From: Nitrososphaerales archaeon
Lineage (GTDB): Archaea; Thermoproteota; Nitrososphaeria; Nitrososphaerales; Nitrososphaeraceae
Direction of reading: 5' to 3'
Assembly: GCA_029237515.1 (NCBI GenBank)
Contig: JARBAV010000312.1
Coordinates: 1 to 12,016, forward strand
DNA: 12,016 bases
This document shows, one piece after another, positions 1-12,016 of the stretch (positions within the stretch are counted from its first letter, which is position 1; each line of letters starts with the position of its first letter). The notes under the pieces are model-generated. The model was not told where the DNA came from and searched no databases. It was given only the letters and a program-made list of their open reading frames with translations. The translations under genes and the position numbers were made by a program.

Positions 1-201
1 GCTCCACCAGCTGACGAAAGTGCAGACGGAGACACCAGCGACAATAACGATGAATCTGCAGCTCCAGAGGTAGCATGTACTGCTCCTGAAGTTCTTAACC
101 CTGACACGAATGAGTGCGAGGCTCCACAATCACCTCCAGTTGATGAAAGTGCAGCAGCTCCACCAGCTGACGAAAGTGCAGACGGAGACACCAACGACAA
201 T
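1..201 (+). repeat. 45-bp direct repeat inside the surface-protein gene
   Basis: Bases 1-45 and 157-201 are identical except for one base (AGC versus AAC at codon 13 of the repeat). Both copies are in frame and encode APPADESADGDT followed by S/N-D-N. The offset is 156 bp (52 codons), so one unit covers an acidic linker plus one Cys-pair module. The near identity at DNA level points to recent duplication or slippage, and more copies are likely upstream of the window edge. Confidence 0.85.
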
Positions 202-327
202 GCCCAACTGGCCCCTCAAACAGGCGTACCTTCTTGTCTTCCAGGTGAAGTGCTCAATCCGGTGACCGGAGCATGCGAAATTGCCCCGACAGGCAGTGGA
301 GAATCTAATGACAGCGAAGATCAGTAA
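1..327 (+). CDS. C-terminal part of a repetitive, Cys-containing exported or surface protein (5' truncated)
   Basis: An open frame runs from the first base to TAA at 325-327 and gives 108 residues of the C-terminus; the start lies outside the window. The composition is extremely biased to Ala, Pro, Asp, Glu and Ser, with no hydrophobic core. Two short Cys-pair modules stand out: CTAPEVLNPDTNECE at about residues 26-40 and CLPGEVLNPVTGACE at about 79-93. They share the pattern C-x-x-x-E-V-L-N-P-x-T-x-x-C-E, which suggests a small disulfide-closed loop repeated along an acidic, disordered stalk. Such architecture fits a secreted or cell-surface protein, and the paired Cys would make sense outside the cell. 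No membrane anchor is visible at this end. A poly-T terminator follows, so the gene is probably unrelated to the catabolic genes to its right. Function unknown; the reading frame itself is secure. Confidence 0.8.
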   Translation, partial: APPADESADGDTSDNNDESAAPEVACTAPEVLNPDTNECEAPQSPPVDESAAAPPADESADGDTNDNAQLAPQTGVPSCLPGEVLNPVTGACEIAPTGSGESNDSEDQ

Positions 328-330
328 GAT

Positions 331-379
331 AAAGGGTGATCACTTCACTAAGACAGCCTAGACGGCAACCCTTTTTTTT
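331..379 (+). terminator. Poly-T terminator after the surface-protein gene
   Basis: Immediately after the stop codon, AAAGGGT (331-337) can pair with ACCCTTT (368-374) across a 30-nt loop, and the run of eight T (372-379) follows. Archaeal RNA polymerase terminates at T-runs with or without a hairpin, so the T-run is the stronger evidence. Confidence 0.6.
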
Positions 380-782
380 GTAATCGTATTTTGTTACTAA
401 CGAAGCGACCACGAGAGTTTAAGATTATTATGTAAGCAATTACCCATCTAAGTTTTGGCGCAGTAAGAGCAGATTCCATGAACTATTTCAGTTTGTCATA
501 TTGGTGGATGTCTGCGTCGTTATGTAGAGAATACAATATTTCAAAAGCATATTCATACACTAGATCATTGTGGAAACTGTAATTTATGCAGTACGACTGC
601 AAATCTTTCTCATAACATGTACAATAGGAAATAATACAAAACAACGGATATCTAGGCACAGGAAAAAACTTCATTGCTTTTTGCAGACAATGCAAACAGC
701 ATAGGTTATGATTAGTTTCATTATATTCTTAGATATGTTCTCCTGCTGCTGATCTGAGATGCAGAAAATGAGAATTTGTAAA
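380..782. other. Intergenic stretch, no secure feature
   Basis: AT-rich DNA lies between the surface-protein terminator and the end of the isochorismatase-like gene. Apart from the doubtful 70-codon frame and its TATA-like box I see no tRNA, repeat array or transposon end here. Confidence 0.5.
483..695 (-). CDS. Possible small Cys-rich hypothetical protein (doubtful)
   Basis: This 70-codon frame has a TTG start and a TAG stop. The translation has five Cys (residues 3, 20, 25, 27, 36) and many aromatic residues, with no family I recognise. The only support beyond openness is a TATA-like AATATAAT on the minus strand (about 721-728), placed so that transcription would begin almost at the TTG, as in leaderless archaeal genes. 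An internal ATG at codon 8 is an alternative start. The composition is close to that of translated AT-rich intergenic DNA, so this may be chance. Confidence 0.2.
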   Translation of the reverse strand: MHCLQKAMKFFPVPRYPLFCIISYCTCYEKDLQSYCINYSFHNDLVYEYAFEILYSLHNDADIHQYDKLK

Positions 783-1655
783 TCAGAAAGCCGATTTAAC
801 TGCCTTTACGAATCTGCGTGAGTCCGAAACCCATCCGAAGACGCCTCCTTGCATCTTTATTTGCTTTATTGCAGCTTGATAATTGTCGTAGTCAGTAGCA
901 CCCGTACCGTCTTTTAGTAATAGGCACCAGTATCCGTTGTCGTTGGCTTCCCTCATTATGGTGTGGACACATACGTCGGTCGTGATTCCTGTTATGATGA
1001 GATGAGTAATACCAAGATTCCGCAAAATCAATGGAAGATTACTCTGACCAAATGCGCCCTTACCCGCCTTGTCTATTATGTATTCTCCTGGAATTGGATA
1101 AACGTCATCTATGATGTCCCAATTTTTTTCACCCCTAATGAGTAGTCTACCCATGCCTCCTTTGGGAGTATCCCCAATTCCTACGCCGTTCCCTATAATT
1201 TTACTACGAAGTATTTTATTGTAAGGCGCGTCAGAGAGATCCGGAAGGTGCCCCTCCCTAGTATGTACAACCTTAATGTCTGTTCCCTTTCGAATTGTCT
1301 CCAATACATACATGATTGGCTTTATGGGAGCCGATGTTAACCCTAGATCATATCCCATTACATCCACATATCCCTTTGGACCGCAAAAATCAACTTGCAT
1401 GTCCACACTTATGAAGGCAGTTCTAGCTGAATCAAATTCAACGAATGCCTTGTCACCAAACCGTGGACAATCCTCAACTTCAACTGTCAGAAGTTTACCT
1501 TTAATAGGACCGTAAAGCCAGGTAGGAAATTTGAAGGTATGACTTTCATTAAATACCTCATAGTCTCTTTGAACCCTGTTCGCAATTTCATTTCTAACTC
1601 CAGATGGCATATCATTACTAGATTTTCTTGACTTTAGAGAATTAGCTTTCTTCAT
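783..1655 (-). CDS. Isochorismatase-fold cysteine hydrolase, biuret/ureidoacrylate-hydrolase-like
   Basis: A 290-residue member of the isochorismatase-like hydrolase superfamily, whose C-N hydrolases use an Asp-Lys-Cys triad. All three are present: Asp85 in VDMQVDF, Lys196 in DKAGKGAF and Cys229 in GITTDVCV. The segment TTDVCVHTIMREANDNGY and the HTREGHLPDLSD stretch (131-142) resemble the cytosolic branch acting on small ureides (biuret hydrolase, RutB-type peroxyureidoacrylate hydrolase, N-carbamoylsarcosine amidase). The metal-binding Asp/His set of nicotinamidases is not apparent. About 70 residues precede the catalytic core, so the protein is longer than the usual 180-230 residues. The ATG start at 1655 is supported by GGTGGT on the minus strand (1664-1669), 8 nt upstream. 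It probably hydrolyses an amide or ureide bond, releasing ammonia or a carbamate, in the pathway fed by the nearby importer. Family assignment is firm; substrate is inference. Confidence 0.85.
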   Translation of the reverse strand: MKKANSLKSRKSSNDMPSGVRNEIANRVQRDYEVFNESHTFKFPTWLYGPIKGKLLTVEVEDCPRFGDKAFVEFDSARTAFISVDMQVDFCGPKGYVDVMGYDLGLTSAPIKPIMYVLETIRKGTDIKVVHTREGHLPDLSDAPYNKILRSKIIGNGVGIGDTPKGGMGRLLIRGEKNWDIIDDVYPIPGEYIIDKAGKGAFGQSNLPLILRNLGITHLIITGITTDVCVHTIMREANDNGYWCLLLKDGTGATDYDNYQAAIKQIKMQGGVFGWVSDSRRFVKAVKSAF

Positions 1656-1738
1656 TAAGATTTACCACCAAATTCGATTACCGCCGTTTCATCTGTGACC
1701 ATACAGAATCAATCCTTAGAATAACGTTGTTGATGCAC

Positions 1739-1747
1739 TATATAAAA
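1739..1747 (-). promoter_or_regulatory. Candidate TATA box for the isochorismatase-like gene
   Basis: The minus strand reads TTTTATATA, matching the archaeal TATA consensus. A start site about 26 nt downstream would fall near 1717, giving a leader of roughly 60 nt that contains the GGTGGT ribosome-binding site. It lies in the 288-bp gap after the amidase gene. Confidence 0.45.
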
Positions 1748-1902
1748 ATCCACTAAATGAATAGCAATTCTAATCAATCCGGAAGGCAAATTTAGATTTT
1801 GATACAATTGGTATGCGATATCATATGGATTGATATAAGGATTAACTATCATACTTCATATTCGAGGAATATATGATTGCGAAAGAATAATTTCATTTAT
1901 GC

Positions 1903-1943
1903 AAAAATCTAACTACTATATATAGTACTGTGCTAACATTAGC
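1903..1943 (-). terminator. Candidate terminator after the amidase gene
   Basis: Directly after the amidase stop, GCTAA/TTAGC (1932-1943) forms a 5-bp inverted repeat with a 2-nt centre. Next comes a 14-bp perfect palindrome TACTATATATAGTA (1914-1927), then five T on the minus strand (1903-1907). Together these suggest that amidase transcription ends here and that the next gene has its own promoter. Evidence is structural only. Confidence 0.3.
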
Positions 1944-3395
1944 TCACACGCTTTGTTCGCTCAAGCAGGGAGCAATCATCGTTTCAGAAATTTTTGAATA
2001 CTTCTCGTACACGTTTGCGAGACTGAGAAGAAGAGCTTCGTCGAACTCTCTTCCTACGAGCTGAACTCCAATCGGAAGGCTGCCGTCTACAAGACCTGCA
2101 GGGACGTTAAGCGAGGGTAGACCAGTGATATCAAAGACAGTTGTAAGTCTGCTGAGTGCTATGTAGACCTCCGTATTTTTTCCATTGATGTCAACAAAAG
2201 TTTCTTCCAACCTAGGAGCACTAATTGCAGTTGTCGGTACTAACAAGCCATCCAGTCCCTTCATGGCTCTCAAAAAGTCGTCTTTTAGCTCTTTTTTATA
2301 GCGAAGTGCAGTTATATATTCAACAGCAGTAATTTTCGTCCCTCTTTCAAGCATGGTCAACACATCACTTCCATACTCGTCGCGGTTAGATTTTAGCCAT
2401 GAAGAATGAATCGCGGCTGATTCACCTAATCGGAACGCCTTCCAAGCGTCAGAAATCTTGTGTGTCTCATTTAAGGTAATTGGAAATGTTGAGACCCCAC
2501 ATCCATGCATCTCATTCAGGCAATTTTCAAAAATTTCCTTAACTTTTGGATCGATCAGATCAAAAAAGTACTGTTGGGGTACACCCAAAGTAAATTTTCT
2601 GGGTTTGTCCAAGGTCTCGGATACAATTTGAAGGTAATCTGGAACGGGCAAGTCATATGTTGACTCATCCAACATATCAAAGCCAGCAATCGCTTGCAAT
2701 AGCGCTGCCGTATCCCAAGCAGTTCGAGCAATTGGCCCAACATGGTCGATTGAGGGAGCCAACGGCATGACCCCATATTTGCTAACCCTCCCGTATGTGG
2801 GTTTCAGACCAAAAAGTCCACAAAGTGAAGAAGGAACGCGGATAGAACCACTAGTATCAGTGCCTAGAGAGCCTACAGCCATACCTGCGCTCACAGCAAC
2901 TGCTGAACCACCACTAGATCCTCCTGACATTCTACTCGGATCCCATGGGTTCTTTGAAGAGCCATAATGAGGATTTATGTTAGTAATTCCGCAAGCGAAT
3001 TCATGAGTATTATTCGTTCCCACTATGATCGCTCCAGCTTCCTTGAGTCTCTTAACTACAGTAGCGTCATAATCAGGTATAAAGTCCGAAAGTATCCTTG
3101 AGCCACTTGTACTTCTCACTCCGGTAACGTAAATTAGATCCTTTAAACTCACTGGGATTCCGTGCAAAGGACCCAAGTATTTGCCGGCACGTATGTCCGC
3201 CTCAGCTTTCTCTGCTTCCTTTCTAGCAGAATTTCCAGTTACTGTTATGTATGCATGAAGCTCTTCGTTTAGGGATTCGATCCTCTCAAGGGTATCCTCA
3301 ACCAAATCAACCGGCGACAAAGAACTGGAAGAAATCAGCTTGGATAGCTCCTGAATGCTTGATCCTATAGTTTTTCTACTGGAAAATTCTCGCAC
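1944..3395 (-). CDS. Amidase-signature family amidohydrolase
   Basis: A 483-residue protein of normal length for the amidase-signature family (Ser-cisSer-Lys hydrolases of amides and ureides; the family includes allophanate hydrolase, indoleacetamide hydrolase and GatA). The triad is visible: Lys85 in VSLKDLI, cis-Ser160 in the GGSSGGSA loop (158-165) and nucleophile Ser184 in TDTSGSIRVPSS. The glycine-rich core through GLKPTYGRVSKYGV is complete. The start is GTG at 3395, because a TAA lies three codons downstream of the only nearby ATG (3406) and no other start codon precedes the conserved N-terminus. GGAG lies 13 nt before the GTG, which is a long spacing. The setting among catabolic genes and the lack of gatB/gatC argue against a tRNA amidotransferase subunit. 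It may act on the product of the isochorismatase-like enzyme, for example an allophanate-like or oxamide-like intermediate, but that is inference. Confidence 0.9.
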   Translation of the reverse strand: MREFSSRKTIGSSIQELSKLISSSSLSPVDLVEDTLERIESLNEELHAYITVTGNSARKEAEKAEADIRAGKYLGPLHGIPVSLKDLIYVTGVRSTSGSRILSDFIPDYDATVVKRLKEAGAIIVGTNNTHEFACGITNINPHYGSSKNPWDPSRMSGGSSGGSAVAVSAGMAVGSLGTDTSGSIRVPSSLCGLFGLKPTYGRVSKYGVMPLAPSIDHVGPIARTAWDTAALLQAIAGFDMLDESTYDLPVPDYLQIVSETLDKPRKFTLGVPQQYFFDLIDPKVKEIFENCLNEMHGCGVSTFPITLNETHKISDAWKAFRLGESAAIHSSWLKSNRDEYGSDVLTMLERGTKITAVEYITALRYKKELKDDFLRAMKGLDGLLVPTTAISAPRLEETFVDINGKNTEVYIALSRLTTVFDITGLPSLNVPAGLVDGSLPIGVQLVGREFDEALLLSLANVYEKYSKISETMIAPCLSEQSV

Positions 3396-3833
3396 TTATC
3401 TGTTCATTCTCCTTGTTGTAGTTGGTGGCAGCAGTAACAGATCTTTCCTTCATTAGTGTTGGGGCTGATCATGTTGTTTCCTATTTTTTTCTCTTTTGAT
3501 TCTGTTTCCTGCCTCACTGTAACTAGGTGCAATGTTAGTTACTATCGTGCCAACTTTATATCCTTATTATATCATTTTGAAGAACCATTACATATATCAA
3601 AATAGGCACTATTATGGATATATGCAAAACATGAACATCGGTAACCAGTTTCATAATTTTTTCTGTTGTCTATAAGTATACAACAATGAAAGGCACTGAT
3701 AATGCAGCTTGTCGTCAATTTGCTAGCTTTTGCTTTGCCAATTCTGAAGTTGTATGGGTTCCAGTCTCACATATTGGCGAACGGGCAATATAGATTTAAA
3801 AATGAACTCTCATTTTATCACCCATGTCACTGT
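3396..3833. other. Divergent control region between the amidase and PurE-like genes
   Basis: This AT-rich region separates divergent genes. TATA-like words occur at 3554-3562 (usable on either strand), 3671-3680 (TATAAGTATA) and 3794-3802. Upstream of 3834 the PurE-like frame stays open to an ATG at 3702, but the added 44 residues (hydrophobic, then His/Tyr/Phe/Asn-rich) align with nothing in PurE proteins and look like translated non-coding DNA. The box at 3671-3680 would give a leaderless transcript at 3702, so the longer form is not excluded. Confidence 0.5.
3794..3802 (+). promoter_or_regulatory. Candidate TATA box for the PurE-like/FAH operon
   Basis: ATTTAAAAA is centred about 36 nt before the ATG at 3834, predicting transcription from about 3824 and a leader of roughly 10 nt. 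This is the main reason for preferring the 3834 start over the upstream 3702 ATG. Confidence 0.4.
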
Positions 3834-4388
3834 ATGAAATCAACCTTAAAGCCCAGAAAAAGACGTTTAAAGAGTAATCAAGGTAGTTTCTTAGATCAAC
3901 ACTTGGTTTCGATTGTTGCTCCCTCAATTGAATTGTTCAACAAAATTCATGAGGCGTGCTCGGTTTTGGAAAACTTTGGTATCCCCTATGAGACTGCCAT
4001 TGTTGCCGCTCACCGGTCACCTAACAAGGCAATCAAATATGCAAGTGGTCTTGAAGTTAGGGGGATAGAAGTTGTCCTCGCTTGCGGAACTGGATCAGCC
4101 CATCTTCCCGGAATGATAGCTTCGCTTACGAACCTTCCTGTAATTGGAATACCTTTGACACATGCTCAATCACTAATGGGCGGTACAGATTCTCTGCTTT
4201 CGATGATTCAGATGCCTCAAGGGGTCCCTGTTGCCACAGTAGGTATAGATTCCGCGTACAATGCTGCTCTTATGGCCTGTCAGATTCTGAGCCTAAAATA
4301 TCATTCTTTAAGGGAAAGGCTTCAATTACACAAGCGCAAGATGGAAGAGGAGGTAGATTCTGATGAAAGCTACATAAGAGTTAGTTAG
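3834..4388 (+). CDS. PurE-like (AIR carboxylase/N5-CAIR mutase fold) protein with altered substrate loop
   Basis: A 184-residue protein from the chosen ATG (228 if started at 3702). It aligns along its length with PurE, the N5-carboxyaminoimidazole ribonucleotide mutase of purine synthesis. FGIPYE (48-53), AHRSP (59-63), ACGTGSAHLPGM (83-94), LPVIGIP (101-107), DSLLSMIQMPQGVPVAT (119-135) and the C-terminal NAAL-ACQIL helix are all PurE hallmarks, including the catalytic His60. The defining loop GSxSD, however, is replaced by APSIE (29-33), and Ser of SAHR is Ala58. In E. coli PurE these positions (Ser16, Asp19, Ser43) bind the phosphoribosyl group. A loop at 107-117 is also about two residues longer. 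No purK is adjacent; instead an FAH-family gene follows after 24 nt. I infer a PurE paralogue acting in catabolism, perhaps carboxylating or decarboxylating a non-phosphorylated substrate. A divergent true PurE remains possible but less likely. Confidence 0.75.
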   Translation: MKSTLKPRKRRLKSNQGSFLDQHLVSIVAPSIELFNKIHEACSVLENFGIPYETAIVAAHRSPNKAIKYASGLEVRGIEVVLACGTGSAHLPGMIASLTNLPVIGIPLTHAQSLMGGTDSLLSMIQMPQGVPVATVGIDSAYNAALMACQILSLKYHSLRERLQLHKRKMEEEVDSDESYIRVS

Positions 4389-4412
4389 CCATTAAAGATC
4401 GCGAGTCAAGAT

Positions 4413-5375
4413 TTGAGAATCGCTAGGGTAGCGAAAGGAAATATAGAGCCTAAGGAATCTGCTGTAACAGAAGATACGGATGTTAATAGAGGTAGTCCTA
4501 AAGTGACAAACAAGTCATCTGAACTCTATTCTGATACCTACGCCATCGTAAACAAGAATGGAGATGCGATTACAGCAGACGAAATCGAGTCTCAAACTGA
4601 TATTCGAATTCCCCCTACTTTGGAAGATTTCATCTTTGAAGGATATGCAGATCGTATAGGAAAGGTTCTTGACAGGCTGGATCTTACTCACAAAATCTTC
4701 AACTTCCATTTGCTTCCCCCAATTACAAGATCATTTAAAATAATTTGTTTGGCATTTAATTACAAAGACCAGGACACTTGGTTACGCTTCGGAAAGTTTC
4801 CTCCCAAGGACCCCGTTATTTATATGAAGGCCCGAACAAGTTTGACTGGGGCTTTCGAAGATATAATCTGTCCTTCTTTTGTAAAGCAGCTTGATTACGA
4901 AGGAGAGTTAGCATTAGTAATTGATAGGAAATGCAGAGACGTAGAGATCAATAGGGCATTAGAATACATCGGTGGATATTTCGTGTTAAATGACATTTCC
5001 GCTCGAGATATACAATTTATTGATAAACAATATAGTCGAGCCAAAAGCTTTGATTCATTTGGACCATGTGGACCATGGATAGTTACTCGTGAAGAAATCC
5101 CTGATCCGAACGATTTGGAGCTGATCACTAAGGTAAACGACGAAGTTAGACAATGTTCTTCTACTTCTAAGCTTGTTCTAAACATTGAGAAAATAGTAAC
5201 TAGTCTAAGTAGTGTAATGACACTAGAAGCCGGAGATATAATATCAACAGGAACGCCTACTGGCACGGCTCTATCGATGTCGTCACATCTTAAATATTTA
5301 CAACACGGAGACATTGTACAGGTAGAGGTTGAGGGAATAGGTAAAATAAGAAATAAAGTAAAATTTGTTAATTAA
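4413..5375 (+). CDS. Fumarylacetoacetate hydrolase (FAH) family protein, catalytic dyad altered
   Basis: A 320-residue FAH-superfamily protein; the family comprises metal-dependent C-C hydrolases, decarboxylases and isomerases. The catalytic domain starts near residue 108. Metal ligands are evident: Glu163 and Glu165 in DYEGELALVI and Asp194 in NDISARD. Later motifs MKARTSLTG (138-146), KSFDSFGPCGPWIV (211-224) and LEAGDIISTGTPTGTA (271-286) fit the family. The usual NYxxHxxE segment, which supplies the lid His/Glu dyad, reads NYKDQDTW (116-123): His is Gln120 and Glu is Trp123. The N-terminal 100 residues are a weakly conserved FAH N-domain with an unusually polar start. TTG at 4413 is the only start codon between the upstream in-frame TAG and residue 1; no strong ribosome-binding site is seen. 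The gene lies 24 nt after the PurE-like gene and is surely co-transcribed. Fold is firm; reaction unknown. Confidence 0.85.
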   Translation: MRIARVAKGNIEPKESAVTEDTDVNRGSPKVTNKSSELYSDTYAIVNKNGDAITADEIESQTDIRIPPTLEDFIFEGYADRIGKVLDRLDLTHKIFNFHLLPPITRSFKIICLAFNYKDQDTWLRFGKFPPKDPVIYMKARTSLTGAFEDIICPSFVKQLDYEGELALVIDRKCRDVEINRALEYIGGYFVLNDISARDIQFIDKQYSRAKSFDSFGPCGPWIVTREEIPDPNDLELITKVNDEVRQCSSTSKLVLNIEKIVTSLSSVMTLEAGDIISTGTPTGTALSMSSHLKYLQHGDIVQVEVEGIGKIRNKVKFVN

Positions 5376-5561
5376 ATAATATATCGGGGTTCCAGGTGAA
5401 ATTTCTGGCAGTTTCTTGATAGTATCTAAATCCTCATAATTGCTAATCAAGTAGCATTTATTGTGATGGATAACCCAAACCCAAAATGAATGAAAAATAA
5501 AACATGGCCATCACTTATTGTTTAAGAACGGATCGCCTATTGGCGAGAACAGCAGCCTATC
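5376..5561. other. Convergent junction between the FAH-like and permease genes
   Basis: Two operons converge here. For the minus-strand importer operon, TCGCC/GGCGA (5533-5537 with 5542-5546, loop TATT) forms a small hairpin about 16 nt past the stop, and a T-rich run on the minus strand (complement of 5493-5502) lies about 60 nt past it. Either could end the transcript. No comparable T-run is seen for the plus-strand operon. Confidence 0.35.
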
Positions 5562-6497
5562 CTATCTTTCTCCTCTTTTGTAGGGAGTTGCCAACGCGGC
5601 GGGAGCCACACTCTTTTTATACATAACGGCCAGAATTGCGATCGGGAGTAAGTACGGTAGCATCAGCAAAAACTGAAACGGAATTGTCGTTCCTTTTGTT
5701 TGTAGTCCCAATGCAGTCGCATTGACCATTCCATAAACAAAAGCACCTAATACTATCCAAAAGGGTCTCCACCTGCCGAAAATTACGGCTGCAAGAGCAA
5801 TCCATCCTTGACCTGCAGCAATATCTTCAGAAAAAGAACCAGTAGTTACTAAGGCGATATAGGAGCCTCCCAAACCCGCAAACGCGCCCCCTATGATTAC
5901 CGACATGTAGCGAATCCTGTTTACGTTTACTCCCAGTGTATCAGCCTGCTTTGGGTTCTCTCCCACTGTTCTTATCTTTAGACCAATGTTTGTCTTGAAG
6001 AGAAAAATATGAGTCAATGGAATTAGCAAAAATGCAAGGTAGATCATTGCGTCATGATGGAAAATAATAGGTCCCAAGACTGGAATCGAACTCAAAAATG
6101 GGATGTCTAGAGGTGGTATAGTGGGAACTGTTGGTGCAACCGTCACTACTCCAAAAGTTAATCGGTATAGTAATGCGGCAAGGCCGACCCCCAAGAGCCA
6201 AATGGCTAAGCCAGCAACCAATTGGTTTGTGCGTAAACTAACACTTAGAAAGGCCATAAGGGCTGCCATGACCATTGGACCAGAAACAGCAAACAATATT
6301 CCAATGATTACATTCCCTGTGACAAACGTTCCAATAAAGCCGGCAAATGCCCCGATTAACATCATTCCTTCAACCCCTAGATTGAGGACACCTGAACGTT
6401 CAGCTATATTTTCACCTAGGGCCGCAAAGAGCGAGGGTGTACTCATACGAATCCCTGACGCAACTATTCCGATAATAAAATCAATCATTTCTACCAA
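5562..6497 (-). CDS. BMP/Nup-type ABC importer, second permease (NupQ-like)
   Basis: A 311-residue integral membrane protein of the branched-chain/ribose-type permease family (BPD_transp_2), mostly hydrophobic with about 8-10 predicted membrane segments. Diagnostic stretches are ERSGVLNLGVEGMMLIGA (33-50), GENPKQADTLGV (179-190), the cytoplasmic coupling region, and GQGWIALAAVIFGRWRP (229-245). It resembles the NupQ/YufQ-type subunit that pairs with a NupP-type permease in nucleoside-class importers. It is the last gene of the four-component operon, 9 nt after its partner permease. The TTG start at 6497 is supported by GGAGTGAT on the minus strand about 8 nt upstream, overlapping the previous gene's stop. 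ATG at 6488 is an alternative. Transported substrate is not readable from the permease. Confidence 0.9.
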   Translation of the reverse strand: MVEMIDFIIGIVASGIRMSTPSLFAALGENIAERSGVLNLGVEGMMLIGAFAGFIGTFVTGNVIIGILFAVSGPMVMAALMAFLSVSLRTNQLVAGLAIWLLGVGLAALLYRLTFGVVTVAPTVPTIPPLDIPFLSSIPVLGPIIFHHDAMIYLAFLLIPLTHIFLFKTNIGLKIRTVGENPKQADTLGVNVNRIRYMSVIIGGAFAGLGGSYIALVTTGSFSEDIAAGQGWIALAAVIFGRWRPFWIVLGAFVYGMVNATALGLQTKGTTIPFQFLLMLPYLLPIAILAVMYKKSVAPAALATPYKRGER

Positions 6498-6506
6498 ATT
6501 TTCAAA

Positions 6507-7625
6507 TCACTCCCCTTTCCCCCTTTCCGCAGGCGCACCAATTTGCTTCCCGTGGTCTTCTAATTTGGCTTCATTTACTCTCTTGATTCTTCTTGGAAGA
6601 TGAATCCGAGTGAATACTTCTCCGATTAGGACGAAGACTAGAACGAGTGCCTGCAGCGTTTGAGCGAAAGCAACTGGTATTCCTAACGTTCTATACATAG
6701 ATTCGGATCCTGCAAGCAAGACCGCAAAGAAGAAAGCGACAAGACAGACTCCTAAAGCGTTTTCTCTGCCCAAAAGTGCAATGATCACAGCAATGAATCC
6801 ATAGCCAGGAGAAATGCCCTCGATGAGTCTGTGCTGGACACCCGCTAAAAGTACGGCTCCAGTCAGTCCTGCCAGCCCTCCACTTATGGCCATAGTTATT
6901 AGGATACTTTTCGTTATGTTCATACCCGCATAACGTGCCGCAGAAATATTCATGCCTACGCTCTTTAATTCAAATCCAATCTTGCTTTTCCATAGGAAAT
7001 GAACAAAAATGGCCGCCAATCCTGCTATGATTAATCCTGCATGTAATCTGGTATGATCTATCAAAATAGGCAGTTCAGACTCCGGAAAAATATCAGGACT
7101 GTAAGGCAAAAACCCTGGCGCTTTGATCGGGCCATGCAGGAGGTAAGAAATAAAGAGAAGAGCTACGAAATTGAGAAGAACGGTTACAATTATTTCACTT
7201 ACGCCCAATTTGACCTTGAGTACCGCCGGCACAAGACTGAACATCGCTCCAAATGCAATGCCCGCAATGAGGACGATAATAACCGAGACCACAGGAATCA
7301 TGCCCACTACTGCAATTCCAACTAGCAACCCTCCGAGAGCCCCCATATAGAGTTGACCTTCAGCGCCGATATTCCATAACCTACACTTAAATGCGACAGC
7401 TACAGCAAGACCTGAAATGAGTAGCGATATAGTCTTTACAAGGGTATCCGCAATCGCACGGGTAGTTCCGAGTGATCCTTTAATCAGTAATGCATAGGCT
7501 TCAAGGGGATCTACGCCTGCCGCATAGAGTATGATTCCTCCGACCAAAAAAGCTAGTCCACCTGACAGGAATGGGACGATGTGTTTAAAACTGAGTCTCT
7601 TTCCAAGTATAAGAGTTGTACTCAA
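6507..7625 (-). CDS. BMP/Nup-type ABC importer, first permease (NupP-like)
   Basis: A 372-residue polytopic permease of the BPD_transp_2 family. The family signature NIGAEGQLYMGA is at 85-96, and a second conserved region, AGMNITKSI plus a glycine-rich membrane segment with SGGLAGLTGA, follows in the middle. The C-terminus ends in a charged cytoplasmic tail rich in Lys, Arg and Glu. It forms the heterodimeric channel with the downstream permease and is energised by the double ATPase encoded 48 nt upstream. The TTG start at 7625 is preceded by GTGATC with 7-nt spacing, a match to the 3' half of the archaeal Shine-Dalgarno GGAGGTGATC; this makes a non-ATG start credible. Length and topology are normal for a NupP-like subunit. 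Confidence 0.9.
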   Translation of the reverse strand: MSTTLILGKRLSFKHIVPFLSGGLAFLVGGIILYAAGVDPLEAYALLIKGSLGTTRAIADTLVKTISLLISGLAVAVAFKCRLWNIGAEGQLYMGALGGLLVGIAVVGMIPVVSVIIVLIAGIAFGAMFSLVPAVLKVKLGVSEIIVTVLLNFVALLFISYLLHGPIKAPGFLPYSPDIFPESELPILIDHTRLHAGLIIAGLAAIFVHFLWKSKIGFELKSVGMNISAARYAGMNITKSILITMAISGGLAGLTGAVLLAGVQHRLIEGISPGYGFIAVIIALLGRENALGVCLVAFFFAVLLAGSESMYRTLGIPVAFAQTLQALVLVFVLIGEVFTRIHLPRRIKRVNEAKLEDHGKQIGAPAERGKGE

Positions 7626-7673
7626 TCTTTTAGATCACGATCTCCCATATTTCCATAATCTATAGCCATCATT

Positions 7674-9314
7674 TCAAGCACCAGCCTCCACTACGTAACC
7701 CCCCATCAATGGGCCTATTTTATCGACGTCTGCTGTTGTCCTGTCAAATACCCCCATTATCGTGCCGGCATATATTACTGCTATCCTGTCGCTGACTAGG
7801 AGAATTTCATCCAAATCTAAGGACAACAGTAAAACTGCTACCCCAGAGGCTTTTTGTTTAAAAAGTTGTTTGTGGACATATTCGGCAGCACCCACATCCA
7901 ATCCTCGTGTAGGATTATGAGCAATAAGCAGTTTGTGCTCCTTTGACAATTCTCTTCCAAGCACGATTTTTTGTAAGTTACCACCTGACAGATAGCGTAC
8001 TTGAATATCTAAACTTGGAGTTCTCACATCGAAATTTGTGACGATCTCCTCTGCAAATCTTTTCATTTCATGCTTGTCTAAAAATATCTTGCCTGAATAA
8101 GGTCTGCTATACCACCTGTCCAAAATCAGGTTTTCAGCAATAGTGTATTCTAGAATTAGACCCGTATTGAGTCGATCTTCGGGTATGTAAGCCAGACCCC
8201 ATTCTCTGATCTGCTTCGGTGACATTCCTGTTGTGTCGCGTCCGTCAATGGTTACCTGACCACTCTGTATCTTCCTCAAACCAGAAACAATCTCTGCCAT
8301 TTCGCTCTGACCATTGCCATCGACTCCTGCAATTCCCAATATCTCGCCTTTTGATACCGTTAATGACAAGTCCTTAAGCGCTTGTATCCCCGAGTTATTC
8401 AATGCAAATACGTCCTTAAGTTCAAGCATCGTAGCAAGTCCAGCTGTGGCTCTTGCACTAGAGGATTTCTGAATTCCTGCAGCGATCTCCTGTTCCAGAC
8501 GGTCTACACTGTGAGTGAGTGACCTTCCTATCATCAATTTTGCAAGGTCTGTTTCTGTTGTCTTTGCGGTCATTACCGTGCCAATAACTTTACCACCTCG
8601 AAGAACTGTAACACGTGTGCTTGCCTCAATGACTTCTCTTAACTTGTGTGTGATGAATATTATAGATAGTCCAGCCTTTACCATAGCAGATAACGTCGAG
8701 AACAAAGCCTTTTCTTCCACGGGGGTAAGCATTGAAGTAGGCTCATCGAGAATTAGAATGTCGACATCTCGGTAGAGTGCTTTTATTATCTCTACCCGTT
8801 GTTGTTCGCCCACAGATAGATCACCTACGATTGCTTTTGGGTCAATCTTGAGACCATATTTTCTGGATAATTCCAAGATCCTATTTTCTGCCTCCGTCGT
8901 ATTAAGTAAAATAGACCTTCGAGGTGACTTCAGCCCGACAATAATGTTCTCTGTAACTGTATGGCTAGGTGTCAATAAGAAATGCTGATGAACCATAGCA
9001 ATCCCAAGACCTATGGAATCGAGAGGAGATTTTATGTCAACCTTTTTCCCCTTCACATAAATTTCCCCTGCTTCTGGTTTGTATAAGCCGTAGAGCACAC
9101 TCATCAAAGTTGTCTTTCCAGCTCCGTTCTCTCCAAGAAGACCATGAATTTCGCCTTTAAAAAGATCGAAGTGCACGTCGTTGTTGGCTATAACATCACT
9201 AAATCTGCATGTTATGCCGTTCATGGAAAGGACTGGTTGGTTTTCCGGTGTTCCGACCGGCGATGATTGCGAGGGGTTCAAGTTCGTAAAGGGAGGAGAA
9301 CCCGCATCAGACAT
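7674..9314 (-). CDS. BMP/Nup-type ABC importer, double ATP-binding protein (NupO-like)
   Basis: A 546-residue protein with two fused nucleotide-binding domains, as in sugar and nucleoside importers of the RbsA/NupO type. Domain 1 has Walker A GENGAGKTT (61-69), signature LSVGEQQR (166-173) and Walker B LILDEP with Glu191. Domain 2 has a degenerate Walker A GVDGNGQSE (330-338, Lys replaced by Gln), signature LSGGNLQK (442-449) and IAHNPTRGLDVGA (464-476). The degenerate second ATP site is normal for this family. An extra 30-residue Pro/Ser/Asn-rich segment precedes the first domain. The ATG at 9314 lies inside the last codons of the preceding 62-codon frame, with 8 nt of overlap. The protein acts at the cytoplasmic face of the membrane with the two permeases. 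Confidence 0.95.
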   Translation of the reverse strand: MSDAGSPPFTNLNPSQSSPVGTPENQPVLSMNGITCRFSDVIANNDVHFDLFKGEIHGLLGENGAGKTTLMSVLYGLYKPEAGEIYVKGKKVDIKSPLDSIGLGIAMVHQHFLLTPSHTVTENIIVGLKSPRRSILLNTTEAENRILELSRKYGLKIDPKAIVGDLSVGEQQRVEIIKALYRDVDILILDEPTSMLTPVEEKALFSTLSAMVKAGLSIIFITHKLREVIEASTRVTVLRGGKVIGTVMTAKTTETDLAKLMIGRSLTHSVDRLEQEIAAGIQKSSSARATAGLATMLELKDVFALNNSGIQALKDLSLTVSKGEILGIAGVDGNGQSEMAEIVSGLRKIQSGQVTIDGRDTTGMSPKQIREWGLAYIPEDRLNTGLILEYTIAENLILDRWYSRPYSGKIFLDKHEMKRFAEEIVTNFDVRTPSLDIQVRYLSGGNLQKIVLGRELSKEHKLLIAHNPTRGLDVGAAEYVHKQLFKQKASGVAVLLLSLDLDEILLVSDRIAVIYAGTIMGVFDRTTADVDKIGPLMGGYVVEAGA

Positions 9315-9495
9315 ACCTGCCTAAGTACCCCCCAATTGCATTTGCCCTTGTGATGAACTGTACCTTGAGCAAAATTACCTTCCCTGGATTGATATCTTTC
9401 CAAGTTTTTACCTCATGGCTGGAGAATTGAAACCTCAGATAATCTATAAGGTTGTCCGGGCCAGCGATCCTATTCTGATCCTTTCTATGGAACAA
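9307..9495 (-). CDS. Possible 62-residue small protein within the importer operon
   Basis: This frame fills almost exactly the 184-bp space between the binding-protein gene (stop at 9499) and the ATPase gene (start at 9314). It begins at TTG three bases after the previous stop and ends with a TGA that overlaps the next start by 8 nt, the geometry of translational coupling. Its third-position base use looks like the flanking genes and not like AT-rich spacer. The translation is a basic, soluble-looking protein with a strand-like stretch (GKVILLKVQF) and no motif I recognise. There is no clear ribosome-binding site, so it may instead be untranslated leader for the ATPase gene. Confidence 0.35.
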   Translation of the reverse strand: MFHRKDQNRIAGPDNLIDYLRFQFSSHEVKTWKDINPGKVILLKVQFITRANAIGGYLGRYV

Positions 9496-9498
9496 AAA

Positions 9499-10557
9499 TT
9501 AGGATGAGGCTTCTGTCCTTTCCGGAACCACAATCTTGCCACTTATTATATCTTGTACGATTTGGTTAAGCCTCTGTTTCACATCCGCGGGAACCTCGCT
9601 ATCAAGATTATGAAATGGTGCAATAAACACAATACCGTCCCCGGAGGCACCTTTTGCAGTCTCTAATCCAGGCTTATAAAGCTGGCCACTAAAGTTACCG
9701 TTTTGCACCATTTTTATTGCCCCATCGAAAGCCTTTTCCATATCCAGAACAAAAGAGGTCAATACAGTATCTGGTGCAAGATTATGTTGATCTGCCACTA
9801 CTCCCAAAGCGTATATACCCTTTTCTTTTGCTGCTTGAATTACTCCCTGTCCTGATAAGTCAGCAACGTGAAACAGGAAATCAGCTCCATTATTTATCAA
9901 CGAAACTCCAGCCTCCTTTCCTCGAGCAGGGTCAGTAAAAGTATCGATATATTGTCCTAATACCTTTATGTCAGGATTGATAGACCTGGCTCCCTGTTTA
10001 TACCCCTCGAATATGTTTACAATGTTAGGATATGCCTGGCCACCTACGAAGCCAATCGTACCTGTCTTTGACATCATGGCCGCCAAAGCTCCTAGTACAT
10101 ACGATCCCTCTTGCTGCATTGGAAAGACAGATGCTACATTACTACCGTTGGTCAGACCTGTAAAGACTACAAACTTTGTATCAGGATAGTCAGCACCAAC
10201 TCTTAGAGCTGGATCGCCCCACTCAAAGCCATGAGCAATAATGAGATCATTTCCTTGATCAGCAAAATCTCTTAAGGTTGGCTCTATATCAGGAATGGCA
10301 ACATTCTCAACTGTGGTCAATTCTAAACCATATTTTTCCTTTAAGGCCTGCGAGGCGTTATATGCCGTAGCACCCCAGCCACCATCACTGAACAATGCAT
10401 CAGTTAATAATGCCACCTTCAATGGTGTTCCTTCCTCTTGTGCCCAGACGCCTTCCAACGTCGGGTATGAAAAACTAGACCCAGTGATCAATATTACAGC
10501 GACCATAATTCCGGCTACAGCACCCGTAATCCTGCTTACCTCAGATCTTTTGGACAT
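9499..10557 (-). CDS. BMP family substrate-binding protein of an ABC importer
   Basis: A 352-residue protein of the basic-membrane-protein (BMP/Med/PnrA) family, the extracytoplasmic receptor of nucleoside-class ABC importers. A basic start and a hydrophobic segment (11-30) form a signal or anchor, with a possible cleavage after VWA (Ala39). No lipobox Cys is present. Mature motifs follow the family: KVALLTDALFSDGGW (47-61), DLIIAHGFEWGDPAL, FPMQQEGSYVLGALAA (145-160), GTIGFVGG, then FEGYKQGARSINPDIKV. Purine-binding PnrA proteins carry an aromatic just after the first strand; here Trp61 in DGGWG is near that place, while the ribose-contacting Asp-Asn pair is not obvious. I chose ATG 10557 over the in-frame TTG at 10563 because the TATA box predicts transcription starting near 10563. 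First gene of the importer operon. Ligand unknown; ureide, purine or related N-compound is inferred from context. Confidence 0.9.
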   Translation of the reverse strand: MSKRSEVSRITGAVAGIMVAVILITGSSFSYPTLEGVWAQEEGTPLKVALLTDALFSDGGWGATAYNASQALKEKYGLELTTVENVAIPDIEPTLRDFADQGNDLIIAHGFEWGDPALRVGADYPDTKFVVFTGLTNGSNVASVFPMQQEGSYVLGALAAMMSKTGTIGFVGGQAYPNIVNIFEGYKQGARSINPDIKVLGQYIDTFTDPARGKEAGVSLINNGADFLFHVADLSGQGVIQAAKEKGIYALGVVADQHNLAPDTVLTSFVLDMEKAFDGAIKMVQNGNFSGQLYKPGLETAKGASGDGIVFIAPFHNLDSEVPADVKQRLNQIVQDIISGKIVVPERTEASS

Positions 10558-10585
10558 CTTCAAGAATCATAGCGACTGTAGATCG

Positions 10586-10593
10586 TAATATAG
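10586..10593 (-). promoter_or_regulatory. TATA box of the importer operon
   Basis: The minus strand reads CTATATTA centred near 10590. Transcription would begin about 27 nt downstream, close to 10563, giving a leader of about 6 nt to the ATG at 10557. This near-leaderless spacing is typical of archaea and decides the start codon. Confidence 0.5.
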
Positions 10594-10615
10594 TTTGTCT
10601 GATTTATGCTAAAGA

Positions 10616-10633
10616 TTTATGATATATCATAAA
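10616..10633. promoter_or_regulatory. 18-bp perfect palindrome, candidate operator
   Basis: TTTATGATATATCATAAA is its own reverse complement over 18 bases. It lies about 35 bp upstream of the importer TATA box and some 310 bp from the fdrA-like TATA box. This position suits an activator or a helix-turn-helix dimer acting on the importer promoter. The core is AT-rich, so some self-complementarity is expected by chance, though not of this length. Confidence 0.4.
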
Positions 10634-10940
10634 AAAGAAAGTTTACATTGGACAGGTGCCAGATCAGAGGTCCAAATTTTTCATGCAAAAGCACTTAGTC
10701 TTGATGATATGTGAAATTATACCTGTCGAATCTAATACTCGAGGAGAGAAAATTTAACTTCGCCTTCATGGCTTCTATTATCCAAGCAAAAGTAAGTTCT
10801 ACAATAGCCACCTTTCAATTATCAGTATGCCCCTAATTTCTGAAACTGATCTTTGCCACTAATAATTATTCATGACGTCTACAATATAATATAATCTATG
10901 GATGACTTCATTTATGCGCATTTAGAGCCGAATATGCAAC

Positions 10941-10952
10941 TATACTTAAATA
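10941..10952 (+). promoter_or_regulatory. TATA box of the fdrA-like gene
   Basis: TATACTTAAATA is centred about 33 nt before the GTG at 10981, predicting transcription from about 10973-10975 and an almost leaderless message. An in-frame TGA at 10969 prevents any earlier start, so promoter and frame agree on GTG. Confidence 0.55.
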
Positions 10953-10980
10953 CCATAGCTCTGAACGCTGAACTACGAAA

Positions 10981-12016
10981 GTGGGCAAACCCATACCTTC
11001 GGCGGATACTTATCATAATGTTCTAGTTAAGCATAACTATTACAGGGACTCACTTGAACTTCTTAGATTGTCCGATGAGATTAAGCGATATCCTGGAATC
11101 ATGGAAGCCTCTCTAGTCATGGGCACTAAAACTAACAAAGAAATCCTGATTAAATTAGGCTTCCCCACCGACAATATCGCCAAGGCAGAAAGTTCAGATA
11201 TGATAATTGCCCTGAGAGCTAAGGATGAAGCCTTGTTACTTTCAACAATTCCTAAAATCGAAGCTATTTTACGTGGTACTGGAACTGGGAGTGAGAGAAC
11301 CCAAGATTTGGACCATTCTTCGACTAGCGATAGACATGATCTTGAATCAGTGCTTAGTTCTGATAAGGAAATTAACATTGCGTTAATTTCAGTTCCTGGT
11401 GAGCATGTTAAAGGCTTGGCGTTCAGATTGATCGATGAGGGAATTCATCAACAAATTTTCAGCGATCATGTCACTATGGATGATGAGCTTGAGATAAAAA
11501 GATATGCATTGAAGAATCATGTATTAATCTTGGGACCTGGGGCTGGGACGTCGATTATCAATGGAAGGGGGATTGGATTTTCAAATGCGGTTTCTACCGG
11601 TCCTGTCGCGATTGTAGCAGCCGCAGGTACCGGGTTACAAGAGGTTTCCACACTACTAGATCATTGTGGAATAGGGGTAAGACACGGATTGGGGGTTGGA
11701 GGAAATGATCCTAAAGCAAAGATCGGTGGCTTGATGATGTCGGAAGCATTCAAGATGCTAGAAGAAAGCGAAGATATTGATGTGATAAATATAGTGTCAA
11801 AACCTCCGGCAGCAAGTGTCAAGCAGAATATAATTGATCATGCAGCTAAGCATGGAAAGAAAAAATACGTAATGACATTTATCGGTAGTAACACCCTTAC
11901 AAAAGATACTAAAGTGAAAACGGTGCGAGGTAGAACTAGGAGGCTTACAATGCAATCAAACAAGATCATTATAGCCAATACTCTTACTTCTTCGGTTTTT
12001 GCAACAGCAAAACACA
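10981..12016 (+). CDS. fdrA: FdrA-like protein, acyl-CoA synthetase alpha/beta-like (3' truncated)
   Basis: An open frame from GTG to the window edge covers 345 residues with no stop. The order of motifs matches FdrA, a relative of succinyl-CoA synthetase. These are YYRDSLELLRLSDEIKRYPG (20-39), ASLVMGTKTNKEIL (43-56), ISVPGEHV (136-143), IFSDHVTMDDELEIKRYA (159-176), a CoA-ligase-like Rossmann loop LGPGAGTSIING (184-195), AAAGTGLQEVS (213-223) and SKPPA (273-277). In E. coli FdrA (AllF) works with two partner proteins as the oxamate carbamoyltransferase of allantoin degradation. The usual GPDCGT loop is GPGAGT here, and the linker at 98-130 is polar and longer than I expect. The gene diverges from the importer operon and has its own TATA box. 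The partner genes (DUF1116, DUF2877, carbamate kinase) would be expected beyond the right edge. Family is confident; the exact reaction is inference. Confidence 0.85.
   Translation, partial: MGKPIPSADTYHNVLVKHNYYRDSLELLRLSDEIKRYPGIMEASLVMGTKTNKEILIKLGFPTDNIAKAESSDMIIALRAKDEALLLSTIPKIEAILRGTGTGSERTQDLDHSSTSDRHDLESVLSSDKEINIALISVPGEHVKGLAFRLIDEGIHQQIFSDHVTMDDELEIKRYALKNHVLILGPGAGTSIINGRGIGFSNAVSTGPVAIVAAAGTGLQEVSTLLDHCGIGVRHGLGVGGNDPKAKIGGLMMSEAFKMLEESEDIDVINIVSKPPAASVKQNIIDHAAKHGKKKYVMTFIGSNTLTKDTKVKTVRGRTRRLTMQSNKIIIANTLTSSVFATAKH

Follow-up and report, generated by a model that had tools for sequence, protein, structure and literature searches.

A probable two-module organic-nitrogen salvage island in a soil ammonia-oxidising archaeon

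On the basis of gene content, co-localisation, co-occurrence and residue conservation, we consider it fairly probable that a soil ammonia-oxidising archaeon has a two-module island for the salvage of organic nitrogen, the greater part of which is represented by the stretch of DNA analysed in this work (the window, 12,016 nucleotides); for this island we infer the substrates, the order of the steps, the ligand of the importer and the reactions. The window spans an entire contig of the source assembly (G000; 511 contigs, 78.8% complete) and carries a BiuH-like enzyme, an amidase, a PurE-like and an FAH-like protein, a complete BMP importer and the start of AllF/FdrA. Each of the nine genes is an open frame at the position reported in Table 1 and has a clear match (Pfam and, for the last one, the FdrA model); the start of the PurE-like gene is more likely at 3834 (184 aa) than at 3702, as given earlier, since the former start region is common to another locus (L040). 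No housekeeping-like ORF of at least 80 aa was seen between the nine genes, the other ORFs overlapping them in other frames, and both the ORF check and the Pfam/PRK matches agree with the original prediction of a complete BMP importer and five enzyme families with no housekeeping gene interspersed. The window gave no Rfam match. Archaeal amoA was found in all five genomes of the genus, G000 among them, which makes the host an ammonia oxidiser.

Table 1. Genes of the window, with their positions, strand and main matches.
Gene product	Position	Strand	Match
BiuH-like cysteine amidohydrolase, N-terminal extension of ~70 aa	783..1655	-	Pfam Isochorismatase 1e-30
Amidase-signature enzyme (GatA/AtzE/AtzF superfamily), probable allophanate-type amidase	1944..3395	-	Pfam Amidase 2.5e-113
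PurE-like protein without GSxSD motif	3834..4388	+	AIRC 6.7e-48; TIGR01162 161.1 bits
FAH-superfamily protein, Gln120 at the NYxDH His position	4413..5375	+	FAA_hydrolase 9.1e-67
BMP-type ABC importer, permease 1	5562..6497	-	BPD_transp_2 2e-37
BMP-type ABC importer, permease 2	6507..7625	-	BPD_transp_2 2.8e-36
BMP-type ABC importer, ATPase with two ABC domains	7674..9314	-	ABC_tran in two stretches, 8.7e-53
BMP/PnrA-family substrate-binding protein	9499..10563	-	Bmp 8.1e-62
AllF/FdrA, oxamic transcarbamylase subunit, first 345 codons	10981..12015	+	PRK06091 1.6e-67; CoA_binding 1.4e-7

The window is another case of a cluster already published for ammonia-oxidising archaea, the same gene list having been reached independently. 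Indeed, main-text passages of Rasmussen et al. (October 2025; PMC12625717) describe biuH, a gatA-like amidohydrolase, purE, FAH, bmpA-nupABC and allFGHK together in these organisms, with codB sometimes present in the biuH contigs and biuH also found in N. viennensis EN76; thus, the earlier statement that the combination matches no nameable pathway no longer holds. The window belongs to the same family and shares the same gene set; only allGHK are missing from the contig, whose end falls within allF. What is new here is the split into two modules, the loss of a PurE motif, the replacement of a His in the FAH-like protein and, in Nitrososphaera, a carbamate kinase (AllK) with a nested BMP domain; we found no mention of these four points in the main-text passages of PMC12625717, in whose main text “fusion” and “fused” do not occur.

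The two-module organization emerges from the comparison of 70 genomes of the family Nitrososphaeraceae. BiuH and the island FAH were found together in 16 genomes, BiuH alone in five, FAH alone in one and neither in 48 (Fisher p 1.3e-10, uncorrected for shared ancestry), and the tightest pair was formed by the PurE-like protein and the island FAH (both 16, FAH only 1, PurE-like only 2, neither 51). The BiuH contigs of 21 genomes, counted within at most 20 kb per contig, also hold the PurE-like gene (15), the island FAH (15), the amidase (14), the BMP importer (10) and an NCS1 permease (9); gene order varies widely among them, and strand and order shift between genera. A strong AllF match is absent in 13 of the 21 BiuH genomes and BiuH is absent in three of the 11 AllF genomes, which makes a single linear pathway unlikely: the island consists of two modules partly independent of each other, one formed by BiuH, the PurE-like protein and FAH (and the amidase), the other by the BMP importer and AllFGHK. 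The transporters on BiuH contigs are BMP only in nine genomes, NCS1 only in eight and both in one; the idea that NCS1 replaces BMP was dropped because BMP tracks AllF, and these figures fit better with a separate transporter for each of the two modules. In relatives, AllF is followed by AllH, the carbamate kinase AllK and AllG. Therefore, the island families do co-occur in related genomes, and the original prediction of an island by which an ammonia oxidiser takes up and degrades organic nitrogen is upheld, the route probably leading to ammonia and carbamoyl phosphate; its reading of the five enzymes as one pathway gives way to two partly independent modules, one of which would correspond, with the AllH, AllK and AllG of relatives, to the known oxamic transcarbamylase route.

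The first module (BiuH, amidase, PurE-like and FAH-like proteins, with the NCS1 permease in other genera) would most likely convert biuret, or a biuret-yielding compound, via allophanate into ammonia and CO2. Upstream of this, a further compound would be the target of the PurE-like and FAH-like proteins; our guess is that the former decarboxylates a non-ribosylated compound, such as 1-carboxybiuret. The second one (BMP importer, AllFGH and AllK, with AllGHK off the contig) would import a small planar ureide-like compound, whose carbamoyl group might be split off as carbamoyl phosphate, as from oxalurate in E. coli, and then yield ATP, ammonia and CO2. The ammonia released would feed both assimilation and ammonia oxidation. 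If this is right, soil ammonia oxidisers import ureides (biuret, oxalurate), cut them and might obtain ATP in the process through substrate-level phosphorylation, and the island-specific enzymes (BiuH, PurE-like, FAH-like and amidase) can be tested in a cultivable organism.

Concerning the BiuH-like enzyme, NF050097 (BiuH) scored far above the other four models listed (284 bits, below the curated cut-off of 370), and the structures matched were R. leguminosarum BiuH 6azo (248 bits), the biuret hydrolase 6xjm (233) and the cysteine hydrolase 6xix (158). According to passages of PMC5806882, R. leguminosarum BiuH has the triad Asp36-Lys142-Cys175 and contacts biuret through Lys145, Thr171, Gln215, Phe41, Tyr47 and Val174. 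The alignment of the two proteins revealed that all nine residues are kept (Asp85, Phe90, Tyr96, Lys196, Lys199, Thr225, Val228, Cys229 and Gln269), while Thr179, one of the nine conserved active-site residues listed in the same passages, corresponds to Ile233. Judging from its residues, the enzyme would work like BiuH, although its formal family membership lies below the curated score; moreover, since TrtA and BiuH hold their substrates through the same residues (PMC7948467), triuret stays a possible substrate. All 15 aligned island copies of the amidase have the Lys, cis-Ser and Ser motifs and the RLGES motif. Against AtzF (TIGR02713) the amidase scores 230 bits (cut-off 511) and covers profile positions 3-416 of 563, the C-terminal domain missing, and it may work like AtzF despite falling short of the family cut-off. 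This module resembles the triuret/biuret pathway (TrtA, TrtB, BiuH and AtzF; PMC7948467 and passages of PMC5806882) in the catalytic and biuret-contacting residues of BiuH and in the hydrolysis of amides to ammonia, but differs from it in having an amidase without the AtzF score and C-terminal part, as well as the PurE-like and FAH-like proteins.

The PurE-like product is, by sequence, a PurE-family protein, passing the curated cut-off of TIGR01162 (149.6 bits). The GSxSD motif, which binds phosphate and ribose (passages of PMC9376930), is missing in 17 of 17 readable island copies (19 island entries in total) and kept in all 35 housekeeping PurE sequences; the motif comparison thus indicates that the island PurE retains the catalytic His but has lost its contacts with phosphate and ribose. 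An ordinary N5-CAIR mutase role was rejected on account of this loss and of the canonical PurE encoded elsewhere in the genomes of relatives. No canonical PurE was found in G000, just the island copy and a low-scoring 290-aa AIRC-domain protein on contig C450, which we put down to assembly incompleteness. In the island FAH, a Gln takes the place of the His of the NYxDH motif, which we take to be catalytic in FAH hydrolases/decarboxylases, in 17 of 17 copies examined (18 places are known, and two of those examined are pieces of genes interrupted by stops); the His is present in three of three aligned housekeeping copies and in domain 2 of HpaG (1gtt). The changes in both motifs suggest that the PurE-like and FAH-like proteins probably catalyse new reactions. 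A search of plasmids gave 62 records matching the PurE-like protein (40 of them listed): the two neighbourhoods viewed (L123, pTi; L124, Ilyobacter) are not ureide islands, and no PurE-like gene adjoining BiuH was found. PurE gave no match in the main text of PMC12507026, on the clostridial xanthine pathway.

As for the second module, AllF is cut short in the window because the contig ends inside the gene; the full frames of eleven other strong matches measure 551-653 aa, the full-length relatives in the genus being 80-92% identical to the window AllF; a full-length relative of AllF scores 388 bits (cut-off 433). All four AllF/G/H/K genes occur in L040 (AllG cut), L042 (AllK short), L046 and L038/L039. 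In G000 no match was obtained for AllG, nor for carbamate kinase at E 1e-40, which may reflect assembly incompleteness. According to passages of PMC11326118, E. coli AllFGH converts oxalurate into carbamoyl phosphate and oxamate. OHCU decarboxylase occurs in none of the 70 genomes; the source of oxalurate is therefore not visible, and the classical allantoin route through this enzyme was rejected. Relatives of the window share with the oxamate branch of allantoin use in E. coli (allFGH and allK; PMC11326118 and PMC9843812) the association of AllF, AllG, AllH and carbamate kinase, but the archaeal AllF lies beside a BMP importer instead of allantoin genes, in an aerobic ammonia oxidiser. In all AllF loci but one (11 of 12), importer genes adjoin AllF divergently; the exception is L044, whose contig stops ~140 bases upstream of AllF. 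Trp63 and Phe209 of the binding protein align with the aromatic sandwich of the AtzT pocket (6pi5; residues from PMC6834077). AtzT, which binds guanine and 2-hydroxyatrazine and belongs to the atzRSTUVW operon, is similar also in its BMP family and in its gene lying beside an amide-degrading operon, but the polar contacts differ (Glu165 to Asn180, Asn218 to Asp235, Asn220 to Ser237 and Ser97 to Gly112). A vitamin B6 importer was rejected (NF047927/28/29/30 scores of 145, 245, 184 and 497 bits, cut-offs 400, 465, 400 and 670).

It might be supposed that the island encodes one continuous pathway, in which the PurE-like protein (decarboxylation of an aglycone, such as the CAIR base) and the FAH-like protein would turn an imported ring of purine origin into a ureide, then degraded by BiuH, the amidase and AllFGHK. 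The tight PurE-like/FAH pair, the retention of the PurE catalytic His with loss of the phosphate and ribose contacts, the predicted purine-type pocket of the importer and the nucleobase type of the NCS1 permeases of other genera are in agreement with this idea, which we nevertheless regard as unlikely, since AllF without BiuH and BiuH without AllF both occur, OHCU decarboxylase is lacking, passages of PMC12625717 report known upstream purine genes as absent from all AOA MAGs, and Pfam and curated family models revealed no ring-opening amidohydrolase in the window.

It appears quite improbable that AllFGH acts on allophanate rather than on oxalurate, so that BiuH would form allophanate from biuret and its phosphorolysis would give carbamoyl phosphate and carbamate, saving as ATP the energy that AtzF would waste. 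No oxalurate source is seen, and, according to the same passages, biuH and AtzF do not lie together in AOA, biuH being accompanied instead by a GatA-like amidase and frequently by allFGHK; however, the amidase lying beside BiuH in genomes without AllF (e.g., G010, G014, G015, G018, G025, G026 and G044) could perform the hydrolysis, comammox hold both atzF and allFGHK (passages of PMC12625717), and the word “allophanate” is absent from the main text of the AllFGH paper (PMC11326118), which thus lends no support. Lastly, the variable gene order and strand, and the fact that substrates are deduced, would fit genes brought together by some other cause, such as a common nitrogen-starvation regulon, without common substrates. 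This we hold to be very improbable, because the co-localisation survives many rearrangements and the paralogs that co-occur are island-specific, unlike the housekeeping copies. The main text of a study of N. viennensis expression under copper limitation (PMC7785015) gave no matches to the terms searched.

Returning to the two-module reading, a further feature lies outside the window. In four of four Nitrososphaera genomes having AllF or AllG, AllK contains a BMP domain of ~320 residues, which replaces the tip of the mobile protruding subdomain (lid) of the kinase and is circularly permuted in the three copies showing it, two copies being cut by contig ends. A binding protein nested in an enzyme is the layout that protein engineers build for artificial sensors. 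We give an even chance to the possibility that the nested AllK is a natural ligand-gated kinase, whose lid is gated by the imported compound in the cytosol, and that evolution has remodelled the PurE-like and FAH-like proteins for new reactions on non-nucleotide ureides. A relative of the importer's binding protein, permuted at the hinge, would replace the lid, and the imported compound would open or close the kinase, deciding whether carbamoyl phosphate becomes ATP. If true, a transporter component and an enzyme of the same cluster gave rise to this protein; it would be a rare example from nature of an enzyme in which a circularly permuted binding protein is inserted, and its ligand would reveal the cargo of the importer. 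No description of a BMP domain inside AllK was found in the literature searched, nor relatives of the nested AllK in viral contigs, and an AlphaFold model was set aside (mean pLDDT 50, alignment of 9 sequences). Compared with ordinary carbamate kinases (1e19, 3kzf and 1b7b; PMC3474736), the nested AllK keeps the NPTKP motif and, as far as sequence tells, both kinase halves, but bears the BMP domain at the tip of the protruding subdomain; AA_kinase and the carbamate kinase 1e19 are each matched in two stretches, and the frame is intact, with no stop in the 637 codons of L025, nor in L156.

The window represents a real and functionally coherent gene set. The gene content originally predicted, i.e., a BMP importer accompanied by isochorismatase-fold (the biuret-hydrolase-like BiuH), amidase, PurE-like, FAH-like, and FdrA-like proteins, was borne out by profile matches, and the predicted ammonia-oxidizing host is in agreement with the presence of archaeal amoA in five of the five genomes of its genus. 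The host assembly comprises 511 contigs and is 78.8% complete, the window being one of these contigs (G000:C445, 12,016 bases); its nearest named relatives are the Nitrososphaerales/Nitrososphaeraceae assemblies TH5896, Dino_bin45, TH5895, and TH526. The original prediction could assign this combination of genes to no nameable pathway; however, the cluster is described by Rasmussen et al. (mSystems, October 2025; PMC12625717), who propose the use of triuret/biuret and oxalurate, and the window thus adds one more example to a gene set that had already been published.

Location of the genes in the window and of the nested carbamate kinases in Nitrososphaera loci
Feature	Location	Strand	Remarks
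Isochorismatase-fold hydrolase (BiuH)	783-1655	-	family by Pfam/NCBIfam-type profile match
Amidase-signature enzyme	1944-3395	-	profile match
PurE-like protein	3834-4388	+	profile match; ORF start originally placed at 3702
FAH-like protein	4413-5375	+	profile match
Two permeases, double ATPase, BMP binding protein	5562-10563	-	profile matches
AllF/FdrA, first 345 codons	10981-12015	+	profile match
Nested AllK	L025:4022-5935 (= L046:9269-11182 -)		G028
Nested AllK	L156/L177		G043
Nested AllK	L157		G037
Nested AllK	L158		G041

The co-occurrence of these families, whose analysis had been suggested together with the prediction, was checked in 70 genomes of the family, many of them incomplete, and the families do co-occur. 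BiuH was found in 21 genomes (22 places), island-type FAH (at least 59% identity) in 17 (18 places), the PurE-like protein (separated from housekeeping PurE by score, plus the motif where readable) in 18, and a strong AllF in 11 (12 places); AllF matches in 51 further genomes are weak (E 1e-5 to 1e-15) and to shorter proteins, and a second FAH of 45-54% identity is present in most genomes of the family.

Pairwise co-occurrence in the 70 genomes (Fisher p values ignore shared ancestry)
Pair	Both	First only	Second only	Neither	p
BiuH/FAH	16	5	1	48	1.3e-10
BiuH/PurE-like	16	5	2	47	1.0e-9
FAH/PurE-like	16	1	2	51	1.0e-12
BiuH/AllF	8	13	3	46	0.0019

The BiuH contigs of the 21 genomes, inspected over up to 20 kb each, carry the PurE-like protein in at least 15 genomes, FAH in at least 15, the amidase in at least 14, the BMP importer in at least 10, and NCS1 in at least 9. 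Because of these counts and of the co-occurrence tables, we read the island as two modules, the one formed by BiuH, the PurE-like protein, and FAH (with the amidase and NCS1) and the other by the BMP importer and AllFGHK (oxamic transcarbamylase and carbamate kinase), which are joined in the window. Genome G025 harbors two complete BiuH modules (FAH, PurE-like, amidase, BiuH, NCS1), on contigs L139 and L140, and an ArsB/MamN/DASS-type membrane transporter lies between FAH and BiuH in G043 (L038:3557-4999 -) and G026 (L141:11385-12824 +). A small BiuH module, in which BiuH adjoins a cytosine permease and an amidase annotated as atzF, was also observed on a plasmid of the haloarchaeon Natronorubrum daqingense (NZ_CP019329.1, L122:13998-18323); this BiuH shares 62% identity with that of the window in an alignment that spans almost the whole protein and also takes in the N-terminal extension.

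Aligned to the reference BiuH, whose catalytic residues and biuret contacts were taken from PMC5806882, the window enzyme keeps the triad (Asp85, Lys196, Cys229) and the contacts Phe90, Tyr96, Lys199, Thr225, Val228, and Gln269, the reference Thr179 being replaced by Ile233; its score of 284 bits is below the curated BiuH cut-off of 370. The triad motifs and RLGES occur in 15 of 15 aligned copies of the island amidase, and the Arg of RLGES aligns with an Arg of GatA and with one of a haloarchaeal atzF product, in keeping with a carboxylate-bearing substrate.

The chemistry of the PurE-like and FAH-like proteins is worth following up. From the 22 PurE-like rows of island loci, L126 and L129 (which proved canonical) and L138 (a C-terminal piece resembling housekeeping PurE) were set aside, leaving 19, 17 of them readable at the GS[DE]SD motif. 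None of these 17 possesses the motif, vs. 35 of 35 housekeeping rows; in human PAICS, its two Ser bind the phosphate and its Asp the ribose (PMC9376930). All 18 rows that could be read at the catalytic His retain it (as AAHR, AAHW, or SAHR), and copies of the g5/g6 type retain the last Asp of the motif (MPNEKD). In the island FAH, Gln replaces the His of NYxDH in all 17 copies examined, two of which are pieces of stop-broken genes labelled as housekeeping by the score threshold; the housekeeping FAH has His in three of three aligned copies. Stop- or frame-broken island FAH genes occur in the assemblies G069 (L105), G030 (L117), and G022 (L119), reflecting decay or sequencing error.

Downstream of AllF, relatives encode AllH, the carbamate kinase AllK, and AllG, as seen at L040 (G066, AllG cut by the contig end), L042 (G069, with an AllK frame of merely 97 aa and a further AllK elsewhere in the genome), L046 (G028), and L038/L039 (G043); AllH, AllG, and the kinase were assigned by Pfam on L046 and L040. 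BMP importer genes adjoin AllF divergently at 11 of 12 AllF loci, the contig of the twelfth (L044) ending ~140 bases upstream of AllF. In the window binding protein, Trp63 and Phe209 align with Tyr45 and Trp194 of the AtzT guanine sandwich, but the polar contacts differ. At its left end (1-327 +), the window encodes the end of a repetitive protein that is acidic and rich in Pro; low complexity likewise marks the left part of L040 (1872-2378 +).

Also worth following up is the nested AllK of Nitrososphaera, of which no description was found in a search of largely open-access literature that covered the main text of PMC12625717. In G028 (Nitrososphaera sp. UBA217, L046/L025) and G043, one open frame of about 637 aa encodes the kinase residues through NPTKPIGPYF, the C-terminal part of a BMP domain, a linker, the BMP N-terminal part, and the rest of the kinase, starting YRRVVPSPKP. 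Pfam finds AA_kinase and Bmp, each as two stretches, and a PDB sequence search retrieved carbamate kinases and BMP proteins, the best of each in two pieces. The BMP/PnrA-like domain is circularly permuted and nested in the protruding subdomain, the place of whose tip it occupies; the movement of this subdomain is required for catalysis (PMC3474736). The G037 copy, truncated by the contig start, runs from the kinase N part through the BMP C part and the linker into the first portion of the BMP N part, and the G041 copy, truncated by the contig end, runs from the last portion of the BMP N part into the kinase C part; all four Nitrososphaera genomes with AllF or AllG thus carry the nested AllK. 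G020, G053, G065, G066, G067, G068, and G069, seven further genomes from the family, have an uninterrupted AllK frame of ~300-325 aa. In a search of the class, covering 400 genomes evenly sampled from a larger group, 61 matched at E 1e-40, and only in the four Nitrososphaera genomes did one listed match cross the kinase/BMP border.

Between G028 and G043, pN is 0.12-0.20 in the protein parts vs. 0.51 in the linker, synonymous change being saturated, so both domains are kept by selection. The structure model of the nested AllK was too poor for use. The nested BMP domain shares the importer's pocket residues (Trp, Phe, Asn, an aromatic residue, Asp, and Ser), and the kinase might be gated by a ligand.
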